Of a DNA stretch of 64,000 bases, positions 1 through 64,000 are shown piece after piece. Source of the stretch: Collinsella phocaeensis (GTDB lineage Bacteria > Actinomycetota > Coriobacteriia > Coriobacteriales > Coriobacteriaceae); NCBI RefSeq assembly GCF_900119895.1, contig NZ_FQLR01000003.1, positions 62,001 through 126,000 on the forward strand. Reading direction: 5' to 3'. Each line of letters starts with the position of its first letter. Position 1 is the first letter of the stretch. The notes beneath the pieces are model-generated. The model saw only the letters and a list, made by a program, of their open reading frames with translations, was not told where the DNA came from and ran no database searches. Position numbers and translations under genes: made by a program.

Positions 1-83
1 CCGGACCCCCGGCGTCACAGAAATGTACCATGCTGAGCTGGAGTTTCTCAATCCAGCTGGATAAAGCGGGCAAGGACAAGAAA

Positions 84-125
84 TCCCGCCTGGGTGCGCC
101 GTCATGCGGCAACGCCCGGGCGGGA
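84..125 (-). terminator. Intrinsic terminator after clpC
   Basis: An inverted repeat with TCCCGCC / GGCGGGA outer arms lies just beyond the clpC stop. On the minus strand it is followed by a short T-rich run (TTTCTTG). Nothing else is recognised in bases 1-149. Confidence 0.6.
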
Positions 126-149
126 CCCGTCCAAACAACCTGTGGCGCG

Positions 150-2771
150 CTATCGCGTGGCAGCGCCCATCTGAGAGCCGCCGAGGGCCGCGGGGCGAGG
201 AGCGGAGGCGGACGACCGGGGCGCCGCCTCGAAGCTACCGCCGAGCGCGCTGGACGGCCGCGGCGCGGGAATCTCGCCGGTGCCGTGGCTGAAGACGAAC
301 TTGCCGTCCGCCACGTCGCACAGCACGGTGTCGCCCGCGCCCCACTCGCCCGCCAGCAGCTCCTCGGACAACGGGTCCTCGATCAGGCGCTGGATGGCGC
401 GGCGCAGCGGACGCGCGCCGTTGGTGAGGTCGGTGCCCTCGGCCACGATCTTCTCGATCGCCGCGTCGGAGAGCTCGATGTTCATCCCGTTGGCGATCAG
501 GCGCTGGCGCAGGTCGTCGACGAGCAGGCCCGCGATCGCGGTGAGCGAGGCGCCGGTGAGCTTCTTGAACACGACGATGTCGTCGATGCGGTTCAGGAAC
601 TCCGGGCGGAACAGGCGCTTGAGCTCCCCCATCGCGCGCGTGCGGATCTCGTCGGCGGTGAGGCCCGCCTCCCCGCTCGTGCCGAAGCCCACGCTCGCGT
701 CCTGGGCGATCTCGCGCGCGCCCACGTTGCTCGTCATGATGATCACCGTGTTGCGGAAGTCCACGGTCTTGCCCTGGCCGTCGGTGAGACGCCCCTCGTC
801 GAGCACCTGCAGCAGCACGTTGAAGATGTCCGGGTGCGCCTTCTCGATCTCGTCGAACAGGACGACCGAGTACGGATGCCTGCGGACCGCCTTGGTGAGC
901 TGGCCGCCCTCCTCGTGCCCCACGTAGCCCGGGGGACTGCCGATGAGCTTCGAGACCTCGTACTCGCTGCCGAACTCGGACATGTCGAAGCTGATGAGCG
1001 CGTCCTTGCTGCCGAACAGGTACTCGGCGAGCGTCTTGGCGAGCTCGGTCTTGCCCGTGCCCGTGGGGCCCAGGAAGATGAACGAGCCGCCGGGACGGCG
1101 CGGGTCCTTGAGCGGACTGCGGCTGCGGCGGATGGCCTTCGCCACGGCGGCGACCGCCTCGTCCTGGCCGATGATGCGGCCCTTGAGCGCGCTCTCGCAC
1201 GCGAGCAGGCGGCGGCTCTCGCTCTCGGTGAGCGAGCTCACCGGGACGCCGGAGGTCACGGACACGATGTCGGCGATCTGCGCGACGTCGATGGTAAGCG
1301 GGCTCGCGGCGGTGTCGGCGTTCCAGGCGGCACGCGCCTCGGCGAGCTCGATCTCGGCCAGGTGCTGGCGGTCCTTGAGCTCGGCGGCGCGGTTCATGTC
1401 GTCGTCGCCGGCAGCCTGCTCCACCTCGCCGGCGAGCTCGGCGACACGGGCCTCCGCGGCGCGAACCGACTCCGGCGCGCGCCCCGCGGCGATGCGCGCG
1501 CGGGCGCCGGCCTCGTCGATGAGGTCGATGGCCTTGTCGGGCAGGAAGCGATCCTGGATGTAGCGGGACGAGAGGCTCGCGGCGGCCTCCACCGCGGCGG
1601 GCGTGTAGCGCACGCGGTGGTGCTCCTCGTAGCGGGGAAGCAGCGCGTTGAGGATCTTGACCGTGTCCTCGACGCTGGGCTCCTCGACGTCGATGGTCTG
1701 GAAGCGGCGCTCGAAGGCCGGGTCCTTGGTGAGGTACTTGCGGAACTCCTCGGCCGTGGTGGCGCCGATGATCTGGAAGGACCCGCGCGCGAGGACGGGC
1801 TTGAGCATGGAGCTCGCATCGATCGAGCCCTCGGCGGACCCCGCGCCGATGAGGGTGTGCATCTCGTCGATGAACAGAATGATGTCGTCCGCCTTGGTTG
1901 CCTCGCTGATCACGCCCTTCAGGCGCTCCTCGAATTCGCCGCGGTACTTGGCGCCCGCCACGAGCCCGGGCAGGTCGAGCGCCCAGACGTTCTGGTTGGC
2001 GAGGTTGTCCGGCACGTCGCCCGTGGCGATCCGCTGCGCGAGGCCCTCGACGAGCGCCGTCTTGCCCACGCCCGGGTCGCCCAGGATGAGCGGGTTGTTC
2101 TTGGTGCGGCGAGACAGGATCTCCAGCATGCGCGACACCTCGCGCTCGCGCCCGATGACCGGGTCGAGCTTGCCGGCGCGCGCCTGCTCGGTGAGGTTCG
2201 TGGCGAACTGCTCGAGCATGCTGTCGCTCTGCTGGGCGCCGCGGCCCGCCTCGCCCGAGAAGAAGGGCGACCCGGCTCCCGGCCTGCCGGCCCCGGCCCC
2301 GGCCATGGGGCGGCCGTGCCCCTGGTCCTTCGCCGTGAGCTTGTCCACCGCGGCGTGCACCGAGGCCCCTGAGACGCCCAGGCGCTTCAGGATGTCGGTC
2401 GCCATGCCGTTGCCCTCGTCCACGATGGCGAGCAGCAGGTGCTCGGTCGAGACGTACGTCTGGTTGTTCTCGCGCGCCAAGCGGAACGAGCGCTCCATCA
2501 CCGCGATGACGCGCGGGGTGAAGGCGAGCTTGGCGGCCTCCGCCTCGGGCTGTTCCCCCGGGACCGTGGCGCGCATCTCGGTGAGCTGCGACAGGATGTC
2601 CTCGTAGCTGATCTCGAGGTCGCGCAGCGCCTCGGCGGCGATGCCCTCCTGCTCCTTGGCGAGCGCGAGCAGCAGGTGCTCGGTCCCCACCTTCGTGGAA
2701 TGCTGGGCCAGCGCTTCCTCCTTCGCGAGCGCCATGACCTTGCGCGCGCGGTCGGTGAATCTATCTAACAT
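150..2771 (-). CDS. clpC: ATP-dependent Clp protease ATP-binding subunit ClpC
   Basis: This is an 873-residue AAA+ unfoldase that feeds protein substrates to ClpP in the cytoplasm. The order is an N-terminal double Clp-N repeat (about residues 1-140, two TEHLLLA motifs), a first AAA module with Walker A GDPGVGKT, a coiled-coil M-domain region, and a second AAA module with GPTGTGKT and [11 protein letters not shown]-terminal ClpB-type D2-small domain closes it. The length fits ClpC/MecB. The start was chosen at [11 protein letters not shown] because a GAGG ribosome-binding site lies about 8 bases upstream and the Clp-N domain begins there. The longer in-frame extension to 2909 has no family support. 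The tail rich in Ser, Ala and Pro after the D2 domain is unremarkable. No CtsR or ClgR operator was recognised in the upstream gap. Confidence 0.96.
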
Positions 2772-3004
2772 GCGTCTACCTCGCTGATGCTCGAAACATA
2801 TCGTATGCAGGTGTACCCAATGGCGCTCAATCATAACCGATTGCACGGACGCGCGCTCAGCGCCCATGGAATAAGCGACACCGCACAGGAATTCGCTTCG
2901 AAACCGCATGCGTCATCTCGAAAGACGCGCCGGGCTTCCCCATTTCTACGATACGATTACGAAGTCTTGTAAAAAACGGTACTATTTTCCCGAGGGCACC
3001 GAAG

Positions 3005-4147
3005 ATGGGAGAGATTATGGTCGACCGTGCAACAGGCTCAGGCAGCTTTGTGCCCGTCGAGCTTTTATCTAAGCTCACTGACCACCAGCTCTACGCTAGA
3101 GAATTCTTCTGTCAATCCCTTCTTGAAGACATCGCCCAATGCTACCAGCCAGATAACATCGCATTTTTCTACTTCAACCGCAACGGAGAGTTTCTCTCCC
3201 TACGGACGCCCAATGCCTTTGTGCTCAAATCCGCGGAAGACCCATACACCGCCTTCTCGGGCCTCGACGTCGTCCGTCACACGATTCACCGCGACGCGGT
3301 GCACGATGGCCTCACCTACTTCAACACCGTGCCGCGCCTCTACAAGTCAACCGATATCATTTCGGCGTACGCCTACGACGACGCTCCCTATACGCGTTTC
3401 ATCGAGGACCATTTCGGAGCGCACTACAGCGCCACCATGGCCTTCGGCATGAACGCATACATTCAGGTCGCGTTCTATAAAACTCGCGAGCACGGCGACT
3501 TCACCGGGCAGGAAATGGACCTGCTTGAACAGCTTTATGTCTACCTAGCGAGCTCCTATCGCACCTTCAAAAAGTACGAGCAGTCCAACATCATCGCCGA
3601 AATAATGAGCAAGATCATCAAGATGGGAGAGCATGCGTTCCTGATCGCCGACGATTATTCTCATATACTCAGCTGCAACGAGCAGGCAGAGGATTATCTC
3701 GCCGAGCTCTTGGGAATCCAATCGATCGAGCATCAGAATCCCGAAATCGCTTGTGCATGGCTTCCCTTCCTGCTCAACCCGCGCGGCGAGCAAGTCGGCC
3801 CCGAAGGCCATATCAATACCATCAAAGACTATGTATTCAACGTCCGCGCGTACGATCGCACCTACTCCAACGGCATCATCGACCGCTATTACTGGGCGAC
3901 CATCTCCAAACAATGCGATACGGTCAATGAATATGCCGGAGCCGCGCCACGACTTTCCTACCTCACCCGTTCCGAGCAGAAGGTCGCGCTGCTTCTTGAC
4001 GCAGGTCTCACCTACCAGGAGATCGCCGAGGAGCTCGTCATCTCGTTCCATACCGTCAAAAAGCACGTGCAGAGCATCTATAAAAAGTGCGGAGTCAACA
4101 ACCGGATGCAGTTCTCCCGGTGGCTGGAGCAGGCAGACGAGTCCTGA
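3005..4147 (+). CDS. LuxR-family transcriptional regulator
   Basis: A 380-residue protein with a C-terminal LuxR/GerE helix-turn-helix. The recognisable stretch runs from LTRSEQKVALLLDAG through HTVKKHVQSIYKKCGVNNR (about residues 318-375). The first ~300 residues match no domain I can name and probably form a sensor. GAGGG precedes the ATG at 3005; a second ATG at 3017 behind GGGAG is equally usable. The gene is visibly less GC-rich than clpC and the enzymes next to it. It faces the GntP-type permease gene tail to tail and lies at the left border of the glycyl-radical catabolic cluster. Coriobacteriia often place such LuxR proteins beside catabolic genes, so it is likely the regulator of that cluster (inference). 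Confidence 0.88.
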   Translation: MGEIMVDRATGSGSFVPVELLSKLTDHQLYAREFFCQSLLEDIAQCYQPDNIAFFYFNRNGEFLSLRTPNAFVLKSAEDPYTAFSGLDVVRHTIHRDAVHDGLTYFNTVPRLYKSTDIISAYAYDDAPYTRFIEDHFGAHYSATMAFGMNAYIQVAFYKTREHGDFTGQEMDLLEQLYVYLASSYRTFKKYEQSNIIAEIMSKIIKMGEHAFLIADDYSHILSCNEQAEDYLAELLGIQSIEHQNPEIACAWLPFLLNPRGEQVGPEGHINTIKDYVFNVRAYDRTYSNGIIDRYYWATISKQCDTVNEYAGAAPRLSYLTRSEQKVALLLDAGLTYQEIAEELVISFHTVKKHVQSIYKKCGVNNRMQFSRWLEQADES

Positions 4148-4153
4148 CAATCC

Positions 4154-4193
4154 GGGCTCCCCACGATGTGCCAAATCACGACGTGGAGAGCCC
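4154..4193. terminator. Bidirectional hairpin between convergent genes
   Basis: Arms GGGCTCCCCACG and CGTGGAGAGCCC (one mismatch) sit in the 74-base gap between the stop of the LuxR gene and the stop of the convergent permease gene. There is no long T-run on either side. Confidence 0.55.
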
Positions 4194-4221
4194 CAGAAAC
4201 CTCGCGCAGATACCATATCGG

Positions 4222-5562
4222 CTACAGGAAGAACATCGATGCGAACAGGGTCACGACCAGCGAGTTGAACAGCGGGAAGATGGCCCCAAGGATGAACTCG
4301 TGATAGTACGCGTTGCGGTACGTGAGATGCGTATAGTTCAGGCGGTTGATCGCGTTGCCGTTGTACGGCATGGTGTCCAAGCCGTAGCATGAGACGTTCA
4401 CGATACGGTGGATGACGTCGGGAGAGATGCCCATCGCGAGGAACCGATCGGACAGGGCGCCCAACGCGATGCCCTCGCCGCCGGCGGCCGAACCCGTGAT
4501 CCCAGCGATAAGGTTCGCCGAGATCCATAGCTGCACCAACGGAGGGCCGGGCATGTTGGCGAGGTTGTCGACGATGAAGGCGAAACCCGGCGTCAGCTCG
4601 ACCGCCGCCCCGAAACCCACGACGACGGCAACGTTCATGAGCGAGCGAATCGTAGAAAGCGTACCGTCACGCAAGGTGTCGGCCAGGCTCTCGAAATGCG
4701 TGAAGTAGAGCGCGAGGCAGACGATGCATCCGTAAATGAGGGCGACATAAGGTTCGACATGGAAGACGTTCATGCTCACGAGCAGGACGATCGAAGGGGA
4801 GAGCGCGCGCAGGAGCTGCATGTTGCTGCAGGTCATGGTAAGGATGTTCTCGTCCAAGACGTTCGCATAGCGATCCATCTCCGCACCGGTCTCCAGGTAG
4901 CCCTCGCCGCGGCGCTCCGTCTTGCGCACGGCGTACCAGATGTACCACGCGCCAAACACGATGCAGTTCAGCGTGGCGATCATGCCGAGCTCGGGGGCGG
5001 CCATGGGCGTGGTCCCCAAATACTCCATGGGGATGAGGTTCTCGATGCACGGGGAGCCCGGCAGCGTCGCCGTCCACATGCATCCGCCGTACACGATGAT
5101 CGGGATCACGAAATGCCAGGGGATGTCGAACTTCTTGAAGATCTGACGGCAGATCGGCGCGATGGTAAAGACGACGACCGCGCCGCTCACGCCGCCGAGC
5201 GACAGCAGCGCGGTGACGATGGACAGGCCCATGACAACCCAGTACTTAACGTGCTTTCCGCCGAAATTCTCAGCAAGGTTACCGAAGTAGACCGCGATAT
5301 CTCGGGCGGCCCCGCAATCGGCGAGCATCGAGCCCAAGATGCACGCGGGCAGAAACAAGGTGAAGTTGGAGATGATGAAGTCTCCCATGCCCTGCGCGAA
5401 GGCGCCGTCGAGCGTCTCGAACACGGGCTGGCCGGCAGACGCGATGACGATCGCGGCCGATACCGGCGCGACCGCGAGGATCGGATATCCCTTCATCGCA
5501 CCGACGACGAGCACCACGAAGGCGCAGAAGAGGCCGACAAGGCTTGTGATCTCTGGGCTCAT
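4222..5562 (-). CDS. GntP-family permease (gluconate/organic anion type)
   Basis: A 446-residue integral membrane protein with about a dozen hydrophobic segments. The C-terminal pattern (ITGSAAGGEGIALGAL, then VNVSCYGLDTMPYNGN) corresponds to the GntP signature region, where family members have GI-TGSASGG and GLD-LPHNGA. GntP proteins are proton symporters for sugar acids such as gluconate, glycerate or fructuronate. It is the last gene of the minus-strand arm of the cluster, 71 bases after the SucD-like gene. It is therefore probably a substrate importer or product exporter for the pathway. The precise substrate cannot be read from sequence. GGAG stands 7 bases before the ATG. Confidence 0.8.
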   Translation of the reverse strand: MSPEITSLVGLFCAFVVLVVGAMKGYPILAVAPVSAAIVIASAGQPVFETLDGAFAQGMGDFIISNFTLFLPACILGSMLADCGAARDIAVYFGNLAENFGGKHVKYWVVMGLSIVTALLSLGGVSGAVVVFTIAPICRQIFKKFDIPWHFVIPIIVYGGCMWTATLPGSPCIENLIPMEYLGTTPMAAPELGMIATLNCIVFGAWYIWYAVRKTERRGEGYLETGAEMDRYANVLDENILTMTCSNMQLLRALSPSIVLLVSMNVFHVEPYVALIYGCIVCLALYFTHFESLADTLRDGTLSTIRSLMNVAVVVGFGAAVELTPGFAFIVDNLANMPGPPLVQLWISANLIAGITGSAAGGEGIALGALSDRFLAMGISPDVIHRIVNVSCYGLDTMPYNGNAINRLNYTHLTYRNAYYHEFILGAIFPLFNSLVVTLFASMFFL

Positions 5563-5633
5563 GGGGTTACTCCGTGTCGTTTCCTGCCTTGGGCAGACGC
5601 GCCGCCCCGCATGCGCAGGGCGGCGTCAAGCGA

Positions 5634-6551
5634 TTAATCTACACGCTCCTCGAGCGATTTCAAGCGCCCTTCGGTCCTGGCGTTGAGCTCGTCGATCTTC
5701 TCGACGATGACACCCGGCGTGGGACAGACCTCGACGCCCGCTTCCTTGAGCGCGGCGACCTTCGACGCAACCGTCCCCATGCCGCCGCTCACGATGGCAC
5801 CGGCATGGCCCATGCGCTTGCCCTCGGGGGCGGACATGCCCGCGATGTAGGCGAAGACCGGTTTTTTGAGCCCGATCTCGCGAATCTTCTGCGCGCAGAG
5901 CTCCTCGCTGATGCCACCGATCTCGCCGATGATGACGATGGCGTCCGTGTCCTCGTCCTCGGCGAACAGCTCGATGGCCTCGGCGTGGTTGGTGCCGATG
6001 ACCGGATCCCCGCCGATGCCGATGCACGTGGACAGGCCGAAGCCCTTGAAGGTGAGATTCGAGGCGGTCTCATGGGTCAGCGTGCCGCTGCGCGAGATGA
6101 TGCCGATGTGGCCCTTGCCGTAGATGTAGTCCGGCATGATGCCCACCTTGCACTTGCCGGGCGAGATGATGCCGATCGTGTTGGGGCCGACGACGCGCGC
6201 GCCCAGCTCGCGAGCGCGGCGAACGACGGCGAGCGAGTCGTGCACCGGCACGAACTCGGTGATCATGACGAGCAGCTTGATGCCCGCCTCGAGCGCATCG
6301 AGGGCGGCATCGCGCACGAACTTGGGCGGGACGAGCAGCATGGCCGTCTCGACCTCGGGGAACCGCTCGCGCGCAGCCTTGACGGTATCGAAGACGGGAA
6401 CGCCTTCGACCTCCTGACCGCCCTTGCCGGGCGCTACCCCGCACATCAGCTTCGTCGGCGTCTCGAGCGTGCGCTTGCAGTGGATGCGCCCCTGCTTGCC
6501 CGTGATGCCGATGATCATCATCTGCGTGTCTTCGTTGATGAGGACGCTCAT
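5634..6551 (-). CDS. sucD: Succinyl-CoA synthetase alpha-like subunit (ADP-forming acid:CoA ligase)
   Basis: A 305-residue protein of the SucD family: an N-terminal CoA-binding Rossmann domain (IIGITGKQGRIH, SGTLTHETA) and a ligase domain. The phosphohistidine loop GHAGAIVSGGMGT is intact, and the usual alpha length is about 290. The ATG at 6551 begins 2 bases after the stop of the beta subunit, so the pair is translationally linked. The family interconverts acid + CoA + ATP with acyl-CoA + ADP + Pi. Here the pair follows a CoA-acylating aldehyde dehydrogenase, not TCA-cycle genes. It probably makes ATP from the pathway's acyl-CoA, or else activates a substrate acid. Succinate specificity is not established, and the gene symbol reflects family only. 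Confidence 0.88.
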   Translation of the reverse strand: MSVLINEDTQMMIIGITGKQGRIHCKRTLETPTKLMCGVAPGKGGQEVEGVPVFDTVKAARERFPEVETAMLLVPPKFVRDAALDALEAGIKLLVMITEFVPVHDSLAVVRRARELGARVVGPNTIGIISPGKCKVGIMPDYIYGKGHIGIISRSGTLTHETASNLTFKGFGLSTCIGIGGDPVIGTNHAEAIELFAEDEDTDAIVIIGEIGGISEELCAQKIREIGLKKPVFAYIAGMSAPEGKRMGHAGAIVSGGMGTVASKVAALKEAGVEVCPTPGVIVEKIDELNARTEGRLKSLEERVD

Positions 6552-6553
6552 CC

Positions 6554-7684
6554 TTAAGCCTCCTTCAAAGCCATGAGGGCACGGACCGCTTCGTCGGTGG
6601 TGCCGTACTTGACCTGCGTGAAGCCAAGCTCCTCGTACATCTTCCAACCCTGCTCCTGGTTGAACCCGCGACTCTTGACGACGACGGTCTTGCCGCCGAC
6701 GAACTCGCGGTAGGCACGGGTGATGCCTGCAGCCATGTCGGCGCAGTTGTTGATGCCGCCGAACACGTTGACGAGGACGTACTTTGTCTCGTCGTTGGCG
6801 AGCAGGATTCGCATCGCCTGATAGGTCTTCTCCTCGGTCACGCCGCCACCGAGGTCGAGGAAGTTGTTCACGCGGCCACCGTAATGGCGGACGGTGTCCA
6901 TCGTCGCCATCCCGATGCCGGCGCCCCCGGCCATCGTTCCGATATCGCCCTCGGGGTCGATCTCGATATAGTTGAGGTCGAACTGGCGGGCATCGGCCTC
7001 CTGCGGCGACAGCTCGTCCTCGCCGCGGGGCACGATCACGTAGTCGCCCTGGCGGGTCAGCGCGTTGTCGTCGATGACCAGCTTGCAGTCGATGGCGAGC
7101 AGGCTTCCGTCCTCGAGGGCGACGAGCGGGTTGATCTCGAGCGTCGTGGCGTCGAGCTCAACGAACGCGCGCATGAGCTTCTCGGCGAACACGATGATGC
7201 CCTCGAGGCGGTCGTCGGCCATGTCGAAGCGCGCGCACGCGGCGCGGAACTCCTCGGCGTCGAAGCCGTCGCTGCAGTCGAAGCGGAGCAGCTTCTCCGG
7301 CTCGTTCGCGGCGAGGTCCTCGATCTCGGTCCCGCCGAACGGCGTGAACAGCATGAGGATCGAACGGGTGCCGGCGTCGAGCGTGAGGCCCAGATAATAT
7401 TCCTGCGCGATGGGCAAAAAGCCGCACGCAGCGATGCCCAGCATCTTCTTGCCGTTGATGCTCACATGGCTGATAGCCTCGTACGCGGCCTCCAGTTCCT
7501 CCTGCGAGCGAACGACCTTCACGGCGCCGTTCTGCCCGCGATGGCCGGCAAGGATCTGACCCTTGAGAACGCAGGGGAACTCCATCCCCTCGGGCAGCGC
7601 CGGGCCGTCCATGAGGGGCGTCTCGTTGACGGGGATACCGAAGCGCTCGAGCTGGCGCTTGCCCTCTATCTCCAGATAATCCAT
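6554..7684 (-). CDS. sucC: Succinyl-CoA synthetase beta-like subunit
   Basis: A 376-residue ATP-grasp protein with a C-terminal flavodoxin-like CoA-ligase domain (VNVFGGINNCADMA). The start MDYLEIEGKRQLERFGIP was chosen because AAGGGA lies 6 bases upstream and family similarity begins there. The loop usually written as CMVNGAGLAMATMD in true SucC reads TMAGGAGIGMATMD, and the adjoining FLDLGGGV also departs slightly from FLDVGGGA. It is thus a divergent paralogue whose acyl group may not be succinyl. It is paired with the alpha subunit with a 2-base gap and preceded by the acylating aldehyde dehydrogenase. Confidence 0.87.
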   Translation of the reverse strand: MDYLEIEGKRQLERFGIPVNETPLMDGPALPEGMEFPCVLKGQILAGHRGQNGAVKVVRSQEELEAAYEAISHVSINGKKMLGIAACGFLPIAQEYYLGLTLDAGTRSILMLFTPFGGTEIEDLAANEPEKLLRFDCSDGFDAEEFRAACARFDMADDRLEGIIVFAEKLMRAFVELDATTLEINPLVALEDGSLLAIDCKLVIDDNALTRQGDYVIVPRGEDELSPQEADARQFDLNYIEIDPEGDIGTMAGGAGIGMATMDTVRHYGGRVNNFLDLGGGVTEEKTYQAMRILLANDETKYVLVNVFGGINNCADMAAGITRAYREFVGGKTVVVKSRGFNQEQGWKMYEELGFTQVKYGTTDEAVRALMALKEA

Positions 7685-7774
7685 CTCAATCCCTTCAGGA
7701 GACGGGGCGGGCGCTGTCGCCCGCCCCATGCATTGCGAGTTCGCCGCGGTCGGCAGGCCGCGACGGGAGCGACC

Positions 7775-9151
7775 CTATTCCCAGGCAAGGGCCGGATCGG
7801 GCAGGTAGGACTTCTCGAGCGGATAGCCCACGCGCGTGATGTTCATCAGGTGGACATAGCTGAAGTTGCCGCTGAAGCTGTTGTTGCCCCAGGAGCCGCA
7901 ACCGAGCGTGGTGGTCGCCCCGAAGCCGTTGGTCGGGCTGCCGCCGCCGGTGGTACCAGCGGGCTGGTTCACGACGACGCGCGAGACGGAGCACTGGATG
8001 GCAGCGTACTCGACGTGCTCGGGCGTATTGGAGTGGACGGCGATGCTGTGGCCCTTGCCCTCGAACTCGAGGTTCTCGACCATGTAGGAGACACCCTGCT
8101 CGAACGTCTCGTACGGGTACACGGCGATGACCGGGCAGAGCTTCTCGCGGCACAGGTCGTCCGCGCGACCGATGCCCTCGGCCTTGACGCACAGGACGCG
8201 CGTGCCGGCCGGGACCTCGATGCCGAGCTTCTCGGCGACCTCGCACGCGGTGAGGCCCACCACGTCGCGGCTGATCGGGCCGCCCTCGGGGAACAGCCCC
8301 TCGCGAATCTTGCCTGCGGTCTCGGGATCGTCGAAGTAGCATCCGCCGTGCTCGACGAGCTGAGACACGAACTCGTCGTAGCTCGCCTGCGGCACGAAGA
8401 CGGTCTGCTCGCCGAGGCAGATGAGGCCGTTGTCGAAGCTGCGGCCGATGATGACCTTCTCGGCCGCGGCGGCCAGGTCGACGTCCTCGTCGATGATGCA
8501 CTGGACGTTGCCCTGCCCAACGCCCAGCGAGGGCTTGCCGGAGGAGTACGCGGCCTTCACCATGGCGGGGCCGCCGGTGGCGACCACGATATCGGCCGCG
8601 GACATGAGCGCACCGCTGTCCTCGAGGGACACGTGCTCGAGGCCCAGGACCAGGTCGCGCGGAAGGCCGAGCTTCTCGAGCTCATCCTGGAACAACGAAA
8701 CGATGCGCTTGGTGATCTCAACGCAACGCGGATGCGGCGCGAAGATCACGGAGTTGCGGGTCTTGAGGGCGAAGGCGGCGTTACACATCGGAGTGACCAC
8801 CGGGTTGGTGGACGGGATGATCGCGGCGACGACACCCATGGGCTTCGCGACCTCGTACATGCCGTGCTCGTCATCGCGGGAGATGACGCCGACCGTCTTC
8901 TTGTCCTTGATGCTCTCCCAGATCAGAGAGGACTTATTGCGGCACTTGGCGATCTTGTCCGCGGGATTGCCCATGCGGGACTCCTCGGCGGCCTGAGGGC
9001 CGAGAACCTCCGCGTTGTCGTACACGACCTTGCACACGGCACGGGCGGCGGCGTCGGCCTGCTCCTGCGCGGCGAACTCGAACTGCTTCTGAGCGGCCTT
9101 GGAACGGGCGACGAGCTCCTCGACGGAAGGATAGGTTTCGATATCGGACAT
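7775..9151 (-). CDS. CoA-acylating aldehyde dehydrogenase
   Basis: A 458-residue member of the aldehyde dehydrogenase superfamily, in the subgroup of AdhE-N, succinate-semialdehyde and sulfoacetaldehyde dehydrogenases. It is predicted to convert aldehyde + CoA + NAD(P)+ to acyl-CoA. Visible features are the cofactor loop ATGGPAMVKAAYSSGKP and the catalytic Cys245 in FDNGLICLGEQ, with no general-base Glu of hydrolytic ALDHs in the usual context. The ATG at 9151 sits 9 bases after AAGGAG; an ATG at 9160 touches the same AAGGAG and cannot be used. It lies between the anion permease and the SucCD-like ligase. There is no N-terminal microcompartment-targeting extension. The acyl substrate is not known. 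Confidence 0.88.
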   Translation of the reverse strand: MSDIETYPSVEELVARSKAAQKQFEFAAQEQADAAARAVCKVVYDNAEVLGPQAAEESRMGNPADKIAKCRNKSSLIWESIKDKKTVGVISRDDEHGMYEVAKPMGVVAAIIPSTNPVVTPMCNAAFALKTRNSVIFAPHPRCVEITKRIVSLFQDELEKLGLPRDLVLGLEHVSLEDSGALMSAADIVVATGGPAMVKAAYSSGKPSLGVGQGNVQCIIDEDVDLAAAAEKVIIGRSFDNGLICLGEQTVFVPQASYDEFVSQLVEHGGCYFDDPETAGKIREGLFPEGGPISRDVVGLTACEVAEKLGIEVPAGTRVLCVKAEGIGRADDLCREKLCPVIAVYPYETFEQGVSYMVENLEFEGKGHSIAVHSNTPEHVEYAAIQCSVSRVVVNQPAGTTGGGSPTNGFGATTTLGCGSWGNNSFSGNFSYVHLMNITRVGYPLEKSYLPDPALAWE

Positions 9152-9273
9152 GGGATACATCTCCTTGCATCGGTTCAGGGGGCATCGTGTCCCCTGTTGC
9201 GTTTTGCATGCGATTGGCTCGTCGGCTCCGCCTCGAGAGGGACCGCAGGGGAGCCGACATGCGGGGCGAGGGT

Positions 9274-10686
9274 CTAGAGGGTGAGGAAGGTGGGCCAGAC
9301 CTGCATGAGCACGAAGCCGAGGACGACGATGATCACGAGGCGGGCGATGAAAAGCGGCATGCCCTTGCTGAGCATGTCCGACGGGCTCAGACCGTAGCTC
9401 GCCGGGACGGCGCGGATGCTGACGGGCAGCAGGAACTCCGCGTCGAAGGCCATGACGGTGATGAGCCAGTACGGGATCGGGTTGAGACCGGTCTGGGTGG
9501 CGAAGGCGAGTACGATGGGCACGATGCACGCGGCGGACACGGTCGAGCTCGTGAGCTCGGAGATGACCGCAGCGATGAGCACGAACATGATGATCGTGGT
9601 GATGCCGCCGTCGAATGCGAAGCCCTGGATGATGGTGGCGATCTGAGCCGTGGCGCCGGAGCCGTTCAGCAGGGTGCCGAGCGCGAGGCCGCCGGCGAAG
9701 AGGTACATCATGCCCCACATGACGCCGGACTGCGCCTCAGGCCACGTCATGATCTCCTTGCCCTTGTAGGTGCAGAAGAACGAGAGCATGCCCATGCCGA
9801 CGAAGATGTAGGCGGGAACGAGCGAGGGAAGGAACGCGGAGAAGAGGGGGCGGCAGAGCGCTCCGAAGAACGCGACCAGGAAGAAGATGCCGCACAGAGC
9901 CTCATCGCGCTTGATGGGACCCATCTCGCGATAGCCCTCGGTGAAGAACTCCTTGGAGCCCTTGAGCGGCTCGACCTTACGGAACATGGCCATCATGAGC
10001 GCGAAGAACACGACCGCGCAGACCAGGACGTAGGGCAGGAAGCGCACGATCCAGTCCACGTACATGACCTCGATGCCCAGCTGCTCCTGCAGCAGCGAGA
10101 TGGCGGTCACGTTCATGGCGCCGCCCAGCGGGGTGATGATGCCGCCGAGCACGGTGCCCCAGGCGATGGCCAAAAAGATCGGAGGGCCGGCGGGGCAGTC
10201 CGAGAGCCCCTCGTACCCTGCAGCCTTGATCATGGCGAGGGCGACCGGGCAGAACAGCGCCACCACGGCGATGTTGGGAAGGACCGCGGAGAAGAGCATG
10301 CTCGCGATGAACCAGACGATGAGCTGGGACGTGAGCGACGTGCCGACAACCGACAGGATCTTGTAGGCGACGCGGCGGTCAAGACCCGTCGCCTTCCAGG
10401 GAACCGTGAGCAAGCAGGCGCCGAAAACCAGAACGATGCTCTCAGAGAAGTACTGGGAGATCACGTTGGTCATGGGCACGATGTTGAACAAAGCGTTGAT
10501 GGGAATGGGAAGCAATGCGGTGACCGTGAGGTCGACGGGCCGCGAGACCCACCAGAACACCATCCACGCCAACGTACCGACCGCAAGCGCACCGGGGCCC
10601 GTCAGGGCATCGGCGAAGGCGAACGCGCAGACCGCGAACAGCACGGGGCCGATGATGAGGTAAGCGAGACGCTTCTTGAAGTCCAT
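9274..10686 (-). CDS. SLC13/DASS-family anion:cation symporter
   Basis: A 470-residue polytopic membrane protein with about 12 hydrophobic segments. It has the DASS pattern of two inverted halves: SMLFSAVLPNIAVVALFCPVA and the paired loop SSTVSAACIVPIVLA resemble the SNT-type substrate/Na+ clamp loops. The family takes up di- and tricarboxylates, sulfate and sulfonated anions. It is the first gene of the minus-strand arm, transcribed away from the activase/GRE arm. AAGGAG lies about 9 bases before the ATG. It is the likely importer of the GRE pathway substrate, which argues for an anionic compound (inference). Confidence 0.82.
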   Translation of the reverse strand: MDFKKRLAYLIIGPVLFAVCAFAFADALTGPGALAVGTLAWMVFWWVSRPVDLTVTALLPIPINALFNIVPMTNVISQYFSESIVLVFGACLLTVPWKATGLDRRVAYKILSVVGTSLTSQLIVWFIASMLFSAVLPNIAVVALFCPVALAMIKAAGYEGLSDCPAGPPIFLAIAWGTVLGGIITPLGGAMNVTAISLLQEQLGIEVMYVDWIVRFLPYVLVCAVVFFALMMAMFRKVEPLKGSKEFFTEGYREMGPIKRDEALCGIFFLVAFFGALCRPLFSAFLPSLVPAYIFVGMGMLSFFCTYKGKEIMTWPEAQSGVMWGMMYLFAGGLALGTLLNGSGATAQIATIIQGFAFDGGITTIIMFVLIAAVISELTSSTVSAACIVPIVLAFATQTGLNPIPYWLITVMAFDAEFLLPVSIRAVPASYGLSPSDMLSKGMPLFIARLVIIVVLGFVLMQVWPTFLTL

Positions 10687-11163
10687 ACTGCTTCGCTCCT
10701 TTCACTATGACGAATCTCGTATCCAGCCCCGCGGCGCGCTTGGGCGCCATTCCGCGCACGCGGGTATCGCACCGGGCGGAACGTGCCCGGACCACGATTG
10801 AAAAACCGACGGGCCGCCGTACGCGCAAAGGCGCCGGCGACATCTGACGAGGTCTGCGGGCGACGGGGTGCCGGCAAAATGTGCCTCGATTTCGTCGATT
10901 TGAGTGTAGTCAGAACGAGCCGCGCTTTTCGGCGGTAAAGAGCAAGATGGGCAACCCCGGCCCCAAGATAAGGAATCCGGCTACCCCCTCACCCGAAAGA
11001 TGGTCATTCCATCCACTACTCGAACTCCATGTGACCCAGTACTTTACAGATATCGATGCATCGCTGGAAACCGACACCCTCTTGCGATGACACGGGCCGC
11101 GCCCGGCGCGGCACAGCTCGCTGGCACCCGACCCGGGCGCCCAATTCCGAAAGGACCGAAGGA
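10687..11163. other. Divergent intergenic region of the GRE cluster
   Basis: These 477 bases separate the two divergent operons and must contain both promoters and any LuxR-family site. I see no convincing -35/-10 pair. An extended -10-like TGACTACACT occurs on the minus strand near 10905-10914. No gene is present. Confidence 0.4.
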
Positions 11164-12114
11164 ATGAGTCAGACGGGCATCGTCTTCAACGTCCAGCGCT
11201 ACACCATCCACGACGGACCCGGCCTGCGCACGGAGTTCTTCCTCAAAGGCTGTCCTTTGCACTGCGCATGGTGCAGCAACCCCGAGAGCTGGGACCCCAA
11301 GATCCAATACGGCGTGTACAGCTCTAAGTGCATCGGCAAAGACGCCTGCGGCGCGTGCCTCGAGGCATGCGAGCACCCCGAGGCGCTCACGTTCAAGAAG
11401 GGCAGGCTTGCCCGTATCGACTACTCCCTCGTCACAGACGGCAAGGAGCTCTACGACGCGTGCCCGTCGGACGCGATCAAGCAGTGGGGCTACGAGATGA
11501 CCGTCGATGAGTGCATGAAGGTCGTCCTCAAGGACAAGGGCTACTACGAGCGCTCCGGCGGCGGGGTCACCGTCTCCGGCGGCGAGCCCCTCCTGCAAAG
11601 CGAGTTCGTCGCGGACCTTTTCGCCGCATGCCACGAGGCGGGCGTCCAGACCTGCTGCGAGTCGACCTTCCATGTCGGTTGGGACGCGATCGAGCGCGTC
11701 ATGCCCGTGACCGACATCTTCATCTCCGACCTGAAGACCATGGACACCGAGATGCACCGGAGCCGTATCGGGGCGGGCAACGAGCTCGTCCTCGACCACC
11801 TGCAGCGCGTCGTCGACGCCGGCTGCGACCTCATCTTGCGCATCCCCGTCATCCCCGGCGTCAACGACGGCATGGACAACGTGCGCGCGACCGCCGACTT
11901 CATCCTCGACAGGCTCCACGGGCGCATACGCGTCCTCCAGCTCTTGAGCTTCATGCGCCTCGGCGTGGAGAAGTACCAGTCCCTCGGCATGCCCTACGGC
12001 ATGCGCGGGGTCAAGGTCGAGCGCGAGGCATTTCAGGCCCATGTCGACGAGATCGCCGACTACTTCTGCAGCCGCGGCATCCATTGCGTCGTCGGCACCA
12101 AGGAACGTCAATAA
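11164..12114 (+). CDS. Glycyl-radical enzyme activating enzyme (radical SAM)
   Basis: A 316-residue radical SAM protein that would install the glycyl radical on the GRE encoded directly downstream. The SAM-cluster motif is C30-x3-C34-x2-C37 in FFLKGCPLHCAWCSNP. It is followed by a ferredoxin-like insert with C56, C62, C65 and C69, and by the SAM-binding VTVSGGEPLLQ. The second half of the insert keeps only C100 (DACPSDAI) where two-cluster activases have four more cysteines. One auxiliary [4Fe-4S] cluster is therefore expected. AAAGGA and AAGGA precede the ATG. The gap to the GRE gene is 47 bases. Confidence 0.93.
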   Translation: MSQTGIVFNVQRYTIHDGPGLRTEFFLKGCPLHCAWCSNPESWDPKIQYGVYSSKCIGKDACGACLEACEHPEALTFKKGRLARIDYSLVTDGKELYDACPSDAIKQWGYEMTVDECMKVVLKDKGYYERSGGGVTVSGGEPLLQSEFVADLFAACHEAGVQTCCESTFHVGWDAIERVMPVTDIFISDLKTMDTEMHRSRIGAGNELVLDHLQRVVDAGCDLILRIPVIPGVNDGMDNVRATADFILDRLHGRIRVLQLLSFMRLGVEKYQSLGMPYGMRGVKVEREAFQAHVDEIADYFCSRGIHCVVGTKERQ

Positions 12115-12161
12115 GGCGGCGCGCCGAGAAGACCGACGCGCCCACGAGCAAGGAGGCAAAC

Positions 12162-14666
12162 ATGAGCCAACTTCCGGCAAGAGAGCACGCGTACCACACC
12201 GACGCGCGCGGCACCGAGCCCTTCGACAAGACCTATAGCCTCGGCTATCAGGTCCATCACGAGGACTGGTCGCCCTTCCCGCGCGTCAACCGCCTGCGGC
12301 AGACCTTCCTCGACGGCGAGTACTACATCGACGTCGAGCGCCTGCGCCTGGTGACCGAAGCCTACAAGGAGCACGCGGTCGCTCCGCGCAAGCTCCAGTG
12401 CGCCTACGCGTTCGAGAAGGTCCTGCGCGAGTGCGAGCTGTTCGTCTACGACGACGACCTGATCGTCGGCGAGATCGCCGCCCCCTCCAAGGCGTCCCCC
12501 ATCTACCCTGAGTTCTCCGTGGACTGGATCATCCGCGAATCCTATGAGCACCCGACGTTCGAGGAGCGCGAACACGACCAGTTCTACTACCGCAACGAGG
12601 ACGAGCGCCGCGAGGCCGTCGAGCTCTGCGCCTGGTGGAAGGGAAAGACGGTCGAGGACCTCATCAACTGCCGCCTCGACCACGACCAGCTCAAGGGCTC
12701 CGAGGTGGGCGAGAAGATCTTCCAGACCAACCTCTACCACTACGCGGGAACCGGCCATCTGGCCATCGACTACCCGCGCCTCATGAAGCTCGGCTTCGGG
12801 GGCCTCATCGATGTCATCCAGGGCAAGCTCGACGCCCTCGACATGCGCGACCCCGAGTACGGCGACAAGCGCGACGAGTACCGCGCCATGATCATCATGT
12901 ATCGTGCCGCCGAAGCCTACATCGAGCGCTACGCCGCCCTCTGCGAGCAGAAGGCCGCCGAGACGGCAGACGACGCCCGCCGCGAGGAGCTCGCCGCTAT
13001 GGCCGCCAACCTGCACGAGATCTCCGCGGGCGCCCCGAAGAGCTTCTGGCAGGCCCTCCAGCTCTTCCAGATCGCCACGTCCCTCATCCAGGTCGAAAGC
13101 AACGGCCACTCCATCTCCTACGGCCGCATGGACCAGTGGCTCTTCCCGTTCTACGAGGCCGACATTGCCTCCGGCGCCATCTCTAAGGAGTTCGCGCTCG
13201 AGCTCATCGAGGTCGAGTACGTCAAGATGAACAACCCGACCAAGCTCAAGGACGCCGGCTCCATGGCCGTCCGCAACGGCCGCGGCTTCGGCGGCGAGAG
13301 CCTGACCATCGGCGGCGTCGACAGCGCGGGCAACGATGCGACCAACGACCTCACCATGCTCATGCTCGAGGCGTCCGCCCACACCCGTATGATGAACCCC
13401 TGGGTCTGCGTGCGCATGCACGACAAGACCCCGTACGAGCTTGTCGTCAAGACCGTCGAGTGCGTGCGCGCCGGCTACGGCCATCCGAAGATCTTCAACG
13501 ACGGCCCTGCGGTCAAGGGCATGATGCGCAAGGGCATGCCCGTCGAGGAGGCGCGCGACTACTGCGTCGTCGGCTGCGTAGAGATCGATCTGCCGGGCAA
13601 GGAGTACGGCTGGCACGACGCCGCCTACGTGAACACCCCCAAGATGATGGAGATGGTCCTCAACGGCGGCAAGAGCCTCAAAACCGGCGAGCAGCTCGGG
13701 CCCGACACCGGCTCCCTCGAGACCTATCAGTCCTTCGAGGAGGTCCTCGAGAGCGTCGACGCCCAGTTCGCATACTGGACCGACCAGATGTGCAGCAGCC
13801 TAAACATCATCGACGCGGCGCACCACGACCGCAAGCCCCTGCCCTACGTCTCGGGCTTCTACGAGGACTGCGTCGAGAGCGGCCATGATCTCACCGAGGG
13901 CGGCGCCAAATACAACGGCATCGGGCCCCAGGCCTCCGGCATGGGCACCTGCGCCGACTCGCTGTGCACGATCAAGCAGCTCATGTTCGACGAGAAGCGC
14001 GTGAGCGGCGCAGAGCTGCTCCAGGCCGTCAAGGACAACTGGGAGGGCCACGAGAAGCTCCATGCGCTCGTGAACAGCTCCAAGGTCCACCACTACGGCA
14101 ACGACGACGATTACGCCGACGAGCTCTTCCGGTACATGTTCGAGTGCTACTGCCGCCATATCGCCGGTCGCCCCACGCGCCGCGGCGGCCAGTTCAACCC
14201 CGGCGTGTACTCGGTCAACGCCAACGTCGCCATGGGTATGAACACCTTCGCGTCGCTCGACGGCCGCAAGGCCGGCGAGGCGATCTCGGACAACATGGCC
14301 CCCGTCCACACCGATGCCGGCTCCCACGACATCGAGGGTCCCACAGCCATCGTCAACTCGCTTTCCAAGGTTGATCACAGCCTCGCGTCCAACGGCACCC
14401 TCATGAACCTCCGCTTCCCCGAGGACGCCGTCTCCGGCGTTGAGGGCCGCGACAACCTCGTCAGTTTCATCGAGGAGTACATCTCCAAACAGCCGATGCA
14501 CGCCCAGTTCAACATCATGAGCGCCGCGAAGATGCGCGCCGCCCAGAAGCACCCCGAGGACTACAAGGACATGCTCGTGCGCGTCGCCGGCTACAGCGCG
14601 TACTTCGTTGAGCTCGGCAAGCCGTTGCAGAAGGACCTCATCCAGCGCACCGAGCTGCACTTCTAG
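12162..14666 (+). CDS. Glycyl radical enzyme, diol-dehydratase-like
   Basis: An 834-residue GRE with a PFL-like barrel. The radical site is Gly810 in RVAGYSAYF and the thiyl site is Cys472 in VVGCVEIDLPGKEYGWHDAA. By hand comparison with B12-independent glycerol dehydratase, the catalytic set appears conserved: His199 (GTGHLAIDY), His316/Ser317 (NGHSISYGR), Cys472, Glu474, Asp486 and Tyr683. The expected reaction is radical elimination from a vicinal diol or a beta-substituted alcohol, yielding an aldehyde. GCVEI instead of GCVEP, and partner genes for anion transport, suggest a substrate other than glycerol or propanediol. AAGGAGG lies 5 bases before the ATG. Isethionate or DHPS C-S lyase remains possible. 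Confidence 0.9.
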   Translation: MSQLPAREHAYHTDARGTEPFDKTYSLGYQVHHEDWSPFPRVNRLRQTFLDGEYYIDVERLRLVTEAYKEHAVAPRKLQCAYAFEKVLRECELFVYDDDLIVGEIAAPSKASPIYPEFSVDWIIRESYEHPTFEEREHDQFYYRNEDERREAVELCAWWKGKTVEDLINCRLDHDQLKGSEVGEKIFQTNLYHYAGTGHLAIDYPRLMKLGFGGLIDVIQGKLDALDMRDPEYGDKRDEYRAMIIMYRAAEAYIERYAALCEQKAAETADDARREELAAMAANLHEISAGAPKSFWQALQLFQIATSLIQVESNGHSISYGRMDQWLFPFYEADIASGAISKEFALELIEVEYVKMNNPTKLKDAGSMAVRNGRGFGGESLTIGGVDSAGNDATNDLTMLMLEASAHTRMMNPWVCVRMHDKTPYELVVKTVECVRAGYGHPKIFNDGPAVKGMMRKGMPVEEARDYCVVGCVEIDLPGKEYGWHDAAYVNTPKMMEMVLNGGKSLKTGEQLGPDTGSLETYQSFEEVLESVDAQFAYWTDQMCSSLNIIDAAHHDRKPLPYVSGFYEDCVESGHDLTEGGAKYNGIGPQASGMGTCADSLCTIKQLMFDEKRVSGAELLQAVKDNWEGHEKLHALVNSSKVHHYGNDDDYADELFRYMFECYCRHIAGRPTRRGGQFNPGVYSVNANVAMGMNTFASLDGRKAGEAISDNMAPVHTDAGSHDIEGPTAIVNSLSKVDHSLASNGTLMNLRFPEDAVSGVEGRDNLVSFIEEYISKQPMHAQFNIMSAAKMRAAQKHPEDYKDMLVRVAGYSAYFVELGKPLQKDLIQRTELHF

Positions 14667-14736
14667 TCGCTCGCCTCGCGTCAACGCACCAGGGCGGCGC
14701 CCAAGTCGCAGCCGAGCGGCCGCATACGACATGCAC

Positions 14737-14767
14737 AGCGGGCCCGCGCAGAGCGCGCGGGCCCGCT
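14737..14767 (+). terminator. GC-rich hairpin between GRE and ADH genes
   Basis: Perfect 13-base arms AGCGGGCCCGCGC / GCGCGGGCCCGCT with a 5-base loop lie just upstream of the ADH ribosome-binding site. There is no U-run, so it is more likely a 3'-stabilising or partial-termination element that sets GRE:ADH stoichiometry than a full terminator. Confidence 0.55.
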
Positions 14768-14786
14768 ATCGAGAACAGGAGCACGC

Positions 14787-15935
14787 ATGAACCCCTACAC
14801 CTTCAAGATTCCCCAAACCGTCGAGTTCGGAGTCGGGGCGCTCGCGAAGCTGCCCAGCATTCTGGATGAGCTCGGAAGCGAGCACGTCTTTCTCGTCTCC
14901 GACCGCATGCTCGAGAGCATCGGCGTCGTCGGAAAGGTGACCTCCATCGTCGAACGAGCGGGCATCGATTGCACCTGCTTCCTTGAGGTCGAGCCCAACC
15001 CAACCGTCGCCATCGTCGAGACGGCAGCCGAGGCGTACGCCGCCAGCGGCGCCACCAGCATCATCGCCCTCGGCGGAGGCAGCCCCATGGACGTCGCCAA
15101 GGCGGTTGGCGTCCTCGCGACCTTCGGCGGCAATATCACCGACTACGAGGGTGCCAACAAGATCCCCGACCGCATCCTGCCCCTCATCGCCATTCCCACC
15201 ACCGCGGGCACGGGCAGCGAAGCAACCGCTTCGGCGGTCATCACCGACGTCGAGCGCAACTACAAGTTCTCTGTCGTGAGCTACAACATCCTCCCCGCTT
15301 ACGCCCTGCTCGATCCGGAGCTCATCATGACCGCTCCCGCAGGCGTCGCGGCGTCTTGCGGCGTCGACGCCTTCATCCATGCGATGGAGGCATACGTCTC
15401 GCGCAACGCCTCCCCCTTCACCGATGCCGTCGCAGAAAAAGCCATGCAGCTCATCGGCGCGAACATCCGCAGGTTCGTCGCCTGCCGCCAGGACGCCGAA
15501 GCCGCATCCGCGATGATGGTCGGCAGCAACCTGGCGGGCATCGCATTCGCCTGGGCACGCCTGGGCAACATCCACGCCATGAGCCATCCCGTAAGCGCCT
15601 ATTTCCACGTTGCCCATGGCGTGGCCAACGCGGTTCTCATGCCGACCGTCGTCGAGTACAATGCCCTCGCCGACAATGGGCGCTATCGCGTCATCTTCGA
15701 CGCCATCCGCGGTTGCAACGATCCGATCGAGCGATTCGAGCCCAGCATGCTCGTCGATGAGCTGCGTCGCCTTAACGCCGATCTTGGGCTTCCCGCCAGC
15801 CTTTCGGAGGTCGGCGTCACCGAGGATACCTTTGAGGCCATGGCAGAAGATGCCATGAAGAGCGTCAACGTTCCCGCAAATCCGCGCCAAACCACGAAGC
15901 GCGATATCATCGCGCTCTACAAGAAGGCGCTGTAG
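14787..15935 (+). CDS. Iron-containing alcohol dehydrogenase
   Basis: A 382-residue group III (Fe-dependent) alcohol dehydrogenase. The nucleotide-binding signature is ALGGGSPMDVAKAVG. The metal ligands are in GVDAFIHAMEAYVS and GNIHAMSHPVSAYFHVAHG, where the Asp and three His ligands are present. It is predicted to reduce the GRE-derived aldehyde to an alcohol with NAD(P)H, balancing redox against the acylating dehydrogenase. Homologues include sulfoacetaldehyde reductase, 4-hydroxybutyrate dehydrogenase and 1,3-propanediol dehydrogenase, so the fold does not fix the substrate. ACAGGAG lies 5 bases before the ATG. A strong hairpin separates it from the GRE gene. Confidence 0.92.
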   Translation: MNPYTFKIPQTVEFGVGALAKLPSILDELGSEHVFLVSDRMLESIGVVGKVTSIVERAGIDCTCFLEVEPNPTVAIVETAAEAYAASGATSIIALGGGSPMDVAKAVGVLATFGGNITDYEGANKIPDRILPLIAIPTTAGTGSEATASAVITDVERNYKFSVVSYNILPAYALLDPELIMTAPAGVAASCGVDAFIHAMEAYVSRNASPFTDAVAEKAMQLIGANIRRFVACRQDAEAASAMMVGSNLAGIAFAWARLGNIHAMSHPVSAYFHVAHGVANAVLMPTVVEYNALADNGRYRVIFDAIRGCNDPIERFEPSMLVDELRRLNADLGLPASLSEVGVTEDTFEAMAEDAMKSVNVPANPRQTTKRDIIALYKKAL

Positions 15936-16138
15936 CCCATTACCGTCACCCGCTACGCGCGCCGCATGCGTGCACGTAGCGGCACCGCACTTCTCTCCCC
16001 TCTTCGGCACTCCGCGCAAAAGCCTCCCTCGGTCGCCATATGAGCGGTTTTCCTTTGTTTCCCCGATGCACGCCACGCGAAGGCGCATCAGGACGCCTCT
16101 CTCCACCGGTTGTTGGCGGCCCGCGCGGTGCCATACAG

Positions 16139-16173
16139 AAAGCGGGCAGGACCTCAATCCTGCCCGCTTTTTT
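16139..16173. terminator. Bidirectional intrinsic terminator
   Basis: Arms AAAGCGGGCAGGA and TCCTGCCCGCTTT are perfect, with a 6-base loop and a run of six T on the plus strand. It separates the convergent ADH and pepD genes. The rest of the 310-base gap 15936-16245 holds nothing recognisable. Confidence 0.88.
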
Positions 16174-16245
16174 GCACATTGCACATCGAGCATGCGGCGC
16201 GCCCGCGAATTGGCGCGCGCAGGCCGGACTTCGAAGACTCCCGGC

Positions 16246-17703
16246 CTACGCGGCCATACGGCGCAGCACGTCGACGAGGAGCGTGTAGAAGTTCTCGAAC
16301 GAGGCGAGGTCCATGTGCTCGTCGGGCGTGTGGACGTCGTGGAGCTGCGGGCCCACGGCGATGGCGTCGAGCCCGTCGAGGGCATCGGCGAACAGGCCGC
16401 ACTCGAGGCCGGCATGGATGGACTCGATCTTGAGCTCGGTGCCGAACAGGTCGCGGTAGCTCTCCTGGAACACCTCGCGCACGGGGGAATGCTCGACGTA
16501 GCTCCAGCCGGGATACTCGTACTCGAAGATCACGTCGAAACCCAGGACCTCGGCGAGCGTCGCGATGCGGTCCTTGACGTCGTCCTGCAGCGAGGAGATC
16601 GAGGAGCGCGGGGACAGCAGGATCTGAATCTGGTCGTCGGTGACCGCGACCACGCCGATGTTTGAGGACACCTCGACGGATCCGTCGGCGGCGACGTTGC
16701 GACGCATCACGCCGTTGGGGGCGAGGCGCAGCGCGCGGACGAGGGCGAGCGCGTCGTCCTTCGCCATGGCATCGACCTCCGCGTCGTCGGCGATCTCGAT
16801 CGCGCAGGCGAAACCGGGGTCGAAGACCTCGAGCTCGGAGGCGATGTCGGCCGCGATCCCCTGGGCGAGTTCGGCGCCCGCCGCCGCGGCGGCATGGTCG
16901 GCGTAGACGAGAACCGCCTTGCACTCGCGGTTGATGGCGTTGTCCTTGGTGCCGCCGTTGAAGGTCACGAGCGCCGGGTCGCCGGCGGCCATGAGGCGCT
17001 CGACGATGCGGGCCATGAGCAGGTTGCCGTTGCCGCGCTCGAGGTGGATGTCGGCGCCGGAGTGGCCGCCGAGCAGGCCGGAGATCTCGAGCGTGAGGGT
17101 GCTGCCGCATGCGTGCTCGCGGGTCACCGGGCGCGTGTAGGTCGCCACGACGCCGCCGGCGCAGCTCACTGTGGCGACGCCCTCCTCCTCGGAGTCGAGG
17201 TTGATCATGATGCGGGCGTCGATCTGGGACTTGTCGAGCGTCTCGGCGCCCACGAGGCCGGTCTCCTCGTCCGTGGTGAACACGCACTCGAGGGCGGGAT
17301 GGACCAGCGCGTCGTCATCGAGGACCGTGAGCATGAGGGCGACCGCGACGCCGTTGTCGGCACCGAGCGTGGTGCCGTTGGCGCTGAGCACGCCGTCCTT
17401 CACGACCAGGTCGATGCCCTCGTTCTCGAAATCATGCTCGACGCCGGCGAGCTTGTCGCACACCATGTCGATGTGGCCCTGGAGCATGACCGCGGGAGCG
17501 CCCTCCGCTCCGGCGCTTGCCGGCTTCTTGATGATCACGTTGTACACGTCGTCCTGATAGACCCACAGGTCGCGCTCCTTGGCGAACGCGACGAGAAAGT
17601 CGCTGATGGCCTTCTCGTTGCGCGAGCCGCGCGGAATCGCGCTGATGTCCTCGAAATAATGGAACAGTTTCTCGGGCTTGTAGCCGCAGATCTTGTACTC
17701 CAT
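16246..17703 (-). CDS. pepD: Aminoacyl-histidine dipeptidase (M20 family)
   Basis: A 485-residue cytosolic zinc dipeptidase that cleaves Xaa-His dipeptides. The M20 metal ligands are visible: QGHIDMVCD, GADNGVAVA, TTDEETGLVGA (catalytic Glu-Glu), and INLDSEEEG. SGLLGGHSGADIH starts the dimerisation domain, and a late metal His lies in GPQLHDVHTPDEHMD. The length matches PepD (about 485). AAGGAGG is 5 bases before the ATG. It is a single-gene unit flanked by terminators. Confidence 0.94.
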   Translation of the reverse strand: MEYKICGYKPEKLFHYFEDISAIPRGSRNEKAISDFLVAFAKERDLWVYQDDVYNVIIKKPASAGAEGAPAVMLQGHIDMVCDKLAGVEHDFENEGIDLVVKDGVLSANGTTLGADNGVAVALMLTVLDDDALVHPALECVFTTDEETGLVGAETLDKSQIDARIMINLDSEEEGVATVSCAGGVVATYTRPVTREHACGSTLTLEISGLLGGHSGADIHLERGNGNLLMARIVERLMAAGDPALVTFNGGTKDNAINRECKAVLVYADHAAAAAGAELAQGIAADIASELEVFDPGFACAIEIADDAEVDAMAKDDALALVRALRLAPNGVMRRNVAADGSVEVSSNIGVVAVTDDQIQILLSPRSSISSLQDDVKDRIATLAEVLGFDVIFEYEYPGWSYVEHSPVREVFQESYRDLFGTELKIESIHAGLECGLFADALDGLDAIAVGPQLHDVHTPDEHMDLASFENFYTLLVDVLRRMAA

Positions 17704-18065
17704 GAGCTCCTCCTTGGCGCATCTGGAATCAATGTACCCATACGGTTCTTATTTTCCCAAAGATTGCTCATCGAAGTCGCAAGAATACGCCAGCAGCGTA
17801 AAAAGCAGCAGGGAACGGCTGTGAAATATACTGCTATCCGATAATTCTATTCAGTTGAGCGGCTGGTCATAGGAACCGGAGGGCAGAGCCGGATCGAAAG
17901 GCCGGAAACCCGACGGTTGGGCCCCGACCTCGATGTGGCGCCCGCCCCAAAGCTGAGGCCCCATTCATCTTCTCCGACCACGCATCGCGGATCGAAAAGG
18001 GCCTGCAGGCGCCAGCCGGATTTCGAGCAAGGGCCGCTTTCCGCGACCCATCATCAAGATAGAGA
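17704..18065. other. Non-coding gap before pepD
   Basis: About 360 bases containing the pepD upstream region (minus strand). I see no gene, and no promoter I would defend. Confidence 0.4.
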
Positions 18066-18099
18066 AAAGCCACGTTTCCCGAAAAGGAAACGTGGCTTT
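18066..18099 (-). terminator. Intrinsic terminator downstream of lysS
   Basis: Perfect 14-base arms AAAGCCACGTTTCC / GGAAACGTGGCTTT with a 6-base loop, followed by TTTTCTCT on the minus strand. Confidence 0.85.
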
Positions 18100-18154
18100 G
18101 CATCGATTGCAGACGGGGCGCGCGGACCGTTGTGCGTTTGCCCCAGCCCCCTTA

Positions 18155-18185
18155 CCTCGATTTAGGGGCTGTCCCTAAATCGAGG
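18155..18185. repeat. REP-like palindrome next to the lysS stop
   Basis: Perfect 13-base arms CCTCGATTTAGGG / CCCTAAATCGAGG around GCTGT lie 4 bases beyond the lysS stop. No T-run is associated. The GGG-CTGT-CCC centre recalls REP/BIME palindromes. Confidence 0.6.
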
Positions 18186-18189
18186 CGGC

Positions 18190-20187
18190 CTAGTAGAGCT
18201 TGGCGCCGGCGGGGATGGCGTCGTCCACGATCAGCACGTTGAGGCGCTCGGGGGTCTCCTCCCCCTCCTGCTCGGCGTGGACCGCGGAGATGATCATGCC
18301 GCAGCTGGGGATGCCCATCATCTTGCGCGGCGGCAGGTTGGTGATGGCGATGAGCGTCTTGCCGATGAGGTCCTCCGGCTCGTAGTAGTCATGGATGCCG
18401 GACAGGATCGTGCGGTCGGTGCCGGTACCGTCATCCAGCGTGAAGTTCAGCAGCTTCTTGGACTTGGGCACGGCAACGCAATCCTTGACCTTAACCGCGC
18501 GGAAGTCGCTCTTGGCGAAGGTGTCGAAATCGACGAAGTCCTCGAAGAGCGGCTCGACGACGACCTGGGAGTAGTCGATCGTGGGCTTCATGGGCACAAG
18601 GAACGGGCTCGCGGACGCACCGGCCTCGGCCATCTGGGCGGCCTTGGCGGCAGCGGCACCGGACTTGGAGCCCTTCTCGGGCTTCATGTGCGGGAACAGC
18701 AGGACGTCGCGGATGGACGTGGAGTTGGTGAGCAGCATGACGACGCGGTCGATGCCGATGCCGATGCCGCCCGCCGGGGGCATGCCGTACTCGAGCGCAC
18801 GCACGTAGTCCTCGTCGTACTCCATGGCCTCGTCGTCGCCGGAGGCCTTCTCCTCCATCTGCGCGGCGAAGCGCTCGGCCTGGTCGACCGGATCGTTGAG
18901 CTCGGAGAACGCGTTGGCGTACTCATGACCGGCGATGACCAGCTCGAATCGGTGCGTGAGGCGCGGGTCGTCCTCATTGCGCTTGGCCAAAGGCGACACC
19001 TCGACGGGATAGTCGCATACAAAGGTGGGGTTCACGATGGTGTCCTCGCCCAGCTCGTCATAGAGCTCGGCGACCAGCTTGCCGGCGGTCCACTCGGGCC
19101 TGGTCTCGATACCGCGCTCGGCACAGGCGGCGCGCAGCTCCTCGACCGGGGTGTCGAGCGTGATCTCGCGGCCGAGGACCTCGGACACGACGTCGGTCAT
19201 GGAACGGCTTGCCCACGGGGAGAACAGGTCGATGGCCTGGCCCTGGTAGTCGATCGTGCCCTCGAGGCCGATGGCGCGCGCGGCGGCCTTGATGACGCCC
19301 TCGGCGAGCTCCTTCATGCCCTCGAGGTCGGAGTAGGCGCGATAGGCCTCCATGGTGGTGAACTCGGGGTTGTGGGTGAGGTCCATGCCCTCGTTGCGGA
19401 AGATGCGGCCGATCTCGAACACCTTCTCGTAGCCGCCCACCAGCAGGCGCTTGAGGTGCAGCTCGGTGGCGATGCGCAGGTAGTTCTCCTGGTTGAGCGC
19501 GTTGAAGTGCGTGATGAACGGCTTCGCGGTGGCGCCGCCCTGGATGGACTGCAGGATGGGGGTCTCGACCTCCATGTAGCCGTTGTCCTCCATGTAGCGG
19601 CGGAAGGTGGAGATGATCAGCGAGCGCTTGCGGAAGGTCTCGCGCACGTCCTCGTTCACGATGAGGTCGACGTAGCGCTGGCGATAGCGGGTCTCCTTGT
19701 CGGAGAGGCCGTGGAACTTCTCCGGCAGCGGGCGCACGGCCTTGGACAGCAGGCGCGCGGTGCGGGGCGCCACGGAGAGCTCGCCGCGCTTGGTGCGCAC
19801 GACGACGCCGGTGGCCTGGACGATATCGCCCAGGTCCAGGGACTTGAGGACCTCCCAGGAAGCCTCCTTCACGTCGTTCACGCGGCAGAAGAGCTGGATG
19901 TCGGCGGAGGGGTCGCGCAGGACGAGGAACATGATCTTGCCCTGGCCGCGCTTCGCCACGATACGGCCGCCCACGGTGACGGGCTCGGCGGCCTCTTCCT
20001 CGTTGGCGAGCCCGGCGTAGCGCTCGAGCAGGTCGGCGGCGTGGTCGGTCACGTCGGAGTGCTCGGGATAGGGGTTCTTGCCGGCGGCGTACAGCGCGGC
20101 GCGGTCCGCCAGGCGACGGGCGCGCTCGTCGTTCAGGGTGTTGGCGGCCTCGGCCTCGGTCGTCGCGGTCGTGGTGTTCTCGGCCAT
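18190..20187 (-). CDS. lysS: Lysyl-tRNA synthetase (class II) fused to a C-terminal tRNA-binding domain
   Basis: A 665-residue protein; ordinary bacterial LysRS is about 500. Residues ~1-515 are a complete class II LysRS: OB-fold anticodon domain (VGGRIVAKRGQGKIMFLVLRD), motif 2 IFRNEGMDLTHNPEFT, motif 3 GGIGIGIDRVVMLL. After a linker rich in Ala and Ser, residues ~553-665 form a Trbp111/MetRS-C type OB fold (FDTFAKSDFRAVKVKDC, LPPRKMMGIPSCGMI). That domain normally sits on MetRS or stands alone, and it is absent from the metG product in this window. It charges tRNA-Lys; the extra domain should raise tRNA affinity. The gap to greA upstream is 136 bases with a terminator. Confidence 0.96.
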   Translation of the reverse strand: MAENTTTATTEAEAANTLNDERARRLADRAALYAAGKNPYPEHSDVTDHAADLLERYAGLANEEEAAEPVTVGGRIVAKRGQGKIMFLVLRDPSADIQLFCRVNDVKEASWEVLKSLDLGDIVQATGVVVRTKRGELSVAPRTARLLSKAVRPLPEKFHGLSDKETRYRQRYVDLIVNEDVRETFRKRSLIISTFRRYMEDNGYMEVETPILQSIQGGATAKPFITHFNALNQENYLRIATELHLKRLLVGGYEKVFEIGRIFRNEGMDLTHNPEFTTMEAYRAYSDLEGMKELAEGVIKAAARAIGLEGTIDYQGQAIDLFSPWASRSMTDVVSEVLGREITLDTPVEELRAACAERGIETRPEWTAGKLVAELYDELGEDTIVNPTFVCDYPVEVSPLAKRNEDDPRLTHRFELVIAGHEYANAFSELNDPVDQAERFAAQMEEKASGDDEAMEYDEDYVRALEYGMPPAGGIGIGIDRVVMLLTNSTSIRDVLLFPHMKPEKGSKSGAAAAKAAQMAEAGASASPFLVPMKPTIDYSQVVVEPLFEDFVDFDTFAKSDFRAVKVKDCVAVPKSKKLLNFTLDDGTGTDRTILSGIHDYYEPEDLIGKTLIAITNLPPRKMMGIPSCGMIISAVHAEQEGEETPERLNVLIVDDAIPAGAKLY

Positions 20188-20264
20188 GGTTTCCTCTCCT
20201 ATGACGAATCGGCGACAGGGCTCACGGTACCTCCCCGTCGCCCAAACACGGGCGTAAACGAAAA

Positions 20265-20297
20265 CCGCCCCCCAGGGCCGTAGGCCTCGAGGGGCGG
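20265..20297 (-). terminator. Intrinsic terminator downstream of greA
   Basis: A GC-rich hairpin with CCGCCCC / GGGGCGG outer arms and an inner GGCC/GGCC helix. It is followed on the minus strand by TTTTCGTTT. Confidence 0.75.
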
Positions 20298-20323
20298 GCG
20301 AGCGCTAGGATTTCGGCGAAACC

Positions 20324-20797
20324 CTAGCGCGAGATCTTGGTGATGGTGTAGACGCGGGAAGCGCCGGAGGGCGTCACGACCTCGACGGTCTCGCCGGCGC
20401 CGTGACCGATGATGGCGCGGCCGACCGGGGACTCGTTGGAGATCTTGTGCTGCAGGGAGTTGGTCTCGGTGGTGCCCACGAGGGTGACCTCGGTGACCTC
20501 GCCGTCGGCATCGACGAGCGCGACGGTGCTGCCGATGGAGACGATCAGATCCTGATCGCTCTCGGAAGCATCCTTCGCGTTGGCCAGGATGGCCTGGATC
20601 TCGGCGATACGGGCGGCGTTGCGGGCCTGCTCCTCCTTCGCGGCGTCGTACTCGGCGTTCTCGGAAAGGTCGCCGAACGCGCGGGCTTCCTTGATGTGCT
20701 CGACGATCTCACGGCTCTTCTCGCCCTCGCGCCACTCGAGCTCCTCGATGAGCTTCTGGCGGCCTTCGGCGGTCAGTACGATCTCGCTAGCGTCCAT
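20324..20797 (-). CDS. greA: Transcription elongation factor GreA
   Basis: A 157-residue protein, the family's usual length. It has an N-terminal coiled-coil (LTAEGRQKLIEELEW to QARNAARIAEIQAIL) with the acidic tip region AFGDLSENAEYDAAKEEQ, which reaches the RNA polymerase active site. A C-terminal FKBP-like domain (ESPVGRAIIGHGAGETVEV) follows. It rescues backtracked RNA polymerase by transcript cleavage. AAGGAG precedes the ATG. Confidence 0.96.
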   Translation of the reverse strand: MDASEIVLTAEGRQKLIEELEWREGEKSREIVEHIKEARAFGDLSENAEYDAAKEEQARNAARIAEIQAILANAKDASESDQDLIVSIGSTVALVDADGEVTEVTLVGTTETNSLQHKISNESPVGRAIIGHGAGETVEVVTPSGASRVYTITKISR

Positions 20798-20854
20798 GCG
20801 GGCTTCTCCTTGCTATCCCCTGCGCGCTTGCGCGCGCTGCTACGTAAACACGGA

Positions 20855-20888
20855 ATGACCGGCCAACCCCTTCGGGGAAGCCGGTCAT
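20855..20888 (-). terminator. Hairpin downstream of tatA
   Basis: Arms ATGACCGG / CCGGTCAT enclose an inner CCCC-TTCG-GGGG tetraloop stem, 24 bases after the tatA stop. The T-run is poor. Confidence 0.6.
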
Positions 20889-20912
20889 CGCTCACCCCGT
20901 TGCGGGACGAGG

Positions 20913-21167
20913 TTACTCGGCGTCCTGCGCGGACTCCTTCTTGGCCTTAGCCTCGGCGAGCTTGGCCTCGAGCTCGCGGATCTCGGCGTCCTCAGTGGAC
21001 TCCTCGATGACCTCGGTCTCCTCGGGAGCGTCATCACCCTCCATGCCCTCACGGATGTTCTTCACCGTCTTGCCGAGCGACTTGCCGAGCTTCGGCAGGT
21101 TCTTGGGCCCGAAGATGACCAGCACGACGATGAGGATCAGAATCCATTCCATACCTTTAGGAAACAT
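20913..21167 (-). CDS. tatA: Twin-arginine translocase subunit TatA/E
   Basis: An 84-residue protein. A single N-terminal membrane helix (WILILIVVLVIFGPKNLPKL) carries the FGPKNLPKLGKSLG hinge and amphipathic helix typical of TatA. A charged, acidic tail (DDAPEETEVIEESTEDAE) follows. TatA oligomers form the translocation element for folded proteins. The ATG at 21167 was chosen because AAGGA lies 7 bases upstream and the membrane helix follows at once. No tatB or tatC lies in this window. Confidence 0.92.
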   Translation of the reverse strand: MFPKGMEWILILIVVLVIFGPKNLPKLGKSLGKTVKNIREGMEGDDAPEETEVIEESTEDAEIRELEAKLAEAKAKKESAQDAE

Positions 21168-21526
21168 GGTAGTCCTTCCAGATTGCGGCAACGCGAGCTC
21201 GGACACGCGTGCATCCGACGAAGAGCCGGGTGTTCCAGCTCGAACGAGTATACCCCGCTTGCGCTGCGCGAACAACTCCGCCACATTTTCGACCGGACGC
21301 GTCCAGGCCGCGGAGCGCCCGCCCCTCAGGCCCGTGCCCACGGCGCGGCGTGCGCGCCCGGAACCCGCCAGAACCGGCGGGCGCGCGGGCCATCTCGTCA
21401 AATCAGCAGGTCGGCACCATGGCGGACCCGAGCGGGCGCCGCGGCGCCCATGCACCGCGACGAAGGGCCGCGGGTCACGTTCTCGCACGAGCCCATGCGC
21501 GCTCGATACGAAAACCTTGCAGAACC
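21168..21526. other. Non-coding gap between dacA-like gene and tatA
   Basis: These 359 bases contain a small hairpin CCCGCC-AGAACC-GGCGGG near 21363-21380. It may end the carboxypeptidase transcript, but it lacks a T-run. No gene is apparent. Confidence 0.4.
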
Positions 21527-22891
21527 CTAACCGTTCGCAGGCGAAAGCGTCGCGATGTCGGGCGCCGGCCCCACGATCTCGGGCGGCGCGACCGTGGGCT
21601 CCCCGGTCACGGTGCGAACCAGGCGGTCGAGCTGCACGAGCAGCCAGCTCAGCGGGTCGGGCGCCGAGACGTCCTCGGCCGCGATGAGGTCGACGCGGGC
21701 GACCTCCTCCCCGTCCTGCGTAAGGACGAGGTCCCCCACGTCCTCGCCCACGGCGACGTCCCCGGTGATGTCCTCCGGCTCCACCGAGCGCTCGACGGGC
21801 CCGGCCAAGCTGAAGACGCCCACGGCCCCCATGGGGTCGGCGACCGTGGCGTCTACCGTCTTGTCCGTCCAGGCGGCGTGCGGAACGCGGGCGACCAACG
21901 CGCTGCCGTCGGGAGCCATCGCCTCGCTCGTCACCAAGGGATAGGCGACCACATGGTCGTAATACCAGTTGGCAAGCGCCAGGGTGTCGGCGAAACGCTG
22001 CTCGTCGCCGTCGCTGCCGAGCGTGACCGTGTAGATCTCGCCCCCGTCTTCGCGCGAGAACGCTCCCACGAAGCACTGGAGCGCCTCATAGGTTCCGCCC
22101 GTCTTGCCTCCGATGTTTCCGTCGCGTCCGAGGATGGTGTTGCGCTCGATCATGGTGATGTCGCGCTCCGCCCCGTCGGACCCGGTAACGGTGATCACGT
22201 TGTTCGTCGTGGAGGTCAGCGCGCGGAAGTCATCGTTTTGCATCGCGTATGCGAACAGCGTCGCCACATCGCGGGCTGATGAGTGCATATCGGCTTCCCA
22301 GCCCTCGAAATCGAGGCCATGGGGATTGGTGAAGGCGCTCTTCATCCCCAACTCGGCAGACTTGTCGTTCATCGCCCGGATGAACACGCCGTAGGGATCG
22401 TCGCTCGACGGGTCGATCTTGGCGCCGACGGTGGAGGCGATCGCCATCGCCGCATCGTTGCCCGAGGGAACGAGCAGGGCGCGCAGGGCCTCCTCCATCG
22501 TGAGGACATCGCCCTCCCTGAGGTCCGCTGACGACTGGCCGACCGTCGCCGCGGCGTGGTCGACGACCACCTCGTCATCGAGGCTCGAGTTCTCGAGCGC
22601 GACGATAGCGGTCATCACCTTGGTGATGGAGGCGATCTTCACCTGGGCGTCCGCGTCGCGCTCGAAGTAGACCGTGCCGTCCGACCCCACGACGATGGCA
22701 TTGCGGGCCTCGATGTCGGGGCGGTCCGACGCGTCGTCGTCCCGTTCTGACTCCGCGATGCCCAAAATGGCGTCGGTATCGAGTTGCGAGGCGAATGCAG
22801 GCTGCGGGCATGCAAGGATTTGCGACGCGAGCGCAGCGACGGCGAGCACGGGCAGCGCGGCGCGCGTTGCGCGCGCGGAGAGCTTGGACAC
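21527..22891 (-). CDS. D-alanyl-D-alanine carboxypeptidase (PBP5/DacA type)
   Basis: A 454-residue exported S11 peptidase that trims the terminal D-Ala of peptidoglycan stem peptides. A signal peptide (hydrophobic ALPVLAVAALASQILA, cleavage near AFAS) leads the protein. The three penicillin-binding motifs follow: SITK (serine nucleophile), SGND and KTGGT. The C-terminal ~170 residues are a PBP5-C-like beta domain plus a tail. A hydrophobic stretch near the end (WLLVQLDRLVRTVTG) may anchor it. I chose the GTG at 22891, 7 bases after GAGGGAG; an in-frame GTG at 22924 has no ribosome-binding site. Confidence 0.92.
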   Translation of the reverse strand: MSKLSARATRAALPVLAVAALASQILACPQPAFASQLDTDAILGIAESERDDDASDRPDIEARNAIVVGSDGTVYFERDADAQVKIASITKVMTAIVALENSSLDDEVVVDHAAATVGQSSADLREGDVLTMEEALRALLVPSGNDAAMAIASTVGAKIDPSSDDPYGVFIRAMNDKSAELGMKSAFTNPHGLDFEGWEADMHSSARDVATLFAYAMQNDDFRALTSTTNNVITVTGSDGAERDITMIERNTILGRDGNIGGKTGGTYEALQCFVGAFSREDGGEIYTVTLGSDGDEQRFADTLALANWYYDHVVAYPLVTSEAMAPDGSALVARVPHAAWTDKTVDATVADPMGAVGVFSLAGPVERSVEPEDITGDVAVGEDVGDLVLTQDGEEVARVDLIAAEDVSAPDPLSWLLVQLDRLVRTVTGEPTVAPPEIVGPAPDIATLSPANG

Positions 22892-23692
22892 AGTAGGACT
22901 CCCTCGGGTTCGACTAGATATCACATTTCACAAGATAGCTGCCAGTATAGCGCGCACCGAAGCCTCCACGGCACGAGGCGGCCGGGCAGACGGCGCGGCC
23001 GGTGCCCTGCCGGCCCGGCACGCGCTGGGCTTGGACGCGGGGCAGCCGCGCAAAGCCATCGCGCGGCGCGCTGCGCGTCGTCGGAAGGTGTATCCAGGCA
23101 GGCGCGACGCCGCGCGGGGCGATGCAATCCGTAACCCACTGTCTTTTTTGCTTGACCCCCTGTTCATCTGGACGAAAATGGCAGATATATAAGCGATCCT
23201 GAGCATCAAGCTCGTCGCAACGCCCACAATCCTCCCAAACCGCCCCCGATTTTTCATGCAGACCCCCCCTTTTTCGAGAACCAGAGCGCTGATGCGGCCA
23301 TCTGTCGGAGCGAGCCGCGGCGGAAGCTTCTGTATCTGCCAATTATGTCCAGAAGAGAAGGGGGTTATGATTAAAATCCACCTCGATCCGCGGTCACTGG
23401 CCCTGTACGCACCGCGCGCCGTCGCATTCCGGTCGACGTAACATCGACTGCTTCTCTCGACAACCCGAAACAACGCCCATCGGGGGCACGTGGGCCTCAT
23501 GGCCGCCATCCCCCACCGAGCGCACAGGTCGAACGGCGCCGTTCGACCGCAACGCCCATCGCGCACTGCGAACCGGGCGCTGGGCGAAGAGATGAAAAAG
23601 ACCCCGCGCCCTGCTATACTGAATTGGTTTGTTTGCTATGTTGGGACCATTCTGCCTCGCCGAGGCACATCGCACGGTCCCGAGGAGGCGTA
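22892..23692. other. Long non-coding region upstream of veg
   Basis: These 801 bases have no convincing gene. They contain the inverted-repeat element 23154-23365. Upstream of veg there is a good extended -10 (TGCTATACT, 23612-23620) without a clear -35. Confidence 0.5.
23154..23365. repeat. MITE-like element with ~40-bp imperfect terminal inverted repeats
   Basis: Bases 23154-23193 match the reverse complement of 23326-23365 at 32 of 40 positions by hand alignment. The shared core reads roughly CTGGAC-n5-TGGCAGATA. The 132-base interior is non-coding. No transposase is present. It could also be two opposed copies of a regulatory site. Confidence 0.55.
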
Positions 23693-23989
23693 ATGGAAGA
23701 ACTCGAAGTCAACCACGTCAACGATATCCACGTCAAGCTCTCTGAAATGCTCGAGCAGCGCGTTCGCGTGAAGGCCAACATGGGCCGCACGCGCATCGTC
23801 GAGCGCATGGGCACCATCAAGACCGTCCACCCGTCCGTCTTCATCATCGAGGTCGACGAGCGTCGCGGGCGCAAATCCCGTCAGTCCTACCAGTACGTCG
23901 ACGTCCTGACCGGCACCGTCGAGCTCTTCGATCCCGAATCGGGCGAGCGCCTCTTCACCCCCATGGGCGACCAGGGCGAGGAGCACTAG
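23693..23989 (+). CDS. veg: Veg-family protein
   Basis: A 98-residue protein of the Veg family (DUF1021): an N-terminal helix, then RVRVKANMGRTRIVERMGTI and SVFIIEVDERRGRKSRQSYQY. The fold is a small beta barrel seen mainly in Firmicutes and Coriobacteriia. In Bacillus subtilis Veg influences biofilm formation and spore outgrowth; its molecular role is unclear. AGGAGG precedes the ATG. The stop lies 3 bases before the ispE start, so the two are one operon, as in many Firmicutes. Confidence 0.9.
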   Translation: MEELEVNHVNDIHVKLSEMLEQRVRVKANMGRTRIVERMGTIKTVHPSVFIIEVDERRGRKSRQSYQYVDVLTGTVELFDPESGERLFTPMGDQGEEH

Positions 23990-23992
23990 GTC

Positions 23993-24883
23993 ATGTCCCG
24001 TGAGCTCAAGGTTACCGCGCCGGCAAAGGTGAACCTCCATCTGGGGGTCCACCCCGTCGCCGACGAGCGCGGATACCACCGCGTCGATTCCGTCATGTGC
24101 GCCGTGGACCTGCACGACGAGCTCATCATCTCTCCATCCGACCGCCTGAGCGTCGAGATGGAACCGCCCGTCGACCTGCCCATGGAGCAGAATTCCGTCT
24201 TCCGCGCCGCCGATGCCCTCAGCCGCGCGCTGGGCCGGGACGCCCGCTTCGCCATCCGCATCGTGAAGCGCATTCCCATCTGCTCGGGCCTGGGCGGGCC
24301 GTCCACAGACGCAGCCGCCGCCATCATGGGGCTCTGCCGCCTATGGCATGTACCTCCCACCGACGAGCGCGTCATCGAGGTCGCGCGCGCGATCGGCGCC
24401 GACGTCCCGTTCTTTCTCTATGGGCTTCCCTCGTACCTTGCAGGTGCCGGAGACATCCTTGCCGAAAGCTTCCCCGATGTACCGCGCATGCCCGTCGTGA
24501 TCGTCCGGCCAGAAGGAGACGGCGTGAGCGCGGGAGCCGCCTACAAGCGCTTTGACGCCCGCCCGCAGCCCACCCCCGACATCCAGCCCATGCTCGACGC
24601 GCTGCGCGCGGGGGATTGCGACGAGATCTGCCAACGCGCGGTCAACAACCTCGGACCCGCCGCACGCGAGCTCGAACCGGCAATCACCGAGGTGCTCTCC
24701 TGGCTCTCCGGGCAGGATGGCGTGCGCTGCTCGCTTGTCTCGGGTTCGGGCTCGGCGTCATTTGCGATCACCGAGACGGCGGAACAGGCTGCCGCCATAG
24801 CCCGCGCGGCTTCCGACCAGCTCGGATGGTGGTCCCATGCGGGAAGCACGGAAAACTCCGGTCCGATTGTCAATTTTCTCTAG
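23993..24883 (+). CDS. ispE: 4-diphosphocytidyl-2-C-methyl-D-erythritol kinase
   Basis: A 296-residue GHMP kinase of the MEP (non-mevalonate) isoprenoid pathway. It phosphorylates the 2-OH of CDP-methylerythritol. The N-terminal APAKVNLHLGV substrate motif, the ATP-binding loop PICSGLGGPSTDAAAAI, and the C-terminal SLVSGSGSASFAI are all present. The length is normal. It is translated immediately after veg (3-base gap). Confidence 0.95.
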   Translation: MSRELKVTAPAKVNLHLGVHPVADERGYHRVDSVMCAVDLHDELIISPSDRLSVEMEPPVDLPMEQNSVFRAADALSRALGRDARFAIRIVKRIPICSGLGGPSTDAAAAIMGLCRLWHVPPTDERVIEVARAIGADVPFFLYGLPSYLAGAGDILAESFPDVPRMPVVIVRPEGDGVSAGAAYKRFDARPQPTPDIQPMLDALRAGDCDEICQRAVNNLGPAARELEPAITEVLSWLSGQDGVRCSLVSGSGSASFAITETAEQAAAIARAASDQLGWWSHAGSTENSGPIVNFL

Positions 24884-24921
24884 CGACGGACCGATGTTCT
24901 GTGCTAATATAATCTAGCTTT

Positions 24922-24998
24922 CGGGTTGTGGCTCAGTTTGGTAGAGCACTGCGTTCGGGACGCAGGGGTCGCTGGTTCAAATCCAGTCAACCCGACCA
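24922..24998 (+). tRNA. tRNA-Pro (anticodon CGG)
   Basis: A 77-base cloverleaf: acceptor CGGGTTG / CAACCCG with A73 and an encoded CCA. The anticodon stem is CTGCG / CGCAG with loop TTCGGGA, and the T-loop is TTCAAAT. The C1-G72 pair and A73 are typical of tRNA-Pro. A perfect TATAAT -10 lies at 24908-24913, directly upstream. Confidence 0.96.
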
Positions 24999-25006
24999 TC
25001 GTATGT

Positions 25007-25043
25007 AAAAGCGGTCTCACAGAGTGTGGGGCCGCTTTTCTTT
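25007..25043 (+). terminator. Terminator of tRNA-Pro
   Basis: Arms AAAAGCGG-T-CTCACA / TGTGGG-G-CCGCTTTT are followed by TTTTCTTTT, starting 8 bases after the tRNA. The rest of the gap up to 25298 shows nothing. Confidence 0.85.
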
Positions 25044-25298
25044 TGCGTGCGCTGCGCGATAAGGGTAGACGCTGTGCAGCGGAGCGAGGCAACCGCCTGA
25101 ATCGACCCTTCATGCAAGTGACGGACGGAGTGGAACCCAACCGGATCGCCGCCCCGTCGTCATGAGAGCGGTTCATATCGTCCGAACCGCCGTCGGTGCC
25201 CACCCGAAACCCGAATCGCGAGTCGCTCATGCGTCGACGCGCGGTCGGCGCCTACCCGCCAAGACGGCCAGCGACGGCCGTGCGCTCCCTGCAAAACA

Positions 25299-25760
25299 CT
25301 ACTTCTTGCGGCGACGCTTGCGCGCCGCCTTGGCTGCGGCCTTCTCGGCCTTTTCCTTCGCAGCCCGCTCCTCCGCTGCGCGGCGAATCGCGGCGCGCTG
25401 GTCGGCGTACTTCTCCTCGGTGAGCACCTTCGCCTGATGCCGCGAGACGAACCAGACGATAAACGTCACGATGAACAGCAGCGCGGTGGCGATGCTGGTG
25501 ACCGATTCCAGATCGGCGTTGCCGAGATACGCCCCCAAGCGAGATACGGCATATCCGAGCACGGTCAGCGCGAGCAGCGCGTACGCCACGCGGGCGAGCG
25601 GGAGGTCGCGGTGGATCTCGTTGTCCACGTTGGGTCCGCCCATGGCGGCCTCGCGGCGCTCGCGGAGTATCTCGGCCGTGGTCTTATCCGGCCGCTCCGA
25701 AGAGCCCTTCCCCGCTGCAGCCCGCTCGGCGTCCTTCTCGTCCTTCTCGTTCGTCTCCAT
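25299..25760 (-). CDS. Hypothetical two-helix membrane protein with basic tail
   Basis: A 153-residue protein I cannot assign to a family. It has a charged N-terminus rich in Glu and Lys. Two membrane segments lie around residues 58-76 and 86-106 (VAYALLALTVLGYAV, ATALLFIVTFIVWFV). The C-terminal ~40 residues are an alanine/lysine/arginine-rich helix ending in ARKRRRKK. The ATG directly follows the tatD stop with no gap, so it belongs to the rsmA-tatD operon. Its function is unknown. Confidence 0.75.
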   Translation of the reverse strand: METNEKDEKDAERAAAGKGSSERPDKTTAEILRERREAAMGGPNVDNEIHRDLPLARVAYALLALTVLGYAVSRLGAYLGNADLESVTSIATALLFIVTFIVWFVSRHQAKVLTEEKYADQRAAIRRAAEERAAKEKAEKAAAKAARKRRRKK

Positions 25761-26777
25761 CTACCTACGTCCTCCAAAGAGCTGTGTCGAATTGCGCCAG
25801 ACAGCATACGCTATGTCACGGGGGCCCTCACCCGTACGCGACGAACGGTCAGACGCCAGGGCGCCGACGGTCCACGGAATCATGGCGGGCTCGCACTCGA
25901 GGCCCCGCACCGGCTCGGGCGCCATATAGGGACAGTCCGTCTCGAACAACAAGCGGTCGATCGGACAGGCGGCAAATGCCTCGCGCACCGCATCGTTGCG
26001 CTTGAAGGTGGCGGAGCCTCCGAACGCGATATGGCATCCGCGCTCAAGAAATTGCTCCATCGTGGCCCGGTCCTCCCCGAAGCAGTGGAGGACGCAGCCC
26101 GCGGAAGGGATGCCGACGCGATCGAGAACCGTCAGGGCGTCAGCATGCGCGGCGCGCGCCTCGTCGTCGCAATCGTTGCGCAGGTGCAGCTCGACGGGCA
26201 CGTCGCGCGCGACGGCGACCTCGAGCTGGCGCGCCATGACCTCCATCTGCAGGTCGTGCGGCGCCGCCTCGATCCCGTCGTCGGCATCGAAATGATAGTC
26301 GAGCCCGATCTCGCCCACGCCTATGCAAAGCGGCTGGTCGAGGGCCTCGAGAAAGCGCGCATGCACGGCGACATCGTAATCGGGCGCGCCGTACGGGTGC
26401 ACGCCCGCCAAGAAGGCGACGTTCCCGAAGAGCTCGAAGGGGTCATCGAGCTCCCGTCCCGATGCGAACGGCAGCACATGGGCGGACCCGTCCTCAATCG
26501 ATTGGGCGAGCAGGTCGCGGGCGCTCGCGACCCACGCCGCGAGTTGATCCGCATACGCGCGCGCATCGCATGCGTCCGCCGCCGCGTCCCAGATGGTCGT
26601 CATCTGGCGGACACCAGCGCATGCAGCGCGAACAAGGACCTCGACGGGATCCTTGTCCCAAAAGCACAAAAGATGGGCATGGGTGTCGGCGATGGGGGCC
26701 AACGGGTTCGGAACGGCGTAAATGCGCTTCTTCTTCGCGAACGCAAGGAAGAAGCGGCTTTCCTGATCAGGGATCAC
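25761..26777 (-). CDS. tatD: TatD-family metal-dependent deoxyribonuclease
   Basis: A 338-residue TIM-barrel metallohydrolase, longer than the usual ~260. The ligand pattern is intact: ADTHAHLLCF (HxH), CIGVGEIGLDYHF (Glu), VELHLRN (His), LHCFGED (His), LFETDCPYMAPEP (Asp). The gene starts with GTG inside GTGATC, overlapping the rsmA stop by 4 bases, behind a GAGGGGG site. It is therefore translationally coupled. The first ~25 residues precede the barrel and are not conserved. Confidence 0.92.
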   Translation of the reverse strand: MIPDQESRFFLAFAKKKRIYAVPNPLAPIADTHAHLLCFWDKDPVEVLVRAACAGVRQMTTIWDAAADACDARAYADQLAAWVASARDLLAQSIEDGSAHVLPFASGRELDDPFELFGNVAFLAGVHPYGAPDYDVAVHARFLEALDQPLCIGVGEIGLDYHFDADDGIEAAPHDLQMEVMARQLEVAVARDVPVELHLRNDCDDEARAAHADALTVLDRVGIPSAGCVLHCFGEDRATMEQFLERGCHIAFGGSATFKRNDAVREAFAACPIDRLLFETDCPYMAPEPVRGLECEPAMIPWTVGALASDRSSRTGEGPRDIAYAVWRNSTQLFGGRR

Positions 26778-27661
26778 AGCGCCCCCTCACGTTCGAGGGC
26801 CTGCGCGAGAGAGATGAAATCCTCGACCTGCAGCGACTCGGCGCGCGCTGTCGGAGCGATACCGCTCACCGTGAACGCCGCGTCCAGCGCCTCCTTGCCG
26901 AAGCCGTTTGAGCCCATCGAGTTGCGGATGGTCTTGCGGCGCTGCGCGAACGCGGCGTCGATCACACGCGCCACGGACGCGCGGCGCGCTGCGAGCTCAT
27001 CCCCAGAGAGCCCCGCAAGGGCCGCGGGCACGCGGCGCTCGATGCGCACGACGGCGGAATCGACGTGGGGTGCAGGCATGAAGCAGCGCGGCGGGACCTC
27101 GAAGCGACCCGTGACGCATCCATATAGAGCGAGCTTTGCGGTATAGCCGCCATATGCCTTCGTGGAGGGCTGGGCTGCGATGCGGTCGGCCACCTCCTTC
27201 TGGACCATCACGACGGCCCGAGTGAGCGCGGGCATGGTCTGGAAGAACTGAAGGATGATGGTCGCCGCCACGTTGTAGGGCAGATTCGCCACGAAGGCGG
27301 TGGGCTCCCCTCCGCATGCTCGGACGATGGCCTCGGGGGCGACCTTGAGGGCGTCGCCCATGATGAAGGAGAATCCCTCGTGCTCAGACGCATGCGCATC
27401 GAGCACGGGCTCAAGCTCAGAGTCCATCTCGATCGATACGACCCGGGCGGCATCTTGCAGCAGCGCAAGGGTAAGCGTGCCGATACCCGGCCCGACCTCG
27501 AGCACGCGCTCGTCGGCACCCAACTCGGCCAGGGCGCAGATGCGCTCGATCACATGGTTGTCGATGAGGAAATTCTGTCCCAAGCGGTGTTTGGTGGCAA
27601 GGCCGAACTCCTCGAGCAGGTCGCGCGTCGCAGTCGGATTGGCCAGCGGTGAAATTGTCAT
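26774..27661 (-). CDS. rsmA: 16S rRNA (adenine(1518)-N6/adenine(1519)-N6) dimethyltransferase
   Basis: A 295-residue KsgA/RsmA enzyme that dimethylates two adenines in helix 45 of 16S rRNA. The motifs are LGQNFLIDNHVIERI, the SAM loop EVGPGIGTLTLAL, and the catalytic NLPYNVAATI, with a C-terminal helical domain. It is the first gene of an rsmA-tatD-membrane-protein operon. The tatD-rsmA adjacency is widespread in Gram-positives. Confidence 0.95.
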   Translation of the reverse strand: MTISPLANPTATRDLLEEFGLATKHRLGQNFLIDNHVIERICALAELGADERVLEVGPGIGTLTLALLQDAARVVSIEMDSELEPVLDAHASEHEGFSFIMGDALKVAPEAIVRACGGEPTAFVANLPYNVAATIILQFFQTMPALTRAVVMVQKEVADRIAAQPSTKAYGGYTAKLALYGCVTGRFEVPPRCFMPAPHVDSAVVRIERRVPAALAGLSGDELAARRASVARVIDAAFAQRRKTIRNSMGSNGFGKEALDAAFTVSGIAPTARAESLQVEDFISLAQALEREGAL

Positions 27662-27774
27662 GGAGGCGGTCCTTTACACGGTGCGGGCTTCGATCTACAG
27701 CTTACCAGCCGACAATCGAGTGAGATGTTTCGAACATGGAGCATCGATACAATTCGAACGATGCGCATCGATAA

Positions 27775-27897
27775 CGTTTTTCGTACTGATTCTCGAAATG
27801 ACCAAGTAGCGTTCCTCTTCGAGTCAGTAAACCCCAGGTCGCTGATTTGCCTCCACAAGGGTATACAAACCGATTCCGAGAATCCGTACGAAAAACG
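27775..27897. repeat. Long-spaced inverted repeat upstream of rsmA
   Basis: CGTTTTTCGTACTGATTCTCG at 27775-27795 recurs, with one substitution, as the reverse complement at 27877-27897. About 80 bases separate the arms. The surrounding gap (27662-28017) is AT-richer than its neighbours and non-coding. It also contains smaller palindromes such as CGATGCGCATCG. Confidence 0.55.
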
Positions 27898-27968
27898 CAG
27901 CCGATGCGTCAATCACATGCAGCGCAACTCCGATCGAGACGAAGCCCGAGAGCTAAAAAGTGAATAAA

Positions 27969-27990
27969 GGGGCGCCGATCGCGGCGCCCC
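27969..27990 (-). terminator. Intrinsic terminator of metG
   Basis: Arms GGGGCGCC / GGCGCCCC with a 6-base loop, followed on the minus strand by TTTATTCACTTTTT. Confidence 0.8.
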
Positions 27991-28017
27991 CTCACTGCGA
28001 ACTGCAGAGAATGCGAT

Positions 28018-29619
28018 TTACGCCAGGCGCGGGAAGAGCGCCTCGCCCTTCTCGACCGGCAGGCCCGCGGCGAACTGGCCCCACGCGCAGGCGGCAGCCA
28101 TGTCGTCGGTCGCCGCCTCGCCCTCGCAGCCGATACGGCGCAGGGCCTCGGCGCTCGTGCTCGGCATGAGCGGCATGAGCAGGTGCGCGGAAATGCGGAT
28201 GGCCTCGAGGAGGTTCCAGATCACGTTGGCGAGCTCGCCCGCCTTCGCGGGATCCTTGGCCAGCGTCCAGGGCTCGGAGTCCTCGATGTAGTGATTGGCT
28301 GCGTGGATGAGGCCCATGACCTCGCGGGCGGCGTCGCCATAGGCGAAGGCCTCCATCTTCGCGGCATAGCGCTCGAAGATGCCCTCTGCGGCAGCCGCCA
28401 GGGGGTTCTCGGCATAGCCGGCGGCGTCGGCGGCACGCGCGGGCGTGACGCCCTCGAAGTACTTGATGCACATGTTGGTGGAGCGCGAGATCAGGTTGCC
28501 CCAGCTGTTGGCCAGGTCGGCGTTGTAAACCTGCTCCATGCGGCCGAAGCTGATGGCGCCGTCGGTGCCCGGGGTGACGTCGGTCATGAAGTAGTAGCGA
28601 TAGCCCTCGACGCCCAGCTTCTCGATGACCTCGCGCGGGGCGATGGCGTTGCCGCGGGACTTGGACATCTTCTCGGCCTTGCCGGTCTCCTCGTTCTTCA
28701 CGGTGAGGAAGCCGTGGGCGAAGACGTGCTCGGGCAGGGCCTCGCCCAGCGCCATGAGCATGGCGGGCCAGATCACGCAGTGGAAGCGGATGATGTCCTT
28801 GCCCACGATGTGGGCCTGCGCGGGCCAGCGGTAGGCGAAGTCGGCCGCGGCCTCGTCGCCCTCGGCGCCGTAGCCCACGGCGGTCATGTAGTTGGTGAGG
28901 GCGTCGAACCACACGTAGGTGACGTGCTCATCGTCGAAGGGCACCTCGATGCCCCAGTCGAAGGAGGTGCGGGAGACGGAGAGGTCGTTCAGGCCGCCCT
29001 CGACGAACGAGCGGACCTCGTTCATGCGGAAGTCGGGCTGGACGAAATCGGGATGCTCGTCATAGAGCGCGAGCAGCTTGTCCTGGAACGCGGAGAGCTT
29101 GAAGAACCAGCTCTCCTCCTTGACGCGCTCGAGCGGGCGGTCGCAATCGGGGCAGAGGTGGGCACCTTCCGTGCCGCGGGCCTCGTCGGCCTTCTCGACC
29201 TGGGTCTCGGTGAAGAAAGTCTCGTCCGGCACGCAGTACCAGCCGTCGTAGCTGCCCTTGTAGATGTAGCCGGCCTCCTGCATGCGCTCCCACAGGTACT
29301 GGACGGCGCGCTTCTGGCGGGGCTCGGTGGTGCGGATGAAGTCGTCGTTCGAGATCTCCAGCTCGCTCCACAGCTCATGGAAGTGCGGGGCCTGGGAATC
29401 GCACCACTCCTGCGGGGTCATGCCGTGCTTCTCGGCGGCCTCGGCGACCTTCTGGCCGTGCTCGTCCATGCCGGTGAGGAACTTGACGTTGTAGCCGGCA
29501 GCGCGACGGTAGCGCGCCTGAACGTCGGCGATGATCGTGGAGTACGCGGTGCCCAGGTGCGGGTCGGCGTTCACGTAGTAGATGGGGGTGGTGATGTAAT
29601 AGGACGGCTTCGAGCTCAT
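28018..29619 (-). CDS. metG: Methionyl-tRNA synthetase
   Basis: A 533-residue class I synthetase: HIGH-type motif PHLGTAYS, a connective peptide with CPDCDRP, and KMSKSRGN, then an anticodon-binding helical domain. The protein ends at that domain, so the C-terminal Trbp111-like dimerisation domain found on many bacterial MetRS is missing. A domain of that type is attached to LysRS in this genome. The start MSSKPSYYITTPIYYVNADPH was chosen on family similarity; GGAAGGAAG lies 9-10 bases upstream. Confidence 0.95.
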   Translation of the reverse strand: MSSKPSYYITTPIYYVNADPHLGTAYSTIIADVQARYRRAAGYNVKFLTGMDEHGQKVAEAAEKHGMTPQEWCDSQAPHFHELWSELEISNDDFIRTTEPRQKRAVQYLWERMQEAGYIYKGSYDGWYCVPDETFFTETQVEKADEARGTEGAHLCPDCDRPLERVKEESWFFKLSAFQDKLLALYDEHPDFVQPDFRMNEVRSFVEGGLNDLSVSRTSFDWGIEVPFDDEHVTYVWFDALTNYMTAVGYGAEGDEAAADFAYRWPAQAHIVGKDIIRFHCVIWPAMLMALGEALPEHVFAHGFLTVKNEETGKAEKMSKSRGNAIAPREVIEKLGVEGYRYYFMTDVTPGTDGAISFGRMEQVYNADLANSWGNLISRSTNMCIKYFEGVTPARAADAAGYAENPLAAAAEGIFERYAAKMEAFAYGDAAREVMGLIHAANHYIEDSEPWTLAKDPAKAGELANVIWNLLEAIRISAHLLMPLMPSTSAEALRRIGCEGEAATDDMAAACAWGQFAAGLPVEKGEALFPRLA

Positions 29620-29875
29620 GACGCGCGGCTTCCTTCCTTCTTGGTATTCATGCAATTCTCCATTCTAGCAGGGAGGGCGCGTTTGTTGCGCGGATCAGAT
29701 GAGTCATTTGGTCCGGTCGGGCAAGCGTGTGAACGTATAGCCCGGCAGCAGCGTCGCACCCTATGGCATGAAGCGCCCCGTCGGCCGTGGAATACCCCAT
29801 CCCCGGCATACAGCCGTTGAAACTCAAGAACAAAGGCGCCTCCGCAGGGAAAGCCCTCGCGGACCCGTCAGCACC

Positions 29876-30775
29876 TCACGCGGATGCGCCCTGCGCCTCG
29901 AGCACCAAGGCGTACACGTCGCGCTTCTTGCGCGAGTACTTCTGGGAGAGGCGCTTGGCGATCGCGTTGGCGGACTCCCCGGCCGCAAGGGCCTCGGCGA
30001 TATCCGCGGCAAGCAGGTCGTCGGGGTTCACATCTGCATTCGCAGCACCGCCCGCAGCCAGCGCCGCCTCATGGCGCTCCAGCTCGGCTTCGCTCGGCGG
30101 CGCCACCACGAGCACCATCTCGCCGCGCATCTCGCCGCGCTCGCGGACTATCTGCAGGAGTTCGGGCGACGAGGCGCGCAGCACCTCCTCGTGAAGCTTG
30201 GTGAGCTCGCGACAGAGCGCGGCATCGCGCTCCGGAAATACCTCGGCGATCGCGGCCAGCGAATCCTCCGCGCGATGCGGGCTCTCGTAGAAGAGCAGCG
30301 CACCGGGAATGGCGGCGAGCCGACGCAGGCGACGCACGCGCTCGCCGTGCTTGCGCGGCAGAAAGCCCTCGAAAAAGAAGTGCTCGCAGGAGATACCAGT
30401 CGCCACCAGTGCGGTGATGCAGGCGGTGGGCCCGGGGATCACCTCGACGGGCACGCCGGCCGAACGGGCCGCGTCAACCAGGACCTGCCCGGGATCCGAG
30501 ACGCCGGGCATGCCGGCATCGGACGCGTATGCCAAGACCTCACCGGCAAGCATGCGATCCACGAGCTGCGGGGCGCGCGCCGCGATAACGTTCTCGTCGC
30601 AGCGCACGAGCGACCGCGACAGACCAAGATGGGCCAGAAGCTTGGAGGTGACGCGCGTATCCTCGCAGCAGACGGCATCCGCGACCTCGAAGGCGGCGGC
30701 GGCGCGGGGGCTCAAGTCGTCCAGGTTGCCGATAGGGGTCCCGACGACGAACAGGCGCCCTTCCTGCGGCTCCAT
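29876..30775 (-). CDS. rsmI: 16S rRNA (cytidine(1402)-2'-O)-methyltransferase
   Basis: A 299-residue tetrapyrrole-methylase-fold enzyme that methylates C1402 of 16S rRNA. The signatures are LFVVGTPIGNLDDLSPRA at the start, CEDTRVTSKLL, ASDAGMPGVSDPG, VIPGPTACITAL, and LPRKHGERVRRL. A C-terminal extension (residues ~245-299) forms a small helical domain that often follows RsmI (IAKRLSQKYSRKKRDVYALV). It starts 11 bases after the GH5-like gene. Confidence 0.94.
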   Translation of the reverse strand: MEPQEGRLFVVGTPIGNLDDLSPRAAAAFEVADAVCCEDTRVTSKLLAHLGLSRSLVRCDENVIAARAPQLVDRMLAGEVLAYASDAGMPGVSDPGQVLVDAARSAGVPVEVIPGPTACITALVATGISCEHFFFEGFLPRKHGERVRRLRRLAAIPGALLFYESPHRAEDSLAAIAEVFPERDAALCRELTKLHEEVLRASSPELLQIVRERGEMRGEMVLVVAPPSEAELERHEAALAAGGAANADVNPDDLLAADIAEALAAGESANAIAKRLSQKYSRKKRDVYALVLEAQGASA

Positions 30776-30786
30776 AGCACCCACGG

Positions 30787-31851
30787 CTAGTCCAGCATGG
30801 CGCGCTCGAGGGTGCCGAGCGCGACGCGGGCATCCCATGCGGGGATGCGCTTCTCGGTTTTCCAGGTCTGGAAGAACCAGCCCTCGGCATCCTCGAAGCT
30901 CGCAAGCTCGCTCGAGGTGAAGACGCGCTCGTATGCCGAACGGCCCTCGGGGGTCACGCTCGCGCTCGACATGAGCGCAGCCGCGGACCACTCGCCCACC
31001 AGCACGGGGAACCCGCACGCGCGCGCCTCCTTGATGGCCTCCCGGTTGCGCTTGACCGCCTGGGAGATGCCCTTCGGGGACGTGATATCCACCGCCCGGT
31101 CATCTCGATAGTGGTACAGATGGATATCCATCATCACGTTCTCGTACTTCGACGCGCTCATGAAGCGGCGCCACATATCCGGATAGCCAGAGGCCGAGAA
31201 GACGACAGCCTTGTCCGCCGACATGTGCTTCCGCACAAGCGCGTACGCATCGCGGTAATAATTGCGCAGATAGTGACTGGGGATCCCATCGGTCTTTGAG
31301 AAGAGCCCCTTCCTGACGCTCATTACGGGAGAATCCAAGAGCTCGATGCCGTACAGGGCAGGCTGGTCCCCGTAGCGGGAGGCGAGACGCTCGAGCACCT
31401 CGAGCGCGACGGCGCGGCCCGTGGTCGAGGAGTGCCAATCCGCGACGACATCGGACGCATCGGACCTGTCGTTGGAATCCCCCTGACCGCCAGGGACGGT
31501 CGCGAGGTCGAGCAGCACGCGCATGTCGTATTTGGAAGCCCACTCGAACGCACGGTCAACGTAGTCGATGGCGGGAATATGGGCGCAGCTGTCGTTTTGG
31601 GAGCCGAAGACGTACCAGGGGACGGGAAGGCGGACCGCATTGAACCCGATCGCCGCCATGCGCTCGAAATCGAACTCGCCGATGAAGGTCTCGTAATGCT
31701 GGCGCAGGCGCTCGGTGTACTCGGAGGCGCCCAGGGCCTGCTGAAGCTCCGTCGCATCGGAAGCGCCCGTCGCCGCATACAGCGACGGGGTGACCCACGA
31801 TTCAGGGATGAACCAACCGGAAAGGTTAACGCCACGCAAACGCTCTGACAT
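30787..31851 (-). CDS. Glycoside hydrolase family 5-like protein, acid/base Glu absent
   Basis: A 354-residue TIM-barrel protein resembling GH5 exo-beta-1,3-glucanases. Recognisable blocks are GVNLSGWFIPESW, IGFNAVRLPVPWYVFG, MDIHLYHYR and FPVLVGEWSAA, where Glu287 is the expected nucleophile. The catalytic acid/base, normally Glu in ELLNEP, is replaced: the segment reads YGIELLDSP, with Ser174 where Glu should be. The DNA (GAT TCT CCC) is unambiguous. No signal peptide is visible, so it acts inside the cell if it acts at all. It could be a pseudo-enzyme, a transglycosidase-like variant or a binding protein. It lies between tRNA-Phe and rsmI and is probably co-transcribed with rsmI. Confidence 0.8.
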   Translation of the reverse strand: MSERLRGVNLSGWFIPESWVTPSLYAATGASDATELQQALGASEYTERLRQHYETFIGEFDFERMAAIGFNAVRLPVPWYVFGSQNDSCAHIPAIDYVDRAFEWASKYDMRVLLDLATVPGGQGDSNDRSDASDVVADWHSSTTGRAVALEVLERLASRYGDQPALYGIELLDSPVMSVRKGLFSKTDGIPSHYLRNYYRDAYALVRKHMSADKAVVFSASGYPDMWRRFMSASKYENVMMDIHLYHYRDDRAVDITSPKGISQAVKRNREAIKEARACGFPVLVGEWSAAALMSSASVTPEGRSAYERVFTSSELASFEDAEGWFFQTWKTEKRIPAWDARVALGTLERAMLD

Positions 31852-31884
31852 TCGAGGTCCCCTTTCAAACGCCGATATACGAAA

Positions 31885-31916
31885 AGAGCGCCCAACGAAA
31901 CGACGTCGAGCGCTCT
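31885..31916 (-). terminator. Terminator of tRNA-Phe
   Basis: Arms AGAGCGC / GCGCTCT with an 18-base loop, followed by TTTTC on the minus strand. It lies between tRNA-Phe and the GH5-like gene. Confidence 0.7.
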
Positions 31917-31928
31917 CAATCATACATA

Positions 31929-32004
<76 letters not shown>

Positions 32005-32034
32005 ACAAGGCCTGTCGCGAACGACGGCTTGATT

Positions 32035-32062
32035 ACTATAGCAAATAAGAATTGGCGGTCAA
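32035..32062 (-). promoter_or_regulatory. Sigma-70 type promoter of tRNA-Phe
   Basis: On the minus strand TTGACC is followed after 16 bases by TATAGT. A TGC immediately before the -10 makes it an extended -10 promoter. The distance to the tRNA 5' end is about 30 bases. Confidence 0.8.
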
Positions 32063-32148
32063 CTGAGAATGGGGAACTTTTTTGGAATCCGAGCCTATCC
32101 CGAAGCCCGCCTCACGCCAGCCCGTCCCCATCCAGGCCAGCCGATCCA

Positions 32149-32559
32149 TCAAAGCCTCCCATCCCCGCCTCGCTCCCCGACGCGGCCAAGCCCCTCGCCG
32201 GGGAGCGAGCGCGCGCTCCGCAGCGGCCCGTCGGGCGCCGCAGGCGCGCCGGCCACGCGTTCCAGCGCGCATGCCGCCCCCGGGCAGGCAAGCACGCGAC
32301 CGGGACCGACTCCGTCGTGTCGGGCGATGACGCGCCCGTCACGCGCTATGAAGGCGACGTCGATCGGACGGCGCATCGTACACGTATGGACCGAGGTACA
32401 GGATGGAAACGCCAGGACCTGCCCGCATTCGCGCAGGCCGACCGCCAGGCCGGCCAAACGGCGCAGAAAGCCCGTCGCGCGCTCCGGCTCCGCATCCCCC
32501 CAGCCCAAGGCGCACACAGCCCGCCGGCACCCCTCGCACTCGTCGGGACAGAAGGTCAT
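32149..32559 (-). CDS. DUF192 family protein with N-terminal Cys cluster
   Basis: A 136-residue protein with the DUF192 signature (RRPIDVAFIARDGRVIARHDGV, then GRVLACPGAACALE). The family's function is unknown. The N-terminus MTFCPDECEGCRRAVC carries four closely spaced cysteines (C-x3-C-x2-C-x4-C) that could bind a metal; this is not part of the usual domain. The ATG at 32559 overlaps the stop of the preceding TadE-like gene as ATGA, like several other pairs in this operon. It is the last gene of the Tad operon. Confidence 0.72.
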   Translation of the reverse strand: MTFCPDECEGCRRAVCALGWGDAEPERATGFLRRLAGLAVGLRECGQVLAFPSCTSVHTCTMRRPIDVAFIARDGRVIARHDGVGPGRVLACPGAACALERVAGAPAAPDGPLRSARSLPGEGLGRVGERGGDGRL

Positions 32560-33017
32560 ACGACCGCCCCCGGGCGCCATGGGTCGAGCGGCGTCTCGCG
32601 CTCGTGCACGAGCTCGAGAGGAGCACCCAGGCGAACGCCCGCCACGGTAAAGTCACTGGGCCACGGGCGATAGACCATCCGGCACCGATAAGAATCGACC
32701 GCACCGACGAGCACCGGCGCGGCGCCTCCCGCCGAATCCCCCGTCGCAAGCTCGACCTCCACCTCCACCCCCGCGCCCATTGCCTCCGAAAGATGCGAGG
32801 CGATGACTCCCGACGCATCGGAGGCGTCATCTCCCTCCGGAGCAACCCCATGCGCCAAGACGATATCCGGGGCAACCCGGTCGAAGCGCGCCACCAGAGC
32901 GGTAAACCGCATCACGTTATAGGAGATGAGGGCGAGAACGATCAGAACGGGGCACACGACTGCCATCTCCACCGTCGCCTGGGCATCCCTGCCGATCGAA
33001 TACCGTTCCATCATCAT
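32556..33017 (-). CDS. TadE-like minor pseudopilin (second copy)
   Basis: A 153-residue protein with the TadE N-terminus DAQATVEMAVVCPVLIVLALISYN. The type III prepilin-like leader has its cleavage region before the hydrophobic helix and the conserved Glu at about +5. The rest is a soluble domain of no known fold. It starts ATGA-coupled to the TadG-like gene. Confidence 0.8.
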   Translation of the reverse strand: MMMERYSIGRDAQATVEMAVVCPVLIVLALISYNVMRFTALVARFDRVAPDIVLAHGVAPEGDDASDASGVIASHLSEAMGAGVEVEVELATGDSAGGAAPVLVGAVDSYRCRMVYRPWPSDFTVAGVRLGAPLELVHERETPLDPWRPGAVV

Positions 33018-35116
33018 CCAGCCCCTTCCCGCGACGCCGCGACGTCGCGCAGCCTAATCGTCAAAGGAATCGAACCGCCAAAGGGAAGCGGCAGCTCGGC
33101 GATAGTGAACTCCGTCTCATCGAGGCGCCGTCCCACCTCATAGCCCACCGCTTCGAGCAGCGCCCCCGGGTCCGTGCTTCCCACGGGCAGCTCTCGAAGC
33201 CTCGCCTTGATGTCCGCCAGGCCCGAGAAGTCTGAACGCGCGATCACGTTGGACGAATCCACGAGCACCGGCTTGAGCAAGGTGAGGTCCACGGGCCCGA
33301 GCCCGAGCGTCCCCACGATGTCTCCCAGCCGGTCGCGCAACCACCTCGCGATCGGACCGGCACCGAGGGCGCCCAGGCGCCCCGTCAGCTCGTCCACCTT
33401 CGCCGAAAGCGCCTCGCCCATATCTCCGTACGCGACGAGCAGGTCGCCCCAAAGCTCCATGACGCCGCCCGCAAGACCGGCAAGCCCCTCCGATCCCACG
33501 CGACCCTGGAGACGCGAGAAAAACGACGAGAGCACGTTGGATTCACGCGTCGCGGGGTCGGGAGCAAGCGCGGCCGCGGAGACGGCTCCGCGTCGATCCA
33601 GGTCGACCGATCCGGACAGATCGGTATCAAGGCCAGCAGGCGAAGACGCCTCTCCGCCGATAACGAGCGAGACGCAGCCGTATCGCCCCGGAGGCGCGAT
33701 CTTTGGCCTACGGGCCGCGAGCCGCCCCAACGCATCCTGGAACGCGTCCGCCGCGCTCCCGGCCTCGCCCTTCGCCCTGCCCTCCATCTCCAGTTCTTCA
33801 TTGCGACATGCCGCATAATCGCGCAGCGCCTCGGTGTACGCACGCAGATGATGTTCGAACCCGTTGGCGATAGAGGTTGAGGCCGCCGGCGTCTTTCCCA
33901 CATCGCTCACGGTGAAATGGCAGACCGGGCATTCAACCGCATCGGCGCCCACGCTCGACAGCGCAAGGGATCCGGCAGACGGCCCGGTCGCCCCGGGGCA
34001 ATCGGGACCGAAATGGAGAACCGTGCCGATGCCCTCGTGCGTGGCGGGCCAAATCCGCTCCGTATAGAGCTCCGTGCGCCGCACTTCCTCCTCGTTTCTC
34101 GGCAGGAGGGGGACGTCCACCACGACACCCGTATCCCCGTCTTCGACTCGGGCACCCCGCAATTGTCGATATGCATAGCTGTAGAAGGCACGGCGCGAAG
34201 CGGAGTCCGCCTTCGCTTCGACTCCCGAGCCCTCGGGCTTGTCATGCTGGGAGCGCCAGCGGTAGTAAGCCCGCGCACGTTTGAGCCCCGCATCGAGCGG
34301 CCAGGTGATACTTGAAGCATACCCCGGGTTCTCCGCATCCGACAGCCCGGAGAGCGAGGCGGCGCGCTCGCGCATGCTCGGCTCCTGCCCGCAATCCGCC
34401 TTCCACGCCCGCTCGCGCGCCGAGGCTGTGTGCTCGGCGGCGCACTCCAGCTCCCCGGCGGCCTCATCGAGCCGATCTGAAGCCTCCTCGAGCTCGCTCG
34501 TATCGATTTCATCTCCCTCCAGCGCCGGAAAGCTCGACGCGCTTTCGCTTGGGACCGCCAGGGCGACGCCCGTGTATGCAACGGATTCCCCGTCCCGTTC
34601 CCGGCAGAGGAGCGACGCGTTCGCTCCTACCAGATAGGGCAGCGCCTCCTCGAGTTCGCTGAGACCCCGCGACGCCGAGGCGGCGAGCTCGTTGCGCGCG
34701 TCGATCATCCTCATGCCCACGTCCAGCGCTTTGCCGGCGGCCGCGCGCGCACCGGGCACGAGCGTTCCGACCAAGCCCGTCGCAGCCGCAGCCATTCCCG
34801 CGAACCCCAAGCTGGCAACTGCTGCGTCGACCACCGTCGCCGCGGTGCAGTACGACGAGACCACGTTGGCACCTGCAAGGGCGGCGGAATCGGCCACCGT
34901 CTGGACGTCTCCCGCGCGCGACATGCTCCACACCGCCGTCGCCGAGGAGAAAACGAGCGTCAGGGTGACGAGCATGGCCACGGCGGACGCCACCGTCGTG
35001 TACGCCCCGCGCTCCAGGAACAGATCGATCCCGAGGCGCATCCAGGCGGACCGCTCAACCCCAGCGCTCGATCCACGATTCGTAAACCCCCTCGACCCAT
35101 GCTGGCCTCGCATCAT
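33014..35116 (-). CDS. TadG-like large pilus-assembly protein
   Basis: A 700-residue protein with one N-terminal membrane helix (TTVASAVAMLVTLTLVFSSATAVW) directly followed by a TadG-like segment (GDVQTVADSAALAGANVV). The long extracytoplasmic part is rich in Ala, Ser and Glu with several helical stretches. It has a Cys pair region (FGPDCPG, VECPVCHF) that could bind metal. Typical TadG is about 400-550 residues, so it is large. The start at 35116 has GAGGTGG 6 bases upstream and overlaps the end of the preceding gene by about 62 bases. Confidence 0.78.
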   Translation of the reverse strand: MMRGQHGSRGFTNRGSSAGVERSAWMRLGIDLFLERGAYTTVASAVAMLVTLTLVFSSATAVWSMSRAGDVQTVADSAALAGANVVSSYCTAATVVDAAVASLGFAGMAAAATGLVGTLVPGARAAAGKALDVGMRMIDARNELAASASRGLSELEEALPYLVGANASLLCRERDGESVAYTGVALAVPSESASSFPALEGDEIDTSELEEASDRLDEAAGELECAAEHTASARERAWKADCGQEPSMRERAASLSGLSDAENPGYASSITWPLDAGLKRARAYYRWRSQHDKPEGSGVEAKADSASRRAFYSYAYRQLRGARVEDGDTGVVVDVPLLPRNEEEVRRTELYTERIWPATHEGIGTVLHFGPDCPGATGPSAGSLALSSVGADAVECPVCHFTVSDVGKTPAASTSIANGFEHHLRAYTEALRDYAACRNEELEMEGRAKGEAGSAADAFQDALGRLAARRPKIAPPGRYGCVSLVIGGEASSPAGLDTDLSGSVDLDRRGAVSAAALAPDPATRESNVLSSFFSRLQGRVGSEGLAGLAGGVMELWGDLLVAYGDMGEALSAKVDELTGRLGALGAGPIARWLRDRLGDIVGTLGLGPVDLTLLKPVLVDSSNVIARSDFSGLADIKARLRELPVGSTDPGALLEAVGYEVGRRLDETEFTIAELPLPFGGSIPLTIRLRDVAASREGAG

Positions 35117-35573
35117 ATGCCACCTCGCTCACCAGGCTCATGCCGCCCGTCCCATCCGCTTCCCCCATCGCCGACGCGAAAACACCGATCACCGGCAGCA
35201 GGCGAAGCCGTCCTTCGATCCGAACACGCACCGATCCTCCAGACGAGGCCGGAGCAAGCTCTATATCCCATGCCAGCGGACCGCCCTCGTGAAATATCGA
35301 TACGTCCGGAACGGCCCCGAGGCGACGCAGCGCGAACGCGCGGCACGCATCGAGATCCTCTTCGCCCCACGTCGTCATCAGGCGCGCCGTCTGGGAAGCC
35401 GCCGACTCCATCACGGACCTCGTGTACAGCACGCACACCGGCTGCACCGCAAGCGCCACGAGCGCAAGGAACGTCGGGAGCAGAAACGCCGCCTCCACCG
35501 TTGCCTGGGCGCGATTTGCGAAGCGTATCTCAGAACAGGGCGATGTCGAGCGTGCCAAGGGCGTCGAGCGCAT
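35055..35573 (-). CDS. TadE-like minor pseudopilin (first copy)
   Basis: A protein of about 172 residues with the TadE signature NRAQATVEAAFLLPTFLALVALAVQ near the N-terminus, then a soluble domain. The start is uncertain. The ATG at 35573 (MRSTPLARS), inside the upstream pilin gene, is the nearest ATG that keeps the leader; a downstream TTG is an alternative. It overlaps both neighbours, as expected for a coupled operon. Confidence 0.75.
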   Translation of the reverse strand: MRSTPLARSTSPCSEIRFANRAQATVEAAFLLPTFLALVALAVQPVCVLYTRSVMESAASQTARLMTTWGEEDLDACRAFALRRLGAVPDVSIFHEGGPLAWDIELAPASSGGSVRVRIEGRLRLLPVIGVFASAMGEADGTGGMSLVSEVAYDARPAWVEGVYESWIERWG

Positions 35574-35742
35574 GCGACGCCGCCTGAGAGACAAGATCTT
35601 GAAAGACGCCCCTCTCGCCAGCCCGCCATATCGCGGCGAGGCCGACGACGATCGCCACGACCGCCGATGTGACCAACGCATACTCCACTGTCGCCTGGGC
35701 ACCACGCCCCAGGCGGCCGCCGCCTTTTCCGCGCCCATCCAT
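35530..35742 (-). CDS. Flp/TadE-type small pilin (second pilin)
   Basis: A 70-residue protein: basic leader MDGRGKGGGRLGRG, then AQATVEYALVTSAVVAIVVGLAAIW, a class III prepilin helix with Glu at the expected position. A short amphipathic tail follows. The size equals a Flp pilin. The start ATG lies 5 bases after GGGG. It is probably an accessory pilin to the Flp encoded two genes upstream. Confidence 0.75.
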   Translation of the reverse strand: MDGRGKGGGRLGRGAQATVEYALVTSAVVAIVVGLAAIWRAGERGVFQDLVSQAASHALDALGTLDIALF

Positions 35743-35750
35743 TCCATCCC

Positions 35751-36224
35751 CTAACCGGCACTGCCTTCCTTCGCCCTCGTGCGCACGACGCGCACGAGGG
35801 CGGCATCGCCATCCTTGGTCACATACACCGTGTCCACCCATGTCTCACCCTGGACGATCGCACCCCATGCCCCATCCGATATGCCGAGGTATCCACTCAG
35901 GACCAGCTGACATCCCCTCTCGTCGGCGTACGCCTCAAGTACTCCACCGGCCGCAGAGGCGACGTCGTCATCCTGCTCCCACAACACCGCCGACGAGGCG
36001 GTTGCCGCAGCGGACAGATCGTCCAAAAACCTACCAGGGCCGGAATCCGCGACCTCCCCGGACTCTTGACGCGGCAGCGAACCCCCGGCCGGCGCGCCAT
36101 CCGATGCGTCCGCGGCACCATCCGACCGCTTCCCACAACATGAAGGGGCGAAAAGCGCCAGACAGGCGATGCCCGCGATCGCAAGGACTGCGCCCCAGCC
36201 CCTTCTTCGAGCCACCGTGCGCAC
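35751..36224 (-). CDS. Putative secreted or lipoprotein component of the Tad operon
   Basis: A 157-residue protein with an N-terminal basic region and hydrophobic segment (GAVLAIAGIACLALFAPSCCG). Cys residues stand at an imperfect lipobox (APSC). A Ser/Gly/Asp-rich linker and a ~90-residue globular part (FLDDLSAAATASSAVLWEQ to VYVTKDGDAALVRVV) follow. I do not recognise the domain. The GTG start directly follows the flp stop. By position it is a surface component of the pilus system. Confidence 0.65.
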   Translation of the reverse strand: MRTVARRRGWGAVLAIAGIACLALFAPSCCGKRSDGAADASDGAPAGGSLPRQESGEVADSGPGRFLDDLSAAATASSAVLWEQDDDVASAAGGVLEAYADERGCQLVLSGYLGISDGAWGAIVQGETWVDTVYVTKDGDAALVRVVRTRAKEGSAG

Positions 36225-36437
36225 CTACAGGCTATTGATTGCGCTGCTGATCGAATCCCACAGCTCGCCCACGCGATCCCTGAAGGCCACGATCGCGATG
36301 ATCGCGATCACCACCAGAACGCCCACCAGGATGGCGTACTCGGTCGTCCCCTGGGCGCGCTCATCCCGCAACACGCCCCAAAAATCCGAGCCCTTGGAGC
36401 CGCACGCCCCACCGCTCCGCGTCACCCTCATATCCAT
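36225..36437 (-). CDS. flp: Flp-family type IVb pilin
   Basis: A 70-residue prepilin: leader ending in RDERAQG, then TTEYAILVGVLVVIAIIAIV with the conserved Glu-Tyr at +4/+5 after the expected Gly cleavage, and a short FRDRVGELWDSI tail. It is the major Tad pilus subunit. The ATG at 36437 was chosen because AAGGAGG lies 5 bases upstream; a GTG at 36452 is unsupported. The TadV peptidase needed to process it is not in this window. Confidence 0.9.
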   Translation of the reverse strand: MDMRVTRSGGACGSKGSDFWGVLRDERAQGTTEYAILVGVLVVIAIIAIVAFRDRVGELWDSISSAINSL

Positions 36438-36448
36438 CAGTTCCTCCT

Positions 36449-37072
36449 TCACACCATGCCGCCCGAAGCGAGCAGCGGACCCACTATCGAAATAAGCAGC
36501 GCGGGCAATATGAGCGTCCCTGTCGGAACGAGCATCTTCACCGGCGCCCGCTCGATCGCGCGCTCAACCGAGGCCCGATGGGCGCAGCGGAGCTCCCGCG
36601 CCTGCCGCGCCAGCGTCTCTGCCAGAGGCGCCCCCAGCTCATGCGCCTGCCCGACGGCGGAGGCGAAGGCCTCGAGCTGACGGACGCCGACCTCGTCCGC
36701 CATGCGCATCAGCCCCTCTTCCCGCGTGCATACCCCCATCTGCCATCTCATCCTCGCCGCGGCCGCCGCGCGCGCGAGCGCGCCCTCCCGGTGCTCGCAG
36801 TACAGCGCCAGCGCCGCATCGAACGAGAGCCCCGCCAGCAGGCCGAGCCGCACCGCATCGACCATCTCGCACACCTCGAAGACCGACGCGCCTTCCTGTC
36901 GGCGCGAAGCCCGTCGAGCATCCGCGGCGCGCATGAGGGCGACGACCCGCATCCCCGACGCCGCCAAGCGGCGAAACGGATCGCGCAGCCCCTCCATTCC
37001 CTCACCTGCAGCGCCCCACGCGCCGCAGGCCGCAAGCACCCCTGCGAGCATCGCGCCCCGCAACCCATCCAC
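36449..37072 (-). CDS. tadC: TadC-like type II/IV secretion inner-membrane protein
   Basis: A 207-residue protein with a T2SSF-type domain (VFEVCEMVDAVRLGLLAGLSFDAAL to LAETLARQARELRCAHR). A C-terminal membrane hairpin (MLVPTGTLILPALLISIVGPLLA) closes it. It is shorter than the usual ~290-310 residues because the N-terminal membrane part is reduced. The GTG start at 37072 lies 10 bases after GGAGGG and 6 bases after the tadB stop. Confidence 0.82.
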   Translation of the reverse strand: MDGLRGAMLAGVLAACGAWGAAGEGMEGLRDPFRRLAASGMRVVALMRAADARRASRRQEGASVFEVCEMVDAVRLGLLAGLSFDAALALYCEHREGALARAAAAARMRWQMGVCTREEGLMRMADEVGVRQLEAFASAVGQAHELGAPLAETLARQARELRCAHRASVERAIERAPVKMLVPTGTLILPALLISIVGPLLASGGMV

Positions 37073-37078
37073 TCCGCA

Positions 37079-38035
37079 TCATCCCTCCAGACCCACGCGC
37101 ATGATGCGCTTGATTGAAAGCCAGGCGACCCCATCCAACACGGCGGCGACCGCGACCGCCGACGCCCCCGCCGGCGTGGCAAGACCCCGGCGAAAGTCCC
37201 CCGAGATGACCGACAGCACCGCGACCATGGCCAGGGGCATGGCGGCGACCATCCGCGCCGACATGCGGGCCTGCGACGTCTTGACGTCCAGGCGACGACG
37301 TAAATCGAGGCGGTCATCGACCATCGATGCCGCCTCGGCGAGCATCTCATCCAACGGCGCCCCCGTGCGCTTCGATATCTTGAGCGCCAAGACGACCAGA
37401 TCGAGCGCGGGCGCCCTCAGGCGCCCGAGCATCTCGTCGAGGGCGCGAACCGCCGGGACACCGCACGCGGTCGCCAGGGAGACGCGCATGAACTCCGTGC
37501 GCACGGGTTCGCGCGAGCGCTCTCCCACGAACCGCATGGCCTGGGGCAGGGAATGACCCGATCCCAAGGAGATGGCGAGCGCACCGAAGGCCTCCGGCAT
37601 CCCCTCCTCGAGCGCCAGCGCCTCACGGCGCAGGCGACGCCTTCTTCTCGCAAGCAAGGCGAACACCGGAACGGGTGCGCACGCGGGCGCCGCGAGGATG
37701 CCGAACGCGACGCAGCCCACGCATCCTGAGACGGCGCAGGAGAGCAACGTGACGCCCAGGGCCTCATCGTCTCCGGACACACCGCGAGCGGACCCCCGTC
37801 TCCCGCACACGCGCAACGCCTCATCCGCCACGGCATGCGCCAGCGACGAGGCCGCACTGTCCGCAAGCGCCCTTCTTGCCACGCCGCCAACCTCGCGCAA
37901 CCGGCTCCGTACCATTCCGAAAGCGCCCGAGACCGTATCGCCCACCGTGCCATCGCGACGCTGAGAGTCCCCGGTCAATCCCTCTACGCACAGCGCGACA
38001 AGGATCCCAACGGCTCCGGGCACAACGACCTCCAC
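37079..38035 (-). CDS. tadB: TadB-like type II/IV secretion inner-membrane protein
   Basis: A protein of about 318 residues with the T2SSF domain (GMPEAFGALAISLGSGHSLPQAM, LALKISKRTGAPLDEML) between membrane segments. With TadC it forms the platform on which TadA acts. I chose the GTG at 38035, 7-8 bases after GGGGAGG. This overlaps the end of tadA by 52 bases. Longer open frames upstream are antisense-like readings of tadA. Confidence 0.85.
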   Translation of the reverse strand: MEVVVPGAVGILVALCVEGLTGDSQRRDGTVGDTVSGAFGMVRSRLREVGGVARRALADSAASSLAHAVADEALRVCGRRGSARGVSGDDEALGVTLLSCAVSGCVGCVAFGILAAPACAPVPVFALLARRRRRLRREALALEEGMPEAFGALAISLGSGHSLPQAMRFVGERSREPVRTEFMRVSLATACGVPAVRALDEMLGRLRAPALDLVVLALKISKRTGAPLDEMLAEAASMVDDRLDLRRRLDVKTSQARMSARMVAAMPLAMVAVLSVISGDFRRGLATPAGASAVAVAAVLDGVAWLSIKRIMRVGLEG

Positions 38036-39339
38036 CCTTCCACCTCCCCTTCGGTCAAAGCTCCGGAACGGAGCCCCTCCTCGATGAACGGCGGCTCGCA
38101 CACGAGGCTCCACGTCTCGCTGTCCGGATCGAACGAGACGTACTCCGCGAGCTCGACTCCGCCGTCCGCTCCGCGGGAGACCCCGGTGAACGAGGAGACG
38201 AATCTCCTGCCGTCGGGTCGACGCACGGACATCACGATGCCGTCGAGCGCCATGGCTATCTGCTCCTCGATCAACTCGCTCGGAAGGTCGATCCCGTAGC
38301 GGGCGAGCAAGGCGAGGCGCACCACGGTCTCGCGCGCACTCCCCGCGTGCAGGGTGGTCAGCGAGCCGTCGTGCCCCGTGTTCATGGCCTGCAGCATATC
38401 GACGCACTCCGCCCCTCGAACCTCACCCACCACGATGCGATCGGGCCTCATGCGAAGCGCATTCGTCACCAGGTCGCGAATCGTCACCGCCCCCGTCCCC
38501 TCTATCGAGGCCTCGCGCGCCTCCAGGCGCACCACATGCGGATGCCGGGAGAACTTGAGCTCCGCGGAATCCTCTATGGTCACGATCCTCTCGCCCGTAT
38601 CGATCTCGCAGGAAAGCGCGTTGAGCAAGGTGGTCTTTCCCGAACCGGTGCCGCCCGCCACGGCGAGATCTTGGCGGAGCGCGACGGCGCAGGACAACAT
38701 CCGGGCGTACCAGTCGGGAATCGACCCCATCTGGACCAGCTGGGCGAGCGAGCAGATGCGGTCCGAGAACTTTCGTATGGTGAGCGTCGCGCCGTCTATG
38801 GCGATCGGGGGAATCACGGCGTTGACGCGGTACCCGCTCGGCAAGCGAGCGTTCACGATCGGGCTCCGCTCGTCCACGCGGCGTCCAAGCGGCGAGATGA
38901 TGCGATCGATGATGATACGGACCTGCTCCTCGCTCTCGAATACGCCCGGGACCGAATGGAGGACGCCCCCTCGCTCGTAGAACACCGAGCCGTATCCGTT
39001 CACCATGATCTCGCTCACGCTCTCGTCATCGAGCAAGCCCTGGAGCGGGCCGAGGCCCACCACGTCGTCGAGCACCTCGCGCGCGACGCGCTCGCGCTCC
39101 GGCTCGGACATCCCCGAAGGGCATCTCGTGTTCACCACGGCCTCCACCGCGCCACGCAGCTCCTCGCGCGCATGCGCCGCATCGGGCGCCCCGACGATTC
39201 GGGCCACCTCCTCCATGCCCACGCGCTCCAGCATCTCTCGCTTCACGACCGCCTTCACGGACCGAACGCGACGATCGCCCTGACGGGCAGCGTCGCCTTC
39301 GAACCCCTGCGCCCGGCGCACGCGCTCCCATACGCTCAT
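37984..39339 (-). CDS. tadA: Tad pilus assembly ATPase TadA/CpaF
   Basis: A 451-residue secretion ATPase of the GspE/VirB11 superfamily. Walker A is GGTGSGKTTLLNAL, the Asp box is IVTIEDSAEL, Walker B is RIVVGEVRGAE, and the His box is GHDGSLTTLHAGSA. The N-terminal domain (VLDDVVGLGPLQGLLDDESVSEIMVNG) is typical of CpaF. It powers pilus extension from the cytoplasmic face. The ATG at 39339 overlaps the tadZ stop as ATGA. Confidence 0.93.
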   Translation of the reverse strand: MSVWERVRRAQGFEGDAARQGDRRVRSVKAVVKREMLERVGMEEVARIVGAPDAAHAREELRGAVEAVVNTRCPSGMSEPERERVAREVLDDVVGLGPLQGLLDDESVSEIMVNGYGSVFYERGGVLHSVPGVFESEEQVRIIIDRIISPLGRRVDERSPIVNARLPSGYRVNAVIPPIAIDGATLTIRKFSDRICSLAQLVQMGSIPDWYARMLSCAVALRQDLAVAGGTGSGKTTLLNALSCEIDTGERIVTIEDSAELKFSRHPHVVRLEAREASIEGTGAVTIRDLVTNALRMRPDRIVVGEVRGAECVDMLQAMNTGHDGSLTTLHAGSARETVVRLALLARYGIDLPSELIEEQIAMALDGIVMSVRRPDGRRFVSSFTGVSRGADGGVELAEYVSFDPDSETWSLVCEPPFIEEGLRSGALTEGEVEGWRSLCPEPLGSLSRCA

Positions 39340-40940
39340 CGCGCCATCGCCCCCTCTCGCTTCCACGGCAAACGGAGCCTCGGCCTTTCCGCCTCTTGCT
39401 CTCCCGCCGAACCGTGCCCCGCATCCCATCCCTGGATCGGGCACCCCAGCTCTCTCAACAGGGTGCACGCGAACGACTTGACGCTTTTCCCGAACGCGCC
39501 CGGTGCGACCAGGGCGTCCCCCAAGCGCCCGAACTCGAGCAGCTCGGCCGTCGGCTCTCCCCCGTCGGAGATGCGCACCCTGGACCGCAGCGACACCGCC
39601 ATCTCGAAGCGCAAGGCGCGCTCCTCCCCGCAACCCCGGGCACCGAACCTGTTGAACACACACGTCATCCGAGTCTTGGGCACGCCGATGCGCGCCGCGA
39701 GCCCCACCGCCCGCTGGGCGGACGCCTCGCCCGAAGCGCCGCCCGTGCCCACGACGAGGCACCGGTCGCAGCGAGACACCGCCGATGCCGCCGCATCGCC
39801 CCAGAACACCGAGGTGTCGACAAAGACCACGTCCGCCTCGGTACGCAGGGCCTCTATCAGGTCCTCCGTAGCGGAAGAGACGAGCTCGGCCTTCTCGGGC
39901 TCCTTGCAGGGCCCCCACAGCGTCAACCCGGGGGCCACGCGCATGGCCGTCGCCTCGACGGACTGAGCGCCCGCGAAGGAGCTATCGTGAGCCCCCGTGA
40001 TGCCGCAAAGGTCCACCGCCTCCTCGATACCCATCAGGTCATGCAGGTTTCCAAACATCAGGTCCAGGTCGATCAGTGCCGCCTTAAGGCCCATATGGGC
40101 AGCCATCCACGCCATCGAGGCCGCGATCGTCGTCTTGCCGACCCCGCCCCTACCGGAAATCAGGGTCACGAGCGGCGCTCGCCTGCCCTCGGGAGCAGGA
40201 GGATCCGCCTCATGCCGGCCCGCGCCCCCATCGGGCGCATCGGCGCCATCGCGAACCTGCCCCGCTCTCGCTGCCGCGGGCTCGGAAGATGCCAGCACCT
40301 CGAGCACGGTTTCCGTTCGCTTCGGCGCGACCGGGACCGCGGTCCCGGCGGCATCCGCGCACCCCGCCCCGTCATCCGAACGAGAGCTGAGGACCTCGGC
40401 GGCCTTGTCGCGCTCGGCGGCCTTGTCGCGCTCGGCGCCGGCGCCCAGGACGGCGCGCATCGGGATCACGTCTCCCACCGTCGGCCCGGCGGCACCCGGC
40501 CGGCGGGGCCAAGGGGGCACCCCTTGGTCTCCCCGCGCGGCCACGGATCGCGCACGGGACGCCCGCGAAGACCGACCCTCTTCCGCGCCCACGATATGGG
40601 GCGGCTCCCGTGCACGCGGTGCCTGCACGACCTCCGTCGCCCCGGCGTAGAACATACGGGCGGCCACGCCGGCATCAAGCTCATCCACCATCGCGACGAT
40701 CGACGCGGCTCCCCCGTGCTGAGCGAACGCGCCGATAAGGTCCTCGGCCTCCTCCGTCGCGCCATGCGGGCATATTGCGACCCCGCCCGCGTCGGGTGAC
40801 AGCAGGTCGCGCATCGCGAGCATGACATCCGGCCCATCGCACCGAACCAGCTGCGACCCCGCATCCCGACCGCAGATCTCCCGGCGAACGGAGGCCATGT
40901 CGTCGCTTCCGCACCACGCCAGCCATATCGAACCCATCAT
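39336..40940 (-). CDS. tadZ: TadZ/CpaE-like MinD-family ATPase
   Basis: A 534-residue protein with a deviant Walker A (SGRGGVGKTTIAASMAW) and MinD-like motifs (LIDLDLMFGNLHDLM, DVVFVDTSVFW) in its C-terminal half. This is the localisation ATPase of Tad systems. The N-terminal ~130 residues form an atypical receiver-like domain. A low-complexity linker follows, including a tandem repeat of ERDKAA. The ATG overlaps the cpaB stop (ATGA). Confidence 0.87.
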   Translation of the reverse strand: MMGSIWLAWCGSDDMASVRREICGRDAGSQLVRCDGPDVMLAMRDLLSPDAGGVAICPHGATEEAEDLIGAFAQHGGAASIVAMVDELDAGVAARMFYAGATEVVQAPRAREPPHIVGAEEGRSSRASRARSVAARGDQGVPPWPRRPGAAGPTVGDVIPMRAVLGAGAERDKAAERDKAAEVLSSRSDDGAGCADAAGTAVPVAPKRTETVLEVLASSEPAAARAGQVRDGADAPDGGAGRHEADPPAPEGRRAPLVTLISGRGGVGKTTIAASMAWMAAHMGLKAALIDLDLMFGNLHDLMGIEEAVDLCGITGAHDSSFAGAQSVEATAMRVAPGLTLWGPCKEPEKAELVSSATEDLIEALRTEADVVFVDTSVFWGDAAASAVSRCDRCLVVGTGGASGEASAQRAVGLAARIGVPKTRMTCVFNRFGARGCGEERALRFEMAVSLRSRVRISDGGEPTAELLEFGRLGDALVAPGAFGKSVKSFACTLLRELGCPIQGWDAGHGSAGEQEAERPRLRLPWKREGAMAR

Positions 40941-41638
40941 GCACCTTCCCCATCTCGTGCGCTTCCCTCTGCCCCGACATCATGCTCGGACCCCTCGGCG
41001 CCTTCCGGCGGCGCGGCGGCTCCGGGCACGACGATCGTCACCGTGCCCGCACTCGTCGCAACGAGCACCTCCTTCACCGACGCGGGATCGACCGCCAAGG
41101 TCGCCCACGTCAGCTCCGATGACCGTTCAGCCAGCATGCTCGTGTCGAGCACGGAGGCGGCGCAAAGCCGATCGGCGACAGCGTCACGCGAGACGTAGAC
41201 GTCAACGCGCTCCCCGCGCTCCAACGCTCCGCCGACCGCGTGCTGCGAATCAACCGGCACCGACACCGCGACCTTTCCCGCTGGGACCGCGACGGAGCCG
41301 TCGTCTGCCTGGAAGTAAGCGGGACACAGGACGGCGCCTTTCGGCACGCGCGACGTCACCGGCTTCCCTATGACCTCATCGAGGTCGCGTGTTGCATCGG
41401 ACGGGAGCAGACTCGCGACCCACTCCTCAACCGCCACGTCGGCTTCGCCCAAGCTGTCACCAGGCTCCAGCTCCCGCGTCGCCACGCATACCGACACCAG
41501 GTCGCCGCCGTACCGCGCGAGCACCTCCTGCTGCTCTCGCTCGACCTCTGCGCGCACAGATGAGACGCTTCCCATGGAGATGAGCATTGCAGCGATGCCG
41601 GCAGCCATGCTGACCAGTAGCCTCTTCTTTCGCTCCAT
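40937..41638 (-). CDS. cpaB: CpaB/RcpC-like SAF-domain pilus assembly protein
   Basis: A 233-residue protein with an N-terminal membrane anchor (LLVSMAAGIAAMLISMGSV) and an SAF domain (ATRELEPGDSLGEADVAVEEW, GKPVTSRVPKGAVLC). The CpaB C-terminal segment AVSVPVDSQHAVGGALERGERVDVYV follows. It is first in the Tad operon. No convincing promoter was recognised upstream. Confidence 0.85.
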   Translation of the reverse strand: MERKKRLLVSMAAGIAAMLISMGSVSSVRAEVEREQQEVLARYGGDLVSVCVATRELEPGDSLGEADVAVEEWVASLLPSDATRDLDEVIGKPVTSRVPKGAVLCPAYFQADDGSVAVPAGKVAVSVPVDSQHAVGGALERGERVDVYVSRDAVADRLCAASVLDTSMLAERSSELTWATLAVDPASVKEVLVATSAGTVTIVVPGAAAPPEGAEGSEHDVGAEGSARDGEGA

Positions 41639-41936
41639 ACCGCCCCCCGTCTGTCGCGCAGGCCCATCGCACCGGCCATCCGGCCGATGGGCTCGACTTC
41701 ATTGTGTGCGGGAATCGGAAGCGTCCGCATATCGAAAAAAGAACCTGATCGCCCATCCAACAAACCGCTTTCACCTGGCAAACGGCTTTGTTTGAGCAGC
41801 GCAAGATACATCGCAGCGCCACGCGCCTTCGCGTGCAAAGCGAAACGGGCGCTGCCGCCCGCCCATCTGGACGAACCGCAGCGCCCGCGCGCTCGATATG
41901 GGTGGTGGGAGGTTGCTTCGCCTCAACATGAAGCGG

Positions 41937-41973
41937 GCGCGCCGTGCCAAAAGGGTACGTCCCCTTTGGCACG
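41937..41973. repeat. 37-bp REP-like palindrome, copy 1
   Basis: GTGCCAAAAGGG and CCCCTTTGGCAC form a near-perfect hairpin around TACGT. The whole 37 bases are identical to 51528-51564. Flanking GGGCG/CGCCC pairs extend the stem here. Confidence 0.8.
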
Positions 41974-41976
41974 CCC

Positions 41977-42036
41977 GCCCTCGTTCATGGCCGACGAGCG
42001 GCAAGCTCCTCAATCCCGGCGCATCGGCAACCGCCC
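41977..42036 (-). pseudogene. ~60-bp fragment duplicated from rsgA
   Basis: By hand alignment this block matches 51805-51864 at nearly every position (about five mismatches). On the minus strand it still reads VADAPGLRSLPLVGHERG, the G3 region of RsgA. It has no start, no rest of the gene, and begins 3 bases from a palindrome copy. It is either the last remnant of a second rsgA or a short sequence captured with the palindrome. Confidence 0.75.
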
Positions 42037-42371
42037 GACATGAGAGGGCGCTTTCCCCAGCGAAAGCTGCAATCTCCGCCAAGATGCCCCATGCCACACC
42101 ATGGGAAACACCCCGATCCCAGGAGCACGAGCCCAGCCACCCGCACAGCATGGGCGCTCGCGCAGGTCAAACCGCATTACAAGACAGGTGCGCTCAGGCA
42201 GCAAGTAAAACGCCAGCACAACCGAAAAGCACGCTTGGCAGAGCGCGAATACAAGCCGGCAGCACAAAAAACGGCATCCCATCTATCACGCCCTAGCCAG
42301 AAGCGAGCTTTCGAACGGCGCCCGTTAATCAGATCAGCAGCCCCAAAGACATCGCTTGACGGATGCACCGC

Positions 42372-43082
42372 CTACAAGTCCAGCATGTAGCGCGACCCTA
42401 TGAAATACTGACGACCGATATAGATGGGTTCATCGTTTTGGTCGAGCGCGTAGGTCGTTATGTAGAGCATCGGCTCTCCCGCCGAGATCTGCAAGCGCAT
42501 CGCCCGCGTGCTCGATGCCCCCACGGACTCCACGAGCACGCGCGCGTTCTTGACCGGCCGCCTTCCATATAGGCCGTCCATAAGCCCGTAGATCGATTCC
42601 TCTCCCAGCTCAAGCGTCGCGAGCTCCTTGTTGGAGGAATAAGGCAGATACATGTTCTCCTCAAACACTGGCTGCCCGTCAGCAGTGCGGACGCGCTGGA
42701 TGTGCAGAACCAGGTCGTCCTCGCCCAGCCCGAAAAACTCCTTCTCATCTGAACGCGGAACCACGATCTCACGATCAATCAACTTGGCACCGGGGACGCG
42801 CCCGCTCTTCTCGCAAATATGGGTGAAACTTTCGGGAAGGCCCCCCTGTAACAACTTGCGACGCATGCGCGGTGCGCACACGAAGGTCCCCAACCCACGT
42901 CGCTTAATCAGTATGCCGGCGGTGCTCAGATCCTCGATAGCGCGACGGACCGTGATACGGCTGACCGAGTATCGCTCCGCAAGTTCGACCTCCGTGGGGA
43001 TCTTGCTTCCCGGCGCATACTCCCCCTCGTCGACGGAGCGCTTGATATCATCGTATATCCGCTGGTACAAAGGGGTTTCCAT
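42372..43082 (-). CDS. GntR-family regulator with UTRA domain (HutC subfamily)
   Basis: A 236-residue repressor/activator: N-terminal winged helix (PLYQRIYDDIKRSV, KIPTEVELAERYSVSRITVRRAI) and a UTRA ligand-binding domain (residues ~90-236, e.g. DLVLHIQRVRTADGQPVFEENMYLP). HutC-type regulators bind sugars or their phosphates. The gene follows the PTS operon in the same direction after a terminator and presumably controls it. An alternative GTG start lies at 43091. Confidence 0.88.
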   Translation of the reverse strand: METPLYQRIYDDIKRSVDEGEYAPGSKIPTEVELAERYSVSRITVRRAIEDLSTAGILIKRRGLGTFVCAPRMRRKLLQGGLPESFTHICEKSGRVPGAKLIDREIVVPRSDEKEFFGLGEDDLVLHIQRVRTADGQPVFEENMYLPYSSNKELATLELGEESIYGLMDGLYGRRPVKNARVLVESVGASSTRAMRLQISAGEPMLYITTYALDQNDEPIYIGRQYFIGSRYMLDL

Positions 43083-43292
43083 CAGTCTCACATCCACCCT
43101 CGAACAACAGGCCAAAACGAAAGCACGATAGGGCGGCAAGAGCTTTTTGAGACGCCCCCCCCCCGATATCCCTTATCTGGGAGTCTACCACTCGTTTCCC
43201 CATCACACAGTACGCCGCTGGGATGGTCGATGGCATGCCCGCACGTGACATTATTTGGTCTATAACCTCATACATTGCGTCACATAAGAAAA

Positions 43293-43322
43293 GGTGCCGC
43301 ACAGCCGCAGCCATACGGCACC
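43293..43322 (-). terminator. Terminator of the PTS operon
   Basis: Arms GGTGCCG / CGGCACC with a 16-base loop, followed by TTTTCTT on the minus strand. It lies 28 bases past the last gene of the operon. The remaining 43083-43292 shows no gene. Confidence 0.75.
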
Positions 43323-43349
43323 CCACCGCAACGGCGAACGGAAGCGTCC

Positions 43350-44321
43350 TTACGCCACCGCCTCGGTGATCTCCAGTCGCTCAAGCTCCGCATCAAGCGT
43401 CGCGATATCTTCATCGGAAAGCTGCCAGTCGAAGGCGGCGCAGTTCTCAACCGCCTCTTCGACCTTGCGAACGCCGGTGAGTGCCGTGGTCACGAAACTC
43501 TTCTGCGTGCTCCAATTAATAGCAATCTGTGCAAGGGGCTTCCCATACTTCTCGCTGAGCGCGTCCATAGTCTTCAGGAACTCCTGAATCTTGGAGAACA
43601 TCGGCTCGCGATAGAAGGGATAGAAGGTCGCGCGGAAGTCCTTCTCGTCGAAAACGGGCTTTTCGCGGACAGATCCGGTGAGAATGCCGGCGCCGAGCGA
43701 GCCCCAGGTCATGACATCGATGTCATGCTCCTCGCACCACTTGAGATCAGCGATAGCCGACTGATTCACCATGGAAAAAGGAAGCTGGACGATGTCGAGG
43801 TCCGCCACAGCGGAGGCACGCTCGATGAGGGCACGATCGGAGTTGCACAGTCCGAGCATCTTTACGGATCCCTGCTCTTTAAGCTTATTGACGCACGCCA
43901 TGGTGTCCTCGATGGGCGTACCCAGGTCGTCCGGCCAATGCATGAGATACATATCTACGTAATCGGTGCCCAGACGACGCAGAGAGTCGTCAAACTCGCG
44001 CAGCACCGAATCGGGACGGCTGCAGTGGACGCCCTTGCCATCCTCAATGTAGGAACCGTACTTCGTGGCAATGAGCACCTGATCTCGGATTCCCTCGACC
44101 GCTCGGCCAACAACTTCCTCGGAGTGGCCCTCGCCGTAAATAGGGGCGGTATCGATAAGGTTCACACCGCCTGCGATCATGGCACGAATCGCCTCAACGG
44201 ACTGGTCGTCATCGATCTCGCCGTAACCGCCCCCCATGCTGTTCTTGCCGCCAATGGCCCATGTACCGACCGTGATCTCGGAAACCTTCTGGCCGGATTT
44301 CTTCATAGTCTTGTAACGCAT
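43350..44321 (-). CDS. Aldo/keto reductase
   Basis: A 323-residue NAD(P)H-dependent TIM-barrel oxidoreductase. The catalytic tetrad is visible: Asp and Tyr in NLIDTAPIYGEGHSE, Lys in LIATKYG, His in YLMHWPDD. The cofactor loop WGSLGAGILTG is present. It is the last gene of the PTS operon, 6 bases after the zinc dehydrogenase. It probably works on a sugar or polyol intermediate. Confidence 0.9.
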   Translation of the reverse strand: MRYKTMKKSGQKVSEITVGTWAIGGKNSMGGGYGEIDDDQSVEAIRAMIAGGVNLIDTAPIYGEGHSEEVVGRAVEGIRDQVLIATKYGSYIEDGKGVHCSRPDSVLREFDDSLRRLGTDYVDMYLMHWPDDLGTPIEDTMACVNKLKEQGSVKMLGLCNSDRALIERASAVADLDIVQLPFSMVNQSAIADLKWCEEHDIDVMTWGSLGAGILTGSVREKPVFDEKDFRATFYPFYREPMFSKIQEFLKTMDALSEKYGKPLAQIAINWSTQKSFVTTALTGVRKVEEAVENCAAFDWQLSDEDIATLDAELERLEITEAVA

Positions 44322-44327
44322 AATCGA

Positions 44328-45371
44328 TTACGCCTCCTGGCACTGGACGCTGATACGGAACATACCGGGCTCGCACGCGCGCTCGAACGCATGCTGAATC
44401 TGAGAGAGCGGGAGCTTCTCCTCAACAAGCTCGGAGAAATCGGCCACGCCCATGTTGATCATGGCCGCCGCCTCGCGGAAATCCTGGGCGTCGGCGCCGT
44501 AGCTACCCACGATGACCATACGGCGATAGTGGATGGTGTTGGGGTCGAGACTCCACGTGGGCGCAGGGTAGCCCGCCGCGAAGATAAGCAGATGGGCGCG
44601 CTTCTCCTTGGCCATCTCGAGCGCCTGGGCGTATGCGCCGGAGGCACCCACCGCGATGATGACGCCGTCGGCGCCCTTGCCGCCGGTGAGCTCCTTGACC
44701 TTCTCGACCGGGTCGCAGGCGGAGACGTCGATGGCCTCGAGGCCCAGGCGGCGGGCCGCCTCAAGCTTCTTGGGCATCATCTCAGTGATGAGCACGCGGC
44801 AACCATGCGCCTTGGCAACAAGTGCGTTCAAGATGCCCATGGTGCCAGCGCCGATAACCACGACGGTATCGCCATAGCTTACGCCGAAGCGGCGGAAGCC
44901 GGCGCAGCAGGTGCCCAGAGGCTCCAGCAGGGCCGCCACGGAAGGATCGATGCCCTCGTCGATCTTGTAGCAGGCGACCTCCTTGGCGACCGCGTAGTTC
45001 GCGCAGCCGGCGTTGCCAAAATACCCGTCCGGGTTGGGATGGTCAGCGCTCTGGAGCTTGGTGCACTCACTCGTGCGGCCCTCGCGGCTGGGCTCGGAAT
45101 ACGGGTCGTACTGGTAGCCGCTCGCAACGTAATCGCCCACCTTCACGCTCTCGACCTGGGCGCCGACCTCCATGACGGTTCCGGCCCACTCGTGACCGAA
45201 CGTCAGGGGAAGCGGGCGCTTGCGGGCCCCGTTGAAGGCTCCGTACTCGGAAGTGCAGATGTTGTTCGCATCCACCTTGACGAGCACGTCGTGGTCGCCG
45301 AGCTCGGGAAGCTCGCGATCGATGACCTCGGCCTGCTCAACTGCCGTCAGGACGGCTGTCTTTGCTTTCAT
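44328..45371 (-). CDS. Zinc-type medium-chain alcohol/polyol dehydrogenase
   Basis: A 347-residue MDR enzyme with catalytic-zinc ligands in NNICTSEYGAFNG (Cys), LTFGHEWAG (His-Glu) and LLEPLGT (Glu). The Rossmann loop is VVIGAGTMGILNAL. The lobe that holds the structural zinc in most relatives (four spaced Cys) lacks those cysteines here (DPYSEPSREGRTSEC). Probable substrate: a polyol phosphate. GAGGAACC precedes the ATG; I rejected a longer frame starting at 45392. Confidence 0.9.
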   Translation of the reverse strand: MKAKTAVLTAVEQAEVIDRELPELGDHDVLVKVDANNICTSEYGAFNGARKRPLPLTFGHEWAGTVMEVGAQVESVKVGDYVASGYQYDPYSEPSREGRTSECTKLQSADHPNPDGYFGNAGCANYAVAKEVACYKIDEGIDPSVAALLEPLGTCCAGFRRFGVSYGDTVVVIGAGTMGILNALVAKAHGCRVLITEMMPKKLEAARRLGLEAIDVSACDPVEKVKELTGGKGADGVIIAVGASGAYAQALEMAKEKRAHLLIFAAGYPAPTWSLDPNTIHYRRMVIVGSYGADAQDFREAAAMINMGVADFSELVEEKLPLSQIQHAFERACEPGMFRISVQCQEA

Positions 45372-45397
45372 AGGTTCCTCATTCCAATCCAAAAGGT

Positions 45398-46561
45398 TTA
45401 TCTACGTGCTATATCTGCATACTGCTTGACAACGAGATCGAGCAGAATCCAGTCGTCATCGGTAAGGCCGCACACCTCTTTGGCGAATGCGCAGACGGCG
45501 GCGTCTTCGAGCTCCACATCGCGCTCGCGTGCAAGGCACGCGAGACCGTATGCGATACCGCGCGCCAGGTAAAACGGCACGATTCCGTGGTCCAGGCACA
45601 TGAGCGCCGGCCCGACGAAACGGTTCTCGCGGGAGAGCTTCTCGTCCATCTTCGCGATGACGCGCTCCACCGGGTCGCGAACGTCGGCGTCGAGCTTTGC
45701 CGTGATGAAGTCCACCCACTCGGCGTCCTCGTCGGCGTCGTAGTCGTACTCCTGCAGTACCGCCGCGTGTGCCTCCTCGAAGGCACCCACGATGTTCGCG
45801 CGAATCCACGGGTCGCGATGGCAGTCGCAGATGTACTCGAGGCCCGCCATGCGGCCCATGAAGCCGGCCATCGCGTGGCGCATGTTGCCGCAGTAGACCT
45901 TGCGGTAGATGAGCCCTTGCGCGCCGGCCGCGTACACGACGCCGTCAACCGCAAGCCGCTCCCCCTTCCAGGCATCGGCGTCGATCTCGAGACCGGGATT
46001 CGCCGATACCACGACCTGCCACGGGTTCGCTCCCGCCTCGCTGGGGATGCCAGCGGCGAGCACCATGACCTGGCACACGCCCACATGGGCATCGAAGTAC
46101 GCGGCACCGGCCTCGCCGAGCTCTGAGAGGATAAGGTCCGACACCTTGGCCGGCGCGCCGAGAGCGTTCACGCACAAAAGCACGTTGAGGTCGCGCTCGC
46201 AGCCACTCGCCACGCGAGCCTCGATGGCCCGGGCGACGACATGGGCGATGCTCGCAAACGCCCCCTCGTACACACAGCACGCCGCGATGTCGACGTCCTG
46301 GAGCAGCTCGACGATCTCGTCGTCTTCCGAGCTGTCAACGATAGAGAAGCCATCGATGCGGTAGCGCTCGTCGACGTCGTGGCCGTCGGTCACGCGCGCT
46401 TCGTAGTAGCCCTGTGCCTCAAGCTGCCTCATGCCCTCCATGTACATGTCATACAGGTACAGGCGGTATCCCGCGCGGGAGAAGAGGAGTCCCACGACCC
46501 CTCTTCCGATCTTTCCCGCACCGAGGATCGCGACCCGCTTCTCCGAACGATTCGTATCCAT
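45398..46561 (-). CDS. Mannitol-1-phosphate 5-dehydrogenase-like protein
   Basis: A 387-residue polyol-specific long-chain dehydrogenase. The N-terminal Rossmann motif is VAILGAGKIGRGVVGLLF. The C-terminal helical domain carries the catalytic region HGIVPFYLARGIAYG and CGNMRHAMAGFMGR. Members oxidise sugar-alcohol phosphates with NAD. It belongs to the PTS operon and suggests the transported compound is a polyol or is reduced to one. Mannitol itself normally uses a different PTS class, so that substrate is unlikely. Confidence 0.85.
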   Translation of the reverse strand: MDTNRSEKRVAILGAGKIGRGVVGLLFSRAGYRLYLYDMYMEGMRQLEAQGYYEARVTDGHDVDERYRIDGFSIVDSSEDDEIVELLQDVDIAACCVYEGAFASIAHVVARAIEARVASGCERDLNVLLCVNALGAPAKVSDLILSELGEAGAAYFDAHVGVCQVMVLAAGIPSEAGANPWQVVVSANPGLEIDADAWKGERLAVDGVVYAAGAQGLIYRKVYCGNMRHAMAGFMGRMAGLEYICDCHRDPWIRANIVGAFEEAHAAVLQEYDYDADEDAEWVDFITAKLDADVRDPVERVIAKMDEKLSRENRFVGPALMCLDHGIVPFYLARGIAYGLACLARERDVELEDAAVCAFAKEVCGLTDDDWILLDLVVKQYADIARR

Positions 46562-46583
46562 AGTCCGATCCTCCTCGCAAACC

Positions 46584-47423
46584 TTAGGCGATAATGCCGA
46601 GCATGCTGAGGGCGACGCCCACGATCAGCAGACCGAGCAGCAGCGGAACGACGTTGACCTTCTTCTTGCCGATCAGCCAGTAGCACAAAAGGACCAGGCA
46701 GAGCGGCAGGATCTTGGGGCAAACGGTGTCGAAGAGAGCCTGAACCATAGTGGGGTCGCCACCGGCGGCGTTGGGAATGGTGAGCGCGGTCGTGAGGTTC
46801 ACGTTGAACGCGGTCATGGCGCCGATGGCGGCGAGTCCGATCACGGAGGCGGCATAGGAGATCTTCTCCATGATGCCGGAGGACTCCGCCTGCTCGAGCA
46901 GCTTGGTGCCCATCCGGTAGCCGCTCTTGAGGGTCACCCAGCGGGTGATAAGCTGGGGGATGTTGAAGATCAGCATGAACAGGATGGGGCCGGCGATGTT
47001 GCCCGCGGACGCCATGGAGATGACCACGGCGGTGGCGATGACGCGCAGCGTGGCATGGAACACCGTGTCGCCGATGGCGGAGAGCGGTCCCATGAGGGCG
47101 GTCTTGATGCCCGTGATGGTCGAGGTGTCGAAGTCGGGATCCTGGGCGTTCTGCTCCTCCATGGCGAGGACGACGCCGAGCGGCAGGCCGCCCACGTACG
47201 GGGTCACGTTGAAGTACTCGCTCATGTGGCGGGTATAGGCCTCGACGCGTTTCTCCTTGTTGTCGGCGTAGATCTTCTTGAGGGCGGGGATCATCGCGTA
47301 GGTGAAGCCCGCGTGCATCTGGCCGGGATAATCGTTCATGCCGTTGAGGTGGACATAGCGGCCGTAGATCTGACGAAGGTCGGCATCGGTGAGCTTGCCG
47401 GTCGTGGTCTCGTTAGAACTCAT
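46584..47423 (-). CDS. PTS mannose/fructose/sorbose family IID component
   Basis: A 279-residue membrane protein with the IID pattern (LTDADLRQIYGRYVHLNGMNDYPGQMHAGFTYAMIPAL, LMGPLSAIGDTVFHATLRVI) and hydrophobic C-terminal helices. IIC and IID form the channel. The ATG at 47423 lies inside the 3' end of IIC, so translation is coupled; an ATG at 47429 is possible. Confidence 0.93.
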   Translation of the reverse strand: MSSNETTTGKLTDADLRQIYGRYVHLNGMNDYPGQMHAGFTYAMIPALKKIYADNKEKRVEAYTRHMSEYFNVTPYVGGLPLGVVLAMEEQNAQDPDFDTSTITGIKTALMGPLSAIGDTVFHATLRVIATAVVISMASAGNIAGPILFMLIFNIPQLITRWVTLKSGYRMGTKLLEQAESSGIMEKISYAASVIGLAAIGAMTAFNVNLTTALTIPNAAGGDPTMVQALFDTVCPKILPLCLVLLCYWLIGKKKVNVVPLLLGLLIVGVALSMLGIIA

Positions 47424-48192
47424 TGTCATCACCCATATCCACAGTCGAAGCGGCAGAAGTCTTCTCATCGCGGGCAAAGATGATGAGCGCGACGGCGAAG
47501 GTCGCCAGAAGCGTTACCGCGATGACGGGGAGCTGCAGGTAGGCAGCAAGAATGAAGCCGATGAAGAACCAGGGGGCAAGCTTCTTGTCCATGATCATCG
47601 TGAGCAGGAGCGCGAAGCCCACGGCGGGAAGCAGGTTGCCGCCGGAAGCGAGGCCGTTGATGACCTGCGTGGGGATGGCGGCGACGGCCGCCTCGAGCGC
47701 GGAGCTGCCGAAGAAGACGCCCAGAAAGCCGATGAGGAAGTACAGGCCGAAAGTTCCGATCCAGCTGCCGGCCCAGAAGAGCGCACGGGCGGCCTTGTCG
47801 TTATCCTTCGCGAGCTGCGCCTTCATGGCCTCGGCGAAAGCGTTGTTGATGAACTTGCAGAGCACGAACGCGAAGCCGCCCAGGAGCGCCAGCGGCACGG
47901 CGAACGCGGTACCCACGGCCGCGCCGGCGCCGGTGATGATGGCGAACGCAGTCGAAACGCCCGCAGCGGTACCGCCATCGGGCGAGACGGCCGCCCCGAC
48001 GGGGAACGAACCCAAAAAGACGATCTCCAGCGTGGCTCCGATGATCGTACCCGTCACGGGATCGCCTAGGACAAGGCCCATGAGGGCGCCTTCGACGATC
48101 GGTCGATTGAGCATGTTGTAGCCGAAGAAGTAATCCATCTTCGAGATTCCGACCACGAGGCCGGCAAGCAGAGCTTGAATCAGCATCAACAT
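47413..48192 (-). CDS. PTS mannose/fructose/sorbose family IIC component
   Basis: A 259-residue polytopic protein with the family start LIQALLAGLVVGISKMDYFFGYNMLNRPIVEG and the GATLEIVFLGSFPVGAAVSPDGGTAAGVS segment, the IIC signature. The ATG at 48192 overlaps the stop of the isomerase gene; GAGAGG lies 6 bases upstream. Confidence 0.93.
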   Translation of the reverse strand: MLMLIQALLAGLVVGISKMDYFFGYNMLNRPIVEGALMGLVLGDPVTGTIIGATLEIVFLGSFPVGAAVSPDGGTAAGVSTAFAIITGAGAAVGTAFAVPLALLGGFAFVLCKFINNAFAEAMKAQLAKDNDKAARALFWAGSWIGTFGLYFLIGFLGVFFGSSALEAAVAAIPTQVINGLASGGNLLPAVGFALLLTMIMDKKLAPWFFIGFILAAYLQLPVIAVTLLATFAVALIIFARDEKTSAASTVDMGDDNEF

Positions 48193-49016
48193 TCACATCC
48201 TCTCAAGGTTGTCAGTGCGCGCGAGAGCACGTCCCGCGGCCTTTCGAAATATGAGGGCTTGGTCATTTCCAGCGCCGCGTCCCCCGTGTAGCCGGCGCAT
48301 GCAAACCGGCGCAACAGGTCTTGCGGGTCCAGACCGCCCAGCCGGTCCCCCCAGGCCAGATGGGCGAATATGTCGCGGTTGAGGTTCGTGAGGTGCACGT
48401 ACCCCAACTCGCTACCGAAACGGGACAGGTACGCGTCGATGTCCTCGCCGTTGCGGACGACGGTACCCGTGTCGATGGTTGCGCCAAGATTCGGCTCGCC
48501 CACATCCGAAAGCGCGGCACCCAGTGATTCCAAGCTCGTGACCAGGCGGTACGGCTTGTCCACCAGGGTTTCCAAGGCGACGGTCAATCCCTCTTCCGCC
48601 GCCGCGCGGCAAATCTTGCCGAGCATGGAGACCATGGCGTCCCACGCGCGATCCCGATCGGCATCGAAGGGAAACCAGCCCGCGTTGAGCGAGATGCGCT
48701 CCGCCCCGAGCGTTGCCGCCAGGCGCACGATCTGCCGGTAGTAGCAAAGCGTGAGACGCCGGATCTCCCCGTCTTGAGACGCCACGTTGTAGGCTTTCGG
48801 ATTGCCCTGCTCGGGCGTGAGCGTCACGGCACGCAGCCCGTGCCGGCGCATGCCCCGCGCAACCTCATCGGCGTTGTACGCCCCGTGGGCGTCGATGTTC
48901 ACGTGGTTGTTGCACAGCCACAGGTCGACATCGCGCACCCCCAGAGCGCTCACGTCCTCGAGGAACTCCTCGAAGCTCCAGTAGCGCCAAATCTGGTTGG
49001 TCGGGAGCATGCGCAT
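48186..49016 (-). CDS. Sugar phosphate isomerase/epimerase (AP-endonuclease 2 TIM barrel)
   Basis: A 276-residue xylose-isomerase-like barrel protein. The metal ligands appear in ISLNAGWFP, VALETLVDKPY (Glu), TIDTGTVVRNGED (Asp), and GYVHLTNLNRDIFAHLAWGDG-type loops. It likely isomerises or epimerises the sugar intermediate before the aldolase. It lies between aldolase and IIC genes, overlapping IIC by 7 bases. Confidence 0.85.
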   Translation of the reverse strand: MRMLPTNQIWRYWSFEEFLEDVSALGVRDVDLWLCNNHVNIDAHGAYNADEVARGMRRHGLRAVTLTPEQGNPKAYNVASQDGEIRRLTLCYYRQIVRLAATLGAERISLNAGWFPFDADRDRAWDAMVSMLGKICRAAAEEGLTVALETLVDKPYRLVTSLESLGAALSDVGEPNLGATIDTGTVVRNGEDIDAYLSRFGSELGYVHLTNLNRDIFAHLAWGDRLGGLDPQDLLRRFACAGYTGDAALEMTKPSYFERPRDVLSRALTTLRGCEC

Positions 49017-49029
49017 GGGAATCGAGCCC

Positions 49030-49890
49030 CTAGGCCTTGTCGACGCAGCCGAACACGTTCATGTAGTGCATGAGCGCGCTCTTGTAGGCCTCGGCACCGA
49101 AGAGGTCGTACTGCCAGGAGCTGATCTTCTTCTTGTCCGGGTCGACGTCCGGCGCGTAATCGGCCTCGATCTGGTCCTTGACGGCCATGTTGGAGGCCTG
49201 CGAGAGATCGGTCCAGAGGTTCACCTTCTGGATGCCGCACTCGATGGCATGTGCGATGAGATCGTCGCCGGTGCCGGAGCCGCCATGCAGGACCAGCGGG
49301 ACGTCGACGCTCTCGGCGATGGTCTTGAGCAGGTCGAACTCCAGGTGCGGAGTCCCCTTGTAGGCGCCATGGCTGGTGCCCACGGCGACCGCCAGGCAAT
49401 CCACGCCGGTGGCCTCGACGAACGCCGCGGCCTCCTCGGGATGGGTGAGACCGGCATCACGGGTCTCGGCGTACTCGTTGCCCTGACCCACATGCCCAAG
49501 CTCGGCCTCGACGGACATGCCCACAGCATGCGCGATCTTGACGACTTCGCAGGACTCCTCGACGTTCTGCTCGTACGGCAGCGTGGAGCGATCGACCATG
49601 ACCGAGGAGAAGCCGGAACGGACGGCACGGATAATATGCTCAAAAGGACCACCGTGATCGAGGTTCAGCGCAAAGGGAACCTGCGGGAAGCGGCGCTCGT
49701 AGAAGCGAGCGAGCTCACCCATCTCCTCGATGCCGAACACGCCGGGAACTCCCAGGATAACTGGCGAATTGAGCTCTGCGGCCGCCTGAAGGCACGCTTC
49801 CATGGTGAAACGGCTGTACACGTTGGGGGCGGGAATGCCGTATCCGCCCTTCTTGGCCTCCTGCAAAAGCTCATGCATCGGCTGTAACAT
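49030..49890 (-). CDS. Class II ketose-bisphosphate aldolase
   Basis: A 286-residue zinc aldolase of the FbaA/GatY/KbaY family. The motifs are LNLDHGGPFE (zinc His and catalytic Asp), VEAELGHVGQGNE, AVGTSHGAYKG and LHGGSGTGDD. It cleaves a ketose-1,6-bisphosphate to dihydroxyacetone phosphate and an aldehyde. In this operon the natural candidate is a tagatose- or other hexulose-bisphosphate. The bisphosphate-making kinase is not in the window. Confidence 0.9.
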   Translation of the reverse strand: MLQPMHELLQEAKKGGYGIPAPNVYSRFTMEACLQAAAELNSPVILGVPGVFGIEEMGELARFYERRFPQVPFALNLDHGGPFEHIIRAVRSGFSSVMVDRSTLPYEQNVEESCEVVKIAHAVGMSVEAELGHVGQGNEYAETRDAGLTHPEEAAAFVEATGVDCLAVAVGTSHGAYKGTPHLEFDLLKTIAESVDVPLVLHGGSGTGDDLIAHAIECGIQKVNLWTDLSQASNMAVKDQIEADYAPDVDPDKKKISSWQYDLFGAEAYKSALMHYMNVFGCVDKA

Positions 49891-49929
49891 AATGAATACC
49901 CTCTTCCTGTTATGACGCCCTCGCGTCGC

Positions 49930-50391
49930 TTATCGGTACAGTTCCTTCTTCTCGGTGGGAACCTGACGAATCTCGAGTTCGATTCCGCGTCCGGCCAGCT
50001 CGTGCAGCATTTCCTCTTCCTCGGGAAGCAGGAAAATCGCCTGAGCGACCTGACGGGACCCTTCGCGGTTCTTGATGCCGCCAAGGTTGACGCTCTCGAT
50101 CTGCGGGCATGCATCGCAGATACGCTTGGCATCGGCAACGCTGCCGGTGACGATGAACAGCTTGTATTTATCGGTGACACCGCTGTTGAGCGCCTTGATG
50201 CTGTCGTCGATCGTCTTGATGACGAGCTTCACGCCCTGGGGCTTTGCCAGACGCAGCGTCGTCATCTTGAGGCTGTTCGTGGCGGCATCGTCGTCGGCGA
50301 CCAGAATGCAGTCCGCGCCGATCGTCTTCGTCCACGAGAAGGCGACCTGACCATGCAGCAAGCGATGGTCGATACGTACGAGCTCGATCAC
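49930..50391 (-). CDS. PTS mannose/fructose/sorbose family IIB component
   Basis: A 153-residue cytosolic IIB with the phosphorylation site His13 in VRIDHRLLHGQVAFSW. The GTG start has AAAGGAG 7 bases upstream. It transfers phosphate from IIA to the incoming sugar at IIC/IID. The gene is separate from IIA, unlike the fused IIAB of the mannose system. Confidence 0.93.
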   Translation of the reverse strand: MIELVRIDHRLLHGQVAFSWTKTIGADCILVADDDAATNSLKMTTLRLAKPQGVKLVIKTIDDSIKALNSGVTDKYKLFIVTGSVADAKRICDACPQIESVNLGGIKNREGSRQVAQAIFLLPEEEEMLHELAGRGIELEIRQVPTEKKELYR

Positions 50392-50412
50392 TTTCCGGCT
50401 CCTTTCGTTTGC

Positions 50413-50838
50413 TTAAAACTCTTCCGCTTCGTCCTGCGCCGCACCGTTCGCCAAATCGGTGCAAAGGACGATGTGCTCCTTGGCGCGCTCCACGATGCGG
50501 GGAAGCTCTGCCGCCAGGCTCTCAGCCGGGCATGCAGCGACCTCGATTAGAAGAGCGAGATTGAGGCCAGTCACCAAGTGAAAGCTGTACGTGTCCAGCA
50601 GGCCCATGAACTCGTTGTTCACCGAGCCACCGAGAACGTCCGTCATAACGACCAGCTCGGAGTTCTCATAATCGTGTTCAGCGACGATCCTCTTGAACTC
50701 CTCGGAGTAATCCATCGACGGATCCACGTACGCCGTCACATATTCCACGGGCACCGCATCGCCGAAAATCATGTTGAGCGATGTCTTGATGCCCTTGGAA
50801 AACTCGCCATGCGTGGCAATCACAATCCGTTTGTCCAA
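50413..50838 (-). CDS. PTS mannose-family IIA component
   Basis: A 141-residue IIA with the active-site His10 in IVIATHGEFSKGI and the usual alpha/beta fold (LVVMTDVLGGSVNNEFM). I chose the TTG at 50838 because GAGGAGG lies 8 bases upstream. The in-frame GTG at 50847 is embedded in that Shine-Dalgarno sequence. It is the first gene of the operon. Confidence 0.9.
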   Translation of the reverse strand: MDKRIVIATHGEFSKGIKTSLNMIFGDAVPVEYVTAYVDPSMDYSEEFKRIVAEHDYENSELVVMTDVLGGSVNNEFMGLLDTYSFHLVTGLNLALLIEVAACPAESLAAELPRIVERAKEHIVLCTDLANGAAQDEAEEF

Positions 50839-50906
50839 CCTGTTCACCTCCTCAACTGCTCGCCGTCCCCGCGTGGGCAGCCTCGGCTGCTCACGTTTTA
50901 TCTGTA

Positions 50907-50928
50907 ACGTAATATACGTCTATTACGT
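50907..50928. promoter_or_regulatory. Candidate operator of the PTS operon
   Basis: A perfect inverted repeat ACGTAATA-n6-TATTACGT lies about 70 bases upstream of the IIA start. The size and AT-rich arms suit a GntR/HutC dimer. A TATATT that could serve as the -10 lies within it on the minus strand. Confidence 0.6.
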
Positions 50929-51170
50929 CCTAGATGTTTTGTGGTTGTATGCTACGCCGCGAACGGTTGCATCGACTCGCCGAACGGTTCACGACAACTC
51001 GCTGGGCTCATTGCGGCGGCATTCGCAAAAGCGCCCGACGGTGAAAACGCGCACAGACAAGATGCCGATGCCCCCGTAAAGGAGGTAACTTCGCTCGAAG
51101 CAGTTAACAGAGAGCTCTACTGACACGTCGTCATATGGCGCGATTAACATGGATCCGCATGTGATGCAAA

Positions 51171-51214
51171 ACGGGTGCCGCGGCCCGACCTCGAAGATCG
51201 CCCGCGGCACCCGT
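51171..51214 (-). terminator. Strong hairpin, minus-strand terminator-like
   Basis: Perfect 13-base arms ACGGGTGCCGCGG / CCGCGGCACCCGT, followed on the minus strand by TTTTG. No gene ends nearby. It may end a long rsgA transcript or a small RNA. Confidence 0.6.
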
Positions 51215-51527
51215 CTTGCTCAAACATCTAGGGGCGCACATGTGTCATTCGTCTCTGCGCGCCAGAAGAGGCAGCACTTTAGCACGCATCGATGCAAATC
51301 TCGTTTATCAAACGCGGCCTACAGCATGCAGCCCTGCAAACTCTTTGACATGCGGACACGTTTTCTATCTGCAAGCCGATTCGACGGCAATTGGCCTAAC
51401 CACAGGTTCAGGCCAGTCGAGGTAATCGACAGGATCCAGAATCGGTTCTAAATATCGTCAGGGCCACACGGATGCATCGCGATGCAAAGCGGGTCTTTCG
51501 CTTGAGGGGATGCGGCAAAATCCTGAA

Positions 51528-51564
51528 GCGCGCCGTGCCAAAAGGGTACGTCCCCTTTGGCACG
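51528..51564. repeat. 37-bp REP-like palindrome, copy 2
   Basis: Identical over all 37 bases to 41937-41973 and located 38 bases beyond the rsgA stop. Immediately after it the CTGTCCCCTTTGGCGCG half-motif repeats. Confidence 0.8.
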
Positions 51565-51601
51565 GACCTGTCCCCTTTGGCGCGCCCGTAGGCCCGAGAC
51601 G

Positions 51602-52789
51602 CTACAGCTGCACGTCCGGGTCGAGGCTTTGCGCGCTCACGCGCATCTCGTTCGCCAGCGCCAGGAACGCGTCGAGGGCGGCCTCGTCCACCGAGCCGTC
51701 CGTCACGGCCTCGCGCAGCGCGCAACCCGGCTCATGCGTGTGGGTGCAATCGCGGAACCGGCAGGACCGGGACGCCTCGACGATCGCGGGGAACGTCTGG
51801 GCGAGCCCTCGTTCGTGGCCGACGAGCGGCAGGCTCCTCAATCCCGGTGCATCGGCGACCACCCCGCAGGGCGCAGGCAGCGCCACCATGACGCGCGCCA
51901 CCGTCGTGTGGCGGCCCATGTCGTCGCGCTCGCGCACGCCGCCGGTCTCGAGCGCCTCGTGGCCCAGCAGCGCGTTGAGCAGCGTCGACTTGCCGGCCCC
52001 GGATTCCCCCAGGATCATCGCGCAGGACCCGGCGGGAATGCTCGCGCGCACCTCGTCCAAGCCGGAGCCGGTCGCCGCGGACGTCGCGATGATACGGACG
52101 CCTTCCCCCACAACGCGCGCCACCTCGCCGCGCAAACGCTCGACCTCCGTCGAGCCCACGCGATCGGACTTGGTGAACACGACGACGGGTTCGGCCCCGC
52201 AATCGTTCACGAGCACGAGCGAGCGGGCGATACGGTCGATCATCGGCGCATCGGAACGGTCGGCGCCGAGTGGCTGCACGATGAAGATCGTATCGACGTT
52301 CGCCGCGAGGACCTGGCGCTCGCCGCGGTTCTTCCCGCGCCAGCGCGCAAACGAGGTCCGTCGCGGTAGCACGCACTCGATGACCCCCATGTCGTGGCCG
52401 TCCGGCACGCGGACCGCCACGGCGTCGCCCACGGCCGGCAGCAGGCGCTCCTCCTCACCGCGCGTCTTCGCGAAGGTCACCGCGTGCTCCGCGCGAAACG
52501 TCGCGCCCTCGGTTGCCACCAGGGGGAAGCCTCGATCCAGGCGCACCACGAACCCCATGCAAAGCTCCTCCGCCGAGACGGGGTCGGAAGCGGCCGCCTC
52601 CTCGACATACGAGCGAAACGCGGCGCGCTGGCGGTCATCGGACTTGAGGTCCGCAAACGACGGGACATCCTTCAGGGTGTCCAGGCACGGCAGGTCGCGG
52701 GCAAGCTCTGAGACGTCGCGCGCGGCGGCGACCTCGCGGCGGCGACGCACCCTCTGCTTCGTCTTGCCCTTTGCCTTGGCCTTTCCCAT
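51602..52789 (-). CDS. rsgA: Ribosome small-subunit-dependent GTPase RsgA
   Basis: A 395-residue circularly permuted GTPase that checks 30S maturation. After an N-terminal basic stretch and an OB fold, the motifs come in permuted order: VFTKSD (G4), GESGAGKSTLLNALLG (G1), DAPGLRSLPL (G3). A zinc motif CRFRDCTHTHEPGC follows. It is about 90 residues longer than typical because of the N-terminal extension MGKAKAKGKTKQRVRRRRE and the helical part after it. Part of its G3 coding region is duplicated at 41977-42036. Confidence 0.94.
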   Translation of the reverse strand: MGKAKAKGKTKQRVRRRREVAAARDVSELARDLPCLDTLKDVPSFADLKSDDRQRAAFRSYVEEAAASDPVSAEELCMGFVVRLDRGFPLVATEGATFRAEHAVTFAKTRGEEERLLPAVGDAVAVRVPDGHDMGVIECVLPRRTSFARWRGKNRGERQVLAANVDTIFIVQPLGADRSDAPMIDRIARSLVLVNDCGAEPVVVFTKSDRVGSTEVERLRGEVARVVGEGVRIIATSAATGSGLDEVRASIPAGSCAMILGESGAGKSTLLNALLGHEALETGGVRERDDMGRHTTVARVMVALPAPCGVVADAPGLRSLPLVGHERGLAQTFPAIVEASRSCRFRDCTHTHEPGCALREAVTDGSVDEAALDAFLALANEMRVSAQSLDPDVQL

Positions 52790-52848
52790 GCGGACCCCTC
52801 TCTGATCAGACGAAGCCCAGTGTAGCGCAAGGAAAGCGCCGGTGCGCT

Positions 52849-54084
52849 CTAAGCGCCCGCCTCGACCGCCGTGCCCAGCATGTAGTCGGCCATCGCGCGG
52901 GCGGTCTCCTTGGCCGCCGCCACAGCATGGACGACCGTGTTCGACCCGGTGACCGCATCGCCCGCTGCAAACACCCCGTCAACCGTCGTCATGCCGCGCT
53001 CATCGACCATCAAAAGCCCGTCCTCAGCGCATTCGAGGCCCGGCGTCGTGAGCGCGAGCTTGTTCTTCGGGCCCTGGCTGATGGCGATGACCGTCGAGTC
53101 GGCCGGCGCGAGCACGGGCTCCGGACTCGTCCCCAGCACGGCCCCCGCCTCGTCGTACTCCGTCACCTCGAACAGGGGGGCCGCGTCCGTCAGCTCGACT
53201 ATGCGATGCCCGTAGACGATCTCCGCACCTTCGAGCCGAGCGTAATCGAGCTCCTCGGTGCTCGCGTGCACCTCGCGCGTCCGGGCGTAGAGCCGCACGC
53301 GCCGCGCTCCGTGGCGGAGCGCCGTCCGCGCGACATCCATGGCGGTGTTGCCCACGCCGACCACCGCGACCGTCTCCCCCAGCTCGAATGCGTCGGGATT
53401 CCCCAGATGGTCCATCGCGAAGTGCACGTTCGCAAGGGGCTCCCCGCGCATGCCGAGCGTGCGCGGGCGCCAGACGCCCGTCCCCACGAAGATCGCCTCG
53501 TAGCCGTCCCGCATCAGGTCCCCGATCTCGAGGGCGCCGCCGATCGTGGTGCTTGCGCGGAACTTCACGCCCATCTCCGCAAGCCGGCGGGCGATGCGGT
53601 CGAGGACCGTCCGAGGCAGGCGGAACTCGGGGATGCCGTGGCGCATGACGCCGCCGAGCTTATCCTTGGAATCGAAGATCATGACCGCGAATCCCTCGCG
53701 AGCCAGCACGGTTGCCACGGCTATTCCTGCGGGACCGCCGCCGATCACCGCCGCGCGGTGTCCGTTCGACGGCCTGCACTCGATCGCCATGCGATCGAGG
53801 TAGAGGTCGGACACGAACGACTCGATGCTGCTGAAGTGCACCGGCACATCCTTGATACCGCGCACGCAGTGCCCCTCGCACTGCTTTTCATGGCAGCACA
53901 CGAGCGAGCAGACCAGCGAAAGCGGGTTGCTGTCGAACAGCATCTTTCCGGCCGTCTCCATATCCCCTTGCTTGAAGAGCCGGATCACCTCGGGGATGTT
54001 CGTGGAGATCGGGCAGCCCTCCACGCATCGAGGCCGCTTGCACCCCAGGCACCGATGTGCCTCTTCGACGATATGGACCGCCAT
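52849..54084 (-). CDS. GltD-like NAD(P)-dependent iron-sulfur flavoprotein
   Basis: A 411-residue protein related to glutamate synthase small chain and the NfnB/PreT group. The N-terminal Fe-S region has C-LGCKRPRC-VEGCP and CSLVCCHEKQCEGHC. The FAD site is VIGGGPAGIAVA, the NAD(P) site is VVGVGNTAMDVAR, and a C-terminal FAD motif is GVFAAGDAVTG. It moves electrons between NAD(P)H and a partner. No glutamate synthase large subunit is adjacent, so its partner is unknown. A 59-base gap separates it from rsgA. Confidence 0.87.
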   Translation of the reverse strand: MAVHIVEEAHRCLGCKRPRCVEGCPISTNIPEVIRLFKQGDMETAGKMLFDSNPLSLVCSLVCCHEKQCEGHCVRGIKDVPVHFSSIESFVSDLYLDRMAIECRPSNGHRAAVIGGGPAGIAVATVLAREGFAVMIFDSKDKLGGVMRHGIPEFRLPRTVLDRIARRLAEMGVKFRASTTIGGALEIGDLMRDGYEAIFVGTGVWRPRTLGMRGEPLANVHFAMDHLGNPDAFELGETVAVVGVGNTAMDVARTALRHGARRVRLYARTREVHASTEELDYARLEGAEIVYGHRIVELTDAAPLFEVTEYDEAGAVLGTSPEPVLAPADSTVIAISQGPKNKLALTTPGLECAEDGLLMVDERGMTTVDGVFAAGDAVTGSNTVVHAVAAAKETARAMADYMLGTAVEAGA

Positions 54085-54348
54085 CTACGCATCACTCCTT
54101 AGAATATCCGGAGCATTTCGACCGTCATTTACTTTCGTATTAGGAAGTGATAGTTGCGAAGCACGAGTGGGCGCCGTACGTTAGCTGTTCTGTCCATCTT
54201 GCAGCACGGGCTCATCGGGACCCCGGTCGCTCACCCCATGGATCGTGCGCCCCGCATGCGATACACAAAAAGCTACAAGAAGCGATACATCTCGTCTCGC
54301 TGAAGGCTGGGCACAGACGCTCGGCGGGCCTTCAGAGCTGCCCTCTCA

Positions 54349-54417
54349 AAAAGCATGGCTTGCGGGACGGTTAGGTACCTCAATCTGGTACCTAACCGTC
54401 CCGCAAGCCATGCTTTT
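54349..54417. repeat. Perfect 31-bp inverted repeat
   Basis: The arms 54349-54379 and 54387-54417 are exact reverse complements, with a 7-base loop TCAATCT. Arms begin AAAAGCATGGCTTGCGGGAC and end GGTTAGGTACC. It lies in the 523-base gap 54085-54607, which contains no gene. The plus-strand right end has TTTT, so it could terminate transcription both ways. Confidence 0.85.
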
Positions 54418-54543
54418 ACATTTTCTATGGGCGCACGGACCTTCGGTGCGCGCCTTTCGTCCTCAACACGAAGACCCGTCCGCAGCCCGAACGTGCACTC
54501 GTCGCCAAACGCTTACGTGCCGCATGCCATCGACACGCATAAA

Positions 54544-54574
54544 GAGAGGGGCACGGATGCACCGTGCCCCTCTC
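54544..54574 (-). terminator. Terminator of the calcium ATPase gene
   Basis: Perfect 13-base arms GAGAGGGGCACGG / CCGTGCCCCTCTC with a 5-base loop, followed by TTTATG on the minus strand. Confidence 0.8.
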
Positions 54575-54607
54575 GAAAGACCGTTGCGGCCCTGTCGATG
54601 CGAACGC

Positions 54608-57286
<2,679 letters not shown>

Positions 57287-57830
57287 AGACAAATCCCTTC
57301 TGGAGTATCTCCCCTTGAGATGCGGTGCCCCGCACCCCATTCCAACAGTCTGACACCCGATTATAATTCCCACCTTGGGGCAAGGGCTTGTCACGATGGT
57401 ATATCGTACCCAACTCGACGTGGGGTTTTCCCGGTATTGGCCAATTTCTTCAGAATCATCCATGACGGTTCGTCATGCCAACGTTTTACTGCAAGCGGCG
57501 CGAATCTCGCGACGAGCGGGACATCCCGACCCCTGACCCCATTCGCAGCGGCCGTGAACGGACCCCGTTCGAAACCATTCGTCAACGCTCTTATTTCGGC
57601 GCGCGGTAATGCTGTGGAAACAGGGCGCTCTGAAACGGATACTCCACAACGCGGCGCCGCTTCCCTATCATGGTTGTATGTGAACGCTCATCCGAGATGC
57701 GGGCGCCCATACGGAGCGCACGCGTGCGCGGATTCACGCCGCACCCCGTTTGAGTTTGCACTATAATCCCAGCAGTAATTCGTTTTACCACCCTGTTCGT
57801 CCGTGCCTTAAACAACAGATGGAGGTCTGA
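57287..57830. other. Divergent promoter region, Ca-ATPase and pyk
   Basis: 544 bases with no gene. It carries TATAAT -10 boxes on the minus strand at 57360-57365 and on the plus strand at 57762-57767, the latter about 64 bases before the pyk start. Neither has a clear -35. Confidence 0.5.
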
Positions 57831-59291
57831 ATGTACAAGCGCACTAAGATCGTATGCACCATGGGTCCCGCCTGCGACAACGACGAGACGATCCGCGAGA
57901 TGATCGAGGCGGGTATGAACGTCGCCCGCTTCAACTTCTCGCACGGCTCCTATGAGGAGCACCAGGGTCGCATCGAGCGCGTCCGCCGCATCGCCCGCGA
58001 GCTCGGCCGCCCCGTCGGCATCCTGCTCGACACCAAGGGCCCCGAGGTCCGCACCGGCCTGCTCGAGGGCCATCAGAAGGTCACTGTGAACGCCGGCGAC
58101 AAGATCGTCGTCACCGCCCAACCCACCTCTGAGGACTGGCTCGGCAACGCCTCGCACATCTCCCTCGACTACCTCGACCTTCCGTCCGAGGCCGAGGCCG
58201 GCTCCATCATCCTGATCGACGACGGCCTCGTCGGCCTCAAGGTCGAGTCCATCGATGGCCAGGACATGCACTGCGTCGTCATGAACAACGGCGTCATCGG
58301 CGAGCGCAAGGGCGTCAACATCCCCAACGTCGACATCTCGCTGCCCGCCGTCACCGAGCGCGACCGCGCCGACATCCTGTTCGGCCTCACCCAGAACATC
58401 GACTACATCGCCGCATCCTTCATCCGCAACGGCAAGGCCGTCGACGAGATCCGCGACCTGTGCCGCCTCAACGGCGGCGAGCACGTCTCGATCTTCCCCA
58501 AGATCGAGTGCGCCCTCGGCGTCGAGAAGTTCGACGAGATCCTCGAGGCCTCCGACGGCATCATGGTCGCCCGCGGCGACCTGGGCATCGAGATCGCCCC
58601 GGAGCTCGTCCCGCATGTCCAGAAGGAGATCATCGCCAAGTGCAACGCGGCCTACAAGCCCGTCATCACCGCGACCCAGATGCTCGACTCCATGCAGCAC
58701 AACCCGCGCCCGACGCGCGCCGAGGTGGCCGACGTCGCCAACGCCATCTACGACGGCACCGACGCCGTCATGCTCTCCGGTGAGACCGCTGCCGGCAAGT
58801 ACCCCGTCGAGGCCGTGAAGATGCAGGCCAGCATCGCCGCCGAGACCGAGAAGTACCTTCCCGAGCACGCCCCCCTCAAGATGCCCGAGAACGCGCACGG
58901 CACGCGCGTCATCAACAACGTCGTGGGCATGTCCGCGGTGAACATGGCCGCCACGGTGGGCGCCAAGTGCATCACCGTCCCCACCACCACCGGCCGCACC
59001 GCGCGCCTGATCTCCCACTTCCGTCCCAAGATGCCCATCCTGGCGTTCTCCCGCCACGACTGGGCCGTCCAGCAGATGATCATGTACTGGGGCGTGGAGC
59101 CGCACCTTGCCGCTATCACCCAGGGCACCGTCAACGGCACCATCATGAAGTCCATCGAGACCGCCAAGGGGCTCGGCTTCGTGCAGGAGGGCGACCTCAC
59201 CGTCGCCACCGCCGGCGATCCCCGCATGTCCGTCCAGCTCGACGGCAAGGCGACCTCCACGAACGTCGCCTACGTGGCCCAGGTTCGCTAG
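57831..59291 (+). CDS. pyk: Pyruvate kinase
   Basis: A 486-residue glycolytic enzyme making pyruvate and ATP from phosphoenolpyruvate and ADP. The barrel signature is MYKRTKIVCTMGPACDNDE and RFNFSHGSYEEH. The catalytic Lys region is VSIFPKIECALGVEKFDEI, MVARGDLGIEI is present, and TATQMLDSMQHNPRPTRAEVADVANAIYDGTDAVMLSGETAAG closes the active site. The C-terminal allosteric domain is present, without the extra PEP-utiliser domain of some Firmicutes enzymes. GGAGG lies before the ATG. Confidence 0.97.
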   Translation: MYKRTKIVCTMGPACDNDETIREMIEAGMNVARFNFSHGSYEEHQGRIERVRRIARELGRPVGILLDTKGPEVRTGLLEGHQKVTVNAGDKIVVTAQPTSEDWLGNASHISLDYLDLPSEAEAGSIILIDDGLVGLKVESIDGQDMHCVVMNNGVIGERKGVNIPNVDISLPAVTERDRADILFGLTQNIDYIAASFIRNGKAVDEIRDLCRLNGGEHVSIFPKIECALGVEKFDEILEASDGIMVARGDLGIEIAPELVPHVQKEIIAKCNAAYKPVITATQMLDSMQHNPRPTRAEVADVANAIYDGTDAVMLSGETAAGKYPVEAVKMQASIAAETEKYLPEHAPLKMPENAHGTRVINNVVGMSAVNMAATVGAKCITVPTTTGRTARLISHFRPKMPILAFSRHDWAVQQMIMYWGVEPHLAAITQGTVNGTIMKSIETAKGLGFVQEGDLTVATAGDPRMSVQLDGKATSTNVAYVAQVR

Positions 59292-59318
59292 CCGCGACCC
59301 GATCGCCCAGGCGCATCC

Positions 59319-59353
59319 ATCCCCGGCCGGCTTGCCCGACCGGGGATTTTTTT
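59319..59353 (+). terminator. Terminator of pyk
   Basis: Arms ATCCCCGG / CCGGGGAT with a 13-base loop, then seven T. Confidence 0.88.
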
Positions 59354-60204
59354 GTCTTTCCAAGCATGCACGCAGGCGCCCTGTATTCCCAGATGACGGG
59401 GCGTCAACCAGATCGTTCAGGTGCGGCAAGTTGGACAGCCACGGTTTCGCACGCGAGACCGTAGTGAGATGCGGCGCCTGGAGGCGTCAGACCGCCCCTA
59501 GCGGCACCGACGGAACGCAGGGGGGCAAGCACCGCGAATCGGCCTGAATAGCACCGCTCGCAGAATCCGCGAAAGCGAGGCCGGGGACGAGCGGCCCGAG
59601 CCCGTCCTCCGCAGCCGCCTTGATGCGGTCCGGGGACTTAAACCACGTTCCTCCGGCTCATCTCACCTTTGCATAGGATGGACTTGCTGCAAAATGACGG
59701 ATATGTTGGCCTCGTTTCGCACAGTGCGCGAAACGGTCAGATTCATCAAAGGGTTATCTGGGGTTTTGTCCGTCCTGGGGAGCTTTTATATGCTAGTCGG
59801 TGCATATCATTCTACAAAACCGACATTATGCAGCAATTCAATCAGGCGGGCATCTGTCTGTCCTCGCGATCGCATCAAAAGAAGACGTGCTCGAATGATG
59901 TTCTGTTAACGGGATCCTATACACCCTCGTTGGTCTTCCCCGCGTGCTGTTACGCCCCTCGCTCGCCGAGGTCGCGCAACCCGCCGCATCGTGCTGCCTC
60001 ATAAGCTGCTCGCGTTGACGTGGTCACCCCCCAGCGCACCCGCAAGTCTTGCGTCGTCACCTCGCCCGTGCCCTCATGTCTTCGGGAAACCGCACAGACA
60101 GACCTGGCCGCCACCCCGACTGGAAGGCGCATCAAGGAAAAGCTCTTTGGGTGATACAGGCCGTCGCACTCGGGAGCAAACACAACAATCAGCCAGCAAA
60201 AGCA
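59354..60204. other. Long non-coding region with an AT-richer patch
   Basis: About 850 bases between pyk and galU. No gene is supportable. Bases ~59660-59920 are visibly AT-richer than the rest of the window. They contain hairpins (CGTTTCGC/GCGAAACG near 59717; GTCGGT/ACCGAC). It may be the relic of an insertion. Confidence 0.45.
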
Positions 60205-60244
60205 ATGGGGTCCGCACGGCTCGAAAGAACCGTGCGGACCCCAT
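60205..60244 (-). terminator. Terminator of galU
   Basis: Perfect 15-base arms ATGGGGTCCGCACGG / CCGTGCGGACCCCAT with a 10-base loop, followed by TTGCTTTTGC on the minus strand. Confidence 0.85.
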
Positions 60245-60286
60245 AATCTGTGATTCAATCCGCGCGCTCTCGCGCGGAAGGATACG

Positions 60287-61195
60287 CTAGCCGCGCTTGA
60301 GCCCGCCGCGCTCGTCGATGGCGGCCCAGAAGTCAGCCGCGAAGCGCGGGTCGGCGGCGGCCATGAGGGCGTTTGTGGCCATCCAGCCGGAGGGCGTACC
60401 GGTGTCGAAGCCCTCGAGCGGATCGATGACGACGGCGTACATGGCCTCGCGCTCGAGGCTGCGCGCCATGGCGTCGGTCAGCTGGACCTCGCCACCCTTA
60501 CCGGGCTCCTGGTCGGCCAGCAGATCCATGACCAGCGGGGAGAGCAGGTAGCGGCCCACGATGTAAAGGTTGGAGGGCGCCTCCTCGGCGGAAGGCTTCT
60601 CGACCAGGCCGGAGACTCGCCACACGGCGCCCGGCTCCTCGTCGGCGGCGGACTCGCTGCCGCACAGGGACCCCACGCGCTCGCCGGCGATGACGCCGTA
60701 GCGGGAGACGTCCTCGGGCGCGCACGGGGCGACCGCGATCACGGACGCGCCGGCGTGGGCGCGGGAGACCTCGAGCATCTTCGTGCAGATGTCACGGGCC
60801 GGGACGACGTAGTCGCCCAGCAGGACGAGGAAGCTCTCGCCGGCCGCGGCGTCGGCGGCGGAGCGGATCGCATGGCCCAGGCCGCGCGGCTCGTACTGGT
60901 AGCGGAAGTCAACCGGCATGTCGCCGGCCGCGGCCACCGCGTCGGCGTAGGCGGACTTGCCGCGCTCGCGCAGTAGGCGCTCGAGGGAGCGGTCGGGCTG
61001 GAAGTAGGAAAGCAGCTCGGGCTTGCCGGGGGAAGTCACGATGATGGCCTCGTCGACCTCGGCGGGCTCGAGGGCCTCTTCGACGACGTACTGGATGACG
61101 GGCTTGTCGAGGACGGGGAGCATCTCTTTAGGGGTGCACTTCGTGGAGGGCAGGAAGCGGGTGCCCAGACCGGCTGCGGGGATGATGGCCTTCAT
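60287..61195 (-). CDS. galU: UTP-glucose-1-phosphate uridylyltransferase
   Basis: A 302-residue nucleotidyltransferase producing UDP-glucose for glycolipids and polysaccharides. The pyrophosphorylase signature AAGLGTRFLPSTKCTPKEMLPVLDKPVIQYVVEEA opens the protein. The metal-binding FLVLLGDYVV and the sugar-binding LVEKPSAEEAPSN follow. The length is normal. It is a single-gene unit. Confidence 0.95.
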   Translation of the reverse strand: MKAIIPAAGLGTRFLPSTKCTPKEMLPVLDKPVIQYVVEEALEPAEVDEAIIVTSPGKPELLSYFQPDRSLERLLRERGKSAYADAVAAAGDMPVDFRYQYEPRGLGHAIRSAADAAAGESFLVLLGDYVVPARDICTKMLEVSRAHAGASVIAVAPCAPEDVSRYGVIAGERVGSLCGSESAADEEPGAVWRVSGLVEKPSAEEAPSNLYIVGRYLLSPLVMDLLADQEPGKGGEVQLTDAMARSLEREAMYAVVIDPLEGFDTGTPSGWMATNALMAAADPRFAADFWAAIDERGGLKRG

Positions 61196-61414
61196 GGGTG
61201 AGGATCCTTTCGGCGTTGCGGCGCTGTGGCCGAACTACATGACGACGCCCAGACACGGCGCCAAACATACGGGCAAAACTTTACGGCAAACGTGCGCAAA
61301 ATGGGCCGTCAGCAGCCAATATGCGTGGGAACTGCGCAATTGCGAACACCGCGTCCGCCCAGACCCTGCGTCGGCGCATCAATCGAAGCGCGTCCGGAAT
61401 CGCGGCACGAAAAA

Positions 61415-61443
61415 AAGGCGGGACCCACGAAGGGCCCCGCCTT
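61415..61443 (-). terminator. Terminator of the rplJ-rplL operon
   Basis: Arms AAGGCGGG / CCCGCCTT plus inner pairs, followed by TTTTTTTCG on the minus strand, 50 bases after the rplL stop. Confidence 0.85.
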
Positions 61444-61493
61444 GCGCACATGCGAAGATGCGAGCAGCCTGCAGGCGATGCGCCTGCGGAGAA

Positions 61494-61871
61494 CTACTTG
61501 ATGGTGACGGCAGCGCCGGCAGCCTCGAGCTTCTCCTTGGCGGCCTCGGCGTCCTCCTTCTTGACGCCCTCGAGGACGGCCTTGGGAGCGCCCTCGACGA
61601 CCTCCTTGGCCTCCTTCAGGCCAAGGGAGGTGAGCTCACGGACAACCTTGATGACCTGGATCTTGTTGTCGCCGAAGCCCTCGAGCACGACGTCAAACTC
61701 GGTCTTCTCCTCGGCCTCCTCGGCAGCGGCAGCAGGGCCGGCGACGACGGCGGCGGGAGCGGCGGCGGAGACGCCGAAGGTCTCCTCGATGGCCTTGACG
61801 AGCTCGGAAGCCTCGAGCAGGGTCATTTCCTTCAGGGCCTCGATGATCTCATCGTTGGTAAGCTTAGCCAT
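61494..61871 (-). CDS. rplL: 50S ribosomal protein L7/L12
   Basis: A 125-residue stalk protein. The N-terminal dimerisation helix pair ([23 protein letters not shown]), an Ala-rich hinge, and the factor-binding C-terminal domain ([39 protein letters not shown]) are all present. It follows rplJ by 100 bases. Confidence 0.98.
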
Positions 61872-61971
61872 TTCTAAGTCCTTTCGGTTTCCCTACCGTA
61901 CGGCAGGGAGATCACATGAATGAAAGGTGCGGATGCACCGGGGATGCGGCGACGGGCGCCGCGAGCGGCTG

Positions 61972-62493
61972 CTAGGCAGCCTTCTGCTCGGAGATCTGCT
62001 GGACCGTACGAGCAAGACCGCTGGAAACGCCATTGACGCAAACAGCGATGTCGCGGGCGAAGCCGTTGATGAGGCCGGCGATCTGGCCGAGAAGCTGATC
62101 CTTGGTGGGCAGCTCGGCGATAGCGTTGACCTCCTCGGCGGAAACCGCCTGACCGTCGGAGATACCGCCCTTGATCTCGAGAACACCCTTGGACTTCTTG
62201 GCGAACTCCTTGAGGGCCTTAGCGGCCTCCACGGGCTCGTTCTCGTAGAACACGTAGGCGACGGGACCGACGAGGATGTCGTCGATCTCCGGCTGATCCT
62301 GGTTCTTCAGAGCGATGCGGACGAGGTTGTTCTTGTACACCTTCATCTCGGCACCGGCCTCGCGAAGCTGATGACGCAGCTCCTCGGCCTGCTTGACGGT
62401 AAGACCGTTGTAGTTGACAACGAACACACCGGCGTTGGCCTCGACGCGAGACTCGATCTCTGCGACCTTGTCGATCTTGTACTGCTGTGGCAT
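61972..62493 (-). CDS. rplJ: 50S ribosomal protein L10
   Basis: A 173-residue stalk-base protein that anchors L7/L12 dimers and binds 23S rRNA. Typical segments are FVVNYNGLTVKQAEELRHQLREAGAEMKVYKNNLVRIAL and GPVAYVFYENEPVEAAKALKEF. The ATG at 62493 follows AAGGAGGTG by 8 bases. Longer in-frame starts fall inside the leader RNA and were rejected. Confidence 0.97.
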   Translation of the reverse strand: MPQQYKIDKVAEIESRVEANAGVFVVNYNGLTVKQAEELRHQLREAGAEMKVYKNNLVRIALKNQDQPEIDDILVGPVAYVFYENEPVEAAKALKEFAKKSKGVLEIKGGISDGQAVSAEEVNAIAELPTKDQLLGQIAGLINGFARDIAVCVNGVSSGLARTVQQISEQKAA

Positions 62494-62568
62494 GAAATAC
62501 ACCTCCTTGTGTTTCTTCCCGGGCACGGCTCCCCTGCAAGAGTGACGGGGGCATGCCTGAAAAGAAAA

Positions 62569-62597
62569 GCCCCCGCGCTGCGAAGAGCGACGGGGGC
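62569..62597 (-). terminator. Attenuator hairpin in the L10 leader
   Basis: On the minus strand GCCCCCG pairs with CGGGGGC and is followed by TTTTCTTTT. It lies between the L10-binding leader and rplJ, where it can end the transcript when L10 is in excess. Confidence 0.8.
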
Positions 62598-62692
62598 GAG
62601 AAGACATATCTGCTCGACCACCTCGGCGGGCGGGTTTCCCCATTAAGCCTTGGGCTTAACGCCCGCAGCGCCTGCTGTCTCCGGCAGCGGAT
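62598..62692 (-). ncRNA. Ribosomal protein L10 leader
   Basis: The minus-strand RNA has the conserved elements of the L10 leader class: AGACAGCAGGCG, GCTTAAT, GGGGAAACCCGCC and GCCGAGGTG in that order. It sits 5' of rplJ and just upstream of a terminator hairpin. L10/L12 bind this structure to regulate their own operon. Confidence 0.85.
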
Positions 62693-62711
62693 TCGTGCTT
62701 GAACCTTCGCC

Positions 62712-62740
62712 AGTATGCCCGTTGGATCAATACCAGTCAA
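62712..62740 (-). promoter_or_regulatory. Promoter of rplJ-rplL
   Basis: TTGACT, a 17-base spacer and CATACT on the minus strand, directly upstream of the L10 leader. The remaining bases 62741-62944 show no gene. Confidence 0.8.
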
Positions 62741-62944
62741 GCAAGCAGCATTCTCCCCCACGTTTTGCGCACATACCGCGAGGTGCCCCGAGGGCTCAAA
62801 CGATCGAAGCGGAGCTAAGGGCCCATCCGGGGCGCGTCGCCCATCCGCCGCACGCGCGGGCGCGACGTGCGCCACGCCCCTCGGTCGCAGCCACGAACCG
62901 AACGGATCCCGCCCCCGCTGCGCTCGGAGCCGGACCGAAGGTCC

Positions 62945-64000
62945 TCAGGCGTCCTTGTCGGACAGCCGCGCGACGAACGACGCGAGGCGGCGCAGGCCCT
63001 CGTCGAGATCCTCATCGGCCACGCAATACGACAAGCGCACATACCCTTCGCATCCGAAACACGTCCCAGGGACCAGCGCGACGCCCGCCTCCTCGATGGC
63101 GCGCTCGCAGAAGGCATCGGAAGGCAGGCCGAAGCGGCCGACGTTCGGAAACGCGTAGAACGCCCCCGCGGGCTCGACGAGCGGAAGCCCCATGTCTCGA
63201 AGGGCCGCCATCACACGCTCGCGGCGCGCCCGGTACGCCTCGAGCATCGGGGCGGGGTCGCACGTCAGCGCACACTCAGCCGCAGGCATCTCGAACGCGG
63301 GGACGGAGGAGACCGTGAACTGGTGGGCCTTGGCGATCTCCGACGCGACGTCGGCGCACGCGGCGACCCATCCCAAGCGCCACCCCGTCATCGCCCACGG
63401 CTTGGAGAAGCTGTCGACCACGACGATGCGGTCGCGCAGCTCGCCGTGGAGCGCCGCGAAGCGCGCGTAGCCCCCTGTGTACACGAGCCGGTTGTACACG
63501 TCGTCGCACACCACGTAGATCCCCGTCTCGGAGGCGAGGCGGGCGATCGCGTCCAGGGACCCCGTCGACAGCACGCATCCCGTCGGGTTGCCCGGCGAGC
63601 ACAGCACGATCGCCTTCGTCGCAGGCGAGATGCGCCGCCGCAGGGCCGCCTCGTCGATTTGGAACCCATGGGGCTCGGTGTCGACCGGGACCGGGACCGC
63701 ATGGTTCATGAGCGCGAGCGACTCGTACAGGCCGAACGCCGGAGTGAGGATCGCGACCTCGTCGCCCGGATTCAGCAGCGCGGCGAAGGTGGCGGCCAGC
63801 GCCTCGGTGGCCCCGCAGGTCACGACGACCTCATCCGGCTCGTACGCCAGGCCCGAAGCGGCCATGTAGCGCGCCAGGGCGCGCCGCAGCTCCGGCGTGC
63901 CGGCATTCGGAGGATAGTGGGTGGCACCCGAGGCGAGCGATAGGGCCGCGGCGTCGACGATCGGGGCCGGAGTCCCGAAATCCGGCTCCCCCAGGGCGAG
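62945..64000 (-). CDS. Class I/II PLP-dependent aminotransferase, 5' end outside window
   Basis: 351 residues are visible; the gene runs off the right edge, so the N-terminus (about 30-40 residues) is missing. The fold-type I landmarks are LGEPDFGTPAPI, CGATEALAATF, LCSPGNPTGCVLS, VVCDDVYNRLVY and the PLP-lysine motif VDSFSKPWAMTGWRLGW. It resembles the aspartate/aromatic aminotransferase subgroup with broad specificity. The amino donor is unknown. Confidence 0.9.
   Translation of the reverse strand, partial: LALGEPDFGTPAPIVDAAALSLASGATHYPPNAGTPELRRALARYMAASGLAYEPDEVVVTCGATEALAATFAALLNPGDEVAILTPAFGLYESLALMNHAVPVPVDTEPHGFQIDEAALRRRISPATKAIVLCSPGNPTGCVLSTGSLDAIARLASETGIYVVCDDVYNRLVYTGGYARFAALHGELRDRIVVVDSFSKPWAMTGWRLGWVAACADVASEIAKAHQFTVSSVPAFEMPAAECALTCDPAPMLEAYRARRERVMAALRDMGLPLVEPAGAFYAFPNVGRFGLPSDAFCERAIEEAGVALVPGTCFGCEGYVRLSYCVADEDLDEGLRRLASFVARLSDKDA

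Follow-up and report, generated by a model that had tools for sequence, protein, structure and literature searches.

Our analysis revealed a likely relic of the 3′ end of the ribosome-assembly gene rsgA in the stretch of 64,000 nucleotides analysed here (the window). The stray block in question lies beside a homologue of the Flp-pilus gene cpaB, in what would be the ancestral place of rsgA, and was probably duplicated when a ten-gene sugar-PTS operon entered between the two genes, and later shortened by 240 bp. Its identification as a relic is well supported, and we infer the recombination route from the arrangement of the pieces. Read along the minus strand, the order in the window is rsgA, a 37-bp repeat (REPa), the operon, the rsgA piece, a second copy of the repeat (REPb) and cpaB, i.e. 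a complete copy, an insert and a partial copy in direct orientation. With this arrangement an odd sequence observation becomes a readable scar, in which both the former rsgA site and the incoming DNA are legible.

The stray block and intact rsgA

Intact rsgA is an open reading frame on the minus strand (51602-52789) that Pfam identifies as RsgA (RsgA_GTPase). Beyond its stop codon, at a distance of 37 bases, lies REPa (51528-51564, plus strand), which is letter for letter the same over 37 bases, and in direct orientation, as REPb (41937-41973, plus strand) at the stray site. Identity between the two sites ends at this repeat on both sides. The piece next to REPb (41977-42036, minus strand) aligns without gaps to 51805-51864 in the G3 region of rsgA, about residues 309-328, with 55 of 60 bases identical. 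At intact rsgA the two segments are separated by 240 bases (51565-51804), at the stray site by 3 bases. A first-pass annotation of this DNA had described identical palindromic segments, a near-copy of the G3 region of about 60 bp, and spacings of 3 and about 240 bases, and our measurements agree with it on all of these points.

The match of the stray block to rsgA is far beyond chance. When the 60-bp block was searched against its own genome (G000; 2,105,457 bases in 4 contigs), the sole other match was rsgA itself (E 3.2e-18; 40 of 65 first-look candidates scored). A query covering 51590-52800 returned the stray fragment at E 1.8e-17 and the next best match only at 9.6e-5 (40 of 219 candidates scored), and tblastn on the stray site recovered RsgA residues 308-330 at E 6.5e-7. 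The block is thus significantly similar to rsgA and much shorter than the gene. It had been suggested at first pass that many rsgA-like blocks beside palindromes would speak for a mobile unit; we looked for such blocks in the own genome and they were absent among the scored candidates. A mobile unit is ruled out, because this search did not yield a second copy.

The rsgA-cpaB neighbourhood in relatives

Using the RsgA protein as query, we compared the best 80 of 516 relatives' loci. In 74 of these 80, from related Coriobacteriia, cpaB is located next to rsgA on the same strand, with a gap between the protein matches of 194-1998 bp (median 299); of the remaining six loci, two break off no more than 528 bp from rsgA and four are without a cpaB match. 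As in the window, rsgA is preceded by a P-type ATPase gene in many of the best 80 loci and by an oxidoreductase gene in 5 of them. Other species, represented by one genome each, suggest what the empty site without the operon would have looked like.

In the window, rsgA and the cpaB/rcpC homologue (40937-41638, minus strand; Pfam RcpC and SAF), its ancestral downstream neighbour, are 9.96 kb apart with a complete sugar-PTS operon between them. It is the relic and REPb that adjoin cpaB, with 298 bp between REPb and the cpaB start, which is near the usual gap in relatives. The relic has the sense of rsgA, the order of relic and repeat is the same as at the gene, and the repeat is found on the side that follows rsgA, so that the position and orientation of the relic are those of rsgA in relatives. 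The 732-bp gap between cpaB and the operon matches 6 of 42 other genomes of the genus, with one match each (G027, G028, G029, G032, G036 and G040), and these matches are situated 0.45-0.74 kb from cpaB, the expected place of rsgA.

For the spacer at 41640-41976 we detected no similarity to the rsgA-cpaB spacers of relatives other than short scattered matches. It was dismissed as a sequence-recognizable ancestral spacer, and its assignment as ancestral rests on position. No homology was established for the stretch from the relic to the operon end (42037-42371), for which the own-genome search returned, besides itself, one 23-bp match. This match (window 42072-42094 to G000:C1:736295-736317, 96% identity, E 0.002) falls within an open reading frame that appears membrane-protein-like by eye; it is too weak to indicate templated filler.

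Neither an integrase nor a transposase nor a tRNA came to light at the insert among open reading frames of at least 80 amino acids, with Pfam applied to eight of the ten operon proteins, and with Rfam; at gathering scores Rfam gave only two tRNAs in the window, at 24922 and 31932. The insert is not classed as an integrase- or tRNA-linked genomic island, because none of these was recognised at its boundary.

The inserted sugar-PTS operon

The insert (42372-50847, minus strand) comprises ten genes, listed as GntR regulator, aldo/keto-reductase-like, alcohol-dehydrogenase-like, mannitol-dehydrogenase-like, PTS IID, IIC, TIM-barrel protein, class II aldolase, PTS IIB and IIA. Eight of the ten products are named by Pfam (GntR/UTRA regulator, mannitol-dehydrogenase-like protein, PTS IID/IIC/IIB/IIA, TIM-barrel protein and class II aldolase), while the aldo/keto-reductase-like and alcohol-dehydrogenase-like proteins were named by eye from their translations. 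Upstream of the PTS IIA gene, at window 50905-50930, we noticed a GTAATATACGTCTATTACG-like motif, and by eye G013 and G014 show similar motifs in the corresponding position; it may be an operator of the operon's GntR regulator.

The operon occurs sporadically. Matches of at least 72% to the mannitol-dehydrogenase-like protein were found in 3 of 43 genomes of the genus, G000 included (the match in G038 is at 25%), and matches at E ≤ 1e-60 in 4 of 65 genomes of the family. The ten genes recur in unchanged order in G013, G014 and G059. The operon has a PrmC gene on one side and a release-factor gene on the other in G013, adjoins a PrmC gene in G059, and in G014 is near a gene that by eye is ferrous-iron-transport-like. 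With the operon elsewhere, rsgA and cpaB are still adjacent in G013 (gap of about 344 bp) and in G014 (about 299 bp).

When G000 is compared with G013, nine of the ten operon proteins share at least 70% identity (range 59-90%), as against 63% for RsgA, 51% for CpaB and 54% for CpaE. This contrast would fit a horizontal spread of the operon. However, it is weakened by the neighbouring ATPase, which is also well conserved (77% in L052). The GC content is 0.55-0.66 inside the insert but 0.59-0.67 also at 53.5-58 kb, and thus the insert is not clearly marked off by composition.

Direct repeats flanking the operon

The two flanks of the operon were compared in the same direction, genome by genome, and reversed controls gave nothing below 0.04. 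In G000 the flanks carry the 60-bp and 37-bp direct repeats described above (E 1.8e-20 and 4.7e-15). We found 76 bp at 87% in G059 (E 1.2e-21), 31 bp at 87% in G013 (E 2.2e-6) and 24 bp at 83% in G014 (E 0.014). As a control, 347 overlapping placements were made along the window alone, leaving out 6 that overlapped the real pair; none of the 347 reached 2.3e-6, 9 reached 1e-4 and 26 reached 0.01. Judged by these 347 placements, the G014 repeat is at control level and the G013 repeat just beyond it. Flanking direct repeats of unrelated sequence are therefore clear in three of the four operon genomes, although narrowly so in G013.

In G013 the repeat is a terminator-like hairpin, present at either end of the operon (L165:5756-5786 and L165:14504-14534) with 27 of 31 bases alike. 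Its own-genome matches at E ≤ 1 are four, namely itself, its counterpart at the far end of the operon (1.9e-4) and two weaker matches (0.0023 and 0.68). In G059 the repeat (L174:4131-4204 and L174:14418-14493) encloses the operon together with an AAA-ATPase gene, and as the contig ends inside the 76-bp repeat, this repeat may be multi-copy. A palindrome with GGGGACGTACC arms was observed in G014 at L166:5205-5275, adjoining the operon end and similar in style to the window repeat.

A repeat-linked relocation of the operon is plausible from these comparisons. A further-reaching proposal, which we put forward as a rather doubtful one, is that the ten genes form a recombinase-less cassette moving among Coriobacteriaceae, which would enter at repeats 3′ of host genes and leave direct repeats and sometimes a piece of the host gene. 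With the same reserve, its entry points might be the REP after rsgA in G000, the terminator hairpin after the release-factor gene in G013 and the longer repeat in G059. If this were true, the identical direct pair of REPs could also allow a precise exit of the operon. In other Coriobacteriaceae the same operon is bordered by different direct repeats, and this offers a case on which integrase-free relocation of metabolic operons can be tested.

A family of REP-like repeats

At first pass the repeat had been called a 37-bp palindrome. This applies to its 29-base core (41944-41972), an imperfect palindrome that folds into a hairpin (z -5.4 for REPb and -3.7 for REPa), but the whole 37-mer is not a perfect palindrome, eight bases being outside the core. 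The own genome contains 19 copies with no more than 3 mismatches in the 29 bases, against 0 for a reversed control pattern. REPa and REPb are the only two of the 19 with zero mismatches, and further copies match at about 92-93% over 37 bases. At up to 3 mismatches the repeat is absent from 64 other genomes of the family, and thus present in 1 of 65 (only G000) and in 1 of 43 within the genus. An inverted second copy is found 44 bp off in 6 of 21 loci examined; such inverted pairs resemble REPIN pairs.

By eye, no GTAG or CGTC end tag was noticed in 21 copies, CGTC being seen only mid-repeat. The sole Y1-type transposase of the genome at the Pfam threshold is encoded at G000:C1:1412437-1412769 and has an internal TAA. 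This IS200-like gene, examined in L146:1600-2960 (G000:C1, about 1412100-1413460), has the TAA in frame and is flanked by GGGACAGGCAC repeats that are unlike the repeat beside rsgA, of which no copy was found at up to 7 substitutions in the surrounding 4.5 kb. The name REP-like is used here for the repeat, without assigning it to a REP/RAYT system. Titles and the starts of abstracts in the literature gave no account of such repeats in Collinsella, and the genus is unmentioned in passages of PMC3733652 and PMC12306157.

Proposed course of events and age of the relic

The ancestor would have had the order rsgA, REP repeat, about 300 bp and cpaB, as in relatives apart from the REP. The entry of the sugar-PTS segment between these two genes might then have been duplicative, like a single crossover within the 3′ end of rsgA or within the REP. 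A single crossover is expected to leave the inserted DNA between one complete and one partial copy of the gene that both partners share. Here the product would be intact rsgA, REPa, the operon, a partial rsgA copy, REPb and cpaB, so that one event could account for both insertion and duplication. The redundant partial copy would later have lost 240 bp, comprising the rsgA C-terminus and the second repeat arm, leaving the G3 piece 3 bp from REPb. The duplicated segment was presumably longer than the 60 bp of rsgA that are left. A junction formed by collapse of a tandem repeat arm was also considered; it is possible with one mismatch and not decisive.

Of the two readings offered by the first-pass annotation, a second rsgA that decayed with an internal deletion agrees with our data in that the fragment occupies the position of rsgA in relatives and 240 bp are missing before the palindrome. 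A full second gene is unnecessary, however, since a duplicated 3′ end suffices. The other, a palindrome-linked rearrangement, is possible as a route, as the segment has the same palindrome, in direct orientation, at both of its ends. The first-pass annotation had missed the explanatory part, which is the PTS operon between rsgA and cpaB.

The event appears to be recent in this lineage, because the 64 other genomes of the family lack the repeat at the above threshold. Four of the five differences between relic and gene are synonymous in the RsgA frame (p 0.029 for at least four of five by random substitution), and therefore part of the change seems to have arisen in a functional gene, the resident gene after duplication or possibly a donor's allele. 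The V to A change lies in the relic, as all of the best 80 relatives have V or I, and the GCG to GCA change probably occurred in the intact gene (GCA in 2 and GCG in 26 of the 80 relatives). The mean identity to relatives is 41.2/57 for the relic and 43.0/57 for the gene, which does not single out the older copy. Finding no difference over the 37-bp REPs, given 5 over 97 bases, has a p of 0.085 under one age, and a common age of REPs and relic is thus acceptable, if not comfortable.

Alternative explanations

A route in which the relic is donor DNA would make the deletion at this site superfluous. An incoming molecule that carried one REP and a decayed piece of rsgA along with the operon would have crossed over within the REP downstream of rsgA, and both the end of identity at the limits of the 37-bp repeat and the 8% difference of the relic, mostly synonymous as between two functional alleles, are in keeping with such repeat-to-repeat integration. 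It nevertheless requires an unseen donor in which an rsgA piece was already joined to a REP, while the 64 other family genomes are without the repeat, and we regard it as unlikely. Tandem duplications are common in bacteria in general, and a duplication of the rsgA 3′ end that came before a later and independent entry of the operon between the copies would yield the same final order. Merodiploids made by transformation are described in passages of PMC3784515. This course invokes two events where one is enough, and we give it a still smaller chance than integration from such a donor.

The multi-copy nature of the palindrome family and the presence of one Y1-type transposase gene in the genome could also bring to mind a REP-linked transposase process that captured the rsgA piece and dropped it at the stray site, the operon being unrelated. 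Yet the piece sits in the own ancestral place and orientation of rsgA, a second captured block was not found in the own-genome searches, and the Y1 gene is interrupted by an in-frame TAA, with the repeat missing from the surrounding 4.5 kb. Transposase-driven capture is rejected on this position and because no matching transposase was found, and we assign it hardly any probability. An equally slight chance is given to retention of the relic for a function, e.g. as a short peptide or regulatory RNA. The excess of synonymous differences and an open reading frame of 126 codons (41771-42151), which is in the RsgA frame and spans the relic, could be taken as hints of this kind. However, the relic has the same sense as rsgA and hence is not antisense to it, and the gap has its single matches in only 6 of 42 other genomes of the genus, at the expected place of rsgA. 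Rfam at gathering scores proposed nothing but the two tRNAs in the window, and the one non-synonymous change departs from the V or I of all 80 relatives. These searches gave no sign of a function for the relic. The rsgA piece is most likely an evolutionary scar, rather than a working element.

Comparison with known systems

Dispersed REP and REPIN sequences with RAYTs (PMC3733652; PMC3116915) resemble the repeat described here in being short multi-copy imperfect palindromes that fold into hairpins. The GTAG and CGTC repeats and their RAYTs in the passages of PMC3733652 differ from it, since our repeat was found without a transposase gene that it flanks and without an evident GTAG or CGTC end tag. 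Variable segments with flanking direct repeats, and palindromic units among variable loci, are reported in PMC2884548. As in the window, conserved neighbours at those loci stand with or without a segment between them, and direct repeats mark the limits of that segment. Here, by contrast, the repeat takes in part of the adjoining gene, and different species were compared instead of strains. PMC3240628 deals with homology-facilitated illegitimate recombination and single crossing-over. Integration by a single crossover shares with the window a complete and a partial gene copy around inserted DNA, whereas here the partial copy is down to 60 bp and the donor is hypothetical. The finding fits these known kinds, and represents a real genome scar that is ordinary in kind and no new kind of element.
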